A DNA stretch of 64,000 bases from positions 1,871,501 through 1,935,500 of the forward strand of contig NZ_JOMJ01000003.1 of the NCBI RefSeq assembly GCF_000711295.1, given 5' to 3'. Both the position numbers and the translations under genes were made by a program. Shown in pieces: positions 1-64,000 of the stretch (the stretch's first letter is position 1; each line of letters begins with the position of its first letter). This DNA is from Desulfohalovibrio reitneri (GTDB lineage Bacteria > Desulfobacterota > Desulfovibrionia > Desulfovibrionales > Desulfovibrionaceae). Under the pieces are notes generated by a model. That model was not told the origin of the DNA, searched no databases, and saw only the letters and a list, made by a program, of their open reading frames with translations.

Positions 1-32
1 ACTTTGTGCTGGCCTACAAGGAAGCCATGTAG
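1..32 (+). CDS. 3' end of an unidentified gene (partial)
   Basis: The first bases read as an open frame ending FVLAYKEAM and a TAG stop, with host-like codons, followed 26 bases later by a strong terminator hairpin. This suggests the tail of a rightward gene that begins outside the window. Nine residues are too few for a function. Confidence 0.35.
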   Translation, partial: FVLAYKEAM

Positions 33-58
33 CTTCCACAGGACATTGCGCAATCATC

Positions 59-93
59 CGGCCCGTCGCGTGCAAACGCGGCGGGCCGTTTTC
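59..93 (+). terminator. rho-independent terminator
   Basis: CGGCCCG (59-65) pairs with CGGGCCG (82-88), the stem is extended by an inner CGCGT/ACGCG, and TTTTC follows. It would end the rightward gene that enters from the left and lies against the 3' end of the convergent endonuclease IV gene. Confidence 0.75.
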
Positions 94-964
94 ATCGCCC
101 TTCGGGCCTGGTTCGCAGCAGCGACCGCAGGGCGGCGATCCCCCTGCGGTCGTCCTCCAGGTCCTCGTCCTTGGGCGTTTCCAGCACCACCGGCAGGCCG
201 TCCAGCGCCGGGTGGTTCACCAGCAGACCAAATCCCTCCAGGCCGATCTCCCCCTCACCGATGTGGGCATGGCGGTCCTTGTTCGACCCCATTTCCCGCA
301 AGGAGTCGTTGGCATGCACGAACCGCAGCCGCTCAAGCCCCACGTGCTCCCGCACCTCGGCCAGCAACCCCTCCAGCCCTTCGGCCGCGCGCAGGTCGTA
401 CCCCGCGGCGAAGGCGTGGGCCGTGTCCAGGCATATCCCCAGCCTCTCCGAACACCGCGAGGTGGCGATGATCGCACCAAGCTCCCGGGGCGTGGACCCC
501 AGGGCACTGCCCTGACCGGCCGTGTTCTCCAACAAGACCGCAACACCCTCGGGAGCCGCCTCCAGCACCTTGTCCAGCCCGGCGGCCACACGCTCCACCC
601 CGGCCTCGGCGCCGCTGCCCGTATGCGCGCCCGGATGCAACACCACGTACGGCACGCCCAGCTTGACGCACCGCGCCGCCTCCTCGGCCAGCGCGGCCAC
701 GCTCTTGCCCCACAACTCGTCCTTGGGCGAGGCCAGGTTGATGAGATACGAGGCGTGCGAGGCCATCCGCTCCGCAGGCCGCCCCCATTCCGCCAGGGCG
801 GCCCGGAACCTGTCCGATTCCGCGTCCTCCACCGGCTTGGCCAGCCACTGCCGCTGGTTCCGCGTGAACAGCTGCAGCGACTCCCCGTCAACCGAACGGA
901 TCCGCTCGAAAACCCGTTCCAGTCCACCCCCAGCCGGCATGTGCGCTCCAAAATACGGTCCCAT
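92..964 (-). CDS. nfo: deoxyribonuclease IV (AP endonuclease)
   Basis: Endonuclease IV of base-excision repair, a TIM-barrel enzyme that cuts the backbone 5' of abasic sites using three metal ions. The 290-residue product carries the family's metal ligands in order: MASHASY, VLHPGAHTG, LLENTAGQG, CLDTAHAFAAGYD, FVHANDS, KDRHAHIGEGEIG and VLETP near the C-terminus. The start was placed at the ATG giving MGPYFGAHMPAGGG, which matches the usual YIGAHxSxxGG opening. The frame stays open upstream, but that stretch translates an intergenic repeat and is probably not coding. No good ribosome site precedes this ATG. A second ATG eight codons on has GGAG five bases upstream and is the alternative start. 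Confidence 0.93.
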   Translation of the reverse strand: MGPYFGAHMPAGGGLERVFERIRSVDGESLQLFTRNQRQWLAKPVEDAESDRFRAALAEWGRPAERMASHASYLINLASPKDELWGKSVAALAEEAARCVKLGVPYVVLHPGAHTGSGAEAGVERVAAGLDKVLEAAPEGVAVLLENTAGQGSALGSTPRELGAIIATSRCSERLGICLDTAHAFAAGYDLRAAEGLEGLLAEVREHVGLERLRFVHANDSLREMGSNKDRHAHIGEGEIGLEGFGLLVNHPALDGLPVVLETPKDEDLEDDRRGIAALRSLLRTRPEGR

Positions 965-1010
965 GGAGGGAGGCAATAGAGGATTTCGAACTTGGATGCC
1001 AGGGAGAAAG

Positions 1011-1172
1011 AGGGGAAGATTTCGCCTTCGGCGACGCGGCGACTGCGGAATTCGAACCCCCGGCGGCACCCCGCTCTGACTGTTTGTCTCCAGATACGTA
1101 GGACGCGAAATGCAGTTGTTGCTCTCCGGCTACCACGTGTCCGCACCACACCCCCGAGCGAAGCGAGCGATA
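1011..1172 (+). repeat. intergenic hairpin repeat, copy 1 (internally deleted)
   Basis: This copy has the repeat head (GATTTCGCCTTCGGCGAC, from 1018) and tail (GGACGCGAAAT, then CCCCCGAGCGAAGCGAGCG ending near 1170). The central part with the long GC hairpin and the TGCATGTGTGTTCGCGGG segment is missing. It lies upstream of nfo, and the IS3 element has landed just beyond its tail. The related copies are at 2435, 14430, 14695, 16843, 25776 and 26056. Confidence 0.7.
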
Positions 1173-1213
1173 TAAAAATTTCGGAAAAGGAGGGTGAGTG
1201 TACTGCCCCCGGT

Positions 1214-1990
1214 TTAGCAAGCCTTTTTTAAGAGAGTCCGCGAGTTGATCAGTTCCTGCTCGGTTGTCACCGGGGTTTTATACCCCAGCGCCGAGTGCAG
1301 GTAGCCTTGGTTGTATTCTTCGATCCAGGAGCCCAAGGCTTGGCAAAAGGCCGTCGGGCTACGCCATTCATTAATCCAGACCAGCTCTTCCTTCATGGTG
1401 CGCATGAAGCGCTCGGTGTCGGCATTGCCTTTTGGGTTGTTGTAGCTGGTGAAGGCGAGTTTGATGTCCATGACGCGGCAAGCCTTCATGAAGCTCGCCG
1501 AGGTCGGCTGGCAGCCGTTGTCGGCCATGAGATGAAGACCGCCGTCGCGCACGCCTTCGGGGAACTGCCTGCCGACAGCCGCGTTGAGCGCCGAGAGCCA
1601 ATGCCACGCCTTGGCCTGGTCGCCGGCGTAATGGCCGACGACCTTCTTGGTGCGCCAATCAAGCACAATGACCACGTACAGCCAGCCGTAGCCGTCAATC
1701 TTGATTTTGGTCATGTCGATACCCCACCACTCGTTGGGTCGCGTGGGCCGGGGCTTGACGCCGGTCGGCCTGCGTTTGGCCTTGAGTCGCAGGTTGGGCT
1801 TCACCGTGAGGTCATGCTCGCTCATGAGCCGGTAGACGCGATTTTTGCCGACGACTACGCCGTCCACGAAGCGCAGAAACGCCCAGACCCGACGGTATCC
1901 CCAGAACGGATGGTCGGCCTTGATGCCGCGAATGCGGGCCAGGAGGTCGGCGTTGCGCTCGGCGACCTTTGCATATGGTCCACGCTTCAT
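1214..1990 (-). CDS. IS3-family transposase, OrfB (DDE integrase domain)
   Basis: This is the catalytic half of the transposase. The N-terminal HTH_21-like part (FWGYRRVWAFLR) is followed by an rve integrase core with the DDE residues in GIDMTKI, LMADNGCQP and NADTERFMRT. Its start at 1990 lies just after the slip site. The active protein is most likely an OrfAB fusion made by -1 frameshifting at the A8 run (2004-2011), which would read LKKKRAVRMKRG into this frame. The 258 residues match the family length and there is no internal stop. Confidence 0.93.
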   Translation of the reverse strand: MKRGPYAKVAERNADLLARIRGIKADHPFWGYRRVWAFLRFVDGVVVGKNRVYRLMSEHDLTVKPNLRLKAKRRPTGVKPRPTRPNEWWGIDMTKIKIDGYGWLYVVIVLDWRTKKVVGHYAGDQAKAWHWLSALNAAVGRQFPEGVRDGGLHLMADNGCQPTSASFMKACRVMDIKLAFTSYNNPKGNADTERFMRTMKEELVWINEWRSPTAFCQALGSWIEEYNQGYLHSALGYKTPVTTEQELINSRTLLKKAC

Positions 1991-2259
1991 CCGAACGGCC
2001 CGCTTTTTTTTAGCTCAATGGTCAACTCACCGATCAGGCTTTTGAGCTTCATGTTCTCGCGCTCAAGCTTGGCCGTACGCTGTGCGCCGTGCTCGGTCTC
2101 GAACGCTTTGTGCGCCTGGGCAAGGAATTGATCGCGCCACTTGTAGTACTGGTTCTGCGAGATGGCGTACTCGGCGCACACTTCGCCCACGGGTCGTCCT
2201 CGAAGGCCTTCGAGGACGACCCGTGTCTTCTGCTCCGGGGTCCACTTCCGTCGCTTCAT
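1987..2259 (-). CDS. IS3-family transposase, OrfA (helix-turn-helix)
   Basis: A 90-residue protein with an N-terminal helix-turn-helix (KTRVVLEGLRGRPVGEVCAE, then YAISQNQYYKWRDQF) and a C-terminal coiled coil (KLERENMKLKSLIGELTIEL), the usual OrfA layout for binding the element's ends and dimerising. The chosen ATG has AGGAGGT six bases upstream. The frame is open further upstream but has no ribosome site there. The 3' end carries eight A residues on the coding strand just before the stop, the expected site of -1 slippage into OrfB. Confidence 0.92.
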   Translation of the reverse strand: MKRRKWTPEQKTRVVLEGLRGRPVGEVCAEYAISQNQYYKWRDQFLAQAHKAFETEHGAQRTAKLERENMKLKSLIGELTIELKKSGPFG

Positions 2260-2434
2260 GGCAAACCTCCTGCCTGTTGAGAAGCCACGGACTTCCACTT
2301 AAATCAAGGCTGTTTCAAACTGGGGGCAGGATATGAGGGCGTGTGAAAGGGAGGAAAAAACCGTTTTTAAAGGATTTTTCCTCCCTTTCCCACTGCCCTG
2401 AACTTCCACCCAGCCACCATCCGTTCCCAAGGAG

Positions 2435-2660
2435 GGAAATATTCCCCTTCGGCGACCAGGGGGGCTGCGCCCCCCCCTGGTCCCTGCGGCAAACTCATTT
2501 TCCATGTGTGTTCGCGGGATGGCGCGCGGTGGGAGCTTTGAAAGGGAGCACTCCGGCGAATAAGCGATTGTGGGGCTATTAGTCGGTAAAACATCGCCAA
2601 CCCGCTTGGTTAGCGATGTGTCGGACGCGGAATTGGCTTGTAGTCCTCCGGCTGCGCCGT
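2435..2660 (+). repeat. intergenic hairpin repeat, copy 2
   Basis: This fills most of the 330-base gap between the IS element and the TPR lipoprotein gene. Its head is CCCCTTCGGCGACCAGG. The long GC stem is CCAGGGGGG with CCCCCCCTGG. It also has the CATGTGTGTTCGCGGGATGG segment, GGGAGCACTCC, CGATTGTGGGGC and CGGTAAAAC. It ends within two bases of the lipoprotein stop codon. No gene is seen in the gap. The stretch 2338-2434 holds a run matching sequence beyond copy 5 (TTTCCCACTGCCCTGAA). Confidence 0.8.
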
Positions 2661-2661
2661 T

Positions 2662-3476
2662 TTACTTGGCTTGGTTTTCCTCCAACTCCTTGAGCTTGGT
2701 TTCGATGGCCTTGGGGTTGGGAAAGGAGTCTTGGATGGATCGCAGGAGTTCTCCGGCCTTTTCCGGATCGCCGGTCTGCAGGGCGGTTTCGGCCAGGAAG
2801 TAGACGGCCATGTCGTGTTCGCGCTGGGGGAGGGATTTGTCCTGGAGGAGGTCGGTGAGGATGTCTTTGGCTTTGGGCCAGTTTTCCTGGAAGGTGTAGG
2901 TCATGGCCAGGTCCACGTTGCATTGGGGGTGGCAGGACTTTGCGTCCTGAGATTCCACGCAGTCACGCAGGGTGTCCTGTGCCAGGTCGAAGCGTCCAGC
3001 CTGGAAGTGGGCCGAGGATATGCGCTCGTAGAGGTCGCAGGGGTTGGCCCCGTCCACGTCCAGGCGGGCGGCTTTCTGCCAGGCTTCCAGGGCTTCGTCC
3101 AGGTCGCCCCGTCGCAAGTGCAGATCGCCTGTCTTCAGGAGCACGGTGCGCGCGCGCTCGGGTTGCGGCCCGAACTCCAGGAGCATGGCTTCGAGGACCA
3201 GGAGGGCCTTTTCCTGGTCGTTTTTGACCACGTTGAGGATTTCCAGGATGCGTTTCCAGGCGTGCCAGCGGCGTTTTCCCTCCGGGTATTCCTGGATGTA
3301 GCGCTGGTAGAGGTTTTCCGCCTCCAGGTAGAGGCCCTGGGCGTAGGCGTCGTCGGCCTGCGTCAGAACGGGGTTCTTGGCCTCGTCCCGTGGGGAGCAG
3401 GCGCTTGCCAGAAGCAGCGCCAGGAGGAGGGCCGCGCCGACGGCGGCCGTGGGCGCGAGCCCCCTCCCGAGGCGCG

Positions 3477-3480
<4 letters not shown>
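2662..3480 (-). CDS. TPR-repeat lipoprotein
   Basis: A 272-residue predicted lipoprotein. The N-terminus has a basic start, a hydrophobic stretch and the lipobox LLASAC, with Cys near residue 28. The rest is helical repeats of tetratricopeptide type ([73 protein letters not shown]). Such proteins scaffold complexes at the outer or inner membrane. The partner is unknown. The start codon overlaps the gyrA stop (ATGA), so it is probably co-translated with gyrase. The function beyond protein binding is not visible. Confidence 0.85.
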
Positions 3481-5918
<2,438 letters not shown>

Positions 5919-5954
5919 GTCGTCTCCTCTGGGGACGGTGGTTGCCGCGCGGGG

Positions 5955-9538
<3,584 letters not shown>

Positions 9539-9673
9539 GTATACTCCTTGTGATTGCAGTAAATGCCGGTTCCTTTGTTCTTTTTTATGACAAAATACCG
9601 GAATCAATCACGAAAATCGGAACACAACCATGTTGCTGAAATGTCGCTCGACAGCGCTTTGTCCGGGGTCCGT

Positions 9674-10981
9674 TCATTCGGCTTCCGAGGAGAGACATTT
9701 TTGCTTCAGGGTTTTCAACACGTTTTTCGTTTCTTTGTTAACCTTCTGGATTTTCTTGATCTTATTCACGGCGTACAGGGCCGTGGAGTGGTCCTTGCCC
9801 CCGAAGATGCGGCCCAGAGCGGGATAGGAACTGCCCAGCATCTCCCGGCAGAGGAACATGGCCATCTGCCGCGCCCGCACGATTTCGTGGCGGCGCTGGG
9901 AGCCCTTGAGATCCTTGGGCTGCAGCCCGAAGTGCGAGGACACGATGTCGATGATCAGGTCCGGACTCAGGGCGGGCTGCGGTTTCTCCTCGGTGTGGGA
10001 GAGGACGTGCTGGAAGTCCTTGGGCCCGATGTCCTTGTTGACCAGCTCCTTGTAGGCGAACAGCTTCAGCAGGATGCCCTGCAGGTAGCGGAAGTCGCGG
10101 AAGCGCTGGGCCAGGATGAGGACCTGTTCCTTGTCCAGGGTTATCTTCTTCTGCCGGCACTGGTTCTGGATGAAGCGCACCCGCACTTCCAGGTCCGGCT
10201 GCTTGAGGTTGACGATGAGTCCCCACTCCAGCCGCGACTTGAGGGTGGGGTTGAGGAACTCGTAGGTGGTCACGCGATCGGCGCAGCCGAAGACCATCTG
10301 CTTTTTCTGGTCGTGAAAGGCGTTGAAGAGGATGATGAGTTCCTGCTGCAGATTGGGGCTGTGCTGGATGAGCTGGAAGTCGTCCAGCACCAGCACCTGG
10401 TAGGCGGAAAGCTGCCGCCGGGCGGAAAAGGAGTCGTCCTGCTTGAACAGGGCGGCCAGATCCTCCACCGTGCCGAAGTAGATGGACTGCGGATCGGTGC
10501 GCCGGGCTATCTCGTTGGCTATGGCCTTGAGCAGGTGGGTCTTGCCGGAGCCGTGCTCCCCGCAGACCACGAACGGGTTGAAGACCACGCTGTCCTGTTT
10601 GGCCACCTCCCTGGCCGAGGCCAGGGGGAAGTAGTTCTTCTTGTTTATCAGGAAGGAGTCGAAGGTGAACTGGTTGCCGAAGGGGAAATCCAGCGACTTG
10701 ACCCGCTCTTTCCCGGCTGTGGAGGCGGTTTCCGACGTGCCCGCGCCGTGGCCGTTGTGGCCGTAGCTGATGATGGAGCCCGGGCCGAAGAAGCCGTTCA
10801 TCTGCTCCTCGAACCGGTCCTGCACGTGCTGGGCGAACCAAGAGGAGAAAAAAGCGTGGGGAAAGCCCACGTCGAGCCGTTTCTCGTCCGGGTCGTAGCG
10901 CACGTCCAGCGGATCGAACCACCGCTTCAGTTCCTGGTCGGAAAAGGACTGTTCCAGATGGGTGCGGAGCGAGGTTTTCAC
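9674..10981 (-). CDS. dnaA: chromosomal replication initiator protein DnaA
   Basis: The AAA+ initiator that binds DnaA boxes and melts the origin. Domain I is short (LRTHLEQSFSDQELKRWFDPL), then a linker, the AAA+ core with Walker A GEHGSGKTHLLKAI and Walker B VLVLDDFQLI, and a C-terminal helix-turn-helix with the family signature around SYPALGRIFGGKDHSTAL. I chose a GTG start at 10981, giving 435 residues. The frame continues open far upstream on the opposite strand of another gene and has no nearby ATG. No clear ribosome site is seen, so the exact start is uncertain. Confidence 0.93.
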   Translation of the reverse strand: MKTSLRTHLEQSFSDQELKRWFDPLDVRYDPDEKRLDVGFPHAFFSSWFAQHVQDRFEEQMNGFFGPGSIISYGHNGHGAGTSETASTAGKERVKSLDFPFGNQFTFDSFLINKKNYFPLASAREVAKQDSVVFNPFVVCGEHGSGKTHLLKAIANEIARRTDPQSIYFGTVEDLAALFKQDDSFSARRQLSAYQVLVLDDFQLIQHSPNLQQELIILFNAFHDQKKQMVFGCADRVTTYEFLNPTLKSRLEWGLIVNLKQPDLEVRVRFIQNQCRQKKITLDKEQVLILAQRFRDFRYLQGILLKLFAYKELVNKDIGPKDFQHVLSHTEEKPQPALSPDLIIDIVSSHFGLQPKDLKGSQRRHEIVRARQMAMFLCREMLGSSYPALGRIFGGKDHSTALYAVNKIKKIQKVNKETKNVLKTLKQKCLSSEAE

Positions 10982-11311
10982 GCTGTCCGGGGTGTTGTGG
11001 TCTGTTGCGGATTGCGGCACTTCGGACACCGGTCGCGGGCTTGGCCGGGCTGATTTTCCCCCCTCGCGGCCACCCCGTTTGAATTCGTCCCCGTATAGCG
11101 AAAATACAGGCTTTCGCCAAGGTTTTTCTGCCCCGGAAGCCCTGGTTCTCAACAGGTTGTCCACCGCTTTGGTGGAGTTTCCCCAGGACTTGGGAAAAAG
11201 GTTGTATTTTCGCGGTAGAGATACGGCGCGGTTCTTCCGCGGCCTCCCGGTTGCCATCGGTACACGCTTTGGGCATCCTTCCGGGGCCCCGATCGGGACC
11301 AAGGAGCAGAC
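10982..11311. other. dnaA upstream region, possible oriC
   Basis: This 330-base gene-free gap lies between divergent dnaA and the DUF39 gene. It holds TTGTCCACC near 11157, one mismatch from a DnaA-box variant, and AT-richer patches around 11090-11130 and 11195-11220. Origins commonly lie next to dnaA. No perfect TTATCCACA box or box cluster was seen by eye, so this remains a location-based guess. It must also contain the dnaA and DUF39 promoters. Confidence 0.35.
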
Positions 11312-12478
11312 ATGGCCGCCAAAAAGACCAAGACTATCGCCGAGATCAACGAACGCATCAAGCAGGGGAAAGCCGTGGTGCTCACGGCCGAGGAAATGAC
11401 CGAGGCCGTGCGCCGCCAGGGCAAGGCCAGGGCCGCGGCCGAGGTGGATGTCGTCACCACGGGCACCTTCTCGCCCATGTGCTCTTCCGGTGTTGTATTC
11501 AACATCGGCCAGGAACCGCCCATGATCAAGGCTTCCGAGGTCAGCCTCAACGGCGTGCCCTGCTACGGCGGCATAGCGGCCGTGGACGCCTTCCTGGGCG
11601 CCACGGAGCCCCACCGCGACGATCCCCTGAACAAGGTCTACCCCGGCTCCTTCAAATACGGCGGCGGCCACGTCATCGAGGACTTGGCGCGGGGGAGGGC
11701 TGTGCGCCTCCTGGCCAAGGGATACGGCACCGACTGCTACCCACGCACGGAGATCGAGAAGGACGTCACCCTCGCCCAGTTGCCCTACGCCCAGCTCTTC
11801 AACCCCCGCAACTGCTACCAGAACTACAACGTGGCGGTGAACCTCACCTCGCGGACCATCTACACCTACATGGGGCCGCTGAAGCCGGGCATGCGCAACG
11901 CCAACTTCGCCACCGCCGGCTGCCTCTCGCCGCTGTTCAACGACCCCTTCTTCCGCACCATCGGCCTGGGCACGCGCATCCTCCTGGGCGGCGGCACCGG
12001 CTGGGTTCTGGGCGCGGGAACCCAGCACAACGCCAAGCCCAAGCGCAACGAGCGCGGCATCCCCATGCAGCCCGCCGGAACCCTCATGGTGCGCGGCGAC
12101 CTCAAGGGCATGGACCCGCGCTACCTGCGCGGCGTCTCCTTCCGGGGCTACGGGCCCTCGCTGTCCGTGGGCGCGGCCATTCCCATCCCCATCCTGGACG
12201 AGGACATGGCCTTCTTCACCGGCGTGGCAGACTCGGACATCGAGATGCAGGTCATGGACTACGGCCACGACTACCCGCAGGGCACGGGCAAGATAATAAC
12301 CCGCGTGACCTACGAGGAGTTGGCCTCGGGCGAAATCAGGGTCAAGGACCGGAAGGTGCCCACCTCGCCGCTCTCCTCCCAGGTGCTGGCCCGGGAGATG
12401 GCCGAGAACCTGAAGAAAATGATCGCCGAGGGCTCCTTCCTGCTCACCGAGTCCCAGGAGAAGATCGTCTCCGAGTGA
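11312..12478 (+). CDS. homocysteine biosynthesis protein, DUF39/HcyBio family
   Basis: A 388-residue COG1900 (DUF39) protein. In methanogens and Desulfovibrio this family, together with a NIL/ferredoxin protein, is needed to make homocysteine from aspartate semialdehyde and a reduced sulfur source without O-acylhomoserine. The sequence has the conserved Cys-rich early segment TTGTFSPMCSSGVVFN, the GGGTGWVLGAGTQHN glycine-rich stretch and DLKGMDPRYLRG. The C-terminal CBS domains found in longer relatives are absent. AAGGAG precedes the ATG. The stop overlaps the LarE-like start by one base, and a ferredoxin-domain protein follows, so a sulfur-assimilation operon is likely. Confidence 0.88.
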   Translation: MAAKKTKTIAEINERIKQGKAVVLTAEEMTEAVRRQGKARAAAEVDVVTTGTFSPMCSSGVVFNIGQEPPMIKASEVSLNGVPCYGGIAAVDAFLGATEPHRDDPLNKVYPGSFKYGGGHVIEDLARGRAVRLLAKGYGTDCYPRTEIEKDVTLAQLPYAQLFNPRNCYQNYNVAVNLTSRTIYTYMGPLKPGMRNANFATAGCLSPLFNDPFFRTIGLGTRILLGGGTGWVLGAGTQHNAKPKRNERGIPMQPAGTLMVRGDLKGMDPRYLRGVSFRGYGPSLSVGAAIPIPILDEDMAFFTGVADSDIEMQVMDYGHDYPQGTGKIITRVTYEELASGEIRVKDRKVPTSPLSSQVLAREMAENLKKMIAEGSFLLTESQEKIVSE

Positions 12479-13299
12479 TGGACGCGCGCGAATCCCTCCG
12501 CGAAACCCTGGCCGCCCCGGCCCGGGAGGGCATGGCCCTGGCCGTGTCCGGCGGTCTGGACTCGCGCCTGCTGGCCTGGCTGCTGCTGGGCCTGCGGTTG
12601 CCCTTCACCGCCCTGCACGTGCGCGGCCCCCACGTCCCTCCCTGGGAGAGCGAGGGAGCCGTGGCTTGGCTCGCGGAGCACGGTGTTCCCTTCCACGTGC
12701 TGGACCTGGACCCCCTGACCCTGGGTCCGGTGCGGGAAAACGCCCGGGACCGCTGCTACCACTGCAAGCGCTACCTTTTCGCCGCCATGCGGGAGAAGGC
12801 GGACAGCCTGGGCCCGCCCCATCTGCTGGACGCAACCAACGCCTCGGACCTGGGCGAGTACCGCCCCGGCCTCCAGGCCCTGCGCGAACTGGGCGTGCGC
12901 TCCCCCCTGGCCGAACTCGGCATCGGCAAGCCGGACATCCGCGCCCTGGCCGCCCAACACGGCCTCAGCGACCCGGACCAGCCCTCCCGCGCCTGCGCCC
13001 TGACCCGCTTTCCCTACGGCCACGCCATCGGCCGCGCCGACCTCGACCTGTTGCTGCGCGCGGAGTACCGTGTGGAGTCCCTGGGCGTGCGGGAGTTCCG
13101 GCTGCGGTTGCCCGCGCCCGGGCAGGTGCTTTTGCAGCTTCCGCGCCACGCGGAATGCGGTGAATCACTCCTTGATAGACTACGAAACGAAATACAAAAC
13201 GTTTATGGAATAGTGCCGGAAATCGTATTCAGCGAACGCTTGAGCGGTTTCTACGATACCCAGCCAGACCCCGCCCAGAGCGGGCCCCGAAGGAGTTGA
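12478..13299 (+). CDS. LarE-like ATP-dependent sulfur transferase (PP-loop)
   Basis: A 273-residue adenine nucleotide alpha hydrolase of the LarE type. The PP-loop is SGGLDS near residue 22. RCYHCKRYLF matches the family's CYxCK segment. CALTRFPYG places a cysteine where LarE carries the cysteine whose sulfur is donated to the nickel-pincer cofactor. No larA, larB or larC is seen here. The one-base overlap with the DUF39 gene suggests it may instead activate or deliver sulfur for homocysteine synthesis, which is inference. The C-terminal 40 residues look divergent. Confidence 0.82.
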   Translation: MDARESLRETLAAPAREGMALAVSGGLDSRLLAWLLLGLRLPFTALHVRGPHVPPWESEGAVAWLAEHGVPFHVLDLDPLTLGPVRENARDRCYHCKRYLFAAMREKADSLGPPHLLDATNASDLGEYRPGLQALRELGVRSPLAELGIGKPDIRALAAQHGLSDPDQPSRACALTRFPYGHAIGRADLDLLLRAEYRVESLGVREFRLRLPAPGQVLLQLPRHAECGESLLDRLRNEIQNVYGIVPEIVFSERLSGFYDTQPDPAQSGPRRS

Positions 13300-13303
13300 C
13301 CCC

Positions 13304-14416
13304 ATGGCCTCCACCGTCCATTTCTGGAACCTGCGCGCCTCCGGCAAGGCTCCCACCCACGCCAAGCTGGCAAAGCTCCTGGACGCCCTGCCCGTGGCCG
13401 ACCACATCGCCAAGGACGACCTCACCGCGGTCAAGCTCCATTTCGGCGAGGCGGGCGTCACCGGCTTCCTGGCCCCCCATCTGGTCAAGCCCATCATCGA
13501 CCGCCTCCTGGAACTGGAAAGCAAACCCTTCCTCACCGACACCGCCACCCTCTACGTGGGGCAGCGCGGCAACGCTGTGGACCACTCCCTGCTTGCCCGC
13601 CGACACGGTTTCGACCCGGCCGTCCTGGGCGCGCCCGTGCACATGGCCGACGGCCTCAACTCCACCAACGAGACCACCGTATCCATCCCCAACGGCACGG
13701 AACTCACAGAGGCCCACCTGGCCGCCGACATCCTTAACGCCGAGGCCATGGCCGTCCTCTCCCACTTCAAGGGGCACATCGCCGCGGGCTTCGGTGGCGC
13801 GCTGAAAAACCTGGCCATGGGCTGCGCCACCCGCAAGGGCAAAATGCACCAGCACATGGCCATGGGCCCTAAACTCACCCCGGAAAACTGCGTGGGCTGC
13901 GGCGCCTGCATCGAAGTCTGCGCCCCCGGCGCGCTCCGCCTGGACGCGGACGACCGCATCACCATCGACCACGAGCTCTGCGTGGGTTGCGGCGGCTGCT
14001 TCCACGCCTGCCCCACCAAGGCCGTGGACATCGACTGGTCCCTGGAACGCGCGCGCTTCATCCGCCGTATGATGGAATACGCCTCGGCCGTTTACCACAA
14101 CATCCAAAAACCCGCCGTCTACGTGAACTTCATCCTCGACGTCACACCCGAATGCGACTGCATCGGCTTCTCCGACGCCCCCATTTGCCCCAACCTCGGC
14201 ATCGCCGCCTCCACCGACCCCCTCGCCCTCGACCAGGCCTGCATTGACCTCGTCAACCAGGCGCCCGCACTCCACCCATCCAAACTGCCCGACGACTACC
14301 AACCCGGACAAAACAAGTTCACCACCCTCAACAAAGACATGCCCGACCACCTCGGCCTCGACCACGCCGAAACACTTGGAATCGGAAGCAGGGAGTATGT
14401 GTTGAAACACATCTAG
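13304..14416 (+). CDS. DUF362 domain protein with two [4Fe-4S] clusters
   Basis: A 370-residue protein with an N-terminal DUF362 region and a ferredoxin insert: CVGCGACIEVC and CVGCGGCFHAC each bind one [4Fe-4S] cluster, around residues 195-240. A further cysteine segment, PECDCIGFSDAPICP, lies in the C-terminal third. AAGGAG sits eight bases before the ATG, five bases after the LarE-like stop. As the only ferredoxin in the operon it may supply electrons to the DUF39 reaction, the role played by the NIL/ferredoxin partner elsewhere. That link is inferred from position only. Confidence 0.83.
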   Translation: MASTVHFWNLRASGKAPTHAKLAKLLDALPVADHIAKDDLTAVKLHFGEAGVTGFLAPHLVKPIIDRLLELESKPFLTDTATLYVGQRGNAVDHSLLARRHGFDPAVLGAPVHMADGLNSTNETTVSIPNGTELTEAHLAADILNAEAMAVLSHFKGHIAAGFGGALKNLAMGCATRKGKMHQHMAMGPKLTPENCVGCGACIEVCAPGALRLDADDRITIDHELCVGCGGCFHACPTKAVDIDWSLERARFIRRMMEYASAVYHNIQKPAVYVNFILDVTPECDCIGFSDAPICPNLGIAASTDPLALDQACIDLVNQAPALHPSKLPDDYQPGQNKFTTLNKDMPDHLGLDHAETLGIGSREYVLKHI

Positions 14417-14429
14417 GATTGGAGAAGAG

Positions 14430-14687
14430 GGGAAGATTTCGCCTTCGGCGACCAGGGGGCTGCGCGCCCCCTGGACCCTGCGGCAAAGTAACTTTGCATG
14501 TGTAACGCGGGTTGGGGCGTGTCAGGTGAAAGCCGAGGGAGTAACTCGGCGCAATGGACGGCTATGTGGCTAGTTAACCCGATAAAACCGGATCCCGGTC
14601 GTCTGGCTTCACAGACGCAGGTCACGAAATTGGACACTAGTCCCCGTCTGTCTTGTTCCTCGCATGACGCCCCGAGCGAAGCGAGCT
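14430..14687 (+). repeat. intergenic hairpin repeat, copy 3 (tandem with copy 4)
   Basis: A full-length copy starting 14 bases after the DUF362 stop. In order it has hairpin CGCCTTCGGCG, stem CCAGGGGG (14452-14459) with CCCCCTGG (14467-14474), and palindrome GCAAAGTAACTTTGC (14483-14497). GGGAGTAACTC, GATAAAACC, CACGAAATTGG and the tail CCCCGAGCGAAGCGAGC follow. Copies 3 and 4 fill the whole 500-base gap to the next gene. No coding frame of quality is seen. Confidence 0.85.
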
Positions 14688-14694
14688 TCTGAGA

Positions 14695-14873
14695 AAGAAA
14701 AGCATTTCGCCTTCGGCGACCAGGGGGCTGCGAGCCCCCTGAATCCTGCGGCAAACTCACTTTGCATGTGTGTTCGCGGGATGGCGCGCGGTGGGATCGT
14801 GAACGGGGAGTACCCCGGCGTATGGGCGATTGTGGGGCCAGTTTACACGGTAAAACCCTGCCCGGCTTCTTCT
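14695..14873 (+). repeat. intergenic hairpin repeat, copy 4 (tail missing)
   Basis: It follows copy 3 directly in the same orientation. It has CGCCTTCGGCGACCAGG, stem CCAGGGGG with CCCCCTG, AAACTCACTTTGCATGTGTG, TTCGCGGGATGGCGCGCGG, GGGAGTACCCCGGCG, CGATTGTGGGGC and CGGTAAAACCC. The sequence then departs from the family before the GGACGCGAAATT tail, 47 bases ahead of the MerR-type gene. Confidence 0.85.
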
Positions 14874-14919
14874 CATTGACATCGATGCGGGACCCCGCAA
14901 AGGTCGCTTTGGAGTCGGT

Positions 14920-15738
14920 ATGGCGGATGGCGTGTATCTCATATCCGAGCTGGCGGAGCTTGCCGGGCTGGCGGAGAACACGGCGCGGCGGTACGCTCGT
15001 CTGTTCGACGGCCATTTTTCCGGCAGGCAGTCCGGCCGCGTGACCAGATATCCCGCGGAGGACGCCGAGCTTCTGGCTTGCATCGCGTCCTGGTACAAGG
15101 AGGGGTTGTCCACGCCCGAGGTGGAGGAGAAGCTGCGGTCGCGCGGCGGGACAGGTCGTCCGGTCGGCGATGTGGACAGGCGCCTGGACGAGGTGCTGGC
15201 CGAGCTGGCCGCCCAGGCGGGGGAAATGGAGGATCTGCGGGCGGAACTGCGCCGGGAGCGGGCCCTCCGCGAGCGGGAAACGACCTCCCTGCGCGGGGAG
15301 ATCGAGCGGCTCCGGTCAAGCAAGCAGGAACTGCGGCGCCGTTTGGGCACGCTGGCCAACGCCGTGGGGCCGTCCGACGCCTTCCTCTGCCTGCCCCTGG
15401 TTTTTCAGTCCGAAGAGGAGGAGTTTCTCGGGGTTTCTGTGCGGGGCAAGAAGCATTTCACCCTTACCGACTTCGTGGACCTGGTGCACCGCAACGGCCG
15501 CTCCGACCGCACCCTGGCTCTGGGCTGGGAAGGCGGGCGCGCGGGCTGGACCCTGCACATCACCGAGTACCCCGGCCGTCCCATCCTGGAGAAGCACCAC
15601 CACGTGCGTGTCAGCCGCCGCCAGACACCCAAGGGCAACACCGTGGCCCTCATCGAGGAATTGAAGGTGAACGGCAGGCTGATGCCGGTGATCTTCCTGT
15701 ACGAACTGTTCAAGCAGATTAGTCGCGAAGGCTGGTGA
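14920..15738 (+). CDS. MerR-type HTH protein with coiled coil
   Basis: A 272-residue predicted DNA-binding protein. Residues 5-70 form a MerR-like winged helix (YLISELAELAGLAENTARRY, then a YPAEDAELL helix). Residues 80-150 are a charged coiled coil (RRLDEVLAELAAQAGEMEDL, RAELRRERALRERETTSL). The C-terminal 110 residues are a soluble domain I do not recognise (DAFLCLPLVFQSEEEEFLGV). GGAG lies eight bases before the ATG. It stands alone between repeat copies and convergent rlmN. The ligand and targets are unknown. Confidence 0.78.
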   Translation: MADGVYLISELAELAGLAENTARRYARLFDGHFSGRQSGRVTRYPAEDAELLACIASWYKEGLSTPEVEEKLRSRGGTGRPVGDVDRRLDEVLAELAAQAGEMEDLRAELRRERALRERETTSLRGEIERLRSSKQELRRRLGTLANAVGPSDAFLCLPLVFQSEEEEFLGVSVRGKKHFTLTDFVDLVHRNGRSDRTLALGWEGGRAGWTLHITEYPGRPILEKHHHVRVSRRQTPKGNTVALIEELKVNGRLMPVIFLYELFKQISREGW

Positions 15739-15762
15739 GGGGGCGTCCCCCCAACTCCACCC

Positions 15763-16812
15763 CTACATCTCGTGCGCGGCCACCAACTGACCGCAGGCGG
15801 CGTTGATGTCCTGTCCCTTGGATTTGCGCAGAATGGTGGTCAGGTGTTTGGAGCGCAGCACCTGTTCAAAGGCCAGCACGCGTTCGGACGGCGGGGCGTC
15901 GTACGGCGAGTCCGGGCCGGGGTTGCAGGCGATGAGGTTGACCTTGCACTTGGTGGTGGAGAGCAGCCGCACCAATTGCCGGGCGTGCTCGTCCGAGTCG
16001 TTGACCCCGCGCAGCAGGGTGTATTCGAGGGTCACGCGTTCGCGCTGGGGCAGGGGATAGGCTCGGATGTCCTCCATGAGCCTGTCCAGGGGCAGCGCCT
16101 TGGCCGCCTTGGGCATGATCCGCTCCCGCAGCTCCTGGGTGGGCGCGTGCAGGGATACCGCCAGCCGGGCCAGGTTGGTCTCGCCCAGTTGTCGGATTCG
16201 GTCCGGCACTCCGGCCGTGGAGACCGTCACCCGCCGCCTGCCGAAGCCCAGCCCGTTGTCGCGGGCCATGGAGCGCAACCCGTCCAGCAGGGTCTCGAAA
16301 TTCAGCAGCGGCTCGCCCATGCCCATGAAAACCAGGTTCTTCAGCGGCATGGCCAAGCCGTTGCGCTCAATGTGGTCCTGGGCGACAAGCACCTGACCCA
16401 GCATCTCCCCGTGGGCGAGGTTGCGCACGAACCCCATCCTGCCGGTGGAGCAGAACACGCATCCCATGGCGCAGCCCACCTGTGAGGACATGCAGAGGGT
16501 GTAGTGGTCCCGTTCCGGGATCAACACCATTTCCACGGCCTGCCCGTCCGCCAGCCGCAAAAGGAATTTTGTGGTCCCGTCGCTGGAAACAGGCACGTTC
16601 TCGGGCACAGGCCAGGCGATCTCGAACATGGATTCCAGCCCGGCCCGCAAGCCCTTGGAGACGTTGGTCATCTCCCCGAACGACCGCGCCCGCTTGCGCC
16701 ACAGCCACTGCCACACCTGCTCCGCCCGGAACGCGGGCTCGCCCATCTCCGTGAACCGTTCCCGCAAGGCCTCGAACGGCAAATCCAGTATGTTCTCCAT
16801 CCGCCAAGTCAT
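15763..16812 (-). CDS. rlmN: 23S rRNA (adenine2503-C2)-methyltransferase RlmN
   Basis: A radical SAM enzyme that methylates A2503 of 23S rRNA and A37 of some tRNAs. The 349 residues include the cluster motif CAMGCVFCST, the FMGMGEPLLN SAM-binding segment, and the C-terminal cysteine in INAACGQL used as the methyl-carrying residue. The start is the ATG at 16812 (MTWRMENILD). The second ATG four codons on is possible. The upstream open frame runs through repeat copy 5 and is not coding. It is convergent with the MerR-type gene, 24 bases apart. Confidence 0.93.
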   Translation of the reverse strand: MTWRMENILDLPFEALRERFTEMGEPAFRAEQVWQWLWRKRARSFGEMTNVSKGLRAGLESMFEIAWPVPENVPVSSDGTTKFLLRLADGQAVEMVLIPERDHYTLCMSSQVGCAMGCVFCSTGRMGFVRNLAHGEMLGQVLVAQDHIERNGLAMPLKNLVFMGMGEPLLNFETLLDGLRSMARDNGLGFGRRRVTVSTAGVPDRIRQLGETNLARLAVSLHAPTQELRERIMPKAAKALPLDRLMEDIRAYPLPQRERVTLEYTLLRGVNDSDEHARQLVRLLSTTKCKVNLIACNPGPDSPYDAPPSERVLAFEQVLRSKHLTTILRKSKGQDINAACGQLVAAHEM

Positions 16813-16842
16813 AGCCTTCCCTGGCAAGGCGTCAAGCCCGGG

Positions 16843-17100
16843 AAGGATTTCGCCTTCGGCGACCAGGGCCCGCTCGGCCCTGGACCCGAGGCAAACACGC
16901 TTTGCATGTGTGTTCGCGGGTTGGCGCGCAGTGGAATCGCGCGAAGGGAGCACTCCGGCGTACCCGCGATTGCTGGGCAATCTCTCCCGGCAAAAACCTG
17001 CCCTGCCATCCCGCTTCAGATGCGTTGGACGCGAAATTGAGATGTTATCCCGCGGCTGCCACCCGCCAGTACCACGCCCCCGAGCGGAGCGAGCGGCAAA
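16843..17100 (+). repeat. intergenic hairpin repeat, copy 5
   Basis: A full copy in the 460-base gap between rlmN and the cupin gene. The long stem differs from copies 3 and 4, being CCAGGGCC (16863-16870) with GGCCCTGG (16876-16883), so both arms changed together. TTTGCATGTGTGTTCGCGGG, GGGAGCACTCCGGCG, CGATTGCTGGGC, GGACGCGAAATTG and the CCCCCGAGCGGAGCGAGCG tail are present. The remaining 175 bases hold no gene and presumably carry the cupin and rlmN promoters. Confidence 0.85.
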
Positions 17101-17276
17101 GGGTTTTTCCTTCCTCTCCCACTGCCCTGAATCGCCATCCCCGCCAACCACCTTCCATTCCCGTCGATTCCCGAATACCATGTTGGCCCCCAAGGCGTTA
17201 GGAAGTGTTTAACCCAAACACCAACTTTCCTCATCCATGAATCCGCGCTACTTCGGTTCGCTTCAGGAGGTGTATC

Positions 17277-17633
17277 ATGCGCAAGGTGAACTTGGACGAG
17301 GCGTTTGGCCGAATCGAGGAACAATGGTCGCCGCGTGTGGCGGCGGAATTGAACGGGCAGATGGTGAAGCTGGCCAGGATTCAGGGCGAATTTCCCTGGC
17401 ACGCGCACGACGGCGAGGAGGAGATGTTCCTGGTGTATAGCGGGAGCATGGTCCTGGAGTCGAGCGAGGGGAACGTGGCGTTGGGGCCGGGAGAGCTGGC
17501 CGTGGTGCCGCGCGGAGTGGAGCACCGGCCCGTGGCGGAGGAGGAGTGTTTGATCGTATTGTTCGAGCCCGCGGGAACGAGCAACACGGGCGGCGAGACC
17601 AACGAATACACCACCGAGGCAAAGCCCTTGTAG
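17277..17633 (+). CDS. small cupin-domain protein
   Basis: A 118-residue single-domain cupin. Cupin motif 1 is HAHDGEEEMFLVYSG (metal ligands His, His, Glu expected) and motif 2 is GPGELAVVPRGVEHRP with the second-motif His. AGGAGGTG lies six bases before the ATG. Small proteins of this kind bind a metal and a small ligand, but the substrate cannot be read from sequence. It is a lone gene, convergent with the kinase-like gene downstream. Confidence 0.85.
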   Translation: MRKVNLDEAFGRIEEQWSPRVAAELNGQMVKLARIQGEFPWHAHDGEEEMFLVYSGSMVLESSEGNVALGPGELAVVPRGVEHRPVAEEECLIVLFEPAGTSNTGGETNEYTTEAKPL

Positions 17634-17644
17634 CGGGATGTATT

Positions 17645-17678
17645 CCCGCCCGCCGTTCAGTCCGGCGGGGGCGGGGGG
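17645..17678. terminator. possible terminator hairpin between convergent genes
   Basis: CCCGCCCGCCG can pair with CGGCGGGGGCGGG across a short loop, with a bulge. There is no T tract on either strand, so efficiency is doubtful. Confidence 0.4.
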
Positions 17679-17695
17679 TATTATATCAGGGCGGC

Positions 17696-18304
17696 TCAGG
17701 ATCGTTTGAGGCGCAGGGCACCGGATTCCAGCGACGGGGCGAAGCCCAGGTCCAGGGCGGCCCGGGCGAGGGATTCGGGGAGGCCTTCAGGTTTTTCCGC
17801 CAAGCCCCGGATGCGGATGTCGCCGGAAGGTTCCAGGTCCACCTGGAGATTGGCCTCCGTGCCGCATCGTCTGACCGAGGCCATGAACACCTGGTGGAGC
17901 AGGAGGTGCAGGGCGAAGGGGTCGCAGGTGATTTCCGGCCCGTCCGCCAGTTCGCCATTGTCCAGGTCCACCCTCTCCAGGGAGGCCTTGCGGCGGTTGA
18001 GCTCCACGGCCAGGGCGATGTGGGTGCGCAGGTCCACGGCGGCGTGTTCCTCGTCCACGGTGTGGGCGAAGGCATTCAGCCGTCCGGCCAGACCGGCGGC
18101 CCGCTTGGACTGGGTGGCGATGCGCTGGCAGAGGGAACGCAGTTTTTCCGGGTCCACGTCGTTGCCTTCCTCGGCGGCCATTTCCATGATGTCGGCCATG
18201 AGGCCGGAGGTTTCCGAGACCGTGGCCAGGGCGTTGCGCATCTCGTGGGAGAGGGACGCCGCCATGGTTCCGAAGAAGAGCAGTCCCTGACGTTGATCAG
18301 CCAT
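17696..18304 (-). CDS. histidine-kinase-like protein lacking ATPase motifs
   Basis: A 202-residue protein that starts with a HisKA-type helix carrying SLSHEMRNALA, the phospho-acceptor H-box, and continues with a second helix (RIATQSKRAAGLAGRLNAFA). The C-terminal 90 residues sit where a HATPase domain should be, but I see no N, G1 or G2 box. It may be a phosphotransfer protein or a pseudokinase that exchanges phosphate with the receivers next to it. It overlaps the upstream receiver gene by eight bases, in a four-gene coupled operon. Confidence 0.75.
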   Translation of the reverse strand: MADQRQGLLFFGTMAASLSHEMRNALATVSETSGLMADIMEMAAEEGNDVDPEKLRSLCQRIATQSKRAAGLAGRLNAFAHTVDEEHAAVDLRTHIALAVELNRRKASLERVDLDNGELADGPEITCDPFALHLLLHQVFMASVRRCGTEANLQVDLEPSGDIRIRGLAEKPEGLPESLARAALDLGFAPSLESGALRLKRS

Positions 18305-18662
18305 CGTCGTCGCCTCCCAGGGCCTGTTTGGCCTTTTGCATGAGGGTGGCCAGCTGCACTGGCTTGACCAGGTAGAAGTCGCCCTCGCTGGAGCCCACGC
18401 GGTAGTCCTCTTGGGAGCCGTGTCCGGTGATGAAGATGAAGCGCATGCCCGGCCGGCGCGACTCCAGCTCGCGCTTGAGCTCGATGCCGCTCATGCGGGG
18501 CATTTTCACGTCCAGCACGGCCAGGTCGTATTCCTTGTTTTCCACGGCCTCCATGGCGTCCTTGGCCGAGGTCACGTAGTCCGCGTCCACGCCCCGCAGC
18601 TGGAGGCGTTCCCGCAGGGTGGAGACAAGCTCCACTTCGTCGTCAACCAGCAGTATTTTCAT
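18297..18662 (-). CDS. single-domain response regulator
   Basis: A 121-residue CheY-like receiver with no output domain. The acidic pocket is VDDE near residue 7, the phospho-acceptor is in LAVLDVKMPRMSG, Thr is in FITGHG and Lys in YLVKPV. The start at MKILLVDDE overlaps the kinase stop by 20 bases, and its stop overlaps the next gene by eight. It probably acts as a phosphorelay shuttle between the full kinase and the kinase-like protein. Its final target is not shown. Confidence 0.9.
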   Translation of the reverse strand: MKILLVDDEVELVSTLRERLQLRGVDADYVTSAKDAMEAVENKEYDLAVLDVKMPRMSGIELKRELESRRPGMRFIFITGHGSQEDYRVGSSEGDFYLVKPVQLATLMQKAKQALGGDDDG

Positions 18663-20373
18663 CCCTATCCCTTTCCGGCGGCAGGCGGACATAGAAGGTC
18701 GTGCCTTCGCCTTTTTCGCTTTTGACGCTGATTTCGCCCCGCAGCTTGCGAACCAGGCCGTAGGTGATGGACAGGCCTAGTCCGGTTCCGCCCGAGTCGC
18801 GCTTGGTGGAGAAGAAGGGTTCGAAGATCTTCTCCAGGTCGTCCTCGTCCATGCCGATGCCGGTGTCGGATATGTCGACCTCGACCCAGCCGTTTTCCAT
18901 GGGGCTGACGGTAATGTCCAGCCTGCCGCCGTCGTTCATTGCCTGGAAGGCGTTGTTGATGATGTTGAGGAATATCTGCTGCAGCTTGCCCCGGTCGGAG
19001 ACGATGGGCCGCACGCCGTCGACGGGCCGCAAGTTGATGTCGATATTCCTGTATTCCGCCTCCTTGCGCAGAAAACTGAGCACTTCCTGCACCACCTCTT
19101 CCACGCGTACCGGCTCGGTCTTGAGCTCGAAGTGGCGGGCGAAGCTGAGGAGCTGGCGGGTGATCTGCCCGCAGCGCGAGACCGAGGAGATGATGGCCCC
19201 CACAAGCCCCTTGAGCCGGTCCTCCCTGCCGGGGCTGCGGTCGAACTCCAGCAGGTCCTCCATGAGACCGGCCTTTTCGTTGATCACGGCCAGGGGGTTG
19301 TTGATTTCGTGGGCCACGCCAGCGGCCAGGCGCCCCACCGAGGCCAGCCGGGAGGTGTTCTCCATCTGCTGCATGGTGGCCAGCCGGGTTTGCTCCGAGT
19401 GGTAGACCTTGCCCACCATGAAGGTGGACATCCAGACAATGACCACCAGGATGCCGCCGCAGCTCGCGGCGAAGAACCACATCAGGTCGCGGCGCATGTC
19501 GGACCAGCCCTTCATGACTTCGGCCTTGCGCTTGACCAGCATGAGGATGAACGGGGAATTTTCGATGTAGGCGTAGCCCACGATGAGGGGCTCGCCCTCG
19601 TGCCCGCGCATCTGCATGGAGCGGGTCTCAGCTGAGTAGGGGGGCACGGGCAGGTTGGTGGGCTGCAGGATGTCCCCGTAGCGGGAACTGGGCGTCTGCA
19701 GTACCCCCCGGCGGTTGATGAGGAAGGCCTCGCTGGCCGGGCCGCTGAGCTTGAGGGAGGAGAGGATGGAGACGAAGCGCTGGATGTCCAGGGTGGCCCG
19801 CAAAAGGAAGTGGCGCCCCTCGGTGTTGCGGCCCCGGATGGAGATGGAAATATGTGGGGCGTTGCGGAAGCCCAGGAAGACGTCGGAAACGCTCTCTCCC
19901 TGCTTCATGGCCTGGATGAACCATTCCTGGTCGGAATAGTCGCGTCCCTCCAGGTCGAAGGGGCCGGCGTAGGCCAGCTGCTCGCCGTCCTCGGCGATGA
20001 GGCCGATGTCCTGAAACCCGCCGAAGCCGTACTTGAGGTCGCCCAGCAGTTCGCGCAAGCGTTCGGAACTGGCCAGGGCCGGGTAGGGGGTTTCCTGCAG
20101 GGCGAAACGCAGGGCGGCCAGCCGTTCCTCCAGGAAGAAGCTGACCGTGCGGCGGGTGTTGGATGTGACCCGCAGGGTGCGCAGAAGGTTTTCCGAGTGA
20201 ATGGCCTTGGAAGTGATCTGGTAGTCGGCCACGGCCATGACCGCCAGGGGCACCAGGGAGACTCCGGCCAGCAGGATGATGGAGAGCAGCCAGATGCGGC
20301 GGTAGTTGAACAGGCTCTGGAAGTGGGACTTGCGTTCCGCGTCCCAGAAGTCCGGCTTGAGCCGATTGATCAT
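18643..20373 (-). CDS. membrane sensor histidine kinase
   Basis: A 576-residue sensor kinase. It has one transmembrane helix near residues 26-48, a periplasmic Cache-like sensing region of about 250 residues, a second helix near 297-320, a short linker without an obvious HAMP domain, and a HisKA H-box (AAGVAHEINNPLAVI). The HATPase domain follows with N box IINNAFQAM, DTGIGM and GGTGLGLS. The architecture resembles DctB/ZraS kinases. The start has GAGGGAA before the ATG and overlaps the upstream receiver stop (ATGA). Its signal is unknown. The divergent sulfite-exporter-type gene suggests an anion or sulfur cue, which is inference. Confidence 0.9.
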   Translation of the reverse strand: MINRLKPDFWDAERKSHFQSLFNYRRIWLLSIILLAGVSLVPLAVMAVADYQITSKAIHSENLLRTLRVTSNTRRTVSFFLEERLAALRFALQETPYPALASSERLRELLGDLKYGFGGFQDIGLIAEDGEQLAYAGPFDLEGRDYSDQEWFIQAMKQGESVSDVFLGFRNAPHISISIRGRNTEGRHFLLRATLDIQRFVSILSSLKLSGPASEAFLINRRGVLQTPSSRYGDILQPTNLPVPPYSAETRSMQMRGHEGEPLIVGYAYIENSPFILMLVKRKAEVMKGWSDMRRDLMWFFAASCGGILVVIVWMSTFMVGKVYHSEQTRLATMQQMENTSRLASVGRLAAGVAHEINNPLAVINEKAGLMEDLLEFDRSPGREDRLKGLVGAIISSVSRCGQITRQLLSFARHFELKTEPVRVEEVVQEVLSFLRKEAEYRNIDINLRPVDGVRPIVSDRGKLQQIFLNIINNAFQAMNDGGRLDITVSPMENGWVEVDISDTGIGMDEDDLEKIFEPFFSTKRDSGGTGLGLSITYGLVRKLRGEISVKSEKGEGTTFYVRLPPERDRDENTAG

Positions 20374-20765
20374 TTCCCTCCCCCGTTTTCCCCGTTCCCG
20401 GCCGCCCGCCGCAGGGCGGCGTCCAGTTCCGGCAGTTCCGCCGGCTTGCCCAGGTAGTCCGCCGCGCCCAAATCCATGCACTCGCGGCGTTCCTTTTCGG
20501 AACCGTGCCCGGTGAGGACCACCACGCGCGCGCGCATTCCCGGGTCCATGCGCCTGAGCACCTCGGTGCCTTCCATGCCCGGCATGCGCAGGTCGAGAAG
20601 CACGGCCTGGAATGGCGGGTCGGAGTCCGCGTCCGCCAGGGCTCGCAGGGCGGACTCCCCGTCGTGGACCACCAAGGGCTTGAAGCCGCGTAGCTCCAGG
20701 CGTTCGGCCAAGGTGGTCACGAACTCTATTTCATCGTCAACCAGGAGGACTCTACACTGTTTCAT
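20370..20765 (-). CDS. single-domain response regulator
   Basis: A 131-residue receiver-only protein: VDDE, LLDLRMPGMEG with the phospho-acceptor Asp, VLTGHGSE and DYLGKPAEL. It is the first gene of the coupled phosphorelay operon and is divergent from the TauE-type gene with 107 bases between. The start MKQCRVLLVDDE was chosen because earlier in-frame ATGs fall in the promoter region. GGAGG lies 13 bases upstream, a long spacing. Confidence 0.88.
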   Translation of the reverse strand: MKQCRVLLVDDEIEFVTTLAERLELRGFKPLVVHDGESALRALADADSDPPFQAVLLDLRMPGMEGTEVLRRMDPGMRARVVVLTGHGSEKERRECMDLGAADYLGKPAELPELDAALRRAAGNGENGGGK

Positions 20766-20795
20766 TTTGCTTTCAAACCTCCCGCCGTTGGCGGC

Positions 20796-20822
20796 TTGAC
20801 ATCGCATTTTAGAACATATAGC
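20796..20822 (+). promoter_or_regulatory. possible sigma-70 promoter for the TauE-type operon
   Basis: TTGACA (20796-20801) is followed after 15 bases by TATAGC, in the gap between the divergent operons. The spacing is short and the -10 match moderate. Confidence 0.3.
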
Positions 20823-20872
20823 CACAGATTGTTCCACTTAGCAACTTGTTTCCATTTGAAGAGAGGTGGGAG

Positions 20873-21847
20873 ATGTTTCATTTTGAAAAAGCGCGTCGGG
20901 CTCTTCTTCCGTCACTGGGGTTGCTGCTGGCCAGTCCGGTCGGCGCCCTGGCAACGGAGGGAGCGGCCCAGGTCGCGGGCGGCGGCAAGCCGTGGTGGTT
21001 CTGGCCCGTTGTTCTGTTCTTCTTCTGCTTCGTGCTCGGCATCATCGCGGTGCTGGCCGGAGTCGGCGGCGGCGTGCTCTACGTCCCGCTCGTCAGCGGA
21101 TTCTTCCCGTTCCACATCGACTTCGTGCGCGGCGCGGGCCTGATGGTGGCCCTGGCCGGAGCGCTGGCGGCCGGACCGGGCCTTCTGCGACGAAACCTGG
21201 CGAGCCTGCGGCTCGCGCTACCGGTGGCGCTCGTGGCCTCGGCCTGTTCCATCGCGGGCGCCATACTCGGTCTGTACCTCTCCAGCCTGGACCCGGCAAT
21301 CGTGCAGGTCTGCCTGGGTGCGACCATCGTGGGCATCGCCGCCCTGCTGCTGTTTTCCAAAAACTCGGCCCAGCCGGTGGTGACGAAGCAGGACGCCGTG
21401 GGCTTGGCCCTGGGCATGAGCGGCACCTACTTCGACCCCTCCCTGGGCAAGGAGGTGGAGTGGAAGACGCACCGCACCCTGCTGGGCATCATTCTCTTCA
21501 TCTTCATCGGCTTGCTGGCGGGCATGTTCGGCCTGGGCGCGGGCTGGGCCAACGTGCCGGTATTCAACCTGCTCATGGGCGCGCCGCTGAAGGTTTCGGT
21601 GGCCACAAGCAAGTTCCTGCTGTCCATCACCGACACTTCCGCGGCCTGGATATATCTCAACCGCGGCTGCGTCATTCCGCTGATGGCCGTGCCCTCCATC
21701 GTGGGCCTCATGCTCGGCTCGTTCGTGGGCGTGCGGCTGCTGTCCAAGGCCAAGCCCAAGCTGATCCGCTACATGGTCATCTGCGTGCTCTTCTTCGCCG
21801 GGCTCAAGGCGTTGGACAAGGGCCTGAACATCGGATTACTCGGTTAA
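20873..21847 (+). CDS. TauE/SafE-family (TSUP) membrane transporter
   Basis: A 324-residue membrane protein with about eight hydrophobic helices in two repeats. Each repeat has the TSUP glycine-rich signature (LAGVGGGVLYVPLV and AGMFGLGAGWANVPVFNLL). Members export sulfite, sulfoacetate or related anions. The substrate here is not fixed by sequence. The ATG at 20873 has AGAGGTGG five bases upstream. It heads an operon with a small membrane protein and a receiver, divergent from a sensor kinase operon, so its expression may answer that phosphorelay. Confidence 0.88.
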   Translation: MFHFEKARRALLPSLGLLLASPVGALATEGAAQVAGGGKPWWFWPVVLFFFCFVLGIIAVLAGVGGGVLYVPLVSGFFPFHIDFVRGAGLMVALAGALAAGPGLLRRNLASLRLALPVALVASACSIAGAILGLYLSSLDPAIVQVCLGATIVGIAALLLFSKNSAQPVVTKQDAVGLALGMSGTYFDPSLGKEVEWKTHRTLLGIILFIFIGLLAGMFGLGAGWANVPVFNLLMGAPLKVSVATSKFLLSITDTSAAWIYLNRGCVIPLMAVPSIVGLMLGSFVGVRLLSKAKPKLIRYMVICVLFFAGLKALDKGLNIGLLG

Positions 21848-21862
21848 CCAAGGGAGGATACG

Positions 21863-22285
21863 ATGAGCGACCACAAAGCTTCCCGCCCCATGCCGGAGCA
21901 GATCACCTACGCCAACATCCTCTTTTTGGGTGCGTGGACGGGTATCGCCCTGCTCGTGGTGACGTATTTCATCTACCTGACCGGCATTCTGGAGCCGCAC
22001 TCCACCATCCGCGCGGTCATCGACAGCTGGACGCACGGCGTCCACCACTACCAGCAGGCCACCGACGCCCCCAGCGGCTGGGGCTGGGCCGCCCTGCTCA
22101 ACACCGGTGATTACCTGAACTTCATTGGCCTGGCCCTGATGGCCTTGCTGACCATCGTGTGCTACCTTGTGCTCCTCCCGGGATTCATCCGGCAGCGCGA
22201 CTGGACCTACACCATCATCTGCGTGCTCGAGGTGCTGGTGCTGTGTCTGGCCGCCTCGGGTCTCCTGGGCTCGGGTGGCCACTAA
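21863..22285 (+). CDS. small three-helix membrane protein
   Basis: A 140-residue protein with three predicted transmembrane helices (about residues 18-42, 80-108 and 116-135) and a His-rich loop HGVHHYQQ. I do not recognise a family. It begins 15 bases after the TauE-type stop with GGGAGGA before the ATG, so it is most likely an accessory subunit of that transporter. Confidence 0.75.
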   Translation: MSDHKASRPMPEQITYANILFLGAWTGIALLVVTYFIYLTGILEPHSTIRAVIDSWTHGVHHYQQATDAPSGWGWAALLNTGDYLNFIGLALMALLTIVCYLVLLPGFIRQRDWTYTIICVLEVLVLCLAASGLLGSGGH

Positions 22286-22301
22286 CCCCGGAGGGACGGA
22301 C

Positions 22302-22757
22302 ATGACCAAGAAAGTCAGGATTCTGCTGGTTGACGACGAGAAGGAGTTCCTGGACTCCATTTCCGAACGGGTCAAGCTCAAGGGATTCGAGCCCATCCTC
22401 GCCACCAGCGGCGAGGAGGCCCTGGAACTGGCCAGGGAGCACCGCATCGAACTGGCGGTGGTTGACCTGAAAATGCCGGGCATGGACGGTCTGGTGACCA
22501 TCCAGAAGCTCAAGGAAATCAACCCGAAGCTGCACACCACCCTGCTGACCGCCTACGGCGACGAGAAGGTCCAGCAGGCCACCGAGGGGCTCGACTCCGA
22601 GTACTTCGAGAAAGACGACATGGACAGTTTCTGGTCCTTCCTCAAGCGCATCCCCAAGACGCTGGAGGACTCCATGGCCGCCGCGGGCATAGCCACTGGC
22701 GGCGACCTGGACGACGCGGCGCACTACTCCGAGGATTACGAGGACGAGGACAAGTAA
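22302..22757 (+). CDS. response regulator with atypical K-D switch motif
   Basis: A 151-residue receiver protein: VDDEKEF, phospho-Asp in VVDLKMPGMDG, Thr in LLTAYGDEK. The conserved Lys is in YFEKDDMDSFWSFLKRI, where the usual KP is KD. The acidic tail (YSEDYEDEDK) has no DNA-binding domain. The same YFEKDDM-FW-FLKR block occurs in the receiver at 25012-25557, so the two are close relatives. It is the third gene of the TauE-type operon and is followed by a strong terminator. Confidence 0.88.
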   Translation: MTKKVRILLVDDEKEFLDSISERVKLKGFEPILATSGEEALELAREHRIELAVVDLKMPGMDGLVTIQKLKEINPKLHTTLLTAYGDEKVQQATEGLDSEYFEKDDMDSFWSFLKRIPKTLEDSMAAAGIATGGDLDDAAHYSEDYEDEDK

Positions 22758-22786
22758 CAGCCCCTCCCGCGTGTATCCCGACTCTC

Positions 22787-22821
22787 AAAGGCCCCCCGGC
22801 TCGCGCCGGGGGGCCTTTTTT
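22787..22821 (+). terminator. rho-independent terminator of the TauE-type operon
   Basis: A perfect 14-bp stem AAAGGCCCCCCGGC with GCCGGGGGGCCTTT, a TCGC loop and a T tract. It is 30 bases after the receiver stop. Confidence 0.92.
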
Positions 22822-22878
22822 CATGCGGAGCCGCCTGGCGGATGGCGCAGCGCGGGATGTGGCGGAACAGGCCAGGCG

Positions 22879-22912
22879 AAAAAAAAAGACCCCGGATCAA
22901 ACGGGGTCTTTT
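22879..22912 (-). terminator. rho-independent terminator of the leftward kinase-like operon
   Basis: On the minus strand the AAAAGACCCCG / CGGGGTCTTTT stem is followed by a run of T. It lies 26 bases after the 55-residue gene's stop. Confidence 0.9.
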
Positions 22913-22937
22913 CGCTGGTGGAGGCGGTGCGGGGGCG

Positions 22938-23105
22938 TCACTCGCCGAGGATGTAAAAGCGGTCCTCGTCCGGGGTGTTCAGGGAGGGGTCCCGGCGGTC
23001 CTCGGAATTTTCCCCAGACTGCTCCCCGCGTGTCTCGGCGCGGAGGATGGTGAAGCGGGGCGAATCGCTCTTGCGGACGAACAGGCTGCGCTCTCGTTCG
23101 GACAT
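22938..23105 (-). CDS. 55-residue hypothetical protein
   Basis: A short frame begins MSERERSLFVRKSDSPRF and ends DRFYILGE. It is charged, with no membrane helix or cysteines. GGAGG sits four bases before the ATG. It begins 11 bases after the cytidylate-kinase-like stop and a terminator follows, so it is probably the second gene of that sigma-54 operon. No family is recognised. Confidence 0.65.
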   Translation of the reverse strand: MSERERSLFVRKSDSPRFTILRAETRGEQSGENSEDRRDPSLNTPDEDRFYILGE

Positions 23106-23116
23106 ACCGCCTCCGC

Positions 23117-23926
23117 CTAGTAGTGGGTGAAGGTTGGAGCGCCCACGCCGACGTAGGCGTTGGTCATGCCCTCCAGGCCCCGCAGCCGGCCCTTGGCCTG
23201 CTCCATGACCGATTCCTCGCCCGCCAGGGGCGCGTCCACCTTGATGAACAGTTCGCCGTCGTCGGCCGTGGCCTCCACGCCCCGGAAAACGTGCAGCAGG
23301 CGCGCCTCGGCGCGGGCCGCCAGGGCCAGGTCGCGCAGCATCTTGCGCATGATGGGGCCGTGGCCGTTGGTGGAGACCCGGGTGGCGTCCACGATGATCT
23401 TGGAGGCCTTGTCCACGTCGATGTGGTGCAGGTTGAGGTAGATGTCGTAAAGGTCCGGGTCGTGGGGGTCCAGCCCGTACACGTCGCGGGTCCAGCGTTC
23501 GCGCTCGCGGTCGCGGCGCTGCAGGATGCGCTGGGCCTGTCCACGGTTGACGCCCTCGCGCTGCATGACCTCGCTGACGCGGTTGTCCATGTCCGCCTTG
23601 AGCCGGACCTTGAGCACGTTGGGCAGCTCGGCCATGAACAGGTGCCCAGCCAGCCCGTGGTAGACGATGTTGTCCCGCTGCATGAGATCGTAGAAGGCCG
23701 CCCGGAAGAGGGCCATGCGCTGCTCATGCTTGGTGGTGAAACGGTCCAGGCCGCGGGGGGCCCGGTGCATGGTGCGCTCGACTTCCTCGCAATTGAGGGA
23801 GAGGGTCTCGGCGGCCTCGGCCACCGTTTCCGGGCCCACCACAGTGTACCCAAGCTCCTCGGCCACCCTGGCGGCCACATGGCCGCCGCCGCTCATCGCG
23901 TCCCTGGAAATGGTGATGATCGCCAT
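23117..23926 (-). CDS. cytidylate kinase-like family protein (module 1)
   Basis: A 269-residue protein of the CytK-like family (Pfam Cytidylate_kin2 type). The N-terminal AIITISRDAMSGGGHVAARV corresponds to the P-loop region. HGLAGHLFM and VLKVRLKADMDNRV lie in the core, and IYLNLHHIDVDKA is conserved in the family. The last 80 residues form an extra small domain. The P-loop lacks the usual GSGG lysine or arginine pattern, so true NMP kinase activity is doubtful. AAAGGAGG precedes the ATG. A sigma-54 promoter lies 33 bases upstream, and an NtrC-type activator gene sits next to it. A paralogue is at 42400. Confidence 0.85.
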   Translation of the reverse strand: MAIITISRDAMSGGGHVAARVAEELGYTVVGPETVAEAAETLSLNCEEVERTMHRAPRGLDRFTTKHEQRMALFRAAFYDLMQRDNIVYHGLAGHLFMAELPNVLKVRLKADMDNRVSEVMQREGVNRGQAQRILQRRDRERERWTRDVYGLDPHDPDLYDIYLNLHHIDVDKASKIIVDATRVSTNGHGPIMRKMLRDLALAARAEARLLHVFRGVEATADDGELFIKVDAPLAGEESVMEQAKGRLRGLEGMTNAYVGVGAPTFTHY

Positions 23927-23958
23927 GATCTTGCCTCCTTTGATCTGTTTCAAAGGAT

Positions 23959-23974
23959 AACAAGAGCCGTGCCA
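23959..23974 (-). promoter_or_regulatory. sigma-54 promoter of module 1
   Basis: The minus strand reads TGGCACGGCTCTTGTT, matching the -24/-12 consensus TGGCAC-N5-TTGC except in the last base. It is 33 bases before the cytidylate-kinase-like ATG and faces it. An activator gene with an AAA+ sigma-54 domain lies just upstream. Confidence 0.78.
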
Positions 23975-24087
23975 AACGATAACTAGCTGAAATTACTCAA
24001 TCGTCAAGGGGGAGGCACAGGCGACTTTGTTTCAGGATAAAACGCTTAGTGCAGAAAGTGAAGCTATTTCGGAAGGATAGGGTGTTG

Positions 24088-24110
24088 TGCAAAGTGAAAC
24101 ATGAGTTGCA
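24088..24110. promoter_or_regulatory. candidate upstream activator site, module 1
   Basis: The inverted repeat TGCAA-N13-TTGCA is about 120 bases upstream of the sigma-54 promoter, a typical enhancer distance. A related TGCAA/TTGC-type repeat lies at a similar distance in module 2. Confidence 0.4.
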
Positions 24111-24115
24111 TTTAG

Positions 24116-25165
24116 CTACACTTCGCCCATGCGCTTCAGTTTGCGCCACAGGGACGTGCGGCTGATGCCCAATATTTTCGCCGCATCCATCTTATTGCCG
24201 TCGGTATGGGACATCACCCGGCGGATGTGCTCGTCCTCGAGTTCCGCCAGCGTGGGCAGGGAGTCGCCCTCCTCCGGTGCCGGGGCCTCCTTCTCCGGTC
24301 CGGACCGTCCTTCTCGTACGCGGCGGGGCAGGTGCTCTGGCAGGATCTCCTCGCCGTCGCAGAGGATGACCGCCCGCTCCATGATGTTCTCCAGCTCCCG
24401 CACGTTGCCCGGGAAGGGGTAGCTTTCCAGAAGTTCCCATACGCCGTGCGACACGCCACGCGCCTTCTTGTCGAATTCGCGCAGGTACTTGTCCAGGAAA
24501 TACCGCCCCAGCAGGGGGATGTCCTCCTGCCGCTCGCGCAGGGGGGGAATGCGCAGGATAAAGGCGTTCAGACGGTAGTACAGGTCCTCGCGGAACTTGC
24601 CCGAGGCCACCTCGTCTCGCAGCGTCTTGTTGGTGGCCGCCAGCACCCTTACATCCACCGGCACCTCGTGGGTGCCACCCACGCGGATGATGCTCTTCTC
24701 CTGCAATACCCGCAAAAGCTGGGTCTGCATGGCCTGCGGGGTGTCGCCGATCTCGTCCAGCAGGATTGTGCCGCCCTTGGCCGCCTCGAACATGCCTTCC
24801 TTGACCTTGTCCGCGCCGGTGAAGGCTTCCTTCTCGTGCCCGAACAGCTCGTTGGAAAGCAGCTCCTGGGAGAACGACCCGCAGTTGATGGCCAGGAACC
24901 TGGCCTCGCTGCGCTTGCTGGCCTGGTGAATGGAGCGGGCCACAAGCTCCTTGCCCGTACCCGTCTCGCCCCGGATGAGCACTGTGCAGTCCAGGGCGGC
25001 CACCTTGGCGATCATGCGCCGCAGCTCCTGCATGGGCCCGGTCTCGCCCAGCAGCCTGGGCGCAACCTCGTGCCCCGCGCCGCCAGCGCGCGGCCTGGGG
25101 GCCGAGGCCAGCTCCAGACGCTCCGGATTCCAGCCCTCGCCCTCGGACGGGGCGAAAAAGACCAT
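24116..25165 (-). CDS. sigma-54-dependent activator, AAA+ and Fis-HTH part
   Basis: A 349-residue sigma-54 interaction module. Walker A is GETGTGKELVA, the sigma-54 contact loop reads EAFTGA instead of GAFTGA, and Walker B is GGTILLDEIGD. The arginine finger region is FREDLYYRLN, and a C-terminal Fis-type helix-turn-helix reads AAKILGISRTSLWRKLKR. No receiver lies in this frame. The receiver is encoded just upstream in another frame, and adding one base to the C5 run at 25166-25170 would join them into a normal NtrC-type protein. If the break is real, this part could start at the ATG at 25165. It likely drives the sigma-54 promoter at 23959-23974. Confidence 0.88.
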   Translation of the reverse strand: MVFFAPSEGEGWNPERLELASAPRPRAGGAGHEVAPRLLGETGPMQELRRMIAKVAALDCTVLIRGETGTGKELVARSIHQASKRSEARFLAINCGSFSQELLSNELFGHEKEAFTGADKVKEGMFEAAKGGTILLDEIGDTPQAMQTQLLRVLQEKSIIRVGGTHEVPVDVRVLAATNKTLRDEVASGKFREDLYYRLNAFILRIPPLRERQEDIPLLGRYFLDKYLREFDKKARGVSHGVWELLESYPFPGNVRELENIMERAVILCDGEEILPEHLPRRVREGRSGPEKEAPAPEEGDSLPTLAELEDEHIRRVMSHTDGNKMDAAKILGISRTSLWRKLKRMGEV

Positions 25166-25557
25166 CCCCCGCCCTCGCCGAAGCGCTTCAAAAACCGCCA
25201 GAAGTCCTGCATGTCGTCCTTCTCGAAATACTTGGACTCCAATGCGTCGCTCGCCTGGCGGGCCTTCTCGTCGCCCCGGCCGGTCAGAAGAACCGTGCGG
25301 ATGCCAGGATCGATCTCCCGCAGCTTGGTGATGACCACCAGACCGTCCATGTCCGGCATCTGGTAATCCACAATGGCCAGGGAAACAGGATGGCTCCGGG
25401 CCAGCTCAAGGGCGGTGGCGCCGTCCGGCGCGGGCAAGGGCTCCATGCCCCGCAACCGGATGCGCTCGGCCAACGTCTCCCGAAACTCGGGTTCGTCGTC
25501 CACCACAAGAACCTGGAACCGGCCCTCTCTCGAAGTATCTGCTGCACGTTCCGCCAT
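25012..25557 (-). CDS. response regulator receiver part of the sigma-54 activator (frame-broken)
   Basis: The receiver covers about residues 15-130: VDDEPEF, phospho-Asp in IVDYQMPDMDG, LLTGRGDEK and YFEKDDMQDFWRFLKRFG. The last 50 residues are Arg/Pro-rich and read out of frame through the AAA+ domain, which is not natural receiver sequence. One added G in the run at 25166-25170 continues directly into the AAA+ frame. It is therefore the N-terminal part of a broken or mis-sequenced gene, or of a protein made by -1 slippage. It resembles the receiver at 22302 closely. Confidence 0.75.
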   Translation of the reverse strand: MAERAADTSREGRFQVLVVDDEPEFRETLAERIRLRGMEPLPAPDGATALELARSHPVSLAIVDYQMPDMDGLVVITKLREIDPGIRTVLLTGRGDEKARQASDALESKYFEKDDMQDFWRFLKRFGEGGGWSFSPRPRARAGIRSVWSWPRPPGRALAARGTRLRPGCWARPGPCRSCGA

Positions 25558-25775
25558 GGGTGTTCAAAATCTAAACACAAAGGTTCTTTTTGGCAACGTG
25601 GGTTTCGCCTTGTCACATAATGAAAAAATGAGAAGCATGCGACGGTGGAGAAAAGGGAATGGCAGGAATGGAAGACGGTTGGCGGGAGCGGGGGCTCAGG
25701 GCATTGGGTGCGGAAGGGAATCACTTTTCCAAAAGTGGTTCCCTTCCGCCCCTAAGCATCCTCCATCCTTCCACA

Positions 25776-26040
25776 AAAATTCTTATCACTCGTTTCGCTT
25801 GGGGGCGTGGTGCTAATGGCTGGGAGCCGGGAGACCACAGCCCAATTCCGCGCCCCGCGCATCTGAAGCCAGACGGCCGAGGCCGGGTTTTACCGGGTAT
25901 TTGGGTTCCACAATCGCCGGTTCGCCGGAGTACTCCCGCGCATTTCCCCTGACGCGCCTCATCGCGCGAACACACATGCAAGGTAAGTTTGCCGCAGGGT
26001 CCAGGGGGCGCGCAGCCCCCTGGTCGCCGGAGGCGAAACG
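25776..26040 (-). repeat. intergenic hairpin repeat, copy 6 (tandem with copy 7)
   Basis: A full copy in reverse orientation. On the minus strand the head hairpin is CGCCTCCGGCG, with a loop change that keeps the stem. The long stem is CCAGGGGG with CCCCCTGG, and the AACACACATGCAA block, CGGTAAAACCC and the CCCCCAAGCGAAACGAGTG tail are seen. The 218 bases before it (25558-25775) hold no gene, only sequence similar to that beyond copy 5. Confidence 0.85.
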
Positions 26041-26055
26041 CTTAGTAGAAATAGC

Positions 26056-26258
26056 AGCCCATTCCCGCGTCCAACGCATGGGTAGCCAAACGACCAGGGC
26101 AAGGTTTTACCGCCTGAGATAGCCCCGCAATGGCAGGTACGCCGGAGCGCTCCCTTTCCCGCAAATCGTCTCCCTCAATCCCGCGTTACACATGCAAAGT
26201 TACTTTGCCTCGGGTCCAGGGCCGAGCAGGCCCTGGTCGCCCGAAGGGCGAAATCTTC
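26056..26258 (-). repeat. intergenic hairpin repeat, copy 7
   Basis: A reverse-orientation copy directly after copy 6. The head stem is CGCCC-TTC-GGGCG, one pair longer than in other copies. The long stem is CCAGGGCC with GGCCCTGG, as in copy 5. GGCAAAGTAACTTTGC is present. The 170 bases between it and uvrA hold no gene and should contain the uvrA promoter. Confidence 0.85.
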
Positions 26259-26435
26259 TCTCCGCATCGTCATCGCCAGGCTGATTTGGTATCTTCCCGC
26301 CTCACGCCGGTTGCTCCGGGTGCTTTGACACGGCCTCTTGACGCGCGCCGTGGGCGCGTTAAGTGCAGGAATTATCTTCGCCGCGAGGCGAATTCCTCAT
26401 TTTTTTCTCTTCCCATTCCATGGAGACATCCACGC

Positions 26436-29204
<2,769 letters not shown>

Positions 29205-31735
29205 CGCCGGTGACTTCGAATTTGCGCAGGCAGCTGGGCTTGATGCGTTCGGACAGGGCGGCGGCCACCAGGATGGAGATGATGACCAGCTCGAAGACGT
29301 TCTCCAGGGCGGTGTAGAGCTTGATTTCCTCGGCCAGGGGGACGATGCCGTAGCCCGTGGTGGTAACGGTGTAGCTGGAGTAGAACAGGGCGTCGGCCAG
29401 GGTCACGGACTGGGTGTAGTTGATGCCCGAGGTGTCGAAGCGGTCGTTGAAGCGGAAGAAGTGGTCCAGCGGCTTGGAGACCACCCGCAGCACCCCCGCC
29501 CGGTAGCCGGTCACCCCCTCCCCGGAGCGCTTCCGGCCGGTGAGGCTGGCGTTGGCCGAAAGGAACCCTGCCTCGGCCCCGCGCAGCAGGCCGTCGCTTG
29601 TGGGACCGCTGCTGCCCACATCCATGATGTTGGCGTCGTATCCCGCCTCCTTGAGTTCGGAACAGATCACCCTCGCCCGCTTTTCGGCAAGCTGGGCGTT
29701 GTTTCCAATGCCCTTGTTCCGCAGGCTCGGCCGCACCGAGCGGTCATTGGACAGGCCCAGGATGTCGAAGCCGAAGCTCTTCTGTCCGGCCAGCCCGGCC
29801 ACCACCTCGCCCAGGTCCTCGTGGAAGGCCTCCCAACCGCCTTCCTCCACGGGCCACACCCTCGCGGGGCGGCCCTCTCCCCCTGGCCGCAGGATGGCCG
29901 AGGGCAGGATTGGCTCGTCCTCGCTCTCGAAGGCGAAATAGTAGCGACGCACCACCTCGCCCAGCAGCACACCCTTCTTTGCCAGACGCGAGGCGGAGAC
30001 GTCGAAGCCGCTGTTGTCCGCCAGATCGGCCATGGTGTAGGCGGCCTCCACTTCTGAAGCCGGGTCGCGCTCGATGCCCGCCTGCCGCACCTGGTACATG
30101 CCGTAGTCGTAGCGGTAGAGCTGGTGCCGCCTGGCGCCGGGGTGGCTGTAGTAGGAGAAGGCCAGCCGCACTCCCTCCCGACTCTGTTCGCCGGGCCGCA
30201 CGGTGCTCCAGGAACAACCGCAGGCCTCGTCCAGTCCGGACGGCCTCTCCCCGGCCAGCCAGCCGCGCTTCCCGGCGTAGCCCAGCATGCCCGCCGCGGC
30301 CTCCCCGGACCCGTCCGCTGTTTTGGCCATTTCCCAAACGTAGAAATCCCTGGCCCGTTCCTTGTCCACGTTGTGAAAAATGAGGCCGAAGGTGAAGCCC
30401 ACGTTGGCCAGCACCAGGATGGAGCCGATGATCTTGATGAAGGTTCCTCCGGGCGGGCAGTTGAGGCGGTTGGTGTTGGCCATGAAGACGGTGGAGGCCA
30501 GGAACAGCCCCAGGATGACCACCCGGGTGACGGTGCCCGGGGTGAGCAGGGGGTGGCAGAAGGGCAGGGTCCAGTGCTCGCCCAGGTAGCTGAGGAGAAA
30601 GGGCAGGGGAAAGACGAAGGTGGCCATGGGCGCGTAGAGGATGGCCTGGACGTTGCGGTACTCCTGCCTTCTGTCCCGCATGTTGTCCGCTTCATCGGTG
30701 TCGCCGGAGAGCTCGCTGTCGATAATCCGCTTTTCGCCTTTCTCCCAGCGGATCCGGTAGAAGTACACCACCAGCAGTCCGGCCGAGAGCACGGCGATGA
30801 AGGACAGCAGCAGCGTGGCCAGCACGTCCAGGTCGCCGTCGATGAGGGTCGGCTCCAGCAGGAAGCGCAGCCTCGAGGTCTCTCCACTCAGAAACCGCGC
30901 CCAGGCCCAGATGGAGGCGAGCCCAGCCAGGGCCATGACCACCAGGCCTCGGAAAAAGGTGATGTAGCGTTCGAACTTCTTGGATGGGATTTTGTCTTTT
31001 TCATCCTGGTACACCTCCCGCAGGGGAGACTCCCTGCTTTTGCGGAGAAAGCGGGAGATGGCCAGGTTGTAGTAGTTGAGGATGATGGTGAAGAAGAGGC
31101 CCAGGGAAAGCAGGAAGGCTTGGTAGGTCCACCAGGCTCCCCGCGGCTGGTCCAGGGCGAAAAGGACGGGGATGGACAGCAGCGATGCACCGGACATGAC
31201 GGACAGGGACCACAGTAGCGAACCGCGGGGGGATTCCTCTCCCCGGTGGGGGTGCAGAATGCCGAGGCCGCCGTCCACGATGCGCCTGACGCCGGACAGA
31301 AGCCAGTGGGGCAGGCGGCCGAAGAGTATGCCGACGAGTTCGCCGATCCGGCCTTCCCTGAAACAGGGCGGCTTTTTCTTGGCAAGCCCGACCGACAGGA
31401 AGAAGAGAAAGGCCGCCACGAGTCCCACGGAGAATACCCAATGCGGCGGCAGGATTCTGGAGAGCGGCTCGCTAGCCCGCGCCATGACGACGATGATGCC
31501 GCTCGCGAGGTAAAGAAAGAGTATCGCCTTGCAGAGTCCCATGGACCCGCCATCCCCCTGTTTCGTGTAAACCGGTTTGGGCAAACGCAAAAGCGGGTCT
31601 TTGGTTAGACAAACCTTATAAGCAAGTCAATGATGCGATTGGAAGCCGTCGGGAAACTCCGGGCGATCCCCTCCGGCCCTTGCCCCTGACCGCTCCCATG
31701 GGATAGGAATCAAAATAGAGAAAGGAGGAATCTCC

Positions 31736-32689
31736 GTGCCCGAAACAACAGCCTCATCGTTGCAGGACTTCCAACAGCTTGTGCAGGAGTACGCCGAAGT
31801 GGCCGTGGACTGGCTGCTCACCCAGGGACCGCGCATCCTGCTGGTCATCATCCTGCTGGTCGTGGCCCTGGCCGTCACCCGTTCCGTCATCCGCCGCCTG
31901 TTCGACCGCATGTCGCGCGACCGCGACCCGGAGTTCGTCAAGCGGGCAACCACCCTGCGCGAGATATCCTCGTTCGCCGCCACCCTTACCGTGCTGCTGG
32001 TGGGAATCTTCGTGGTGCTGGGGCTTCTGGGCATCGAGATCGGCCCCATCCTGGCCGCGGCAGGTGTCCTCGGCCTGGCTATCTCCTTCGGCGCGCAGGC
32101 CTTGGTTTCGGACGTCATTTCCGGCTTTTTCCTGCTCATCGAGGACCAGGTGCGCGTGGGCGACGTGGTGCAGATAGGCGACAAGGGCGGCGTGGTGGAG
32201 AAGATCACCCTCCGCCTGATCATCCTGCGCGACCTCTCCGGCAACGTGCACTTCATCCGCAACGGCCAGGTGGGCGTGGTGACGAACATGACCAAGGACT
32301 ATTCCCGCTACGTCTTCGACATCGGCGTGGCCTACCGCGAGGACGTGGACGAGGTCATGGAGGTCATCAAGGAGGTGGACGAGGACATGCGGACAAACTC
32401 GCAGTACGCCTCGGACATCCTCGAGCCCATCGAGTTGCTGGGCGTGGACCGTTTCGCGGACTCTGCGGTCATCGTGAGGGCCCGCACCAAGACCAAGCCC
32501 ATCATGCAGTGGGCCGTGGCCCGCGAATTCAACCGCCGCCTGAAGAAGGCCTTCGACGAAAAGGGCATCGAGATCCCCTTCCCCCACGTCACCCTCTACC
32601 CCGGGCGGGAGAAGGACGGTTCCGCGCCTCCGCTGCACCTGCGCACGGAAGGCGGGGCAGACGCGGAAGGCGGAAAAGCGGGGGAGTGA
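31736..32689 (+). CDS. small-conductance mechanosensitive channel (MscS family)
   Basis: A 317-residue MscS-type channel. Three transmembrane helices lie near residues 30-50, 75-98 and 100-125. The pore-lining TM3 is rich in Gly and Ala (AAAGVLGLAISFGAQALVSD), followed by the beta domain (GFFLLIEDQVRVGDVVQI) and an alpha-beta C-terminal domain. It releases solutes on hypo-osmotic shock. The start is a GTG with AAAGGAGG eight bases upstream. A 48-bp perfect palindrome terminator follows. Confidence 0.93.
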   Translation: MPETTASSLQDFQQLVQEYAEVAVDWLLTQGPRILLVIILLVVALAVTRSVIRRLFDRMSRDRDPEFVKRATTLREISSFAATLTVLLVGIFVVLGLLGIEIGPILAAAGVLGLAISFGAQALVSDVISGFFLLIEDQVRVGDVVQIGDKGGVVEKITLRLIILRDLSGNVHFIRNGQVGVVTNMTKDYSRYVFDIGVAYREDVDEVMEVIKEVDEDMRTNSQYASDILEPIELLGVDRFADSAVIVRARTKTKPIMQWAVAREFNRRLKKAFDEKGIEIPFPHVTLYPGREKDGSAPPLHLRTEGGADAEGGKAGE

Positions 32690-32711
32690 CCTTCCCCCTT
32701 CCACCCGTCAA

Positions 32712-32759
32712 ATAGAAAAAGCGGGAGCTGGGCCTCGGCCCAGCTCCCGCTTTTTCTAT
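32712..32759. terminator. bidirectional terminator, 48-bp perfect palindrome
   Basis: ATAGAAAAAGCGGGAGC and its complement form a 22-bp stem with a CTCG loop. AAAAA and TTTTT within the arms give a T tract on both strands, serving convergent mscS and the S1-domain gene. Confidence 0.93.
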
Positions 32760-32776
32760 CGATTGCCCGAAAGGGG

Positions 32777-34222
32777 CTACTTCTTGTTCTTCATTGCTTC
32801 CTGGAGTTTCTCGCCGAGCAGGCCCATGCCCTGCTGCTGCTTGGGCTGGCCGCCCGCCTTGGCGTGCTTTTTCCAGTCCTTGGGCTCGTCCTGGCGGGAC
32901 TTGCCGCCCAGGGTAAGGGTCATTTTGCGCTCGTCGGGCTTGACCGCCTCTATGGCCGCGGTGAGTTCGTCGCCCGGGGTCAGCTTGGCCACTTCGTCCT
33001 TCTTCTCCGGGGCGATGAGGGAGTTGGGCAGCAGGGCGGTGATGCCCGGCTCCAGCTCCACAAAGACGCCGAAGGTTTCCTTCTTCTCCACCGTGCCGGT
33101 GACCTCCGCGCCCTTGGGGTAGCGGTCGGCGACACCGGCCCAGGGGTCGCCCTCGGCGTCCTTCATGGACAGGGAGAGGCGGCGGCGCTCGGTGTCCACG
33201 TCTTTGACCGCCACGGTCACGGTGTCGCCCTGCGAGACCACCTCGTCCGGCTTGAGCACGCGCTTGTGGGAGAGCTCCGAGACGTGGACCAGCCCCTCCA
33301 GTCCGGGGGCGACCTCCACGAAGGCGCCGAAATCCGCCAGCCGGGTGACTTTGCCCGAGAGCCGGTCGCCGGGCTGGATGTGCTGGTGGATGGTGTCCCA
33401 AGGGTCTTGCTGGGCCTGCTTCATGGACAGGGAAATCTTCAGGCGGCCCTTGTCGCCGGGTTTGACGTCGAGGATCTTGACCTCGACCTTGTCGCCCTCC
33501 TTGACCACCTCGCGGGGGTCCTCCACGCGGGACCAGCCCATCTCCGAGATGTGCACCAGCCCCTCCACGCCTGGGGCGACCTCAACGAAGGCGCCGAAGT
33601 CGGCGATGCGCTTGACCTCGCCGGAGACCACCTCGCCGGGCTTGGTTTCCTCGACGAACGTCTCCTGGGCGGCGGCCTTTTCACGCTCCAGCAGGGGGCG
33701 GCGGGTGAGGACGACGTTGCGGCCGCCCTTTTCCACGCGGTCCACCAAAAACTCCAGCGTCTGGCCGACGTAGGTTTCCGGGTCCTCCACGTAGCGGTCG
33801 TCGATCTGGCTCACGGGCACGAAGGCGGAGCGGCCCATGGCCTTGACCTCGAAGCCGCCCTTGCGGGTGCCCACGACCTTGCCCTCCACGGGCAGGCCGC
33901 TCTCCTTGGCTTCCTCCAGCAGGCGCACGCCGCCCTGCCCGGAGAGGGCCTTGGACAGCTTGATAACGCCGCCCGAGGCGTCCACCACGTAGAGCTCCAC
34001 CTCGTCGCCCACGTCCACCGAGGGCTCGCCGGACTCGTCCAGCAGCTCCTCGCGGTCCACCACGGCGTCCACCTTGGCGCCCACGTCCACAAAGATGGAG
34101 CTCTGGTCCACCGCGATGACGGTTCCCTTGACCCGGTCGCCCACGTTGATGTCGTCGGCGGCCCCGGCTTCCTCGAATGCCTCCTGCATGGAGGCGAAAT
34201 CTTGATTGTTCTCGTCGGCCAT
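32777..34222 (-). CDS. S1 RNA-binding domain protein, ribosomal protein S1-like
   Basis: A 481-residue protein with five S1 OB-fold repeats: DINVGDRVKGTV, GLPVEGKVVGTR, GEVVSGEVKRIADFGAFVEV, GDRLSGKVTRLADFGAFVEV and KGAEVTGTVEKKETFGVFVE. Repeats 3 and 4 are nearly identical. Ribosomal S1 usually has six repeats and about 560 residues, so this may be a short S1 or a related RNA-binding regulator. AAGGAG precedes the ATG by seven bases. It ends on a K/Q-rich tail. It is a single gene with its own terminator. Confidence 0.88.
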   Translation of the reverse strand: MADENNQDFASMQEAFEEAGAADDINVGDRVKGTVIAVDQSSIFVDVGAKVDAVVDREELLDESGEPSVDVGDEVELYVVDASGGVIKLSKALSGQGGVRLLEEAKESGLPVEGKVVGTRKGGFEVKAMGRSAFVPVSQIDDRYVEDPETYVGQTLEFLVDRVEKGGRNVVLTRRPLLEREKAAAQETFVEETKPGEVVSGEVKRIADFGAFVEVAPGVEGLVHISEMGWSRVEDPREVVKEGDKVEVKILDVKPGDKGRLKISLSMKQAQQDPWDTIHQHIQPGDRLSGKVTRLADFGAFVEVAPGLEGLVHVSELSHKRVLKPDEVVSQGDTVTVAVKDVDTERRRLSLSMKDAEGDPWAGVADRYPKGAEVTGTVEKKETFGVFVELEPGITALLPNSLIAPEKKDEVAKLTPGDELTAAIEAVKPDERKMTLTLGGKSRQDEPKDWKKHAKAGGQPKQQQGMGLLGEKLQEAMKNKK

Positions 34223-34372
34223 TCGTCGCTCCTTGCGGCCTCGTTTCGGGCAAGCCTTAGCGGAAGAAGCCGCGCCGCACAAGGGTTTTTGCCTTTTGCC
34301 GGGGCCTTCGGGGCCAAGTCTCACGCAAACCTGCCCGAGGCCAGGGTTTTCACCGGGATGATGGACGGTGGC

Positions 34373-34744
34373 TCAGACCGTATCGAAGCCGGCCCCGCGC
34401 AGGGCGTCTCGGGCGGTCTCCAGCCTGGCCGCCGGAACCAGCAGCCAGTCGGTGTCGAAGGTGGAGAGGCAGAAAATGGACACCCCGGCCCGGGCCAGGG
34501 GCTCGGCCAGGGAGGCGAGGACGCCGGTCAGGGAAAAGTCCAGCGGCCCCTCCACCATTAAGGCGGCGAAGCCGTCCTCCACGCGCGCTCCGGCCGGGGC
34601 GTACTCTTCCGGGCAGACCAGGGACAGTTCGTCCTTCGTGCGCGTCGCGGACCACAGGGAGGCCCCCGCGGGTTTCTCGGGCACGGCCGCGTCCGTGTCC
34701 AAGCGGCAGACAGCGTAGCGGCCGGGTATGTGGCGAATGCGCAT
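34373..34744 (-). CDS. ACT-domain protein
   Basis: A 123-residue protein of the short tandem-ACT family (COG3603 type): FALMVEGPLD-like beta strands, then TGVLASLAEPLARAGVSIFC and FDTDWLLVPAARLETARDAL. Such domains bind amino acids or similar small ligands. The ATG was chosen because GGAGG lies five bases upstream. Longer in-frame starts lack ribosome sites. It is a stand-alone gene of unknown ligand. Confidence 0.83.
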   Translation of the reverse strand: MRIRHIPGRYAVCRLDTDAAVPEKPAGASLWSATRTKDELSLVCPEEYAPAGARVEDGFAALMVEGPLDFSLTGVLASLAEPLARAGVSIFCLSTFDTDWLLVPAARLETARDALRGAGFDTV

Positions 34745-34924
34745 GGTTCCTCCGGGAGGGGGCGTCATCTTCCCTACGCCGCGTGGAGCGCGGCGTATCG
34801 GGTCCCCTACCGCGATTTCGCCAGGAAGGCGACCCGTGAAATTCATGACACGGCAATTTCACTTTCCATCTTTTCCGCAACCGTGCTACCAGTACAATAC
34901 CACCTTATTCCATTGGAGCGAGCC

Positions 34925-35116
34925 ATGCTGCTGTACTACTGCAACGACCCCGCCTGCCCCGGCCACATCAAGAACTGGGAGCGCTGCGGCGACCTGAAGG
35001 CCTTCGGTCGCACCCAGGACTGCGGACGCTGCGCTTCCCCTCGCTCCGTCTGCACCTTCTGCGACCGCATGAGCCCCTCCGGCCCGTACGCCAGCTTGCG
35101 CCCCGGCCGGTCCTAG
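34925..35116 (+). CDS. 63-residue cysteine-rich protein
   Basis: A small protein with seven cysteines: CNDPAC near the start, a single C in WERCGDL, CGRC preceded by another C, and CTFC. The pattern fits two zinc sites or a small zinc ribbon. GGAG lies seven bases before the ATG, and a strong terminator follows 20 bases after the stop, which supports a real gene. No family is recognised. Confidence 0.65.
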   Translation: MLLYYCNDPACPGHIKNWERCGDLKAFGRTQDCGRCASPRSVCTFCDRMSPSGPYASLRPGRS

Positions 35117-35136
35117 CCGGGCAAACATACTCGTTT

Positions 35137-35191
35137 GCGCGCCGCCGCCCGCGCCGGGGTACCCCGGCGCGGGCGGCGGCGCGCTCTTTTT
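35137..35191 (+). terminator. rho-independent terminator with 48-bp perfect palindrome
   Basis: Bases 37-84 past 35100 form a perfect inverted repeat (arm ending GCGCCGGGGT, partner ACCCCGGCGC), followed by TCTTTTTC. It lies between the cysteine-rich gene and convergent pyrC. Confidence 0.9.
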
Positions 35192-35208
35192 CGGCGGTGG
35201 AAAAGCCC

Positions 35209-36480
35209 CTAGAAAACGCGGACCCCGCCCAGGACATGCGCGGTGACGCGGCCCTTGAGGGGGGTGTCGCGGAAGGGCGTGTTCTTGCCCTTGGAGACCA
35301 GGCTGTCCGGCGAGGGTGTCCACCCCGCCGAGGGGTCGAAGAGGATGCAGTCGGCCGCATCGCCCGGCTCGAGCCGCACCGGCTCCAGGCCGAACAGTTC
35401 GGCCGGGCGGTGGCGCCAGAGGTCGGCGAAGCGCTCGCGGTCGATGAGGCCGGATTCCACCAGGGGCCAGGTCAGGGACATGGCGGTCTCCAGGCCGGAG
35501 ATGCCGCAGGGCGCGGCCTCGAACTCGGTTTCCTTCTCGTGGTCGGCGTGGGGGGCGTGGTCCGTGGCCAGGATGTCGATGGTCCCATCGGCCAGGGCGG
35601 CCTTGAGCGCGGCCACGTCCTCGTCCGTGCGCAGAGGCGGGTTGACCTTGGCCAGGGTGTTGTACCCCTCGACCGAGGACTCGGTGAGAGTCAGGTAGTG
35701 GGGGCAGGTCTCGGCGGTGACAGGCGCGCCGCGCGCCTTGGCCGTGCGGATGCAGTCCACGGAGGCGCGGCAGGAGACGTGGGCCAGGTGGATAGGCAGG
35801 CCCAGGAACTCGGCCAGCAGGCAGTCGCGAGCCACCTGCTCCGCCTCGGCCACCCAGGGCTGGGCGCGCAGGCCCAGGCGGGAGGAGACCTCGCCCTCGT
35901 TGACCCCGCAGCCGGGGTTCATGGTGGGGTTCTCGCAGTGGTCGATGACCGGGCGGTTGAAGGTGGCGGCGTACTCCACCGCCTTGCGGAAAAAGGCGGC
36001 CGAGGCCATGGGCAGGCCGTCGTTGGAGAAGGCGATGCAGCCCGCCTGGGCCATGTCGGCCATGGGCGACAGCTCCTCGCCCTTGAGCCCCCGGGTCAGC
36101 GCGCCCACCGGATGCAAAAAGGGTCCGTCTGGATGCGCCCGGCGGGCGGTGTCCAGCATGGCCTCGGTGACATCGGCGTTGTCGTTCACCGGGGAGGTGT
36201 TGGCCATGGCCATGACCCGGCCGAAACCGCCACGGGCGGCGGCTTTCAGGCCGGAGGCGATGTCCTCCTTGTACTCGAAGCCGGGCTCGCGCAGGTGGAC
36301 GTGGGCGTCCACCAGGCTGGGCAGAAGCACCGCGCCGTGGGCCTCGACGACTTCCGCGTCGCCGAAGGAGCGGGCGGGGTCGTGGTCGGCCAGCTCCAGA
36401 ACGCGGCCGTCGGCCATGAGCAGGTCTTTCTCCCGGCCGAACCAGTCCGCCCGGCGGATGACCAGATGGGGTGCGCTCAC
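35209..36480 (-). CDS. pyrC: dihydroorotase
   Basis: Third step of pyrimidine synthesis, closing carbamoyl aspartate to dihydroorotate. The 423 residues are of the long, type I amidohydrolase class: metal site [27 protein letters not shown], the carboxylated-lysine region being replaced or displaced as in PyrB-associated forms, and the catalytic Asp in LATDHAPH. The GTG start overlaps the pyrB stop (GTGA), so the two are translated together. This fusion-free pair often forms a PyrB-PyrC complex. Confidence 0.95.
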
Positions 36481-37424
36481 GATGCCTCCGTGCGGGTCAG
36501 GTAAAGGAAAAGCAGGGCCATGCGGGTGGCCACCCCGGCGGACACCTGGTCCAGGACCAGGGAGGAGAGGGAGTCGGCCAGGGCGGAGTCGATCTCCACG
36601 CCACGGTTCATGGGGCCGGGGTGCAGCACCCGGCAGTCATCGGCGGCGCGCTCCAGGTGGCGCGGGGCCAGGCCGTAGGTGCGGGCGTACTCGCGCAGGT
36701 CGGGCAGCATGCCGGACTGCATGCGCTCCAGCTGCAGCCGCAGGCACATGACGCCGTCCGCGTCGCGGCAGGCCTTGTCCAGGTCGGTGTACACCTCCAC
36801 CGGCCAGGAGGAGGTGTCGTGCGGCAGCAGGGTGCGCGGGCCGCAGAGGCGGACATTCGCCCCCAGCCGGGTGAGCAGGTTGACGTTGGAGCGGGCCACC
36901 CGGGAGTGGGCGATGTCGCCCAAAATGAGGATTGTCTTGCCCTGGAGCGTCCCCCACTCCTGGAAGAGGGTGAAGCCGTCCAGCAGGGCCTGGGTGGGGT
37001 GGGCGTGCCAGCCGTCGCCCGCATTGATGACCGAGCACTCCAGCCGCTCGGCCAGGAATTGCGCCGCGCCGCTGGCCCAGTGGCGGATGACGATGGCGTC
37101 AGGGCTCATGGCCTGCAGGGTCAGGGCGGTGTCCTTGAGGCTCTCCCCCTTGGTCAGGGAGGAGGAGGACTGGGCCAGGGAGAAGGTGTCGGCGGAGAGC
37201 CGCTTGCCCGCCATGTCGAAAGAGGTCTTGGTGCGGGTGGAGGGCTCGGCGAAGAAGAGGACGACGCTGCGGCCGCGCAGCGTGGGAACCTTCTTCACGG
37301 GACGCTGGTTGATCTCCTGCAAGGAGAGGGCGGTTTCGAAGACGCGGTGGATCTCCTCAAGGGAGAGCTGGTCCACGTCGAGGAGGTCCTTGTGGGGCCA
37401 GGTGGGGGTGTCTTCCCGTGTCAT
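36477..37424 (-). CDS. pyrB: aspartate carbamoyltransferase catalytic subunit
   Basis: Joins carbamoyl phosphate and aspartate, the committed step of pyrimidine synthesis. The 315 residues include the carbamoyl phosphate site [15 protein letters not shown], the [13 protein letters not shown] segment, and [12 protein letters not shown] for the aspartate site. No pyrI regulatory gene is seen. It is upstream of pyrC with a four-base overlap and 57 bases after a radical SAM gene. Confidence 0.97.
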
Positions 37425-37481
37425 GCGGCGGACCTTGGGCTTGGCGTGAACGAAATCCGGGGGATGGTATTCCGTCGGGGC

Positions 37482-38534
37482 TTATCGGACAAGGAAAAAA
37501 TCTCCCTCCACGGGGCGGATGTCCTCGCGACCCAGCCCCAGGGCCTTCCAGCGGGGCAGCATCTCCCCGCGCCAGCCAAGCGCGTCCGAGAGGTGGCGGG
37601 CGGGCACCTCCAGGGAGCGGGGTCGGATGCCTTCATGGGCCAGCAGGCGGCGGACATGCAGCCACAGCGCGCGGGAGGCGGCCCGCTGGCCCATGGCCTC
37701 GTGGCGCGGTCCGGCCAGTACGCGTCCGGCGAAGCCAGGCTCCGGGGCCACGCCCACGCGGATGACCCGCGTCCCGGCATCCCAGGCGGCCAGCACCGCC
37801 TTGCCCAGCAGTTCCAGGGTGGGGGCCAGGGGCCAGGGACGATACGCCCCGGCTCGCCAGGAGCGGGCCAGGGGGGTGGACTCCAGCACCAGGGCGGGGT
37901 GCAGCCGCAGCCAGTCCGGCCGCAGGGCCATGGCGCGGGAAACGTCCTCCAGAAAGACGCCCGGGGACTGGTCCGGCAGCCCGGCCATGAGGTGCAGCCC
38001 CACCCGCAGTCCGGCGGAGCGGGCCGCCTCCACCGCCCGGTTGACGGACTCGGCGTCGTGACCGCGCCCCACGGCTTGAAGCACCCGGTCGCTGAGGCTC
38101 TGCGCGCCAAGCTCCACGCCGGTCAGACCGCCTTCGGCCAGTTCGCGGGCCAGGGCGGGGTCCAGGGCATCGGGTCGGGTGGAGCAGCGCACCCCGCTGA
38201 CCGTTCCGCGCCGGGCGTGCTCCGCGGCGGTTTCCAGAAAGGCGTTTCGCGAGTGGCGAGGCAGGGCGGTGAAGCTGCCGCCGAACAGCCCCACCTCCAC
38301 CGGCCGGGAGGAGTCCTGGGTGGCCAGCCCGGCGCGCATGCGTTCCAGGGCGGCGGCGGGGTCGGCCTCCGCGCCTGTCTGGGCGCGCTGGTCGCAGAAG
38401 GCGCAGCGGCCGGGGCATCCGGCGTGGGGCAGAAAGACCGGAATGATGCGCGGCCGTCCCTCTCCGGGCGACGGATGGGAGAAGGCCTCCCCTCCGGATA
38501 GCCCCGAGTGTCTTGAATTGCTGGGAATCGCCAT
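37482..38534 (-). CDS. radical SAM protein (Elp3-like, COG1243 type)
   Basis: A 350-residue radical SAM enzyme. The cluster motif is CPGRCAFCDQ near residue 40, preceded by FLPHAG as in Elp3-like bacterial proteins. GLFGGSFTALP and GVELGAQSLSDRVL fit the SAM barrel. The C-terminal part lacks a clear acetyltransferase domain. The substrate is unknown. The start follows AGGTAG closely. It lies upstream of pyrB, probably in the same transcript. Confidence 0.85.
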   Translation of the reverse strand: MAIPSNSRHSGLSGGEAFSHPSPGEGRPRIIPVFLPHAGCPGRCAFCDQRAQTGAEADPAAALERMRAGLATQDSSRPVEVGLFGGSFTALPRHSRNAFLETAAEHARRGTVSGVRCSTRPDALDPALARELAEGGLTGVELGAQSLSDRVLQAVGRGHDAESVNRAVEAARSAGLRVGLHLMAGLPDQSPGVFLEDVSRAMALRPDWLRLHPALVLESTPLARSWRAGAYRPWPLAPTLELLGKAVLAAWDAGTRVIRVGVAPEPGFAGRVLAGPRHEAMGQRAASRALWLHVRRLLAHEGIRPRSLEVPARHLSDALGWRGEMLPRWKALGLGREDIRPVEGDFFLVR

Positions 38535-38645
38535 CTACCTAGAAACCCGTAATTTACTGGCGGGTACTTGCCATGCCGTATTTACAGGGATAGACAAGTA
38601 TGCTAAGAGTAGAAGTATATTGGACCCTTAAACGAAGTGGTGAGC

Positions 38646-39065
38646 ATGCGCGATCCCGAGTGTGTATTTTGCAAGATCGTGGCCGGGGAAATCCCCAGCG
38701 CCAGCGTCCTGGACCGGGACAACGTCTACGCCTTCCTGGACCTCAATCCGGTGCGGCAGGGACACGCCCTGGTCATCCCCAAGTCCCACTATCCCACGCT
38801 GCTGGACCTGGACCCCGGCTTGGCCGCCGACCTGCTGCGGGCGCAGCAGGATGTGGCCCGTGCCGTCATGCTGGCCACCGGCGCGGACGGCGTCAACCTG
38901 GGGCTCAACCTGGGGGAGGCCGCGGGCCAGGTCGTCTTTCACGCCCATTATCATATTATACCACGCTTCCATGAGGACGGGCTGCGTTTGTGGCCCCAGA
39001 CACCCTATCCCTCCCAGGACGAGATGAACCGCCTGGCCGGGGAGATTCGCGCCAGGCTCGGCTGA
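38646..39065 (+). CDS. HIT family nucleotide-binding protein
   Basis: A 139-residue histidine-triad hydrolase. CVFCKIVAGEIP at the start suggests the zinc-binding Hint form, and the catalytic HIT motif is HAHYHIIPR. Such enzymes hydrolyse adenosine phosphoramidates or dinucleoside polyphosphates. I chose the ATG at 38646. A GTG nine bases earlier is an alternative. It is followed after 19 bases by the IHF-type gene, so the two probably form an operon. Confidence 0.92.
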   Translation: MRDPECVFCKIVAGEIPSASVLDRDNVYAFLDLNPVRQGHALVIPKSHYPTLLDLDPGLAADLLRAQQDVARAVMLATGADGVNLGLNLGEAAGQVVFHAHYHIIPRFHEDGLRLWPQTPYPSQDEMNRLAGEIRARLG

Positions 39066-39084
39066 CCGGCACAAGGAGAGGACC

Positions 39085-39381
39085 ATGAGCAACACGTTGA
39101 CCAAGGCTGACATCGTGGACACCATCCACGAACGGATGGACATGAACCGCGCTGAGATCAAGGATCACGTCGAGGCGCTGTTGGACATCATGAAGCAGGC
39201 CATCAAGAGCGACCACAGCCTGCTCATTTCCGGCTTCGGCAAGTTCGAGGCCTATGACAAGGACGCCCGCAAGGGGCGCAATCCCCAGACAAACGAGACC
39301 ATCACCCTGCCTCCGCGCAAGGTGGTCGTGTTCCGCCTGTCTCGCAAGTTCCGCGGGGAGATCAACGACCAGCGAGAATGA
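39085..39381 (+). CDS. HU/IHF family DNA-bending protein (IHF alpha-like)
   Basis: A 98-residue histone-like protein: LTKADIVDTIHERM at the start, LLISGFGKFEAYDKDARKGR and the arm GRNPQTNETI with the intercalating Pro. The long N-terminal helix and the KGRNPQT motif favour IHF alpha over HU. It bends DNA at specific sites for sigma-54 promoters, recombination and phage processes, fitting the sigma-54 modules in this window. AAGGAGAGG precedes the ATG. Its 3' end overlaps convergent rlpA by 20 bases. Confidence 0.93.
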   Translation: MSNTLTKADIVDTIHERMDMNRAEIKDHVEALLDIMKQAIKSDHSLLISGFGKFEAYDKDARKGRNPQTNETITLPPRKVVVFRLSRKFRGEINDQRE

Positions 39382-40120
39382 AGGCCCGGGGGTGCTCCCC
39401 GGTCAGTCCCCGCCGCCCCTTGAGCGCGGCCGAGAGGCTGTTGAACACCCCGGCCTGGACCCGCCAGAAGGTCCGGCCCTCCACCTCGGCGCGCTGAACC
39501 CGCGTGCCCCTGTAGCCGTCGCCCCGCAAGGCGGAGGCCAGACGCAGCGCGTTCTCCTTGACGGTGAACGCTCCCACCTGCACGTAGAATTCCCCGCGCA
39601 GATCATTCCTCGTGGCCCCGGCCACGCTGCCCACGGTGCTCAGCCGCACCCGGGCCAGGCCGGTCTTGTCCATGCCCAGCTTCCTGGCCGCGGCGTAGGA
39701 GAGGTCGATGATGCGCTTGCGGGTGTCCACGAAAGGCCCCCGGTCGTTGACCCGCACCAGCACCTCGCGGCCGTTGTCCTTGTTGAGCACCCGCAGCCGG
39801 GTGCCCATGGGCAGCACGCGGTGGGCCGCTGTGAAGGCGTACATGTCGTAGGTCTCGCCGTTGGCCGTGGGGTTGCCGTGGAACTTGCGGCCATACCAGG
39901 AGGCCACTCCCTCTTGCACGTAGCCGTCGGCCGTGGGCATGGGGGTGTAGCTGGCCCCGAACACGGTGTAGGGACGCTGGGTGGCCGGGGTCTTGCCCGT
40001 TTCCGTTGGGGCGGGGGCCTGCCCGCTGACGCCGGGACGTCCGGCGCGATGGCTGGAGCAGCCCGCCAGCAGGACCAGGGCCAGCAGGCAGATGCAGGCG
40101 AGGGATGCGGTGCGGGGCAC
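39362..40120 (-). CDS. rlpA: RlpA-family septal-ring lytic transglycosylase-like lipoprotein
   Basis: A 252-residue lipoprotein. Lipobox LLAGCSS near residue 18, then an RlpA-like double-psi beta barrel (GVASWYGRKFHGNPTANGE, LPMGTRLRVLN, VRVNDRGPF, IDLSYAAARKLG) and a C-terminal SPOR domain (FYVQVGAFTVKENALRLA) that binds denuded peptidoglycan at the septum. The GTG start at 40120 has GGAG six bases upstream and gives a proper signal peptide. The longer frame gives a non-signal, Pro-rich extension. Confidence 0.9.
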   Translation of the reverse strand: MPRTASLACICLLALVLLAGCSSHRAGRPGVSGQAPAPTETGKTPATQRPYTVFGASYTPMPTADGYVQEGVASWYGRKFHGNPTANGETYDMYAFTAAHRVLPMGTRLRVLNKDNGREVLVRVNDRGPFVDTRKRIIDLSYAAARKLGMDKTGLARVRLSTVGSVAGATRNDLRGEFYVQVGAFTVKENALRLASALRGDGYRGTRVQRAEVEGRTFWRVQAGVFNSLSAALKGRRGLTGEHPRAFILAGR

Positions 40121-40193
40121 GGTGGTCGGTCTCCAGGGTGGGGGCGGGCCCCCTGTCTGCGGGCCGGGCGCGAGCGGGCCCGGCCGCCGGATG

Positions 40194-40226
40194 CGAAAAC
40201 GCCCGGGCCGCCATAGGCCCGGGCGT
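40194..40226 (-). terminator. rho-independent terminator of the LysM lipoprotein gene
   Basis: ACGCCCGGGCC with GGCCCGGGCGT forms an 11-bp stem, and the minus strand continues TTTTCG. It lies between the LysM lipoprotein and rlpA. Confidence 0.82.
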
Positions 40227-40298
40227 GTCATTGCCCGCAGGGGTGGCCGTGTCCAGCGCGGGCGCGAGGCCGGCCGCCGCCAAGCGGCGAATCACCCG

Positions 40299-40802
40299 CT
40301 AGAAGCCGTAGCCGAGTTCCTTGCGGATCTGGGCGGGCAGATTGGCCGTGGAGGCGGGCTCCAGCTTTTTCCAGGGAGCGCCTGCCTGCTTGCGGACCTG
40401 CTTGACCTCGGCCAGATCGAAACCGTGGCGCGGGATGGAGAAAACCTGCCCGGGGTAGATCAGGTCGGGGTCGTTGATCTTGCCGCGATTGGCCTTGTAA
40501 ATGAGGGGCCACATGAAGGGGTCGTTGTAGACTTGGGCCTCTTCGGAAATGTTCCACAGGCAGTCGCCCTTGACCACGGTGTGCGAGGTGGGCAGATCGC
40601 CGTAGGTCATCTCGTACAGTTCCATGGGCGTGGGCTCGGGGGCTTCCTCCTCGACCACGACCACTTCCTCTTCCTCGACGACCTCGACCTGCTCTTCCTG
40701 CTTGGGCTCGGGCTGGGGTTTTTCGGCGGTCTGCTGTTTGCTTGCGCAGCCCCAGGCCAGAGCCAGGCTCAGCAGCAGCGCCATCAGGGTCAACCTCTTC
40801 AT
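40299..40802 (-). CDS. LysM-domain lipoprotein
   Basis: A 167-residue lipoprotein. Signal peptide and lipobox end at WGCAS, then a strongly acidic stretch of about 40 residues rich in Glu and Val, then a LysM peptidoglycan-binding domain (SHTVVKGDCLWNISEEAQVY, ANRGKINDPDLIYPGQVFSI). It probably tethers the outer membrane to the wall. GGAGG lies eight bases before the ATG. It shares its surroundings with rlpA, another wall-binding lipoprotein. Confidence 0.9.
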   Translation of the reverse strand: MKRLTLMALLLSLALAWGCASKQQTAEKPQPEPKQEEQVEVVEEEEVVVVEEEAPEPTPMELYEMTYGDLPTSHTVVKGDCLWNISEEAQVYNDPFMWPLIYKANRGKINDPDLIYPGQVFSIPRHGFDLAEVKQVRKQAGAPWKKLEPASTANLPAQIRKELGYGF

Positions 40803-40852
40803 GCTCGCTTCCTCCGTTTTTGCTGGCGAATAACCGTGCGCCACGCACTGTA

Positions 40853-41623
40853 TCACACAATGTAACGTTTTTTCCAGGTATCAACAATCTCCCGTTCATG
40901 CAACACGCTTTCCCCTGTTTCCCCCCGGCTTTCCGCGTATTCCAGGGCCTTGGCGGCCTTCTCCATCCAGCCGCCCTCTCGCAGGGAACGGGCCGCCTGC
41001 AGGTACAGCTCGCCCGGCTCGCCGTTGTACAGGGCGTCAACAAGATCCTGATATCCCACGCCAAATACCTCCCGAACCAGTCCTTCTTCCTCGTACAGGA
41101 AGCGGGCCAGCAGGGGGTTGTCGCGGTGCTCCGCCAGGTAGATGGGGAAAAGGCGGCGACAGTGGTACATGATAAAGCGGATGCGTTTTATCTCACGTTG
41201 CATTGACTGCCGGGTCTGTTTGACCACCTGGTACAGCTCCTGGCAGATGACCGCCTCCTCCCTGGGCAGATCCTGGGAGCGCATTTCGCGGAACCAGGGG
41301 GCGTAGGCGCCCTGCTGGTAGGCGTCCTCCTTGAGCTTGACCGTCTCGTGGAAGATGTAGCCCACGCCCCAGTCCAGAAACTGCCCCACCAGGCGCTCCT
41401 CCTCGTCGGAACGGAAGGTGTGGTGGGCGGTGTCCTTGAGCCGCCATAAAAGGCCCTTGTTGTTCTCCTCCCCCAGCAACTCGCGCAGCGCTTCGAACTC
41501 CAGGCGGCCGTAATGGTCGAAGCGGCGGAACTGGTCCTCCAGCCGCCTGCCTGCCTTGCAGAAGTCGCGCAGCACGTCGCGGATGAACTGGGGTTTCTTG
41601 CGTCGTATCCATTCCTTGGACAT
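40853..41623 (-). CDS. conserved hypothetical protein, helical
   Basis: A 256-residue soluble protein, mostly charged helices, with no signal peptide. There are paired aromatic and charged motifs such as MQREIKRIRFIMYHCRRLFP and KALEYAESRGETGESVLHER. I do not recognise a domain. GAGGAG precedes the ATG by seven bases, supporting the start at MSKEWIRRKK. It is 50 bases upstream of the LysM lipoprotein gene, so joint transcription is possible. Confidence 0.75.
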   Translation of the reverse strand: MSKEWIRRKKPQFIRDVLRDFCKAGRRLEDQFRRFDHYGRLEFEALRELLGEENNKGLLWRLKDTAHHTFRSDEEERLVGQFLDWGVGYIFHETVKLKEDAYQQGAYAPWFREMRSQDLPREEAVICQELYQVVKQTRQSMQREIKRIRFIMYHCRRLFPIYLAEHRDNPLLARFLYEEEGLVREVFGVGYQDLVDALYNGEPGELYLQAARSLREGGWMEKAAKALEYAESRGETGESVLHEREIVDTWKKRYIV

Positions 41624-41683
41624 GGCTTGCTCCTCGGGGAGGGGAAAATGCCCAGCCACTATGCGGGAAGGGCGTCCTGGCGG

Positions 41684-42271
41684 TCAATCGGCGTGTTGCT
41701 TGCGCAGTCCGGGCAGCAGCAGACTCCAGGCGAAGCGCGCCTGGGCCAGGGGGTCGAACTCCCCGGCCGTGATCGAGGCCAGCAGGGCCGGTCCGGCCTG
41801 GCTGGAGACCAGGCAGGTGGCCGCGCGGCCTGGGGAGATGTCCCAGCGCGCCTCGCCCTCGGCCTGGGCGCGGCGAAGCAGGTCGGCCACCTCGCCGATG
41901 AGCCCGCGAAGCACGGCCAGCTGGCGGCGGCGGTGCTCCCCGTCCGCGCGGGCGGCGGGGTCGGCGAAGAGCAGCTCGGCCAGGGCCGGGGTGGCGGCCA
42001 CTTCCCCGGCCAGCCCCTCCAGCAGCAGCCCGAGCCGGTCCAGGGCGGAACCGTGCGCCTCCGTAGCCAGCCGCCGCTGGTTTTCAATGCGCTTCTCCGC
42101 CTCCTCCAGCATGGCCAAACCCAGTCCCTCGCGGCCGGGAAAGTGCCGGTACAACGCCGAGGGAACCACCCCGCACCGCTCGGCCACGGCCGCCAGGGTC
42201 ACGCCGGCCAAACCGCGCTCCGAGGCCACGTCCAGTGCCGCCCGGGCCATTTCCGCGCGTCTGCCACTCAT
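41684..42271 (-). CDS. TetR-family transcriptional regulator
   Basis: A 195-residue repressor-type protein. The N-terminal helix-turn-helix is ARAALDVASERGLAGVTLAA then CGVVPSALYRHFPGREGLG, followed by a helical ligand-binding domain with no cysteine cluster. An inverted repeat just upstream of the start suggests autoregulation. No obvious efflux or metabolic target is adjacent. The gene stands alone between the hypothetical protein and the second cytidylate-kinase-like gene. Confidence 0.9.
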   Translation of the reverse strand: MSGRRAEMARAALDVASERGLAGVTLAAVAERCGVVPSALYRHFPGREGLGLAMLEEAEKRIENQRRLATEAHGSALDRLGLLLEGLAGEVAATPALAELLFADPAARADGEHRRRQLAVLRGLIGEVADLLRRAQAEGEARWDISPGRAATCLVSSQAGPALLASITAGEFDPLAQARFAWSLLLPGLRKQHAD

Positions 42272-42288
42272 GTGAAACCCCCTTCACC

Positions 42289-42304
42289 GTGAAGATTGAT
42301 TCAC
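42289..42304. promoter_or_regulatory. candidate TetR operator
   Basis: GTGAA-N6-TTCAC inverted repeat centred 25 bases upstream of the tetR start, with further CAC/GTG outside. This is a usual place and size for an autoregulatory TetR operator. Confidence 0.55.
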
Positions 42305-42328
42305 AGTGGCACGGTGCGGCCAGGGTGT

Positions 42329-42374
42329 CAAAAGGGAGCGGCCCGCCTCCCCCATATGGGGAAGCGGGCCGCTC
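42329..42374 (-). terminator. rho-independent terminator of module 2 kinase-like gene
   Basis: GAGCGGCCCGC with GCGGGCCGCTC forms an 11-bp stem, followed on the minus strand by CCCTTTTG. The inner loop contains CCCCATATGGGG, which extends the hairpin. Confidence 0.85.
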
Positions 42375-42399
42375 GAGGAGGGGCGGATGGAGGAAAGGG

Positions 42400-43212
42400 T
42401 TAGGCGGCCAGGGAGGAGTCGCCCATGTGGACCCCGGCGGTCACTTCGCGCACGCCCTCGACGTTCATGGCGATGGCGCGGACCTTGCGGGCCACGGTCT
42501 CCTCGGCCAGCAGGGGGGCTTCCACGCTGATGTAGCAGTGGCCTTCCTCGCAGCGGGCGCGCACCTTGTCGAAGGAGCGCAGCACCTCGGCCTCGGCGCG
42601 GGCGGCCAGGGCCTTGTCCTCGAGGGTGCGGAAGGTCTCGCCGGTTTCTTCGAAGGCCTTGTGCCCGGCCAAGTCGACGATGGTTTCCACGGCTTCGTCC
42701 ACGCTCATGGAGGAGAGGTTGATGACCAAGTCGTAGAAGTTCACATCGTGGTTGTCCACGCCGTAGATGGCCATGGACCACTCGCGGCGGGCCTCGTCCA
42801 GCTTCTCCAGGCGGCGGCGGGCGGTCTCCTCGGTCAGGCCTTCGCGGCGCATCTCCTCGCGCACGCGGTCGTCCATGGAGGCCACCAGGCGCACCTTCAG
42901 CGCGCCGGGAACGTCCTGCAGGAAGGCGTGTCCGGCCAGGCCGTGGTAGACCACGCCGCCGGAGCGCATGCGCTCGAAGAAGGCGGCCTTGAAGAAGGCC
43001 AGGTGCCGGTCCTTGTTGGAGAACAGGGCGCGCAGACCGCGGGGGTTCTCGCTCAGTGCGCTCTCGATGCGCTTTTCGGGCACGTCGAACTTCTGGGCGG
43101 CCTCCAGGATGACCTCGCGGGCCACGTTGTCGAAGCCGAGGGCCTCGGAGACGCGGCGGGCGATTTCCTGGCCGTGGCTGTATGAATCGCGGGAAATGCT
43201 GATGATGGACAT
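42400..43212 (-). CDS. cytidylate kinase-like family protein (module 2)
   Basis: A 270-residue paralogue of the protein at 23117. It begins MSIISISRDSYSHGQEIARR, so the P-loop position is degenerate (no GSGG or Lys). HGLAGHAFL, ALKVRLVASMDDRV and NLSSMSVDEA match the family. The C-terminal part has the same extra domain (ISVEAPLLAEETVARKVRAI). The loss of P-loop residues in both copies argues against ordinary CMP phosphorylation. A sigma-54 promoter with a near-perfect consensus precedes it, next to an NtrC-type activator. A terminator follows. Confidence 0.85.
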   Translation of the reverse strand: MSIISISRDSYSHGQEIARRVSEALGFDNVAREVILEAAQKFDVPEKRIESALSENPRGLRALFSNKDRHLAFFKAAFFERMRSGGVVYHGLAGHAFLQDVPGALKVRLVASMDDRVREEMRREGLTEETARRRLEKLDEARREWSMAIYGVDNHDVNFYDLVINLSSMSVDEAVETIVDLAGHKAFEETGETFRTLEDKALAARAEAEVLRSFDKVRARCEEGHCYISVEAPLLAEETVARKVRAIAMNVEGVREVTAGVHMGDSSLAA

Positions 43213-43259
43213 ATGCTTTGTGCTCCTCGCTTGGGTTTCGTTGGTGGTGCCTCTCCTTT

Positions 43260-43275
43260 AGCAAGGCTGGTGCCA
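43260..43275 (-). promoter_or_regulatory. sigma-54 promoter of module 2
   Basis: The minus strand reads TGGCACCAGCCTTGCT, an exact match to TGGCAC-N5-TTGC. It is 47 bases before the start of the cytidylate-kinase-like gene. Confidence 0.88.
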
Positions 43276-43361
43276 ACACCGCTATGAGCACGTAAGAATC
43301 TGAAATGATGTGATTATTGTTTTTTGGGCTTGCTGGAGCGGGATGCGTCGCGATGCGATGT

Positions 43362-43385
43362 GCAACGCAGTGGCCTCGGCGTTGC
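43362..43385. promoter_or_regulatory. candidate upstream activator site, module 2
   Basis: Perfect inverted repeat GCAACGC-N10-GCGTTGC about 90 bases upstream of the sigma-54 promoter and between it and the activator gene. This is a plausible enhancer for the adjacent NtrC-type protein. It shares the GCAA/TTGC core with the module 1 repeat. Confidence 0.45.
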
Positions 43386-43455
43386 CAAGAAAGGTATATA
43401 TTTCATGATCTTGTTGGTTTGTGTTGCGGAAAGAAGCGGTGTGTTGCCAAGCGCA

Positions 43456-44814
43456 TCATTCGCCCTGGCCGTTCTCCTGCCGCTTGAGCTTGCGCCACAG
43501 CGAGGCCCTGTTGATGCCGAGTATTTTGGCCGCTTCGGTCTTCTTGCCGTCCACCGCGCCCAGCACCCGCTGGATGTAGCGCCGCTCCATCTCCGCCAGG
43601 GAGGGCATGGCCTCGGGCGAGTCCGGCACCTCAAGGCAGGAGGGCTGGTCGCGCAGGGAGCGTGGCAGGTGGTCCAGGGTGATGGTGGGGCCGTCGCAGA
43701 GGATGATGGCCCGCTCCAGCAGGTTCTCCAGCTCGCGCACGTTGCCCGGAAAAGGGTGGGAGAGCAGTGCGCCCATGACCTCGTCCGAGACGCGCTCCAC
43801 GTTTTTGCCGAACTCCGCGCCGTACTTGTCCAGGAAATAGCGCACGAACAAGGGGATGTCGTCGCGCCGCTCCCGCAGAGGGGGAATGCGCAGGGTGAAG
43901 ACGTTGAGGCGGTAGTACAGGTCCTCGCGGAAGGAGCCGGATTCGGCGTCCGCAGCCAGGTCGCGGTTGGTGGCCGCCAGCACCCGCACGTCCATGGGGA
44001 TCTCCTCGGTGCCGCCCACGCGGATGAAGGCGCGTTCCTGCAGTACGCGCAAAAGCTGCACCTGCATGGAGGGAGAGGTGTCGCCGATCTCGTCCAGCAT
44101 GAGGGTGCCGCCCTCGGCCGCCTCGAACAGCCCCTTGCGTGTGTGGCTGGCTCCGGTGAAGGCCTCCCGCTCGTGGCCGAACAGCTCGTTGGAGAGCAGT
44201 TCCTCGGACAGCGCGCCACAGTTCACCGCCAGGAATTTGCGGTCGGCGCGGGGGCTCATCTGATGGATCATGCGCGCCACCAGTTCCTTGCCCGCGCCTG
44301 TCTCGCCGGTGATGAGCACGGTGCAGTCCAGGGGGGCCACCCGCCGCATGGACTTTTTCAGCCGCTGGATGGCCGGGGAGCGGCCGATGAGCTTGGGGCC
44401 GGTGCGGCTGCCAAGCATTTCCCGCAGTTCGTTGACCTCGATGGTCAGCATGCGCTTTTCCATGGCCTTCTGGGCCAGGGCGGCCATTTCCTCCGCCTTG
44501 AAGGGCTTGGAAAGGTAGTGGAAGGCTCCGTGCTTGATGGCCGTGACCGCCTCGCTCACCGAGGGGTCGCCGGTGACGATGATGACCTCCACGTCCGGCC
44601 GGATGGCCTTGACCCGGGTCATGGCCTCCACCTCGTCGGTGGCCGGGTCGCGCGTGTTGATGAGGACCAGGTCGAACTCGTCCCGCTCCAGGCGCGACAA
44701 GGTCCGGTTCAACTCCAGCTCCATGTCCACCTGGTGTCCAAGCGAGGTCAGGACCTCGATGAGCCGCTCCAGGCAGACCGGGTCGTCATCATAGATGAGG
44801 ATGCGGCCTTGCAT
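43456..44814 (-). CDS. NtrC-type sigma-54 activator with atypical receiver
   Basis: A 452-residue activator. Receiver (1-115): acidic pocket YDDDP, Thr in VTGDPS and Lys in YLSKPF are kept, but the phospho-acceptor position reads LINTRDP, with Asn for Asp. AAA+ domain: Walker A GETGAGKELVA, loop EAFTGA (usual GAFTGA), Walker B GGTLMLDEIGD. Fis-type helix-turn-helix: AAKILGINRASLWRKLKR. It probably works without aspartyl phosphorylation, perhaps through a ligand or partner. It is 45 bases downstream of the LuxR-type gene and divergent in role from, but codirectional with, the module 2 kinase-like gene it likely controls. Confidence 0.92.
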   Translation of the reverse strand: MQGRILIYDDDPVCLERLIEVLTSLGHQVDMELELNRTLSRLERDEFDLVLINTRDPATDEVEAMTRVKAIRPDVEVIIVTGDPSVSEAVTAIKHGAFHYLSKPFKAEEMAALAQKAMEKRMLTIEVNELREMLGSRTGPKLIGRSPAIQRLKKSMRRVAPLDCTVLITGETGAGKELVARMIHQMSPRADRKFLAVNCGALSEELLSNELFGHEREAFTGASHTRKGLFEAAEGGTLMLDEIGDTSPSMQVQLLRVLQERAFIRVGGTEEIPMDVRVLAATNRDLAADAESGSFREDLYYRLNVFTLRIPPLRERRDDIPLFVRYFLDKYGAEFGKNVERVSDEVMGALLSHPFPGNVRELENLLERAIILCDGPTITLDHLPRSLRDQPSCLEVPDSPEAMPSLAEMERRYIQRVLGAVDGKKTEAAKILGINRASLWRKLKRQENGQGE

Positions 44815-44859
44815 CCGGGCAAAGTACGACCGGAATCCGCTTTTGGGAAGGGATGCGGC

Positions 44860-45588
44860 TCAGGGAATGGGAGGGATTGTCTTGAGGAAGGCGCACAACG
44901 AGGTGGGCGTGCCCCGCAGGCCCAGCTTGCGGCGGATGGAGCGGCGGTGGGTCTGGATGGTGTCGAAGGTTACGCCCAGTTCGCGCGCGGCTTCGCGGCT
45001 GCTGGCCCCGCCCTGCACCAGGCGGCAGACGTCGATTTCCGCCGGGGTGAGGCAGAGAAGCCGCGCGTCCAGGGAGGTGGAGCCGCCCTGGGCCAGCCCC
45101 AGCAGGCTGTCGGTCAGGGCGCGCCGGTAGCCCGCCCGGCGGGAGCGGTCCGGCTCGTCCACGATGCGGCGGATGACCGGCAGCACCTCCCGCTCCACCC
45201 TGCCGGCCAGGTCGCGGCGGAAATCGCGCTCCGCCTCGCCCGTGGCCGAGAGCACGTTGCGCAGGGTGACTTCCATGTCCTCGGCCCGGCCGCGCTGCTC
45301 GGCCAGCTCGTCCTCCAGCCGCAGCCGCTCGCTGCGGTCGCGCACAAGAAGATGGAAGGAGTCGGACCGCTCCAGGTCCAGCCGCGAGGCCGCGGCTCTG
45401 GCGGAAAAGGAACCGTCAGGGCCAAGACCCTCCAGATCCAGGGCGGTGCGCTCCCCGGGCTGAAGCCGATGCAGCCGCCCGGCGGCCTCGTCCGCGCCCT
45501 CGGCCAGCAGGTCGCGCAGATTCAGGCCGCGCAGGGAGGGGGCCTTGCCCCGGAAGAGGCGGCGGGCGGACCGGTTGGCGGCAACCAC
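44860..45588 (-). CDS. LuxR-type regulator, C-terminal part (frame-broken gene)
   Basis: This frame carries a PAS-like core starting just upstream (HAAEAILLLDADLTVVAANR), a coiled linker (LRLEDELAEQRGRAEDMEVT) and a GerE helix-turn-helix at the end (LTPAEIDVCRLVQGGASSRE, then TFDTIQTHRRSIRRKLGL). The ATG at 45588 is internal to the PAS fold. The natural protein must start further upstream, where two single-base frame breaks occur (45711-45715 and 45898-45902). It may regulate the adjacent sigma-54 module, which lies 45 bases downstream. Confidence 0.75.
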   Translation of the reverse strand: MVAANRSARRLFRGKAPSLRGLNLRDLLAEGADEAAGRLHRLQPGERTALDLEGLGPDGSFSARAAASRLDLERSDSFHLLVRDRSERLRLEDELAEQRGRAEDMEVTLRNVLSATGEAERDFRRDLAGRVEREVLPVIRRIVDEPDRSRRAGYRRALTDSLLGLAQGGSTSLDARLLCLTPAEIDVCRLVQGGASSREAARELGVTFDTIQTHRRSIRRKLGLRGTPTSLCAFLKTIPPIP

Positions 45589-45590
45589 GG

Positions 45591-46060
45591 TCAGGTCGGC
45601 GTCCAGCAGCAGGATGGCCTCGGCCGCGTGGCGGAACAGGGAGAGGTAGAGGCGTTCGGACTCGCCCAGGGCCTGGTCCGGGTCCTCGAAGGCCTCGGGC
45701 CGCTCGGCCAGGGGGCGGCCCGCACCAGGGCCAGTTCCACCGCGTCCGCCCGCCGCCGCAGTTCCCGCAGGGCGGCGGGGTCGCCGTCCAGGGCGTCCTC
45801 AAGGCAGGCCAGCAATGCCTTGGCCGTGGCCAGCCGTTCCTCCGGCCCGCCCGGTTCGGCCACCCGCGCCAGCCCGGCCCGCGCCGCCGTGGGGTCCGGG
45901 GGCCGGAGGGGCCGAACAGGGTCGCCAGGGCCTGGCCCAGTTCCTCCGCGCCCACGGCCAGGGCCTCGATCCCTTGGGCGTCGGCCCGGGCGCGCCATGT
46001 TTCCAGCAGCCGCTCCGGCCCGGCCAGCAGATCGTCCAGTTCCCGCGTCATGGCGGGCAT
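45591..46060 (-). pseudogene. LuxR-type regulator, N-terminal part in two other frames
   Basis: The first 60 codons from the ATG at 46060 (MPAMTRELDDLLAGPERLLE, then AEELGQALATLFGPSG) are in one frame. The next stretch (PEERLATAKALLACLEDALD, RELRRRADAVELALVRAA) is in a second. The PAS part continues in a third. One extra base in the G5 runs at 45898-45902 and 45711-45715 (plus strand) restores a single frame of about 400 codons. AGAGG five bases before the ATG supports the start. It is either a decayed gene or two sequencing errors. Confidence 0.7.
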
Positions 46061-46150
46061 CCTAGCCTCTCAAGGTCCGGACAACAACACGGGCGCTCCC
46101 ATAAACCAGGATGCGCGGATTGATGGAAAAGGGCGTCATGGAGCGGCGTC

Positions 46151-46384
46151 TCATTGTGCCACGTTGGGGATGAGGGTCTCGCAGCGGGGGCAGTAGGTGG
46201 CCATCTCCTCCTGCAGGCCCGCCTCGTCCAGCCCTTTGCGGATGTCCTCGGGGTAGTCGCCCCTGCGGACGCGCCCGGAGCACAGGGGCATGCGGCAGCT
46301 GGGGCACTGGTGCATGTGGATGAATACCATCACCCCCTGGTGGTGAAAGAATCTGGCGGCGTTGCCGCAGATGGCGCAGCGCAT
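46151..46384 (-). CDS. small zinc-ribbon protein
   Basis: A 77-residue protein with zinc-type cysteine pairs: CAICGN at the start, CPSCRMPLC in the middle and CPRC near the end, plus a His-rich stretch FFHHQGVMVFIHMHQ. A GAGGAGG site precedes the ATG. It lies between metK and the LuxR-type gene, all leftward. No family is recognised. A metal-binding or RNA/DNA-binding adaptor is plausible. Confidence 0.78.
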   Translation of the reverse strand: MRCAICGNAARFFHHQGVMVFIHMHQCPSCRMPLCSGRVRRGDYPEDIRKGLDEAGLQEEMATYCPRCETLIPNVAQ

Positions 46385-46457
46385 GTCCGCCCCTCCTCGT
46401 GGCGATTCTGGCAGGCTACGCCGGGAGGAATCCCGGCGGAAATGATATTTCCCCACG

Positions 46458-46485
46458 AAAAAAGGCCCCCGCCTGGGCGGGGGCC
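46458..46485 (-). terminator. rho-independent terminator of metK
   Basis: GGCCCCCGCC with GGCGGGGGCC, a TG loop, and a TTTTTT run on the minus strand, 30 bases after the metK stop. Confidence 0.92.
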
Positions 46486-46515
46486 TCGGGTGTGGTCAGA
46501 TTGTTCGGGCCGGGG

Positions 46516-47685
46516 CTAGATCTTGCAGGCGGTGCGCAGGTCGGCGGTCGCGTCCTTCTTCTCCCAGGTGAACTCGGGCAGCTCGCGGCCGAAGTGGCCG
46601 TAGTTGGTGGTCAGGCGGTAGATGGGCCGCTTGAGCTTGAGCCGCTCGGTGATGAAGTAGGGGCGCAGGTCGAAGACCTCGCGGATGGCCTTGGTCAGGG
46701 TCTCGTCGGACACCTGGCCGGTGCCGTAGGTTGTGGCCAGCACGGACACGGGATCGGCCACGCCGATGCAGTAGGCGATCTGCACTTGGCACTTCTCGGC
46801 CAGCCCGGCGGCCACGATGTTCTTGGCGATGTAGCGGGCCATGTAAGCGGCCGAGCGGTCCACCTTGGAGGGGTCCTTGCCGGAGAAGGCGCCGCCGCCG
46901 TGGGTTCCGGCCCCGCCGTAGGTGTCGTTGATGATCTTGCGCCCGGTCAGGCCGCAGTCGCCCATGGGGCCGCCCACCACGAACCGGCCGGTGGTGTTGA
47001 TGTAGATCTGGGTCTTGTCGTCCATCAGCTCCTTGGGCAGCACGTGCTTGATGACCTCGGCCCGGATGCCGTCGGAGATGTCCTGGTAGGCCACGTTGGC
47101 GGTGTGCTGCGAGGAGATGACCACGTTGTCGATGCGGGATGGCTTGCCGTCCACGTACTCCATGGCCACCTGCGTCTTGCCGTCGGGCCGCAGGAAGGGA
47201 AGGATGCCCTCCTTGCGCACATAGGTCAGCCGCCGCGAGAGCTTGTGCGACCAGTAGATGGGCGAGGGCATGAGGGTATCGGTCTCGTTGCAGGCGAAGC
47301 CGAACATCATGCCCTGGTCGCCCGCGCCCTGTTCCTCGGGGGACTTGCGGTTGACGCCCTGGGCGATGTCCGGGGACTGCTTGTCGATGGTGGAGAGCAC
47401 CGCGCAGGTCTCGTAGTCGAAGCCCATGTCCGAGGAGGTGTAGCCGATGTCCTTGATGGTGGAGCGGACGATGTCCGGGAAATCGGCGTATCCCTCGGAG
47501 GTGATCTCCCCGGCGATGAGGGCCATGCCGGTGGTCACCAGTGTTTCGCAGGCCACGCGGGAATTGGGGTCCTGGTCCAGCAGGGCGTCCAGCACCGCGT
47601 CGGAGATGGTGTCGGCCACCTTGTCCGGGTGGCCCTCGGTCACGGATTCGGAAGTGAAAAGATAGGTGCCGTCACAAGTGATCAT
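46516..47685 (-). CDS. metK: S-adenosylmethionine synthetase
   Basis: Makes S-adenosylmethionine from methionine and ATP. The 389 residues include the motifs [33 protein letters not shown] and [19 protein letters not shown]. The ATG at 47685 has GGAGG six bases upstream. It follows panC after 92 bases with no terminator visible. The 5' region was checked by eye for a SAM riboswitch fold and none was apparent. It feeds the radical SAM enzymes and methyltransferases nearby. Confidence 0.98.
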
Positions 47686-47777
47686 GATTCCTCCCTGAAG
47701 TGTACTGTACGAACCGCACACCCGCGGGGAGCCCAATCCCGAGGTTGGCGGGCATATTGATCGCGCCCGATATGCTT

Positions 47778-48626
47778 TTACCAACTTACGACGATATTAT
47801 CAATCAGCCTGGCCCGGCCCAGCCTGACAGCCACCGCGGCCACGGCCTCGCCGTCCACCCTCTCCACCGGCCGCATGGTTTCCGGGTCGACAAGCTCCAG
47901 ATAGTCGATCTCCCCGTCCGGCACCTCGCGGGCGTAGAAATCCTCCAGCCCGGCCAGCAGTTCGGCGGCGTCGCGCTCGCCCTCCTCCAGCCTGCGCTTG
48001 AGGTCGAGCAGCCCCCGGTACAGCCCGGGGGCCTGGGCCCGCTCCGCCTGGGTGAGGTAGACGTTGCGCGAGGACATGGCCAGGCCGTCCTCCTCGCGCA
48101 CCGTGGGGTGCCCGGCGATCTCGCAGTCAAGCAGCAGGTCTTTGCCCAGGCGGCGGATGACGGCCAGCTGCTGGCGGTCCTTCTCCCCGAACACGGCCAC
48201 GTGCGGCCGGGCCAGGACCAAAAGCTTGGTCACCACCAGGGCCACCCCGCCGAAGAAATGGGGCCGGGTGCGCGCGCAGAGCCCTTCGGAGACCCCCTCC
48301 ACCGTCACCCGGGTGGACTCGCCCTCGGGGTACATGGCCCCGGGCGGCGGGGCGAAAACGACGTCCGCGCCGTGCTCTCCGGCCAGGGCGGCGTCGCGCT
48401 CCAGGTCGCGGGGGTAGGTCTCGTAGTCCTCTCCAGGGGCGAACTGCGCCGGGTTGACGAAGACGCTCACGGCCACGGCGTCGGCCCGGCGGACCGCCTC
48501 GCCTATCAGGGACAGGTGCCCCTCATGCAGCGCGCCCATGGTCGGCACCAGGCCGACCCGCCTGCCCTCGCACCGGGCCGATTCGCTCCAGGCCCGGAAC
48601 TCGTCCACGTCGGTAATGATACGCAT
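47778..48626 (-). CDS. panC: pantothenate synthetase
   Basis: Joins pantoate and beta-alanine using ATP, the last step to pantothenate. The 282 residues contain the nucleotidyl-transferase motif [40 protein letters not shown] and [13 protein letters not shown]. No ribosome site is obvious before the ATG at 48626. It is upstream of metK. Confidence 0.96.
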
Positions 48627-48708
48627 GGGGAATCAGATAGCGCCGGGCGGCGGAGCGTGTCCAGCCCGGGCGTCAGGCCGCGTGGGAAGGATGAGGGGCG
48701 GGAGACGA

Positions 48709-48743
48709 AAAAAAGGGCGTCCGGCCGAGGCCGTCCGCCCTTT
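48709..48743 (-). terminator. rho-independent terminator of the cytochrome gene
   Basis: AAAGGGCG with CGCCCTTT plus an inner CGGCC/GGCCG stem, and TTTTTTT following on the minus strand, 24 bases after the cytochrome stop. Confidence 0.88.
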
Positions 48744-48766
48744 CCTTTCTTTCCCGGGCAGCAGGG

Positions 48767-49159
48767 CTACCCGCGGGGGGAATCGTGGCAGGCGCCCTTG
48801 CAGGAATAGTCCAGGCCCATCTGCCGGTGGCAGCCGACACAGCTCGCCTCGGCGGGAGCGTGCCAGGCGGCGTAGTAGGAACTGGGGTCGTTGGACTGGG
48901 TGTCGTAGTGGCACTCGCGGCAGGACACGATATCCGCCGGGTCGGAACTGGGGGCCATGTGGTGGCAGGTCTGGCAGTCGGCAACCATGGCGTGCAGGTC
49001 ATGGTCGAAATCGGAGCCCTTGATCCAGGTGGTGCGGGGCTTCTCGCCTTCCGGGGTGTCGATGGTGACCATGCCGGGCATCTCGGCGGCCACGACTCCG
49101 GCGGCGAAGAAGCAGACCGCGGCGAGTCCGGCGAGCCAGGCCAACTTCATGTGACGCAT
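48767..49159 (-). CDS. periplasmic tetraheme cytochrome c3-like protein
   Basis: A 130-residue cytochrome with an N-terminal signal peptide (cleavage likely after GVVAA). Four heme-binding motifs are visible: CQTCHH, CRECH, CVGCH and CKGACH. The first three are CxxCH. The last has three residues between the cysteines, where c3 proteins usually have two or four. Axial His candidates include DFDHDLHAM. Such proteins carry electrons from hydrogenases or formate dehydrogenases in sulfate reducers. AAAGGAGG lies eight bases before the ATG. Confidence 0.88.
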   Translation of the reverse strand: MRHMKLAWLAGLAAVCFFAAGVVAAEMPGMVTIDTPEGEKPRTTWIKGSDFDHDLHAMVADCQTCHHMAPSSDPADIVSCRECHYDTQSNDPSSYYAAWHAPAEASCVGCHRQMGLDYSCKGACHDSPRG

Positions 49160-49383
49160 TGTGAGGACCTCCTTTCAACGGGTTGGTGGGAGTACAGGCT
49201 GCATTTGCCTAGCATGAAAACGTCCGCGCCTCAAATATTGCGTGACCGGATGAACGAATTTTTTTCAGTTCCATGTCGAGCTTTCCGTGAGAAGGCGGGG
49301 GGTTCGCTCCGGACCCGGGAAAAGGCGACGGGAAGGGGGCCGGAAAGTCGGCCACGCCGGAATTACATGTTCGGCGAAGGGGT

Positions 49384-49417
49384 GCGGTGGAGAGAAAGGT
49401 TCCTTCCCCTCCACCGC
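49384..49417 (-). terminator. hairpin at the end of the prophage late operon
   Basis: GCGGTGGAG with CTCCACCGC and a second GGAAGG/CCTTTC stem, eight bases after the last phage stop. There is no T tract, so it may be a weak terminator or an RNA end-stabiliser. Confidence 0.5.
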
Positions 49418-49424
49418 GACCAGG

Positions 49425-49841
49425 TCAGGGTGTCCACGGCTCCAGCAGCTCCGGCACCCTCGCCGCCGTGATGTCCTCGCCGGTCATCTCGTCCACGAAC
49501 ACGCCCTGCCCGCCCATGTAAAGCAGTAGGTTCTCGGTTTCGGCCTCGTCCACGTCGATTTCGCTCCAGGCCGTCAGGCTGACCAGCAGGTCGGCCACGG
49601 TGTCGTCGGTGTTGGACAGGGCCACGGCTCGCCGCTTCTCCGGCTTGGTCAGCCGGGCCAGCCAGATGTCCTTGGGAACGGCGTACACTGGCTCCGGCGA
49701 GGGTACCGTCCAGGTCCCGTCGGACTGGGCAGCGTACTCCGGGCCGGGGCGCGGCCCGGCCATCTCCACCGCGCCGGGAGGCCGGGTGAGCGCATACTGC
49801 TCCAGGGACTCCCCGGGAACCGCGTAAATCCGCTTTGCCAT
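49425..49841 (-). CDS. phage tail-fibre-associated protein
   Basis: A 138-residue soluble acidic protein after the tail fibre, whose stop it overlaps by four bases (ATGA). The end (VDEMTGEDITAARVPELLEP) is acidic, and the position at the end of the fibre gene suggests a fibre-assembly chaperone. No known domain is recognised. Confidence 0.65.
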   Translation of the reverse strand: MAKRIYAVPGESLEQYALTRPPGAVEMAGPRPGPEYAAQSDGTWTVPSPEPVYAVPKDIWLARLTKPEKRRAVALSNTDDTVADLLVSLTAWSEIDVDEAETENLLLYMGGQGVFVDEMTGEDITAARVPELLEPWTP

Positions 49842-51892
49842 CAGAACGCCCTCCATACTTTGATGCGGCACGGGGCCGAGGATTCGTTGCCCGCATTCAG
49901 GAACGGGTTGCCGTCGTTCTTGGAACCGCTGTTCAGCGATGAGTCGCCGGTTTGCACGACGATGTTGCCCGCGTAGGGCTGACCCAACACGCCGAACCCG
50001 TTGCCGCTGTTGTAGATGAACCCGCCGTGGCCCCACTCGTCGCCCTCGGGCTTGATTTGCGCCACCGCGTGAATGGGCATGCCGTGTCCGAAGGGGTTCT
50101 CTTCCTCGTGACGCTGATTAGTGCCAATGTTCGCCCCGCCGTTGACCGCGCGCACGGCGAAGGTTCCCGGCGCGTAGCTGTACGTCCCGGTGATGTTGCC
50201 CGAGGAATCAACATCGCAGTAGCCCCCGTACACGCGGGGCACCACCACGTCTGCGGAATCCCGCATCTCCATGCGGACGAGGTCGAAGAAGTCCCCCGAG
50301 CCGAGGATTTCCATCTCGCCGATGTTCAGGACAGAGCCGCCGTTGAGGGCGGTGACGTTGATGCGGACGCACCGCCATTGGCCGGGGGTGGCGAGAGAGA
50401 ACCGCTTCACCTCCTGGCCGGTCCACGTCACGCCGGTTTGCGCGTCAAGCTCCGTCCAGGTGGCCCCGTCATCGCTTCCCTCGAAGGTCCAGGTGTTCGG
50501 CATGGAGCCTGCCTTGCTGGCGGCGGGGCATTGCAGGGTGTAGCCGTCCACGCGGCGGGCCTCGGGGAAAGCCGCCTGGAGCCAGCCGGTGGACACGCCG
50601 TCCTGCGTCACCCAGCGGTCCTGCTCGCCGATGGAGTCGTTAAAGGCCATGTAGGGTTCGTAGTTGCTGTCGTAGACGCTGGACGCGGACAGGGTGATGC
50701 CGTCCTGGCTGTTGGCGGACATGGTGGGAACACGGTCAACGCCAGCGCGGTGGGGGCCGTACTCGGGCCGCATGGTGGTCACGCCAGCCGTCCCATCACC
50801 GTTGATAAAGACGTGGTTCCGCGTGTCATTCGTCAAGGCACTCGCCGGTACGGTCAGCGGTGCGGTCAGCCGCAGGTATCCGTCCAGGGGGCCGTCCTGG
50901 CCGAACCCCTCGGCGAAGGACAGGGCCAGGGGAGCGGAGGCCGACGCCTGGATTTCCAGGTCGCCCGCGTTGTCGGCCAGGAAGTCGGGCAGGCCGTTCG
51001 CATCGGTCGGACAGGTGAGGATGGCTTGCCTTGGTGCCTGGGAGCGGGCCTGGGGGGCCACGACCTTCGCGCCGATGTCCGCCTCGCGCAGGATGGCCGG
51101 GTCGATGTCCTCCTTGCCCGCCAGCAGGGCGTCGGTCTCCGGGGCGGTGTACCGCTCGGCCAGCCCGGCCGCGGCCCGGTCCAGCCCTTGCTGCACCGTG
51201 GCCGCGTCCAGGCCGGAGGCCGCGTCGTCGTAGAGCACGTTGGCGGCGTCGCCCCGGGTGTAGTCCTCGGTCAGCCTGGCCCAGTGGTAGGCGGAGTAGA
51301 CGCCGGGCAGCACCTCCACGTCCTCCCCGGCGCTGGCCAGCCGCTGGGCCAGGTCGCGGGCCGCTTCCGCCGCCTGGCGAGCGTCCAGCGCGCCGGACTC
51401 GGCGGTTTCCGCCCCGCTTCGGGCGGCCTGGGCCGCGTCGCGGGCGGCGGCCACCCCGTCCATGTACTCTCCCGCTTCGGTCAGCCTGCTCCCGGCGCCG
51501 GAGGAGGCGGGGTACTTCAGGCAGCGGGAAAGCTCCTCCATGATCTGCTGGTCCAGCATGCGGGAGCGGTCGAACTCCCGCTCCACCAGCTCGGCGTCGA
51601 AGCCGTCCAGGTTGACCAGGTCCAGGACCTGCACCGGGCTGACCACCCGGCGGATGGTCAGGTGGTCGCCGTCGGCCAGGGGGGCGGGCAGGACCACCTC
51701 CCCGCCGTCCGGGCCGCCGCCGCTGACGGCGTAGTCCGCCTCCAGGGCCAGGGTCGTGTCGCCCGAGCCGTCCGCCGGGCTGCGGACCACCTCCAGGTCG
51801 TCCGGCTGGAAGAAGGGAAAGGGCGCGGGGAAGGAGGCGGCCTGGCCGTCCCCCCGGTAGCGCGCCCGGTTGATGGTGGTGGCGATGGTCAT
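49841..51892 (-). CDS. phage tail fibre with T7-type N-terminus and F5/8 C domain
   Basis: A 683-residue fibre. Residues 1-150 resemble the T7 fibre anchor (YRGDGQAASFPAPFPFFQPD, then DLVNLDGFDAELVEREFDRS). An Ala-rich coiled coil follows (AARDAAQAARSGAETAESG). Around residues 390-540 is a discoidin-type carbohydrate-binding fold (VYDSNYEPYMAFND, GWLQAAFPEARRVDGYTLQC, WTFEGSDDGATWTELDAQ). The glycine- and Asn-rich tip (GFIYNSGNGFGVLGQPYAGN) probably binds the host receptor. It sets host range. Confidence 0.85.
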   Translation of the reverse strand: MTIATTINRARYRGDGQAASFPAPFPFFQPDDLEVVRSPADGSGDTTLALEADYAVSGGGPDGGEVVLPAPLADGDHLTIRRVVSPVQVLDLVNLDGFDAELVEREFDRSRMLDQQIMEELSRCLKYPASSGAGSRLTEAGEYMDGVAAARDAAQAARSGAETAESGALDARQAAEAARDLAQRLASAGEDVEVLPGVYSAYHWARLTEDYTRGDAANVLYDDAASGLDAATVQQGLDRAAAGLAERYTAPETDALLAGKEDIDPAILREADIGAKVVAPQARSQAPRQAILTCPTDANGLPDFLADNAGDLEIQASASAPLALSFAEGFGQDGPLDGYLRLTAPLTVPASALTNDTRNHVFINGDGTAGVTTMRPEYGPHRAGVDRVPTMSANSQDGITLSASSVYDSNYEPYMAFNDSIGEQDRWVTQDGVSTGWLQAAFPEARRVDGYTLQCPAASKAGSMPNTWTFEGSDDGATWTELDAQTGVTWTGQEVKRFSLATPGQWRCVRINVTALNGGSVLNIGEMEILGSGDFFDLVRMEMRDSADVVVPRVYGGYCDVDSSGNITGTYSYAPGTFAVRAVNGGANIGTNQRHEEENPFGHGMPIHAVAQIKPEGDEWGHGGFIYNSGNGFGVLGQPYAGNIVVQTGDSSLNSGSKNDGNPFLNAGNESSAPCRIKVWRAF

Positions 51893-51902
51893 GCGGCGCT
51901 CC

Positions 51903-52430
51903 TTACAGGTTCCACGTGGTGTAGATGTCCCCCAGGTCCGAGAACATGGACCCGGCCCGCTTGAAGAGGGAGGACGCGCCCGGACCGGAGGACGAGGGCT
52001 CGTCCACCGGCTTGGCGCGATGCAGCCCGGCCCGGGAGCGCAGCTCCCAGGCCTCCCGGTCGCCCTTGCGCCGTTCCAGGTCCGCCTTGTCCGCGGCCTG
52101 GGCCGCGGCCTGGGTCATGAGGTCCATGGGCGAGTCGTCCGGAGCCAGCAGGCTGACCCCGGAAGTGGCCAGCCGCGTCCGGGCCGCGCCCTTGTCGCGC
52201 TCGGCCCGCCGCTCGATCTCCCCGGCCCTGCGGTCCGCCTCGCGCTCGGCCCGGATGGCCTTGTTCTCGGCCACCTGGGCGTTGTATTCGTTCATTCGCC
52301 GCTGGTATTCGGCCTGTCGCTCGGCCGCTGTGGTCTGGGTCTCGGCGCCGGTGAAGGATTCGATCAGGCCCGCTCCGGTGGAGAGGGCACCCATCCCGGT
52401 GCCTATGGCGGTCAGTGCCGCTGCCGACAT
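51903..52430 (-). CDS. phage internal virion or DNA-ejection protein (gp14-like)
   Basis: A 175-residue protein with an Ala/Gly-rich hydrophobic N-terminus (ALTAIGTGMGALSTGAGLIE) and a long charged helix (RQAEYQRRMNEYNAQVAENK), the usual build of small podovirus ejection proteins. GGAGG lies seven bases before the ATG. In T7-like phages larger internal proteins usually follow. Here the fibre gene comes next. Confidence 0.65.
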   Translation of the reverse strand: MSAAALTAIGTGMGALSTGAGLIESFTGAETQTTAAERQAEYQRRMNEYNAQVAENKAIRAEREADRRAGEIERRAERDKGAARTRLATSGVSLLAPDDSPMDLMTQAAAQAADKADLERRKGDREAWELRSRAGLHRAKPVDEPSSSGPGASSLFKRAGSMFSDLGDIYTTWNL

Positions 52431-52885
52431 GTGTTCCTCCAGTGGTAGTGGTGCAGGACAAGCCCGGACAGGCGGGTTGTCCCGCCCGTGGGCTTGAATC
52501 CAAGGGAGCGCAGCCACTTGGCCGCGCCCGTGTCTCCCGCCAGGCGGGTGCAAACGATCCGCTCCAGCCGCTCCGCGCGGGCCATGGCCGCCAGCATGCG
52601 GCGGGCGGCCCGGTGCAGGGCCAGCGGCCACCGGCGAATCGTCTCGGAAGCCAGGCACCAGGCCTCGCCCCGGCCGGGCCGCGCCGCGACCACCCCGCCG
52701 CAAGCCAGCACCTCCTCCCCGGCCAGCAGGGAGAAGGCCGGGCCCAGCTCGCCCGCTCGGTCCAGAAAGGCGGGCACGTCGGCGCGGGCGGCCAGCAACC
52801 GGGCGTCCGGGCCGCGCGGGGAAAGGGCGCGGGCGTGTTCGGGCTGGTAGAGAACCAGCCTGGGTTTGTCTGCGCGCGCGCTCAC
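52412..52885 (-). CDS. GNAT-fold phage protein (T7 gp13-like)
   Basis: A 157-residue protein of acetyltransferase fold: FSLLAGEEVLACGGVVAARP, WPLALHRAARRMLAAM and IVCTRLAGDTGAAKWLRSLG followed by FKPTG. Such proteins in podoviruses affect virion assembly rather than acetylate known targets. The GTG start overlaps the previous frame's stop (GTGA), and its stop overlaps the next gene by 19 bases. Confidence 0.72.
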   Translation of the reverse strand: MSARADKPRLVLYQPEHARALSPRGPDARLLAARADVPAFLDRAGELGPAFSLLAGEEVLACGGVVAARPGRGEAWCLASETIRRWPLALHRAARRMLAAMARAERLERIVCTRLAGDTGAAKWLRSLGFKPTGGTTRLSGLVLHHYHWRNTCRQRH

Positions 52886-53519
52886 GGGGCCATGACCTCC
52901 AGCTTGAGCATGACCGCCAGCACGGTGCAGGGCAGGGGCAGGTCCTGGCGCAGCAGCAGGGCGGCGTCCGGCGAGGGCTCCGCCTCCAGGCTTACGGCCT
53001 TGTCCCCGGAGAACAGGGGCGCGGCCGCGCCCATGCGCTCGTCCTCGAAGGGCACCCGCTCCAGGGAGTCCTCCCCGCTGCCCGCCTTGAGCCCCAGGGA
53101 GTTGTGCAGCCGCACCGCGCCCAGAGCCACTCGCTTGATGCGCCCCTGCGAGGGCCCCAGGCCGTCGGGAAGCTCCGGCTTCATGGGCGAGAGGTCGGAG
53201 ACGTAGCCCAGGCCAGCGTGGACCAGGGCAGTCGGGCGCGGCAGCTCGATCTCCCCCGCGCCCCACTCGCACGTGGCCCAGGGCGCGGAGGAGGCGTCGC
53301 CCACCACCACCTCCGGCTGTACCGTGCCGTCGGCCAGCACCTGCACCCGCCGCCCCTGCAGGTGGTCCAGGCCAAAGAGCCTGCTCACGGGCGCTGCGTG
53401 GTGGGGGGTGGCCGCGCCGTTCAGCCTCTCGGGCAGGTTGGTGCGCAGCCTGGCGCGGGCCCGGGTGGGCGAGACGATCTCCGTCAGCTCCACCTCGCAG
53501 GCGGTGTCGCGGTCCGCCG
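52882..53519 (-). pseudogene. C-terminal part of the Bbp14-like structural protein, frame-shifted
   Basis: This continues the gene at 53484 in another frame (AADRDTACEVELTEIV, SRLFGLDHLQGRRVQVLADG, PELPDGLGPSQGRIKRVALG). Inserting one C in the run at 53520-53525 (plus strand) joins the two into a protein of about 808 residues, the usual size of this family. The end overlaps the GNAT-type gene's GTG. It is either a real break in a defective prophage or a sequencing error. Confidence 0.75.
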
Positions 53520-55310
53520 CCCCCCGGCCCAGGGTTGGGGCAGGGGCGCGCGCAGCCGGTAGCGGTCGCCCGCGGCCATGGACCCGAAGGGTGCGAAGCC
53601 CTCGGCGGTCAGGTCGGCCTGGGTTCCGGCCGGGCCAATCGGGTCGTCCGGGGTCAGGGTCAGGGTGGCGGCCGGGTCGTCGTTCCAGGCGTCCAGGCTC
53701 AGCCCGGCGTCCACGAAGAAGGCGGTTTCGGCGTGGTCGCCGGAGAAGAGCGGGGCCAGCCGCTCCACCGCGTGCCGCTTCACCCCGTCCGTCTCGCGTT
53801 CCACGCACAGCCAGACCTCGTCCTCGGCCTGGCCCGGGCCGCTCTCTGGACCGGGGATGGAGGTCAGCGAAACCACCCGGCCATCCGTGGCGTGGCGGTG
53901 CCAGCCCACCACCTTGTGCTCGCGCAGGTAGGTCAGCCCCACCAGCGCGCCGTCCTCGCGGGCAATCCAGACGATGGAGGCCGGGGATTGCTGATAGGCC
54001 CAGTCGCGGATGCGCGAAGGCCCCAGGACGTGCTCCGAGAGGATGGAGACGTCGGTGGCGGCGAAGCCGTCCTCCTCCAGGGAGTAGCGGAACTCGCGCA
54101 CCACGTTGCCGGGCCGCTGGGCGAAGAGTACCGTGGACCCGGCCGTGACCGGCGGCAGGGCGGCCGAGCCGCGCACCGTCTCCCGCGAGGTCTCCACCGA
54201 GAGGGGGGTCAGCGGGTCGCCGTTGGCACCGGCCATGGTCCACTCCCCTCCGGCCGTGCCGAAGAGCAGCCGCCGCTTGCCCGGCATCATCCAGCGCACC
54301 GCGTTCACCCGGTCGGCCACGATGGTGTAGGACAGAGCGTCGTCGTCGCGCAGGGGGGTGGAGACGTTGTGGTTGTGGTAGTGTACCGTCTGCGAGCCCC
54401 AGATGCGCTGGGGGTCGTTCTCCGAGGCCGCCCACATGAGCCGCTGCTCGAAGAACTGCACGCAGGAGGGGTAATCGCCCGGCTCCTGAAAGGGGCGGCG
54501 TAGCTCCGGCGGGGTGTCGTCCAGGTCCGGGGAGCGGTCGCCCTCGTCGGTGTAGGCCGCCTCAACCGCCTTGCCCACAAAGCCGTAGACCCCGTTCACC
54601 GCCCGGTAGACCCGGTAGTGGGTGGCCCCCTCCACCGCGTCCCAGGCCAGCTCCACCCGCGCCGAGGAGGTGAGGGTGGCGGCGGCGTCCGCGACCACGA
54701 CCTCGGCCGAGGCCAGGGATTCCTCGTCCGTGGGGCCGACCGAAGCCACCTTGTAGCGGTACTCGGTGGAGCCGCCGTTGCCGCCCACGGTCGCGGACGG
54801 GTTGGCCGGGGCTGGGATGTCCGGGCCGAAGGCCACCGGCTCGAACCGCCAGTCGTCGTGGCCGTGGCGGATCAGCTTGTGGGGTGGAGTGTCCGCCTGG
54901 GCGAAGTACATGACGTCCGCTGTCTGGCAGAAACGCAGGGACCACACCTTGGCCTCGGTGTCGAAGGGTGTGCTTGTCCGGTACGGCTGGCCCTCCCCGT
55001 CCAGCACCTGTCCGCCGTCCTTGAAGACGCGCATGGTCCCCTGCCCGGCCTCGTCCACGAAGAACTCCAGCACGTAGGCCTGCAGGGTGGAGAACTGGAA
55101 GGGCACCAGCCTGGAGGGGAAGGACGGGTTGCCCGCCACGGCCGCGTGGCGCGTGCCGGGGCGGCGGTAGGCCGGGCCGTGGGGCATGACGCAGAAGTTG
55201 ACCAGGGAGCGGCAGCCCTGCGGGTAGCGTTCCTGGTCGGTGCGGGCGTCCATGAGGGGGGACAGCTCCCCGGCGTTGAAGGAGGCCTGCACCCAGTTCA
55301 CGGCTTGCAT
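53484..55310 (-). CDS. large phage structural protein (Bbp14-like), main part
   Basis: Starts MQAVNWVQASFNAGELSPLM, the family opening with the conserved NAGELSP. A fibronectin-like segment lies around residues 195-260 (AWDAVEGATHYRVYRAVNGV). VQFFEQRLMWAASENDPQRI and RLLFGTAGGEWTM are conserved virion motifs. It is probably a tail or connector protein. The last 15 residues (GGRRTATPPARWS) follow a one-base loss in a G6 run. The natural C-terminus is in the frame at 52882. Confidence 0.85.
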   Translation of the reverse strand: MQAVNWVQASFNAGELSPLMDARTDQERYPQGCRSLVNFCVMPHGPAYRRPGTRHAAVAGNPSFPSRLVPFQFSTLQAYVLEFFVDEAGQGTMRVFKDGGQVLDGEGQPYRTSTPFDTEAKVWSLRFCQTADVMYFAQADTPPHKLIRHGHDDWRFEPVAFGPDIPAPANPSATVGGNGGSTEYRYKVASVGPTDEESLASAEVVVADAAATLTSSARVELAWDAVEGATHYRVYRAVNGVYGFVGKAVEAAYTDEGDRSPDLDDTPPELRRPFQEPGDYPSCVQFFEQRLMWAASENDPQRIWGSQTVHYHNHNVSTPLRDDDALSYTIVADRVNAVRWMMPGKRRLLFGTAGGEWTMAGANGDPLTPLSVETSRETVRGSAALPPVTAGSTVLFAQRPGNVVREFRYSLEEDGFAATDVSILSEHVLGPSRIRDWAYQQSPASIVWIAREDGALVGLTYLREHKVVGWHRHATDGRVVSLTSIPGPESGPGQAEDEVWLCVERETDGVKRHAVERLAPLFSGDHAETAFFVDAGLSLDAWNDDPAATLTLTPDDPIGPAGTQADLTAEGFAPFGSMAAGDRYRLRAPLPQPWAGGRRTATPPARWS

Positions 55311-55311
55311 G

Positions 55312-55872
55312 TCACCACCTCGCTTCCAGCCAGGGGTTATCGTCGCGGGGGCGGTGCAGCCCCTCGGCGGCGTCGGACTCGCGGGCGGCCTCCAAGAGCG
55401 CCTCGTAGCGGCCCCTGGCCTGGGCCTCCAGCTCGGCGGAGTGGGTCAGGGGCGAGGCCAGCAGGGAGGCCAGGTAGGCGGCCAGGGCGCGGCGGAACAG
55501 GGCGGGGAAGCGCGCCGGGTCGGTCACGTCCAGGGTGTAGACCAGCCGGGCGGGCGAGGCGTCCGTCTCCAGGCCCAGGGAGGTGGGCTCGAAAGGGGCC
55601 TCGGGCTCCAGGCGGCGGGCGGCCAGGCAGTCGCTGGGCAGGGCGTAGGCGCGGGCGAAGCCGAAGCGCGGGGCCGTGTCCAGCCGGGCCAGCACGGCCC
55701 GGGCCGTGGCGAAGGACCAGTGGTGGGCCTCCAGCACCTCGCGCCGGGCGGTGTGGTAGTGCAGGCGGCACAGCCGCGCCGCCCGGGAGGACTCCTCCAG
55801 GGAGCCCACCGGACCCACGCCCAGGCTGGTCAGGGCCAGGTTGCAGAGTTCCACTTGGGAAGGGGCGGCCAC
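55312..55872 (-). CDS. phage tail-tube / head-completion-like protein
   Basis: A 186-residue helical protein: ELCNLALTSLGVGPVGSLEE, RLCRLHYHTARREVLEAHHW and FRRALAAYLASLLASPLTHS. The opening resembles the T7 gp11-type tail tubular protein A and related podovirus proteins. The GTG start is preceded by GGAGGG. It lies one base upstream of the large structural gene, which fits a connector-tail role. Confidence 0.75.
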   Translation of the reverse strand: MAAPSQVELCNLALTSLGVGPVGSLEESSRAARLCRLHYHTARREVLEAHHWSFATARAVLARLDTAPRFGFARAYALPSDCLAARRLEPEAPFEPTSLGLETDASPARLVYTLDVTDPARFPALFRRALAAYLASLLASPLTHSAELEAQARGRYEALLEAARESDAAEGLHRPRDDNPWLEARW

Positions 55873-55875
55873 GGG

Positions 55876-56091
55876 CTAGACCCTCCCCCGGCCGGATCGC
55901 CCGGGCTGCCCGGTTCGGCCGGGTCGCGCGGCATAGCCGCAGGCGCGGGTGCCCTTGGACCCGGACACCGGCTCCAGGAAGGGGGGCACGGGCTCGTCCA
56001 TGGGTTTCTCCACCCAGTCCCCGGCCTCCACGAAGCGGCCGCTGTGGTCAAAGCCGGACCGCCGCGCGCGGTAGGTGATGTGCGTTCGCAT
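55876..56091 (-). CDS. 71-residue hypothetical phage protein
   Basis: A small basic protein with a conserved-looking centre GRFVEAGDWVEKPMDEPVPP and a Gly/Arg-rich tail. GGAG lies five bases before the ATG. It sits between the cement gene and the tail-tube-like gene. It is possibly a minor head or tail protein. Confidence 0.6.
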   Translation of the reverse strand: MRTHITYRARRSGFDHSGRFVEAGDWVEKPMDEPVPPFLEPVSGSKGTRACGYAARPGRTGQPGRSGRGRV

Positions 56092-56108
56092 GGCGTCTCC
56101 AGGGGGTT

Positions 56109-56146
56109 GGGGCCTCCCGCCCCCGGATGTCTGGGAGCGGGAGGCC
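56109..56146. terminator. hairpin between cement and small phage genes
   Basis: GGGGCCTCCCGC pairs with GCGGGAGGCCC. No T tract follows on either strand. It may attenuate transcription after the highly expressed coat and cement genes, or protect the message. Confidence 0.4.
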
Positions 56147-56165
56147 CTGGTTGGGAGAGAGGGTT

Positions 56166-56576
56166 CTAGCGAGCCAGGTACTCCAGCCAGGCGTCCACCG
56201 CGCCGGTGGCGGCGGCGTCGGTGGTGGCCAGGGTCAGGCGGGCGTGCTTCTTCAGGGTGGAGGGCACGGCCAGGCGGCAGACCACCTCGCCTTCCTCGAA
56301 AGCCAGGGGGCCGGAGGCGGAGACGGCGGCGAACTGCTCGCCCACGTTGGCGAAGGCCTCCTGGACGCCGTCGTCCGCCGAGTGCTCCAGGCCGATGGTC
56401 AGGGTGGCGTCCTGGGCCAGGGAGATGTCGCTGGCGGCCGTCACCACCACCTCCAGCGCGCCCATGGCCCCGGCGAACTCCAGGGAGCCATGGTTGCCGA
56501 AGGCGGTGGCGTTCTGGGGCAGGTCCTGTTCCGTGGCCAGGTGGTCGGCGGCGGATTTCACGGTGTGCTTGTACAT
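56166..56576 (-). CDS. Bbp16-type capsid cement protein
   Basis: A 136-residue beta-rich protein: AALEVVVTAASDISLAQDAT, TIGLEHSADDGVQEAFANVG, FEEGEVVCRLAVPSTLKKHA. The family decorates the capsid surface in BPP-1-like phages. It follows the coat gene after 10 bases with a strong AAAGGAGC site. Position and fold fit a stabilising cement protein. Confidence 0.8.
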   Translation of the reverse strand: MYKHTVKSAADHLATEQDLPQNATAFGNHGSLEFAGAMGALEVVVTAASDISLAQDATLTIGLEHSADDGVQEAFANVGEQFAAVSASGPLAFEEGEVVCRLAVPSTLKKHARLTLATTDAAATGAVDAWLEYLAR

Positions 56577-56586
56577 GCGGGCTCCT

Positions 56587-57516
56587 TTAGTTGAGGCTGA
56601 GGGCGGCCTCGACGCCCTCCAGGAAGTTGTAGGAGGTGACGATGGGCACGCCGTTCCACATCTCGAAGGTGCGATCCACGTCGCGGGTGGCGGGCACGGT
56701 CTGCAGGCTGCCCGCGCCGGTGGCGGAGCCCCCGGCCTTGTAGACGTTGAGCATGTTCTTGCAGCGGGGGTGCATGAGCAGCTTGGTGTCCTTGGGGTCG
56801 GCCCGCACTCCGGCCAGGAGGTCGTCGATCTGGGCCGCGGTGGGCACGTTGGCGGCGTTGATGTTGCAAACGGCGCCCACGGTGCGCTCGTCCGCGATCT
56901 GGATGCCGAAGTAGCCCTTGAGGCGCACGCCGTAGACCAGCACCCCGGAGGCGTTCTTGTAGAGGCCGCCGCCGTTGATGGGCGTCACGTCGAGCATGGC
57001 CCCGCGCTTGAAGCCCTCCGGGGAGTAGAGGCCGCAGGTGACGCCCTTTTCGAAGCGCACGGCCAGGATGGAGTAGCAGTCGTCGGTGGCGGCCCCGGCG
57101 GACACGGCCCGGCCCTGGTCAACGGCGAAGGCGCGGAAGTTGTCGTAGAGAATGCGGCTCTCGGCGGTGGTGCCGGACTGGCGCAGCACGGCCTCCATGC
57201 GGCGGGCGAAGTACTTCTCCTTGCCGCCGAACATGCGGGCCTTGTCCTCGGGCACCTCCATCTCGCCGCCCATGATGGACAGGTCCACTTTCTTCAGCTC
57301 GGAGTCGGCCGAAACGCTGGGCAGGAGGGCGTTCATGTCCACCCAGCCCGCGCCGGAGACGCCGGTGAGGTCCTCGTAGGCGTTCCACAGGCCGTGGGAG
57401 GCCTCCTGGAAGGGAATGACGTCCAGGATGGGGGCCTTCTCCGTGAGGCTGTCCACCTGACGGGGCTGTTTCTTGGCGTACTGAACGGAAAGATCGCGCA
57501 GGGTGCTGGCGCTCAT
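56587..57516 (-). CDS. major capsid protein
   Basis: A 309-residue coat protein. The start (MSASTLRDLSVQYAKKQPRQ) and VDMNALLPSVSADSELKKVD, FGGKEKYFARRMEAVLRQSG, LMHPRCKNMLNVYKAGGSAT and EMWNGVPIVTSYNFLEGVE match the coat proteins of BPP-1-like podoviruses. The scaffold gene lies one base upstream and the cement gene downstream, the usual head gene order. Confidence 0.88.
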   Translation of the reverse strand: MSASTLRDLSVQYAKKQPRQVDSLTEKAPILDVIPFQEASHGLWNAYEDLTGVSGAGWVDMNALLPSVSADSELKKVDLSIMGGEMEVPEDKARMFGGKEKYFARRMEAVLRQSGTTAESRILYDNFRAFAVDQGRAVSAGAATDDCYSILAVRFEKGVTCGLYSPEGFKRGAMLDVTPINGGGLYKNASGVLVYGVRLKGYFGIQIADERTVGAVCNINAANVPTAAQIDDLLAGVRADPKDTKLLMHPRCKNMLNVYKAGGSATGAGSLQTVPATRDVDRTFEMWNGVPIVTSYNFLEGVEAALSLN

Positions 57517-58056
57517 CTAGTTGTCTCCTTTGCGGGCGTTGGCGAAGGCTTCGGTGATGAATTCCTCGGGAGACATCTCCCGCATGTCCGGCTGGTGCGA
57601 GCCGCCGCGCGGCGGGCCGGAGTCCTCGGCCACGGTGCGGGCCAGCCACAGCAGCATGCGCCCCAGGGCGGGGTTGTCGCCCGCCTCCTCGCGCACCCAC
57701 TGCCCGAAGCCGGGGGCCTGGGCGTCCACGTAGGCCACGGCCCGCTTGACCTGGGCCAGGTTGTTCTCGAAGTCCGGGCCCCACTCGCGGCGCAGGGCGT
57801 CCTCGGTCTGTTTGCGGCGCTGGTGCAGCACGCGCTGGGCCTGGGAGAGGTGGAAGGAGGCCAGCTCCCGCGCCAGCTCCGGGCTCAGCTCGCGCTTGGC
57901 CGCGAAGGCGCGGAACTCCTCGGCCATGGGGTCGCCGTCCATCTCGCGGGGCAGGCCCAGGTCGTAGTCCCCGGGCTTGCCGGGGTGGGTTCCGGCCTGT
58001 CCGGCACCCTGTCCGGGTTTGCGGGGCGTCTCGCCCCCGTCGGGGTTGATCAGCAT
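57517..58056 (-). CDS. phage head scaffolding protein
   Basis: A 179-residue acidic, mostly helical protein, directly before the coat gene. It has a disordered Gly/Pro-rich start, a central helix (LARELASFHLSQAQRVLHQR) and a C-terminal acidic tail that ends SPEEFITEAFANARKGDN. Size, composition and place suit an assembly scaffold. GGAGG precedes the ATG. Confidence 0.75.
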   Translation of the reverse strand: MLINPDGGETPRKPGQGAGQAGTHPGKPGDYDLGLPREMDGDPMAEEFRAFAAKRELSPELARELASFHLSQAQRVLHQRRKQTEDALRREWGPDFENNLAQVKRAVAYVDAQAPGFGQWVREEAGDNPALGRMLLWLARTVAEDSGPPRGGSHQPDMREMSPEEFITEAFANARKGDN

Positions 58057-58403
58057 TGGTCGCCTCCGTCTGGTTGGGGTTCACACACGGCCGCCTGGTG
58101 GTCGGCGGCCCACAGCCTGGCTGCCAGGGACAGCATCTGGGCGAAGCGTTCTGGCGAAGCCACGGCCATCTCCGCCTCGCGGTCGCGCACGTAGTCCGCC
58201 AGGGCGGCGTTGCCGGGCAGGGTGGCCGGGTCGCCGCCCAGCCGCTCCCCCGCCCCGGCCGCCTCGCGCAGCCTCCACAGCACGCGCATGCCCGCGCCCG
58301 AGGGCAGCTCCATGACCTCCCGCAGGTCGGCCAGGTACCGCTCGACCTCTGTTTCCGCCGGGCCGGGGTCGAGGATGGGCTCGTGCCAGGGGAAGGGGTT
58401 CAC
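58050..58403 (-). CDS. Bbp19-family phage protein
   Basis: A 117-residue protein with GAGMRVLWRLREAAGAGERL, the family's conserved R-W-L helix, and a long acidic C-terminus. The role is unknown, but Bbp19 proteins sit between portal and scaffold in this phage type, as here. The GTG start overlaps the upstream stop (GTGA). Confidence 0.72.
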   Translation of the reverse strand: MNPFPWHEPILDPGPAETEVERYLADLREVMELPSGAGMRVLWRLREAAGAGERLGGDPATLPGNAALADYVRDREAEMAVASPERFAQMLSLAARLWAADHQAAVCEPQPDGGDQC

Positions 58404-58576
58404 GCCGTCCTCCCGGGGGTGGCGTCGCGGGCCGCGCGCAGCTCCTCCGGCAGCCTGGGCTGGGCTCGCAGGGAGCGGTTGGAGCCGCAGCGGGGGCAGC
58501 GCAGGGCGCACAGGGAGGCGGCCGTGGCGAAGGCCTTGCCGCACTCCCCGCAGGTCACGTCCTTGACAGGGTTCAC
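58400..58576 (-). CDS. 58-residue zinc-ribbon phage protein
   Basis: A small protein with CGECGKAF and CPRCGSN, a four-cysteine zinc ribbon, and a helical charged tail. Its GTG overlaps the portal stop and its stop overlaps the next GTG, so the three genes are tightly coupled. This is too short for routine gene calls. The function is unknown. Confidence 0.7.
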   Translation of the reverse strand: MNPVKDVTCGECGKAFATAASLCALRCPRCGSNRSLRAQPRLPEELRAARDATPGRTA

Positions 58577-60261
58577 GTCAGCACCTCCGTCAGCCGGGTC
58601 AGGGCGTTGTCCCCATCGGTGTCGATCTCCGAGAGGGTCTTGGCCGCCTGCACCAGCTCCTTGCCCTGGCGCACGCTCGTTTCCGCGGCCTGGGCTTGCG
58701 CCTGGGCCTGGGCCTGCGCCCTGGCAGCTTCGGCCTTCTCCTTGCGCATGGCCGCCACCTGTTCGTCCGGCCGCACCACAGAGGCGGGCACCCCGGTGGA
58801 GCGGGCCAGCTCGTCCAGGGCCTGCTCGAAGTCGATCTTGTCCAGGGCATCCGGGGCCAGCCCGGCCACGTTGCCCACCATGGACAGCATGGACAGGATG
58901 GACTGCGACCCGGCCATTTTCTGGGCCTGGGCCAGGGTGGAGACGTACTCCGCCTTGAGCCTGCCGCCCTGTTTGGCGTACTCCGCCAGCTCCGCCGGGG
59001 GCCGGGGCAGCTCGCCCGAGCGCAGCAGCAGCCGGAAGACCCTGGTGGTCAGAGGGTCCAGCATCTCCGATTGCAACCGCTCCACGATGGGCCCCAGCAT
59101 GAGCAGCTTCTCGGCCTGCTTCTCCATGACCTCGGTGGCCGTGACCCCGCTGCGGTCCACATTGGAGATCATCAGGAAGAGGTCGTTGAAGAAGCCCGCC
59201 CTGATGGCCGCCCGCACGTCCTCGATGACGTGGCTCACCTCGGCCAGGGGCACGCGGGTCTCGTACAGCGGGGCCAGGCCGTCCGCCTGCTGCGGGTTGA
59301 CGTAGTTCTGCCCGCCGGGGATGAGGTTCAGCCTGCGGGCGTACTTGGAGGGCACCCGCATGGGCGGGCGCAGCCCCATGTGCACGGCCTGCAGGCGGCC
59401 CTTGGCCATCTCCTGCAGCATCTTCACGTCGGGCAGCACGGTCATGCCCGGACCCCGGCCGTATTCCTCCGACCCGGTCACGTCCCAGCGCGGGCAGAGG
59501 TAGGGGAACTCGTCGAAGCCCCCCTCGCTGAGCAGCTCCCCCCCGCCCTCCTCGAAGGCGTAGGCAGCGAACGGTTTGCCCGGTGCGCGCACACTGTCCT
59601 CGCGGGGCATGGTCAGGTGGACCACCTCCACCCGCTCGTCGCCCTGGTCCTTGTCCAGCAGCCGCCTGGCGCTCTCGGAGAGGCGGTCGCGGCCGTAGCG
59701 CTCGGCCAACACCCGCACGGGCACCTCCCGCCGCCGGGCCACTGTGTCGATCATGCCGGAGGAGCCCTCGCTCCAGGCGAACTCGCCGAAGGTCAGGCAG
59801 GTGAAGCGCAGGGAGCGTTCCGGGTCGGACTCCGCCAGCAGGCAGGCCGAGCCGAAGACCCCCAGCTCCAGGTACAGGGCGTGGGCCGCCTGGTAGAAGC
59901 CGGAGCGGCGGTAGGCCGCGTAGAGCCGGTTTTCGCAGGCCGCCAGCCAGTCCCGCACCGGGCCGCGCTCCATGAGGTCCGGGTCGGACAGGGAGAGGCG
60001 GAACCAGGGCCGCGCCGGGGAGGTCAGCCCGCCGTGCAGCCCCGCGGCCATGATCTGGGCCGCGCGGGTGGCGGTGGAGTCGATGACCCGGCCCATGCGC
60101 TTCTCCCCGGGACCGGACTGGCCGGGAAAGCAGCCCTTGTCCGGGGCCACGTGCTCGGCCACCTCGCGGGCGTGCTCCAGCCAGGGCCGGCGCGCGTCCT
60201 CCAGCCGGCGGGCGGTGTCCCGCGCCAGGCGCAGGGTTTCCTTGCCGCTTGCCACGATCAC
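58573..60261 (-). CDS. portal protein, T7-type head-tail connector
   Basis: A 562-residue portal of the head-to-tail connecting family. Features: RVIDSTATRAAQIMAAGLHG, SPARPWFRLSLSDPDL, ENRLYAAYRRSGFYQAAHAL, MGLRPPMRVPSKYA and VDRSGVTATEVMEKQAEKLL. The C-terminus has an Ala/Gln repeat (RAQAQAQAQAQAAE). It forms the dodecamer through which DNA is packaged. The GTG start overlaps the small Pro-rich gene. Confidence 0.9.
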   Translation of the reverse strand: MIVASGKETLRLARDTARRLEDARRPWLEHAREVAEHVAPDKGCFPGQSGPGEKRMGRVIDSTATRAAQIMAAGLHGGLTSPARPWFRLSLSDPDLMERGPVRDWLAACENRLYAAYRRSGFYQAAHALYLELGVFGSACLLAESDPERSLRFTCLTFGEFAWSEGSSGMIDTVARRREVPVRVLAERYGRDRLSESARRLLDKDQGDERVEVVHLTMPREDSVRAPGKPFAAYAFEEGGGELLSEGGFDEFPYLCPRWDVTGSEEYGRGPGMTVLPDVKMLQEMAKGRLQAVHMGLRPPMRVPSKYARRLNLIPGGQNYVNPQQADGLAPLYETRVPLAEVSHVIEDVRAAIRAGFFNDLFLMISNVDRSGVTATEVMEKQAEKLLMLGPIVERLQSEMLDPLTTRVFRLLLRSGELPRPPAELAEYAKQGGRLKAEYVSTLAQAQKMAGSQSILSMLSMVGNVAGLAPDALDKIDFEQALDELARSTGVPASVVRPDEQVAAMRKEKAEAARAQAQAQAQAQAAETSVRQGKELVQAAKTLSEIDTDGDNALTRLTEVLT

Positions 60262-60497
60262 TCTCCCAGCAGGGATTTGCGGGCCACGTCGGCCCGGCCC
60301 ATGTCCTCGCCGCGCGGGGCGAACAGGGAGTCGCCCCGGCCAGCCTTCATCCGGCGCGCCTTGCGGATGCTTTCCTCGGTCTCCTTGCGCCGGGCGCGCT
60401 CCATTTCCGATTCGCCCGGTTCGGGCGGGGGAGGCGGCTTGGGCGGTTCCGGAGGGGGCGGCGGCGAAGGGGGTGAGGGGGAAAAGACGCTACCCAT
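60258..60497 (-). CDS. proline-rich small phage protein
   Basis: A 79-residue protein whose first 30 residues are mostly Pro (PSPPSPPPPPEPPKPPPPPE), then a charged helix and DVARKSLLGE. AAGGAG lies seven bases before the ATG. It couples with portal by a four-base overlap. Small proteins of this kind precede the portal gene in related phages, but the role is unclear. Confidence 0.65.
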   Translation of the reverse strand: MGSVFSPSPPSPPPPPEPPKPPPPPEPGESEMERARRKETEESIRKARRMKAGRGDSLFAPRGEDMGRADVARKSLLGE

Positions 60498-61032
60498 GGT
60501 GCAGCTCCTTTGGAGTTAGATGTGTCAGCACAAGGCCCTCCACCCGGCCGTCGCGCGCGTGGCGCGCGCCGCAGGGCAGGTAGCCCGAGGGCCGAAAGCC
60601 CAGGCGCTTGCCGAAGGCCAGGGCCGCGCGGTTGGATTCGGGCAGAAGGCCGTAGACCGCGTGGAAACGGGGCTCGCCGTCCGGCGTGCGGGCGGAGAGC
60701 AGAAAGGCCAGGAAGAAGCGGGCCAGGGGCTCGGCCAGCCGGGCCCGCAGGCTCCAGCGGAAGAAGCAGAAGTGGACGCGCACCGCCCCGCCCTCGGGGT
60801 GGGTCAGCCAGGCGTAGGCAGCCGGGCGCGCGCGCCCTTCGGCGAAGCCCGCGTAGACCGCCGCCTCGCCGGACAGGGCGCGCTCGGCGAAGTCCTCGGC
60901 CGAGGCCACGTTTCCGTCGTAGAAAACCGTGTCCACTAGGCCGTCGTCCTCGGTCATGTCCCACAGTTGGCGGGCCAGTTCGCGGTCCAGGCGGGGGTCG
61001 CCCTCGCCCAGCAGAAGAAGGCGGTAGCTCAT
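60490..61032 (-). CDS. GNAT-like phage protein
   Basis: A 180-residue protein with an acetyltransferase-like fold: GVA-type core ARPAAYAWLTHPEGGAVRVH, ARFFLAFLLSARTPDG, then NRAALAFGKRLGFRPSGYLP, the C-terminal AcCoA-site helix. It overlaps terL (ATGA). It may modify a virion protein or only keep the fold. The substrate is unknown. Confidence 0.72.
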   Translation of the reverse strand: MSYRLLLLGEGDPRLDRELARQLWDMTEDDGLVDTVFYDGNVASAEDFAERALSGEAAVYAGFAEGRARPAAYAWLTHPEGGAVRVHFCFFRWSLRARLAEPLARFFLAFLLSARTPDGEPRFHAVYGLLPESNRAALAFGKRLGFRPSGYLPCGARHARDGRVEGLVLTHLTPKELHHG

Positions 61033-62483
61033 TGGAACAACTCATAGTCCGAGGTTGCCGCCCCCTCGCCCTCCAGCAGAAGGCGGGCGGGCAGGGGCCG
61101 GGAGGCGTCCCGGCCGCTCATGACCAGGTAGCGGGCCGCGTCCAGAAGGTGGTCGCGCTCCTTGACCACGCGGCCCTGTTCGTCGCGGCGGTAGAGCCGG
61201 TACTCCTCGAAGAAGCCGGAGAGGGAGGCGAAGACCTTCAGCCTGCCCGTGGAAAGGAGGGACCAGACCGAGTACAGGCCGGACTCCACACCGTTGTCCG
61301 CCGGGGTCAGCTCCAGACCCCGCTCCTGGTAGATGTCCATCAGCCGCGCGCCGTCCGCCTGGGCGCGGCCCCGGGCGGCAGGGTCCACCACCCCGCCGAT
61401 CCAGCCGCCCCGCGCCTTGAGCGCGGCGGCGTGCACCTCTGGCTCGGCCAGGCCGCGCTTGTACTCGGCGTAGAGGTAGAGGGAGTCCGTGGCCGGATCC
61501 CAGGCCCCCCAGACAGCGGCCGTGGCCCGCCAGCCCACGTCCAGGCCGAAGGCGCGCGGCCAGTGCGGCGGGATGGGGAAGTCCTCCACCTTCACCTCGT
61601 CCTCGGCCACGGGGTAGACCGCGCCCGCGCCCAGCCTGGGCACGCCGCGCGAGCGCGCCTCCCGCTGGTGCGGGGGGCAGGCGGCCCACAGCTCCTCCCG
61701 CGCCTCGGGGGAAAGGTGGGGGGCGTCGTCCCAGGTGGCGGCCACTACGGCCTTGCCAGTCCCGTTCTCCCCCTGGCCGGGCGCGGGCGCCTCGCCGCCG
61801 GGCAGAAAGGAGAGCACCACCTCGGACAGCCCCAGCAGCGGGGTGAAGGTGAGCATGACCAGCCCGCCCGTGGTCATGGTGCGCATGAGGCACTCGGCGT
61901 AGACGTCCATGGGCGGCTCCTCGTCCAGCCAGACCACGTCCTGGGCCGTGCCCTGGAAGGAGCGCCGCTTCTGGTCGAAGGACTTGAACTTCAGGGTGGA
62001 GGTTCCGCCCGAGACGTGGGCCACCCGCACCCGGTCCACGGCGTCGGCCACGCCGCCGCCCCGGCGGACCACCTGGCGCAGGCTGTCCGAAGGGATCAGC
62101 CCGGTGCCGGGTTCGCCAGGCTCGCCCAGCATGACCCGCTGCAGGATGTCGCGGGTGGTCTCCGAGGTGTCGCCCGCGGCCCAGGCGCGGATGGGCCTGT
62201 GGAACCGCCGCCCCTCCCACCAGTCCGGGTAGAGGCCGGTCAGGTGCAGGGCCAGCTCGTAGCCGCCCACGCCCTCGGTCTTGCCCACCCGGTTGGCCGC
62301 CAGCATGAGCCGCTGGCGGTGGTCCGCGCCCAACCGGAAGAACTCCATGTGGCGGGGGTAGCCGGAGCGGGCCAGGGGGCCTTCGTCCGGGTAGTAGCCG
62401 AACAGCCTGCGCCCCCGCGCCCTCCGGGCCTGCTCCTCCAGCAGCCGGGCCTTCTCCGCCAGCAGGTCGCGTTTAGCGGTCAA
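61029..62483 (-). CDS. terminase large subunit
   Basis: The packaging motor and nuclease. In the 484 residues are Walker A AANRVGKTEG, Walker B DVVWLDEEPP, and the nuclease core with FGLDVGWRATAAVWG and LDAARYLVMSG near the end. I chose a TTG start at 62483 because TGGAGGTGGAGC lies just before it. The upstream extension overlaps the small subunit gene. It is coupled to the GNAT-like gene. Confidence 0.92.
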   Translation of the reverse strand: MTAKRDLLAEKARLLEEQARRARGRRLFGYYPDEGPLARSGYPRHMEFFRLGADHRQRLMLAANRVGKTEGVGGYELALHLTGLYPDWWEGRRFHRPIRAWAAGDTSETTRDILQRVMLGEPGEPGTGLIPSDSLRQVVRRGGGVADAVDRVRVAHVSGGTSTLKFKSFDQKRRSFQGTAQDVVWLDEEPPMDVYAECLMRTMTTGGLVMLTFTPLLGLSEVVLSFLPGGEAPAPGQGENGTGKAVVAATWDDAPHLSPEAREELWAACPPHQREARSRGVPRLGAGAVYPVAEDEVKVEDFPIPPHWPRAFGLDVGWRATAAVWGAWDPATDSLYLYAEYKRGLAEPEVHAAALKARGGWIGGVVDPAARGRAQADGARLMDIYQERGLELTPADNGVESGLYSVWSLLSTGRLKVFASLSGFFEEYRLYRRDEQGRVVKERDHLLDAARYLVMSGRDASRPLPARLLLEGEGAATSDYELFQ

Positions 62484-62925
62484 GCTCCACCTCCAACGCC
62501 TTGACCCGGGCCGCAAGCTCCGCGTCGCTTAGCCCGGCCAGCTCGTCAGCCGGGGCGGAACGCTTGGACAGCCACTCCTTGGCCGCGCCCGGGTCGGGCG
62601 GCACCCGTTTGCGCACCACCCGTTCCTCCTTCACCTCCAGGGCGGTGGTGCCGTCCTCCCGCGTCACCGGCACGCGCTTGCGTGTCACCTCGGCCACGGA
62701 GAACCCCACCGCGCGGCGGTACAGCGCCCGCTCCACCCGGCCGTCGAAGGTCCGCTTGCCATCGGTCACGGCCCGGGCGAACTCCGGCTTCTCCCGCCGC
62801 CACTGCTGCACCGTGGACTTGGCCACGCCCAGCAGCTCGGCCAGCTTGGCGTCGGAAAACCCCTCACGGCAGGCCACCCGGGCCATGCGGCAGAAATCCC
62901 GGCGGTACTTGCTTTTGGCGGGCAT
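62473..62925 (-). CDS. terminase small subunit
   Basis: A 150-residue DNA-recognition subunit: basic start (MPAKSKYRRDFCRMARVACR), a helix-turn-helix (FSDAKLAELLGVAKSTVQQW) and an acidic C-terminal helix. It selects the packaging site on phage DNA for the large subunit. A GGAGGAGC site precedes the ATG, which overlaps the previous stop by four bases. Confidence 0.88.
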   Translation of the reverse strand: MPAKSKYRRDFCRMARVACREGFSDAKLAELLGVAKSTVQQWRREKPEFARAVTDGKRTFDGRVERALYRRAVGFSVAEVTRKRVPVTREDGTTALEVKEERVVRKRVPPDPGAAKEWLSKRSAPADELAGLSDAELAARVKALEVELDR

Positions 62926-63209
62926 CAGCTCCTCCCCCACAGGCGGAAAAGCCACTGCCCGGCCAGCACGCCCAGGGAGGCCAGCACGGACGAGGCGGCG
63001 GCCAGGCGGGACTGGCCCCGCTCCACCGCCTCCAGCCGCTTCTGGGCCTCGGCGATATCGGCGTTCAGACTGTCCAGCCGCTTGGCCCGCTCGGCGCACC
63101 GCTCGGCCAGCCTGGCCTCAATGCGGCCCACGGCCACCAGCAGCTCGCCCTGGCCATGGCGCAGGGCGTCCACCGCCTCCCACAGATTGTGGATGTCGCG
63201 CTCGCTCAT
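62925..63209 (-). CDS. phage coiled-coil membrane protein (possible lysis accessory)
   Basis: A 94-residue protein: a coiled coil (IEARLAERCAERAKRLDSLN, then AEAQKRLEAVERGQSRL) and a C-terminal transmembrane helix (ASSVLASLGVLAGQWLFRLW). The layout is that of haemolysin XhlA-like or small spanin-type proteins. It lies between the holin-like and terminase genes, overlapping both by four bases, so a lysis role is plausible. Confidence 0.7.
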   Translation of the reverse strand: MSERDIHNLWEAVDALRHGQGELLVAVGRIEARLAERCAERAKRLDSLNADIAEAQKRLEAVERGQSRLAAASSVLASLGVLAGQWLFRLWGRS

Positions 63210-63748
63210 CCGGACACCTCCGCGTACTTGGCGGCCAGCCGCCGCGAGGTGGCGTTGTCCGGCATGCCGCCCAGGCCGGGGCGGCCCAGGCGCAGCTTCA
63301 CCGCGCCTTTGTCAAAGGCGGAGCGGCCCAGGAAATAGTAGCCGTAGACCCACAGGCTCATCTCGGTGAGGGCCGCGAACTTGGCTTCCTCGGCCACGCC
63401 CCAGAATGTCCCGGCCACCACCGCGAAAGTGAGGCACAGCAGGCACAACGGCCGCACGTTGCGCGACAGCGCCGTGCCGTGGCGCATGTCCGCCTGGTGG
63501 CGCCTGGTCAGCTCCTTTTGCAGCCCCATCTCCACCCCGGCCCAGACCTTCTCGAACTCCAGGGCGAACTCCTGGCGCGTTCGCACCAGCTCCACCGCCT
63601 CCTCCGGGCTGGCCGCTCCGGTCACGCGCATGGCCACCCCGGCGGCTTTCTCCGCCACCCGCTGCGCCTCGCTGCCCTCCCCCGCCAACCACTTGGCGAT
63701 GGTCGGAGCCACCGAGGCCAATCCGGCTATGATGCTCACGGGATCCAT
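63206..63748 (-). CDS. 3TM-type holin-like protein
   Basis: A 180-residue protein with two or three membrane helices: MDPVSIIAGLASVAPTIAKW at the N-terminus, and PLCLLCLTFAVVAGTFWG and FAALTEMSLWVYGYYFLG later. The centre carries an amphipathic part (FALEFEKVWAGVEMGLQKEL). It matches the GTA-type 3TM holin family and would time lysis. The start at 63748 has GGAGTGGGA before the ATG. No endolysin gene lies next to it in the window. Confidence 0.8.
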   Translation of the reverse strand: MDPVSIIAGLASVAPTIAKWLAGEGSEAQRVAEKAAGVAMRVTGAASPEEAVELVRTRQEFALEFEKVWAGVEMGLQKELTRRHQADMRHGTALSRNVRPLCLLCLTFAVVAGTFWGVAEEAKFAALTEMSLWVYGYYFLGRSAFDKGAVKLRLGRPGLGGMPDNATSRRLAAKYAEVSG

Positions 63749-63852
63749 TCCCACTCCGTTCAGACTGCCCGTTGCGCGACGACCGGAACCAACGGCCCCA
63801 AACCGGCGTCCCCCGCCGCGTGAGAGAGAGCCTAGCCCCGCCTCCGAGCCCG

Positions 63853-63944
63853 GGGCGCACACGGGCGCACTCGTTCAGCCCAAGGGCGCACATTCGCTAT
63901 TGACAGGGTTCAGGCTGATCAGAAGGCATCGCTTGATCAGCCTG
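63853..63944. promoter_or_regulatory. repeat-rich control region upstream of the phage late genes
   Basis: GGGCGCAC occurs three times (63853, 63863, 63884), 10 and 21 bases apart, or one and two helical turns. Next come TTGACA (63900) and the inverted repeat CAGGCTGATCA-N12-TGATCAGCCTG (63911-63944). The setting suggests a phage operator or late promoter region with bound regulators. No clear -10 was seen. Confidence 0.5.
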
Positions 63945-63982
63945 ATGCGTTGGATTGAGAGAGTATGAGGGGGGAGTGAAGA

Positions 63983-64000
63983 ATGCATGTATCGAGGCGG
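63983..64000 (+). CDS. possible start of a rightward phage gene (partial)
   Basis: ATG followed by HVSRR with GGGGAG eight bases upstream, running off the window. Divergence from the late operon, with repeats between, would suit an early gene or regulator. Six codons give no identity. Confidence 0.25.

Follow-up and report, generated by a model that had tools for sequence, protein, structure and literature searches.

Introduction

The spread of REP-like repeats is commonly attributed to RAYT transposases, and the BIMEs have roles as gyrase or nucleoid-protein binding sites. The REP/REPIN systems have been linked to a RAYT transposase (PMC3116915, PMC2817692, PMC3733652), and REPINs have been characterised as doublets of REPs in inverted orientation which are associated with these transposases, and which show compensatory changes and occur in tandem clusters (PMC3116915). 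The insertion of IS elements into REPs is also already known (PMC1525189). In the main text of a survey of stem-loop families in 40 genomes the word Desulfovibrio does not occur (PMC2267715), and RepRanger, in the passages searched, names Desulfotalea and Thermodesulfovibrio and no Desulfovibrio (PMC12306157).

In our study, a repeat family of Desulfohalovibrio reitneri, considerably longer than REP units, has been followed from seven copies to the whole genome and to related genomes. The initial annotation had called the family undescribed-looking, and this has held as far as it was tested: the comparison with Rfam which it had suggested gave no match above the gathering score in the window (the whole stretch of 64,000 nucleotides that was analysed), and no description of the repeat was found in searches of the open-access literature.

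Results

Copies in the window

All seven copies named at the outset were found at their places with a 380-position profile, which was built from 21 copies, and the motifs follow the reported order as far as each copy reaches. The features are as follows, with profile positions given as model positions.

1011..1200, plus strand: left piece of copy 1, with the head hairpin followed, after an internal deletion, by model positions 114 onwards; interrupted by an IS (nhmmer places model 114-317 at 1026-1230, the end of the match running into the IS)
1200..2330 (borders approximate), minus strand: presumed IS3-type IS inside copy 1; predicted ORFs 1214-1990 and 1987-2190 on the minus strand, the first with rve and HTH_21 domains
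2321..2428, plus strand: copy 1, right piece; model 268-380; right hairpin and right end
2438..2666, plus strand: copy 2; model 6-225; without the right part
14433..14687, plus strand: copy 3; model 1-257; upstream partner of a tandem pair, without the right part
14702..14865, plus strand: copy 4; model 2-166; downstream partner of this tandem pair, truncated before a MerR-type gene at 14920
16844..17161, plus strand: copy 5; model 1-269 and 316-379; retains both ends, right hairpin partly deleted
26048..26257, minus strand: copy 6; model 1-213; upstream partner of a tandem pair
25665..26042, minus strand: copy 7; model 3-379; the sole full-length copy of the window
25702..25778, minus strand: right hairpin of copy 7 with its flank; a row of the covariation alignment A4
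3477-5918, 5955-8372, 8375-9526 and 9674-11029, minus strand: gyrA, gyrB, dnaN and dnaA; context, outside the repeat

Most of these copies are truncated, and an eighth copy starts 45 bases past the window end. The length of up to 260 bp given in the initial annotation was too short, as full copies measure about 380 bp and the right third, with its hairpin of 20-25 bp, had been missed. Both of the head-to-tail pairs are present, and tandem neighbours were found to be common in the whole genome (17 of 91 sites with more than one entry). The position of the element only between genes is nearly correct, with one of 109 copy entries overlapping a predicted gene by more than 20 nt. The statement that no transposase accompanies the repeat has to be qualified for copy 1, which is split by an IS with an rve/HTH_21 ORF; this IS, however, inserts into the repeat and nothing suggests that the two share their ends.

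Anatomy of the element

The complete element of about 380 bp consists of a left module, a middle part and a right module. The left module (about 125 bp) contains a CGCC..GGCG hairpin, a CCAGGG..CCCTGG stem and a GCAAA..TTTGC palindrome. Past CGAGCGAAGCGAGCG, the element runs through a long hairpin to ...GCCAGCCACCWTCCATTCCC, the order here being a purine-rich run, the hairpin of 20-25 bp and the right end GCCCTGAAC..CCCCGCCAGCCACCWTCCATTCCC; the right module is made up of this hairpin and the terminus ...CCATTCCC. In this genome the consensus ends showed no inverted similarity, with a score of 16 where shuffles averaged 17.5.

Copy number, truncation and tandem arrays

The core pattern GGCAAANTNNNTTTGCATGTGT, at up to three mismatches, gave 97 matches in the genome (45 forward, 52 reverse) and the reversed pattern gave one, so that many copies are present outside the window. 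The seven copies of the window are members of a single family that numbers about 100 in the genome. This count rests on the core-pattern search, which detects a copy only by its left palindrome, and right-only copies may be more numerous than it shows. In the 20 roughly evenly spaced stretches of 20 kb, every copy has the left part, and the sole separate right-part entry is an IS-split copy.

The profile detected 118 entries in about 662 kb of examined stretches, and 109 of them, at 91 sites, contain the left part. Full length, from model position 1-4 to 376 or beyond, is reached by 28 entries. The left-containing entries end before position 285 in 61 cases, at 285-344 in 14 cases, several of which stop at an IS, and at 345 or beyond in 34 cases. 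An internal deletion, with the right end kept slightly further on, was seen in 11 of 70 profile-truncated entries against 1 of 210 control stretches, the lone control match being the right piece of a neighbouring copy. In most of the other truncated entries the left end alone remains, or the entry runs into an IS.

Head-to-tail junctions within 80 nt were found at 17 distinct places. The upstream copy is without an intact right hairpin at 16 of these, copy 1/copy 2 of the window being the exception, and some of these 16 upstream copies have kept the right-end motif after an internal deletion. At contig C3 1863087-1863955 (L111), three tandem copies with a core spacing of exactly 246 bp are alike where compared, which suggests a recent local duplication. 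For the dispersed copies, the best full-length matches were 79-81% identical and shorter pieces reached 85% (two queries in own-genome DNA similarity searches, with 40 candidates scored for each), and hence these two queries give no sign of recent movement. At contig C3 2386768-2387666 (L128), a PsiE-family gene lies between the left module and the right end of one apparent copy.

Gene context

Genes were called with our own codon-usage script, and the context table counts entries, so that tandem copies are counted separately. The neighbours of 102 two-gene entries are convergent in 44 cases, co-directional with the left end at the gene end in 30, co-directional in the opposite sense in 15 and divergent in 13. 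The convergent setting is enriched in comparison to the gene pairs of the sampled stretches and the window (44/102 entries against 33/239 pairs; Fisher p 1.3e-8), and between co-directional neighbours the left end lies more commonly at the gene end (p 0.036). Among the 78 entries in which the left gene is read towards the element, 30 have their left end no more than 31 nt beyond the stop codon. Many copies, judged by eye and uncounted, follow the terminator of their upstream gene or are flanked by a convergent pair of terminators. Purines make up 79% of the 20 nt that precede the left end (n=87); past gene ends that lack an element the share is 48% (n=200). Before the second copies of tandem pairs the purine share is 58% (n=13), and the tract therefore looks like a feature of the site or an outer border rather than a part of each unit.

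Insertion sequences in the repeats

The IS with rve and HTH_21 domains, which we take to be of the IS3 type, has 19 copies in the genome when counted by its left end. At least 11 of the 19 lie inside the element or within 60 bp of it, 7 lie outside the examined stretches and 1 just beyond 60 bp; for comparison, the repeat elements make up, by a rough estimate, about 1% of the genome. This IS (window 1200-2330 and 18 further places) thus has a strong preference for the repeats. A second IS type, presumably IS5-like, splits the GCAAA..TTTGC palindrome mid-way in two other copies.

Position on the chromosome

The sites are concentrated in contig C3 1.131-2.531 Mb round dnaA, where 79 of 91 lie in 41% of the genome (p 2.7e-19); 3 others are in C3 0-1.131 Mb and 9 on C4. 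The genes gyrA, gyrB, dnaN and dnaA stand in a row in the window and probably mark the replication-origin region. GC skew in the sampled stretches changes from minus to plus near the window and turns back near 1.04 Mb, where a dif-like sequence was also found at two mismatches from the consensus; at up to three mismatches the search gave 3 matches against 1 in the control. With the contig order assumed, the skew and the dif-like site point to strongly unequal replichores (about 0.84 and 2.5 Mb). Besides the dnaA of the window, a second gene with a DnaA C-terminal domain was seen at C3 477618 (479-aa open frame).

Covariation of the palindromes

The left-module palindromes are conserved mainly as sequence. 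In 30 long-stem copies, 4 pairs with two-sided change were counted against a shuffle mean of 2.2 (49 of 500 shuffles as high), and the covariation score was 0.033 against 0.031 (146 of 500 as high); the share of paired cells, 91.1% against 90.5% (11 of 500 as high), was the sole measure slightly above the shuffles. The sixth pair of GCAAA..TTTGC, over 102 copies, is G-C in 44, C-G in 10, A-T in 8 and mismatched in 40.

The arms of the right hairpin co-vary strongly. Alignment A4 contains 29 of 32 copies, and the destroyed or replaced hairpins of L107, L002 and L004 were left out, which favours pairing somewhat; in it 94.4% of cells are paired against 82.9% in shuffles. Double changes were found in 15 pairs and 84 cells (10.3 and 26.5 when shuffled), and the covariation score was reached by none of 500 shuffles and by no slid partner. 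The further pair types (26 against 24.2) were not above the shuffles.

Relatives and wider distribution

The whole element gave no match beyond about 80 of 391 bases in 98 related genomes, with 7 candidates scored per genome and no other member of the genus among them, and the partial matches in 11 relatives correspond to the right hairpin, the head or coding DNA. Plasmids and phages gave no match to the element by blastn. The core pattern had no match in a genome-contig collection, which may omit the records of the own genome. One core match in a viral contig was dismissed as chance-like, since the element is absent there and a search with an extended core pattern came up empty.

A covariance model of the left module matched 39 of 198 other genomes of the family at E 0.01 or better, the best at 1e-5 (E-values rough), whereas at home the same model reached E 2e-27 to 2e-33 for the 17 candidates scored. 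The matches in relatives are weak. Several of those inspected have the common head GCCTCCGGCGGCC, or a sequence near it, with a hairpin and GGACCC, and others resemble coding DNA or different GC-rich hairpins. Of 119 Desulfovibrionaceae genomes, 74, with the own genome among them, contain the head pattern GCCTYCGGCGRCCARGGGG when one mismatch is allowed, against 3 control matches over all 119; six genomes have more than 100 copies, up to 236 per genome. In the own genome only 16 copies fit GCCTYCGGCGRCCARGGGG, because most have a longer first hairpin, and kinship with the elements of relatives therefore rests on short motifs and architecture.

The exact head of 22 bases also reaches into other phyla: it was found in 33 stretches of named genomes, including Desulfovibrionaceae, Aminicenantes, Acidobacteriota, Arboricoccus pini and a myxococcote. 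A small number of the stretches, in which the second stem arm is missing, may be coding sequence or chance matches. At 6 of 19 model-found loci, at L059 (363 bp) and at 4 of 33 exact-head loci, the head is followed within 700 bp by an inverted one, a possible two-ended form. Similar right hairpins stand alone in one relative (L047).

In Arboricoccus pini, a repeat of about 985 bp or slightly more was observed, 93-97% identical where aligned (L161 5244-6232, reverse complement; L157, L168, L170, L174, L176, L179, L180). It has the same palindromic head on its left and, in L161, a related inverted palindrome near the right end, and it encloses an ORF of about 255 aa with no Pfam or NCBIfam match above the cut-off. 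This repeat might be a new kind of mobile element. Its ORF was considered as the missing transposase and rejected, as it had no match in the own genome and one weak match, in G050, without such palindromes around it.

Discussion

The repeats are probably a lineage-specific family of long, modular, extragenic palindromic elements of the REP/BIME/BOX-like kind, which was once mobile and is now mostly static. The copy number, extragenic position, palindromes, tandem clusters and targeting by IS elements led us to the REP/BIME-type reading, and we infer past dispersal from the scatter of copies at many different gene ends. The element would have spread as non-autonomous DNA with its hairpins recognised in trans. 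The acting enzyme would be other than a RAYT-type Y1 transposase, and may have been lost from the genome or be as yet unrecognised; no transposase gene was seen between the two ends of one copy, IS insertions aside. Copies would have persisted at places where insertions are hardly harmful, behind stop codons and terminators, and the present state would then reflect divergence in place, loss of right-hand parts, local tandem duplication and uptake of IS elements. The origin-centred distribution counts against this explanation, as it is not predicted by random insertion.

The initial annotation had left the choice between a non-autonomous element and a structured RNA, and the former appears to be the better option. 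A structured RNA or mRNA 3'-end element of the upstream gene, with hairpins that block decay or transcription, or a processed sRNA, would fit well with left ends that closely follow stop codons in 30 of 78 cases, with the 30 to 15 bias of co-directional entries (p 0.036, with tandem copies counted separately) and with the strong covariation of the right hairpin. The left module, on the other hand, gives it no support, as its 4 doubly changed pairs against 2.2 were reached by 49 of 500 shuffles. Moreover, RNAalifold on 59 aligned copies found almost no consensus fold, the two stem-length forms being misaligned there. Many copies lie, by eye, behind or between terminators, and 61 of 109 entries stop before the right hairpin. 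The cells with G.U (20) and with A.C (13) in this hairpin carry no clear strand signal and do not distinguish RNA from DNA. Rfam had no match in the window, and a permissive search with one copy gave 48 matches, all sub-cut-off and most of them to miRNA models on the long hairpin. An RNA element is thus considered unlikely.

The concentration round dnaA, with 79 of 91 sites in 41% of the genome, could be explained if the repeats served a system that organises the chromosome in its origin half, for example as gyrase or nucleoid-protein binding sites. The spacer share is similar in the two parts of C3, with 13.3% in the copy-rich part and 12.4% in C3 0-1.14 Mb; however, spacer is scarcer on C4 (7.8%). 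Further, the copy density drops as a step and not as a gradient, the orientation is independent of the fork (43/79, p 0.5) and four stretches of 20 kb sampled at 2.08-2.53 Mb contain zero copies. As the replichores are unequal by skew, with the contig order assumed, the concentration in the origin half may be a matter of genome history, and we regard such binding sites as quite improbable. The fossils of an extinct classical insertion sequence, that is MITEs formed by internal deletion of a transposon, would explain the discrete right end and the internal-deletion forms with both ends. Yet the ends are without inverted similarity (16 against 17.5), no longer form with its own transposase occurs among the examined loci and left-only copies are common, which makes this origin very improbable. 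A wider reading, in which the family is a branch of an unnamed REP-like superfamily (head GCCTYCGGCGRCC, hairpin and GGACCC) whose members occur in Desulfovibrionaceae and in some other phyla, and which owes its dispersal to a non-RAYT enzyme and is here largely confined to the origin half, can be put forward tentatively, as a possibility on the doubtful side.

A palindromic repeat class that is family-wide and has an elaborate member in a genome in which no RAYT was found calls for another dispersal route. The head motif, the right hairpin and the IS landing site are sequence handles for finding this route.

Comparison with known repeat systems

The palindromic family described here shares with REP/REPIN systems, as far as these are described in the source (PMC3116915), its many extragenic palindromic copies, compensatory hairpin changes, tandem clusters and non-coding nature. 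It differs from them in the lack of a Y1_Tnp match in the genome, in having no inverted doublet here and in its length of about 380 bp against 20-40 bp for a REP. The search for RAYT (Y1_Tnp, PF01797) gave 0 matches in the own genome, whose assembly is 96.9% complete, while 5 of 14 control genomes were positive. Reverse transcriptase (PF00078), sought for a SINE-like or group II intron-derived origin, likewise gave 0 matches in the own genome and was found in 3 of 14 control genomes. Like MITEs, the repeats are small, non-coding and dispersed and have internal-deletion forms, but they are without a terminal inverted repeat in this genome. Because there is no Y1_Tnp match, no reverse transcriptase match and no inverted end similarity, the family has been classed neither as REPIN nor as MITE.

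The entry of IS elements into the repeat resembles that into REPs, which serve as IS targets in a case with a different repeat (PMC1525189). The IS families probably differ as well. The modular build resembles that of the BOX elements of Streptococcus, small dispersed repeats of variable length which are built from a left and a right module with an optional middle between them (PMC3049150). No sequence kinship is claimed with BOX; host and element are GC-rich here and no repeated array of the boxB type was seen. The 28 full entries and the 11 of 70 truncated entries with both ends fit a BOX-like plan of fixed ends and an optional middle; most other truncated entries are left-only or run into an IS.
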